Below are positions 1 to 5,182 of a stretch of DNA of 5,182 nt, one piece after another. Below the pieces are notes generated by a model. The model made no database searches. It was not told the origin of the DNA and worked only from the letters and a program-made list of their open reading frames with translations. The first letter of the stretch is position 1. Each line of letters opens with the position of its first letter. The stretch is from Deltaproteobacteria bacterium RIFOXYA12_FULL_61_11. Lineage in GTDB: Bacteria; Bdellovibrionota_F; JAHFAK01; YA12-FULL-61-11. The translations under genes were made by a program, and so were the position numbers. The stretch covers positions 1 through 5,182 of the forward strand of contig MGSU01000322.1 in NCBI GenBank assembly GCA_001799195.1, given 5' to 3'.

Positions 1-298
1 CCTCAAGAGCTAACTCCGCGGTGCCGTGCCCGGTCAGGATGATCACCGGTACGGCGCCGAACTCGGACCGCACTTTCCGCAAGGTTTCGAGCCCGTCCAT
101 ACCCTCCATCTTGAGGTCCAGGACAACTACCTGGGGGAGATTTCGGCGCATGTTCTCCAGGGCCTGCTTCCCACTACCCGCGGTATGGACCTCAAAGCCT
201 CTTCTCGTCAGGGCGCGAGCAGTACTCTCGCGGAACTCTCGTTCGTCGTCGACGAGCAGGACCATAGGTTTTGCAACACTCAGTTCTGGTTTCTGCAT
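1..298 (-). CDS. Receiver-domain response regulator, C-terminal part cut off by the window edge
   Basis: The frame is open from an ATG at 298 to the window edge, giving the first 99 residues. It starts MQKPELSVAKPMVLLVDDER and reads as a canonical CheY-like receiver: the acidic pair Asp17-Asp18, the predicted phosphoacceptor Asp61 in VVVLDLKMEGMDG, and the switch Thr89 in VIILTGHG. The conserved Lys would lie just beyond the edge. GGGAG at 305-309 sits 6 nt before the start, and the start is 13 nt after the permease stop, so it is the last visible gene of the operon. The segment ALTRRGFEVHTA closely resembles ALTRRGLSVRTA in the first receiver of the protein at 2186-3034, so the two are probably old paralogues; their codons differ a lot. 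Whether an output domain (DNA-binding, AAA+ sigma-54 activator, enzyme) follows cannot be seen. The receiver call is secure; the full architecture is unknown. Confidence 0.93.
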   Translation of the reverse strand, partial: MQKPELSVAKPMVLLVDDEREFRESTARALTRRGFEVHTAGSGKQALENMRRNLPQVVVLDLKMEGMDGLETLRKVRSEFGAVPVIILTGHGTAELALE

Positions 299-311
299 GG
301 TATTCTCCCAT

Positions 312-2162
312 TCACTGGAGGGGTAAACCCTGGAAGCCCAGAGCGTGCCAATATACAACCTGGAGGGCGATCAGGACGATCAGTCCGATGATAAGGCAGG
401 GGATACCCAGCCGCAGGAAATCCTTCATCTCCAGATGTCCACTGGCGTATATGATGGCATTCGGAGGAGTGCCGATGACCAGAAGATAGGCCATCGAGGA
501 AGCACAGGCCGTAGCCATACCCATGAACGGAATGACCGCGCTGCCCGGATTTGAGACCGCTGCCATGTTCAAGGTAATCGGGCCGACACAAGCAGCCGCG
601 GGACCATCGGCCATGAGCTGGGTCAACCCTGCCGTGACAAGACTTCCCAGCGCAACGAGACCCGTGCCGGTCGCAATGCCCAGGGGTTCAACCAGTTCGA
701 TGATAGAGCGAGCCATCCAGTAGGCAGTTCCGCTCTCAGCCATGACCTTGCCGAAAATGATCGCACCTGCATACAGCCAGACCACGCCCCAGTCGACTCG
801 CTCTTGGTAATCCCGCCAGTTAACCACTCCGGCGAGCAGGAAGGCCATGGCCCCGGCCACGGCAAGCACACCTAGACCCAGACGCACTCCCAGGAGTTCC
901 GTCAGTACATCCTTCTCCAGAATCCACCCCGTGACCATGACCACGAAGATGATGAGGGTAACAATCTGCTTTCGCGACCACCCCCCCATGGCCTCTATAT
1001 CGCGGCGCAAACCATTGAGCGCCTCACTGAGATCCAAGATCTTGGGTTTGAAACGCACGTTGACCAGGAACCAGAGCACCGGCATCATCACCAGGACGAA
1101 GGGGCAAGCGTAGAGCATCCATTCGGCGAAACCGATGTTGATGCCGAACATATCCTCGACGTAGGTCATCATGATGACGTTGCGCGCTCCGCCCGAGGGC
1201 GAACCGAACCCGCCGATGTTGCAGGCCATACCCACGGTCAGGATGAGCATCTTGGCCAGCTCGGGGTCGACAGGCACCTTTTCGTTCAAACTGTTGGAGT
1301 AGAGAATCATAGCAATGGGCAGGAACATAGCGGCCAAGGCGTGGTCCGAGATGAAGGCCGAGGCCGGCGCGATCACCAGGATCAGGATGCCAGTGATCAA
1401 CTTCAGGTTCGGTTTTGCCAAAACTTTGAACATCATCAAACAGATGCGTTTATCGACACCGGTCTTCACAAAGGCCGCCGCGAACATCAAGCTACCCATG
1501 ATAAACCAACAAGCGTCATCCCAGAACATCGAGGCGACCTCACGCCGTGAGACGACCCCGCCGAATACCAGGATCAGACCAATGCAAAAAGCTACGCCGG
1601 GCAGAGGCATGGCCTCGGTGAGGAAACAGGTAACCACGAACAGGACCAAGGCGAAGATCAAACGTATTTTTTTGGCTGTCTCGTCGACCTTCTTCCGCTG
1701 CCCCTCGTCCAGATCCGCCAGCGACAGACGTTCGTAGCGCAGAGCGTGAGCCTCCTGCATGACGGCAAAGAAACGCTCGGCCGATACCTCGGCAAGGGCT
1801 TTGCGATGGTTGGCGAGGTGGGCTTTATGAACCTCCAAACCAACCGATTTCATCCATTTCTCGTCCCGGGACAAGAGCTTCTCCTTGGTCAGCATACCTT
1901 GCTGCAGACCTTGTTCGAGGATACGCGCACTGAACGCCTCCCACTGCTCTGCACGGTCGAACTCCTTACCGTAGAACGTCGTTGTCAGATGGTCCAACAC
2001 GAACCGACTGCCGTAGGTATACTCCACTGCCACGTCGAGCATCGAGTCCGGTATCGGCATAAACAGCGTTGCCACGAACAGCAGTACGGCCAGCCCGAAT
2101 TTCCGGTAGTCCACGTAGCGGTCGTACCCGACAGCCTTTTTCCCAGAGACAGGCCTCTTCAT
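312..2162 (-). CDS. DASS/SLC13-type anion permease with altered cation-site motifs and a periplasmic insertion
   Basis: This 616-residue membrane protein belongs to the divalent anion:sodium symporter (SLC13/CitT/INDY) group of the ion transporter superfamily, which imports dicarboxylates, citrate or sulfate across the inner membrane. After a basic N-terminus, TM1 is at about 22-38. A soluble, charged, helix-rich stretch follows at about 45-165, then the family-typical TEAMPLPGV (182-190), FVKTGVDKRI (231-240) and the two inverted repeats. At the re-entrant hairpin tips, where the family has Ser-Asn-Thr, repeat 1 has Ser272-Asp273-His274 and repeat 2 has Ala518-Asp519-Gly520. The partner loop is GSPSGGARN (320-328) in repeat 1, while repeat 2 keeps the usual IGTPPNA (563-569). 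Usual family length is about 450-500, so the insertion accounts for the excess. The ATG at 2162 has AGAGGG 6 nt upstream and lies 23 nt after the REC-REC gene. The family is clear; substrate and coupling ion are not, and Na+ coupling should not be assumed. Confidence 0.9.
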   Translation of the reverse strand: MKRPVSGKKAVGYDRYVDYRKFGLAVLLFVATLFMPIPDSMLDVAVEYTYGSRFVLDHLTTTFYGKEFDRAEQWEAFSARILEQGLQQGMLTKEKLLSRDEKWMKSVGLEVHKAHLANHRKALAEVSAERFFAVMQEAHALRYERLSLADLDEGQRKKVDETAKKIRLIFALVLFVVTCFLTEAMPLPGVAFCIGLILVFGGVVSRREVASMFWDDACWFIMGSLMFAAAFVKTGVDKRICLMMFKVLAKPNLKLITGILILVIAPASAFISDHALAAMFLPIAMILYSNSLNEKVPVDPELAKMLILTVGMACNIGGFGSPSGGARNVIMMTYVEDMFGINIGFAEWMLYACPFVLVMMPVLWFLVNVRFKPKILDLSEALNGLRRDIEAMGGWSRKQIVTLIIFVVMVTGWILEKDVLTELLGVRLGLGVLAVAGAMAFLLAGVVNWRDYQERVDWGVVWLYAGAIIFGKVMAESGTAYWMARSIIELVEPLGIATGTGLVALGSLVTAGLTQLMADGPAAACVGPITLNMAAVSNPGSAVIPFMGMATACASSMAYLLVIGTPPNAIIYASGHLEMKDFLRLGIPCLIIGLIVLIALQVVYWHALGFQGLPLQ

Positions 2163-2185
2163 GCTCCACCCTCTGCTGAAGTTGT

Positions 2186-3034
2186 TCAGTCTCTGCGTAG
2201 TTCGTCCACCATGCGTTCCCGGTCTTGCCGTTCGTGGACCCGCTTGCTTTCAGCAGCGCTCCTGATGACGGTCGCCAACTGCTCTGGATCCTGCGGTTTG
2301 AGCAGGTAGTCGTAGGCCCCGGATTTGAGTCCCTCCACGGCGCTCTCTGCGGTAGCATGGCCGGTGAGCAGGATGACCTCGGTCGCCGGGTGTCGAGTCT
2401 TGATCGTGCGCAGCAGTTGCAGACCATCGATTCCGGGCATGCGAACGTCGACCACGGCTACGTCGCAGAGGGTGGTTGCGAGCACTTCGAGCGCGCGCTT
2501 CCCTTCCTCTGCCACGAGAACGGTGAAATTTCGCCGACGCAACACTTTGGAAAGCGTCGTGGTGAAGAGGTGCTCATCATCCACCAACAGCACAACGATC
2601 TCGCGTCGTCCGCTCTGTGCATTGTCCTCCGCTGCTATGACCTGGTCATCACCGCAGCGGACCGCATGTGCTTTCTGGATGACCTCGTACAGTTCCGCCG
2701 GCTCACAGGGTTTACCCAGGTAGTCGAACACACCCTTGCGTCCCAGTTCGAAGGCCTGACCAAGGTCACCGTGCCCGGTCAGCATCACCACCTCGGTCTC
2801 CGGCTGGAGGTGCTTGACCTCGGCAAAGAAAGCATGGCCGTCGGCGTCTGGCAGGCGCACGTCGAGAACCACGACCGCACAAGCGACGTGCCGGAGGACC
2901 TCTCTCGCTTCGGCCGCGCAAGCGGCTGTACGCACGCTGAGGCCACGTCGGGTCAAGGCCTTGGCCGTAGCATGGAGAAATTCGACCTCGTCGTCGATCA
3001 ACAGGACTGTGAACTCGGCCGTTTCGGGTTGCAT
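2186..3034 (-). CDS. Tandem receiver-domain (REC-REC) response regulator without output domain
   Basis: The 282-residue protein, counted from the preferred start, is two CheY-like receivers joined by a short polar linker. Receiver 1 has Asp14-Asp15, phosphoacceptor Asp58 (VVVLDVRLPDADG), Thr86 and Lys108 (YLGKP). Receiver 2 has Asp152-Asp153, phosphoacceptor Asp196 (VAVVDVRMPGIDG), Thr224 and Lys246 (YLLKP). All phosphorylation and switch residues are intact in both. A highly charged helical tail of roughly 25 residues (ending RERMVDELRRD) follows; there is no DNA-binding, AAA+ or enzymatic domain. It lies directly behind the histidine kinase and is probably its partner, acting as a phosphate sink, relay intermediate or protein-interaction switch (inference). 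I chose ATG 3034 because GAGGAGG lies 5 nt before it. An in-frame ATG at 3061 would add nine residues (MQPTIEEEI), overlap the kinase gene by 16 nt, and has the weaker AGGGAG 5 nt upstream. Confidence 0.93.
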   Translation of the reverse strand: MQPETAEFTVLLIDDEVEFLHATAKALTRRGLSVRTAACAAEAREVLRHVACAVVVLDVRLPDADGHAFFAEVKHLQPETEVVMLTGHGDLGQAFELGRKGVFDYLGKPCEPAELYEVIQKAHAVRCGDDQVIAAEDNAQSGRREIVVLLVDDEHLFTTTLSKVLRRRNFTVLVAEEGKRALEVLATTLCDVAVVDVRMPGIDGLQLLRTIKTRHPATEVILLTGHATAESAVEGLKSGAYDYLLKPQDPEQLATVIRSAAESKRVHERQDRERMVDELRRD

Positions 3035-3061
3035 TATTTCCTCCTCTATCGTGGGTTGCAT
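3026..3061 (-). repeat. 9-nt direct repeat ATGCAACCC at the two candidate REC-REC starts
   Basis: ATGCAACCC occurs at 3053-3061 and again at 3026-3034, exactly 27 nt (nine codons) apart and in the same frame, so both candidate starts encode Met-Gln-Pro. Each copy has its own purine-rich site upstream (AGGGAG at 3067-3072, GAGGAGG at 3040-3046). It could be a small tandem duplication of a translation start, or chance. Confidence 0.6.
3040..3046 (-). promoter_or_regulatory. Strong ribosome binding site of the REC-REC gene, overlapping the kinase stop
   Basis: On the minus strand this reads GAGGAGG, a full match to the core anti-SD complement, 5 nt before the ATG at 3034. Its first G is also the last base of the TAG stop of the kinase gene (3046-3048). 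This decides the start in favour of 3034 over 3061 and implies translational coupling. Confidence 0.75.
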
Positions 3062-4734
3062 CCGTTCTCCCTAGCTCGGGGTAAGGTGATATGGAACGCG
3101 GCTCCCCCGCCGGATTCGCTCTCGACCCAGATTCGTCCGTGCCAGCTCGTCACCGCGCCGAAGCACACAGCCAAGCCCAATCCCGTGCCTTTGCCAGGGG
3201 GTTTCGTGGTGTAGAACGGCTGGAAGCAACGCTCGAGATCGGCGCTCTCAACCCCTTTTCCGGTGTCCTCAACCACAAGGTGGACCAACGCACCATCGAC
3301 GAAGACCGAAACGAGGATGGCACCGTTGTCCTCGATCGCTTGCAGCGCATTGGTGATCAGGTTGGTGAAGACTTGCTGGAATTCGCAGGAGTCGAACACA
3401 ACCTCGGAAGTACACCCATCGTGCTCCAAACACAGATCGACGTTCTGCAGCGCGGCTTGCCTACTCATGGCCGAGACGACCTCTCGGAGCTGGACGACCG
3501 GTTCCAGCACCTCTGCCTTGGCCTGTCCCTGTCTCCCGAACTTGAGCATGCGCGAGGTGATACCCTTGCACCGTTCGATCTGTTTCCGGATGAGATCCAG
3601 CGATCCCCACAGTTCCTCTTTGTCGCCCTGGCTCAGACCGAGTCGCTCTAACACGTCCCCGAGATTGGTTTTTTCAGCGCTGATGATCGCCAGGGGATTG
3701 TTGATCTCATGGGCTAGTCCTGTAGCCATCTCCCCGAGCGAAGCTAACTTCGCCGCCCGAGTGAACTGGCGGTCCGCATTGGTTTTTTCCTCCATTGCCT
3801 TACGCACCATCCGCAATAACGTGCGGGTCGTGAAGAACACTGTGGCCAGCGCGAACCCGAGACCGAGGAGGAACACGAACATCCCACGGCCCATGGCTCG
3901 ACGCACGGGTGCGAGAACCTCGTCTTCGTCTTGTTGAGTGACCAACAACCACTGCCCCCCCTTGATCCACATCATGGTGCGGAGAAACTCGCGGCCATCG
4001 GGTTGTCGGTGGACACTCGACCGTATTCCCTCGAAGAGTTCGGGAGAGAGACCGCTCGCGGCCATGAGGTCCCCCCCACGAAGAGGCTTGGTCTGATAGC
4101 GGCCTTCTCGATCTAGGAGGTAACAGTCACCGCTGTGACCGAGGCCTCCGCGGGCAACCAAGGTCGAGAACTCCTTCAAATCTACCGTGCTCCGCAGAAT
4201 GAGGCTTCCTGCCTCGCTCGCCTCGCGCTTGACCGCCAGGACGAAATGGGGGACCCCACGGAAGCCGAGGAAGACGTCGCTGATGAACCACCCCTCAAGC
4301 ATGACCCGTTCGAACCACCGGCTACCCCGGTAATCCTTATCCATGAGATCGAAATCGCCATGGTACGAGAGGTGACGCCCATTGGAGCCGATCACTCCCA
4401 GGTCCTGGAAGAAGCCTGGGTAGTGCCGACCCAACCGTTCGTGCAATTCCTCGAGGGAGCCCTGCCCGACCAATCGCTCGAGCGGTTCGGTCGAGACCAA
4501 GAGGCGCATGACCTCGAGTCGCTCTTGTAAGAGGCGGTCGACCATAGAGGCATGATCTGCGGTCAGGAGTTGGAGTTGTCCCACCGCCGCATCGCGCATC
4601 AGTCCTTCGAAAACGAAATAAGCTCCGAGGGCAAGAACCGCCATCGGCACGGTGGCGGCGAAGAACAGGAGTCCTCGGACGCGGAACCCAATCCGCTGCA
4701 GCGCGGCTTGTTCCGAAGGGCAGGTTTGTTCCAT
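3046..4734 (-). CDS. Membrane sensor histidine kinase with extracytoplasmic Cache-like sensor
   Basis: The 562-residue protein autophosphorylates on His and passes the phosphoryl group to receivers, here most likely those encoded next to it. In order: TM1 at about 21-42; an extracytoplasmic region at about 45-280 that reads as a double-Cache sensor (SRWFERVM at 138-145, FISDVFLGFRGVPHF at 150-164, second lobe near GDCYLLDREGRY at 202-213); TM2 at about 285-303; and a short helical linker without a recognisable HAMP. The HisKA region follows, with phosphoacceptor His342 in GLAHEINNPLA. The HATPase domain has the N box (TNLITNAL, 457-464), G1 (DTGKGV, 490-495), F box (FQPFYTTK, 504-511) and G2 (GKGTGLGL, 514-521). 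All catalytic boxes are intact and no receiver is fused. It is the first gene of the operon. I chose ATG 4734; in-frame alternatives are GTG 4737 and ATG 4785, the latter without a visible SD. No ligand can be named. Confidence 0.93.
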   Translation of the reverse strand: MEQTCPSEQAALQRIGFRVRGLLFFAATVPMAVLALGAYFVFEGLMRDAAVGQLQLLTADHASMVDRLLQERLEVMRLLVSTEPLERLVGQGSLEELHERLGRHYPGFFQDLGVIGSNGRHLSYHGDFDLMDKDYRGSRWFERVMLEGWFISDVFLGFRGVPHFVLAVKREASEAGSLILRSTVDLKEFSTLVARGGLGHSGDCYLLDREGRYQTKPLRGGDLMAASGLSPELFEGIRSSVHRQPDGREFLRTMMWIKGGQWLLVTQQDEDEVLAPVRRAMGRGMFVFLLGLGFALATVFFTTRTLLRMVRKAMEEKTNADRQFTRAAKLASLGEMATGLAHEINNPLAIISAEKTNLGDVLERLGLSQGDKEELWGSLDLIRKQIERCKGITSRMLKFGRQGQAKAEVLEPVVQLREVVSAMSRQAALQNVDLCLEHDGCTSEVVFDSCEFQQVFTNLITNALQAIEDNGAILVSVFVDGALVHLVVEDTGKGVESADLERCFQPFYTTKPPGKGTGLGLAVCFGAVTSWHGRIWVESESGGGAAFHITLPRARENGCNPR

Positions 4735-4742
4735 CACCTCGG

Positions 4743-4747
4743 TCCTA
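4743..4747 (-). promoter_or_regulatory. Candidate ribosome binding site of the histidine kinase
   Basis: TAGGA on the minus strand lies 8 nt before ATG 4734 and 5 nt before GTG 4737. It is modest, but better than anything in front of the upstream in-frame ATG at 4785. A GAGG at 4737-4740 is too close to serve the ATG. Confidence 0.45.
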
Positions 4748-4807
4748 TTCCAATCCGACCCGAGTATCCGCCCCCCAGTGGGCATGAACCATGCCGTGCC
4801 TCATATC

Positions 4808-4813
4808 ATTGTA
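4808..4813 (-). promoter_or_regulatory. Weak -10-like element TACAAT upstream of the kinase
   Basis: TACAAT on the minus strand matches 5 of 6 bases of the sigma-70 -10 consensus, within the only AT-rich patch of the leader (4801-4844). At 16-18 nt upstream there is only GGGGTT-like sequence, not a good -35, so an activator-dependent promoter or a chance match are both possible. A start near 4800 would leave a leader of about 65 nt to ATG 4734. Confidence 0.22.
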
Positions 4814-4844
4814 TCCATTGTCTTTATTCGAACCCCGGCAAATA

Positions 4845-4861
4845 CCCCCCCCCCCTACCCC
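4845..4861 (-). repeat. G11 homopolymer with adjacent G4 run (potential slippage or G-quadruplex site)
   Basis: The plus strand has 11 consecutive C (4845-4855), then TA, then four C (4858-4861). On the operon's sense strand this is GGGGTA followed by 11 G. It overlaps an 8-bp palindrome CCCTAGGG at 4859-4866. It lies about 31 nt upstream of the weak -10-like element, so length changes would affect upstream binding sites rather than promoter spacing. The tract is directly seen; its function is not. Confidence 0.8.
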
Positions 4862-5122
4862 TAGGGCAGGAATGCACAACGCGAGTGGGGTTCAGGATCA
4901 AACCTTTGCGGAGCTCGTCCTCCTGCACGGAAAGGACCCAAGAACCGGGTAGGGCAATGTACCTCAGACGAGAGGGCTGAGCTCGAGAGCGTACTTGTCG
5001 GTTGTACCTGCGGACGTCTCGAGGGTCGAGCCGTCGAAGGCCTCCAACCTCCGTCGACAGGTTCGTAGCCCTCCCTTCCCAGTAAGCCTTCAGTGAAGTT
5101 CAGTTTTGGGTGAATTGCACTT

Positions 5123-5134
5123 GAGTGATCACTC
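5123..5134. repeat. 12-bp perfect palindrome GAGTGATCACTC
   Basis: The sequence equals its own reverse complement over 12 bases with a TGATCA centre. It is in non-coding DNA about 390 nt upstream of the kinase start. It has the size and symmetry of a dimeric regulator's operator, but only one copy is visible in the leader and no regulator can be assigned. Confidence 0.5.
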
Positions 5135-5154
5135 CATCGACGGGGTGGCACCGA

Positions 5155-5167
5155 CGGGGGTCCCCCG
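5155..5167. repeat. Short GC-rich inverted repeat
   Basis: CGGGGG and CCCCCG are separated by a single T, with TGGC (5146-5149) and GCCA (5167-5170) as further outer complementarity. There is no following T run on either strand, so an intrinsic terminator is not supported. It may be chance in GC-rich DNA. Confidence 0.35.
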
Positions 5168-5182
5168 CCACGCGCAAGGATG

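Follow-up and report, generated by a model that had tools for sequence, protein, structure and literature searches.

How is uptake powered in a probable sulfate permease of dissimilatory sulfate reducers in which the sodium-site motifs of its family have been replaced? According to a 2018 survey (PMC5840216), experiments had not yet identified the sulfate uptake protein of any dissimilatory sulfate reducer, and later work labels the DASS permeases of these organisms Na+-driven from family membership. The cation:sulfate ratio sets both the energy yield of sulfate reduction and the lowest sulfate that it can use in marine sediments. The locus studied here lies in a window (the whole stretch of DNA that was analysed, G000:C322:1-5182, 5182 bp) from a 4.64-Mb draft genome that is 87% complete. 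Its permease varies a known fold in a way that is real and holds throughout a clade, and this has a consequence for the energetics of sulfate uptake that can be tested.

The permease and its altered sodium sites

The window holds a minus-strand, operon-like run composed of a Cache kinase, a double receiver, the permease and the start of a receiver protein, with the following features:

2..298, minus strand: first part of a receiver protein truncated where the contig ends (domain search; receiver-CBS in relatives)
312..2162, minus strand: DASS/SLC13-type permease, 616 aa (translation of ORF 2162..312)
459..473, minus strand: loop opposite the second tip, canonical GTPPN, residues 564-568 (translation, alignment)
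603..611, minus strand: second hairpin tip, Ala518-Asp519-Gly520 replacing Ser-Asn-Thr; codon 519 at 606-608 (translation, phmmer)
1179..1205, minus strand: loop opposite the first tip, GSPSGGARN, residues 320-328; Arg327 codon at 1182-1184, where VcINDY has Pro
1341..1349, minus strand: first hairpin tip, Ser272-Asp273-His274 replacing Ser-Asn-Thr; codon 273 at 1344-1346 (translation, phmmer)
1698..2060, minus strand: helical insert of ~120 residues between TM1 and TM2 (permease residues ~35-155), present in 80 of 80 clade loci
2186..3061, minus strand: double receiver-domain response regulator (domain search; homologue in 78 of 80 clade loci)
3046..4785, minus strand: sensor histidine kinase with a dCache_1 domain (domain search; 16-base overlap with the double-receiver gene)

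Membership in the DASS/SLC13 (Na_sulph_symp) fold family is supported by profile searches above curated cut-offs, with 170.4 bits for Pfam Na_sulph_symp PF00939 (cut-off 27) and 230.6 bits for NCBIfam TIGR00785 (cut-off 198.6). The AlphaFold model (pLDDT 86) contains the scaffold and transport domains and two re-entrant hairpins, and compares with known structures at a VIA Z of 42.4 for human NaS1 and 41.1 for VcINDY (41-44 over NaDC3, NaS1 and VcINDY). In the model, the second helix of the first hairpin starts at Asp273 and that of the second hairpin at Asp519, while Arg327 lies in the first turn of TM5b.

A preliminary description of this DNA had stated that both Ser-Asn-Thr motifs of the permease are replaced and that the second facing loop keeps GTPPN. 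Both statements are borne out: in the phmmer alignment with VcINDY (E 1.4e-37), SDH and ADG coincide exactly with its two SNT motifs. The Thr of SNT has become His at the first tip and Gly at the second, and the first-tip Ser is kept. The same description read the first loop as GSPSGGARN rather than the PPN form. This loop is indeed altered, but it is of full length: its alignment to ATLVGSPPN of VcINDY has no gaps, and the key change is therefore that of the Pro202 equivalent to Arg327. A misplaced alignment of the tips was ruled out, since phmmer and MAFFT agree and the first loop has no gaps.

The permease thus shares with the SLC13/DASS Na+ symporters (VcINDY, human NaS1, NaDC1, NaCT) the fold and its two-hairpin transport domain (Z 41-44), the first-tip Ser, the second loop and the match to both profiles. 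It departs from them in carrying Asp for both middle Asn residues, His or Gly for Thr, ARN for PPN in the first loop and the ~120-aa helical insert after TM1. SNT at both tips, as in Na+-coupled DASS symporters (DASS-C), is replaced here by SDH and ADG. We found no earlier description of the loss of the SNT motifs in the open-access literature.

An analogy had also been drawn with the NDG-like signatures of ArsB. The ArsB arsenite/H+ antiporter does belong to the superfamily by fold (Z 39, 15% identity) and likewise has an acidic side chain close to the first tip. However, ArsB keeps the middle Asn, with Asp as its neighbour (Asn111-Asp112, PMC13381914), an arrangement absent from the SDH tip, which has no middle Asn. 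The ArsB-like row of our survey, L032, reads MND and lacks Arg327. The analogy therefore fails.

Conservation and history of the motifs

A scan of our genome collection recovered 80 loci with 53-63% identity to the permease, largely in Desulfobacterota; other hosts are metagenome-assembled genomes labelled Zixiibacteriota, LCP-89, Fibrobacterota and Phycisphaerae. All 85 sequences that share at least 45% identity with it keep SDH, ADG and PSGGARN, and more diverged members (~49% identity) read SDH, ADG and PSGAARN. To ~49% identity, therefore, SDH, ADG and PSG(G/A)ARN are present in all complete clade members that were read; one locus, L136, is truncated and lacks the second tip. This invariance (85/85) rules out random decay or a pseudogene, and the earlier remark that the fold is too well preserved for decay agrees with the fixation of the motifs in a large clade and with the quality of the model.

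The operon of Cache histidine kinase, double receiver, permease and receiver-CBS is likewise conserved in the family. The Cache part of the kinase was matched in 63 of the 80 clade loci, several of the others having too little flank, and a receiver-CBS gene lies downstream of the permease in relatives. Some genomes hold two SDH/ADG-type permeases, at places a few kb apart (G060:C133, with L117 and L119; L051; G262; G273; G285). In Desulfobacterium autotrophicum and another Desulfobacteraceae genome, the permease is followed by a small protein that weakly resembles the Yip1 domain (L187:938-1792; L189:6619-7257, minus strand).

We then surveyed tip types in 159 DASS sequences. Arg327 accompanies SDH/ADG (92 rows), SEH/SDG (20), SAH/SDA (8), xEH/SNx (11), HDx/xNx (6) and AHT/MNV (6), and is invariant throughout all of these Arg-loop groups, whereas the nine SNT/SNT rows all carry Pro at this position. 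At position 273 two sister groups depart from this, one with Ala and the other with His, yet both retain Arg327; strict pairing of Asp with Arg is therefore not a general rule.

We masked the motif columns and built a quick tree of 85 rows, which has some long branches outside the clade and is uncertain in its deepest branching. It places the Arg327 change on a single, deep branch and gathers the second-tip Asp into one clade (47 rows, SH-aLRT 99) nested inside the older Arg-loop group; the first-tip middle residue changes eight times (Asp/Glu, Ala, His, Gly, Asn). Arg327 thus has a single, deep origin and the second-tip Asp a single, later one, and the first tip is labile. With such separate histories, the two Asp residues do not represent the matched Asn-to-Asp change in both repeats that had been proposed. 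What is both new and stable is the Arg loop, and the second-tip Asp is the mark of the sulfate-reducer clade.

Association with dissimilatory sulfate reduction

The permease family is almost confined to dissimilatory sulfate reducers. The genome that carries our permease has dsrA (574 bits), and dsrA scores above cut-off in 37 of the 41 genomes carrying clade loci, with fragments in three more. In a Desulfospira-phylum sample, dsrA is present in 21 of 22 Asp519-type genomes (a count that includes one truncated SDH copy), in none of eight xEH/SNx genomes, which have Asn519, and in 121 of 247 genomes overall, a few weaker matches being left out of these counts (Fisher 1.5e-6 and 1.6e-6, uncorrected for kinship). 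The gene neighbourhood is also linked to sulfate: in two near relatives an APS kinase gene directly follows the receiver-CBS gene beside the permease (L035:8676-9422; L059:8733-9401). Most likely, the permease imports sulfate under the control of the surrounding Cache kinase, receiver and CBS operon.

Similar Cache kinase, receiver and CBS clusters surround the putative DASS sulfate transporters of group Cii (PMC5840216) and of a Desulfosarcina cluster (PMC11887813). The latter has been presented as a DASS-type sulfate uptake locus whose Cache kinases may sense sulfate. Both papers, in their available portions, treat such proteins as Na+-driven DASS and make no mention of the loss of the SNT Asn or of the Arg loop.

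D. autotrophicum (G400) has three DASS genes, spaced four and three genes apart, which match HRM2_38230, HRM2_38270 and HRM2_38300 in order. Its SDH/ADG protein is the middle one, by gene order HRM2_38270, already listed as a putative sulfate transporter of group Cii by Marietou in 2018 (PMC5840216). In the same survey, HRM2_38230 and HRM2_38300 are reported as induced at low sulfate and HRM2_38270 as unchanged with sulfate, so that sulfate as the substrate of the clade rests on context and not on expression. We had considered whether the SDH/ADG gene could be the induced HRM2_38300; gene order rules this out, HRM2_38300 being an HDA-type paralog.

DASS permeases of the HDx/xNx type occur in the same clusters (L064:8608-10186, L099, L111, L114 and G400:C1:4301793-4303322). 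One of them, HRM2_38300 by gene order, likewise has the Arg loop but no second-tip Asp. PMC5840216 contradicts itself on expression: one section assigns HRM2_38300 to high and HRM2_40290 to low sulfate, and a later one reverses this.

Coupling, substrate and control

In NaS1, Na1 is bound by backbone carbonyls and by a single side chain, that of Asn140, and sulfate is held by the tip residues Ser139 and Thr141 and by Thr259 and Ser260 of loop 5; in NaDC1, Asn141 and Asn476, the middle Asn of each motif, lie at Na1 and Na2 (PMC10980263). The DASS Na+ sites have been described as clamshells (PMC9098524), and in the permease model the first hairpin tip and the Arg327 loop form the two halves of the Na1 clamshell. 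Since both Na+-holding side chains are replaced in every member examined, the assumption of a Na+ drive needs testing. The preliminary description had proposed altered ion coupling through a proton or a cation held by carboxylates. Altered cation handling is indeed a reasonable reading, given replacement at the true sites, fixation in the clade and an intact fold. The picture of carboxylates alone overlooks the invariant Arg327 and His274 which, we infer, put positive charge at the Na1/substrate pocket.

Taken whole, the explanation that we prefer, and to which we give about an even chance, is a sulfate-importing DASS elevator permease with Arg and Asp at Na1 and one cation site at Asp519. Arg327, Asp273 (Glu, Ala or His in sister groups) and His274 would fill the Na1/sulfate pocket as built-in charge, the fixed Arg327/Asp273 pair sitting next to sulfate where Na1 would otherwise bind, much as Arg159-Glu146 does in the exchanger LaINDY. 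Asp519 and the unchanged GTPPN loop could form an anionic, Na2-like site for a single coupling cation, Na+ or H+, which Asp519 might bind either more firmly or by becoming protonated. NaS1 has two sites and uses ~3 Na+; sulfate import by the permease would then draw on fewer cations, or on other ones. More tentatively, and at less than an even chance, we suggest that the sulfate-reducer branch of DASS has abandoned two-Na+ chemistry altogether, with a loop Arg standing in for the first Na+ and one site built on Asp that takes one H+ or Na+ per uptake. If so, the cost of sulfate entry differs from the value assumed from DASS membership. The deciding residues can be named (Asp273, Arg327 and Asp519), and their fixation across phylogenetically broad sulfate reducers makes the coupling directly testable.

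Sulfate uptake by whole marine sulfate reducers is Na+-dependent, according to work cited in PMC5840216. This fits a Na+ site at Asp519 rather than a purely proton-coupled one, and it also speaks for an ordinary Na+/sulfate symport in which both Na+ sites are kept, the Asp carboxylates standing in for the Asn amide oxygens and Arg327 and His274 merely taking over sulfate binding from the Ser/Thr hydroxyls that were lost. Asp coordinates Na+ well, the backbone carbonyl ligands can remain, and in NaS1 Thr141 and residues 259-260 touch sulfate near the present places of His274 and Arg327. We nevertheless regard two-site symport as unlikely: an Arg inside the Na1 clamshell works against a second cation at that site, and the same Arg persists in sister groups with Ala or His at the first tip.

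The built-in charges could instead make the permease an obligate antiporter that exchanges sulfate for another anion, the mode of transport suggested for LaINDY, where Arg159 and His392 are Na+ surrogates (PMC7553777). DASS exchangers of the LaINDY and CitT type share with the permease a fixed Arg apparently in place of the Na1 cation, and Arg327/Asp273 would be analogous to Arg159/Glu146 of LaINDY as Na+ surrogates (PMC7553777). We find exchange improbable, however, as the permease is only distantly related to LaINDY (16% identity, phmmer E 2e-4) and has Asp, adding negative charge, where LaINDY has His392 at the second site. The Arg of the permease lies in the loop before TM5b, facing the first site; Arg159 of LaINDY presumably lies in the hairpin. 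No less improbable is a substrate other than sulfate, such as thiosulfate, sulfite, molybdate or a dicarboxylate. Such an oxyanion or organic acid would agree with the sulfate-insensitive expression of HRM2_38270 (PMC5840216), with the three different DASS permeases side by side in D. autotrophicum and with a MOT1-type permease that adjoins the clade locus in L109. The co-occurrence with dsrA and the adjacent APS kinase of two relatives point to sulfate instead.

A PHROGs search gave only a weak match to an unknown. We obtained no strong structural match for the helical insert. It is probably periplasmic, since paralogs carry a cytoplasmic receiver fused before TM1. These paralogs, of the SEH/SDG type, have a response-regulator receiver domain fused ahead of the DASS permease, at its cytoplasmic N-terminus (L041:781-2814; L092:1262-3520; and, in the genome of our permease, G000:C310, L156:626-3262, minus strand, 879 aa). 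Such a receiver-DASS fusion suggests direct phospho-control of a transporter.
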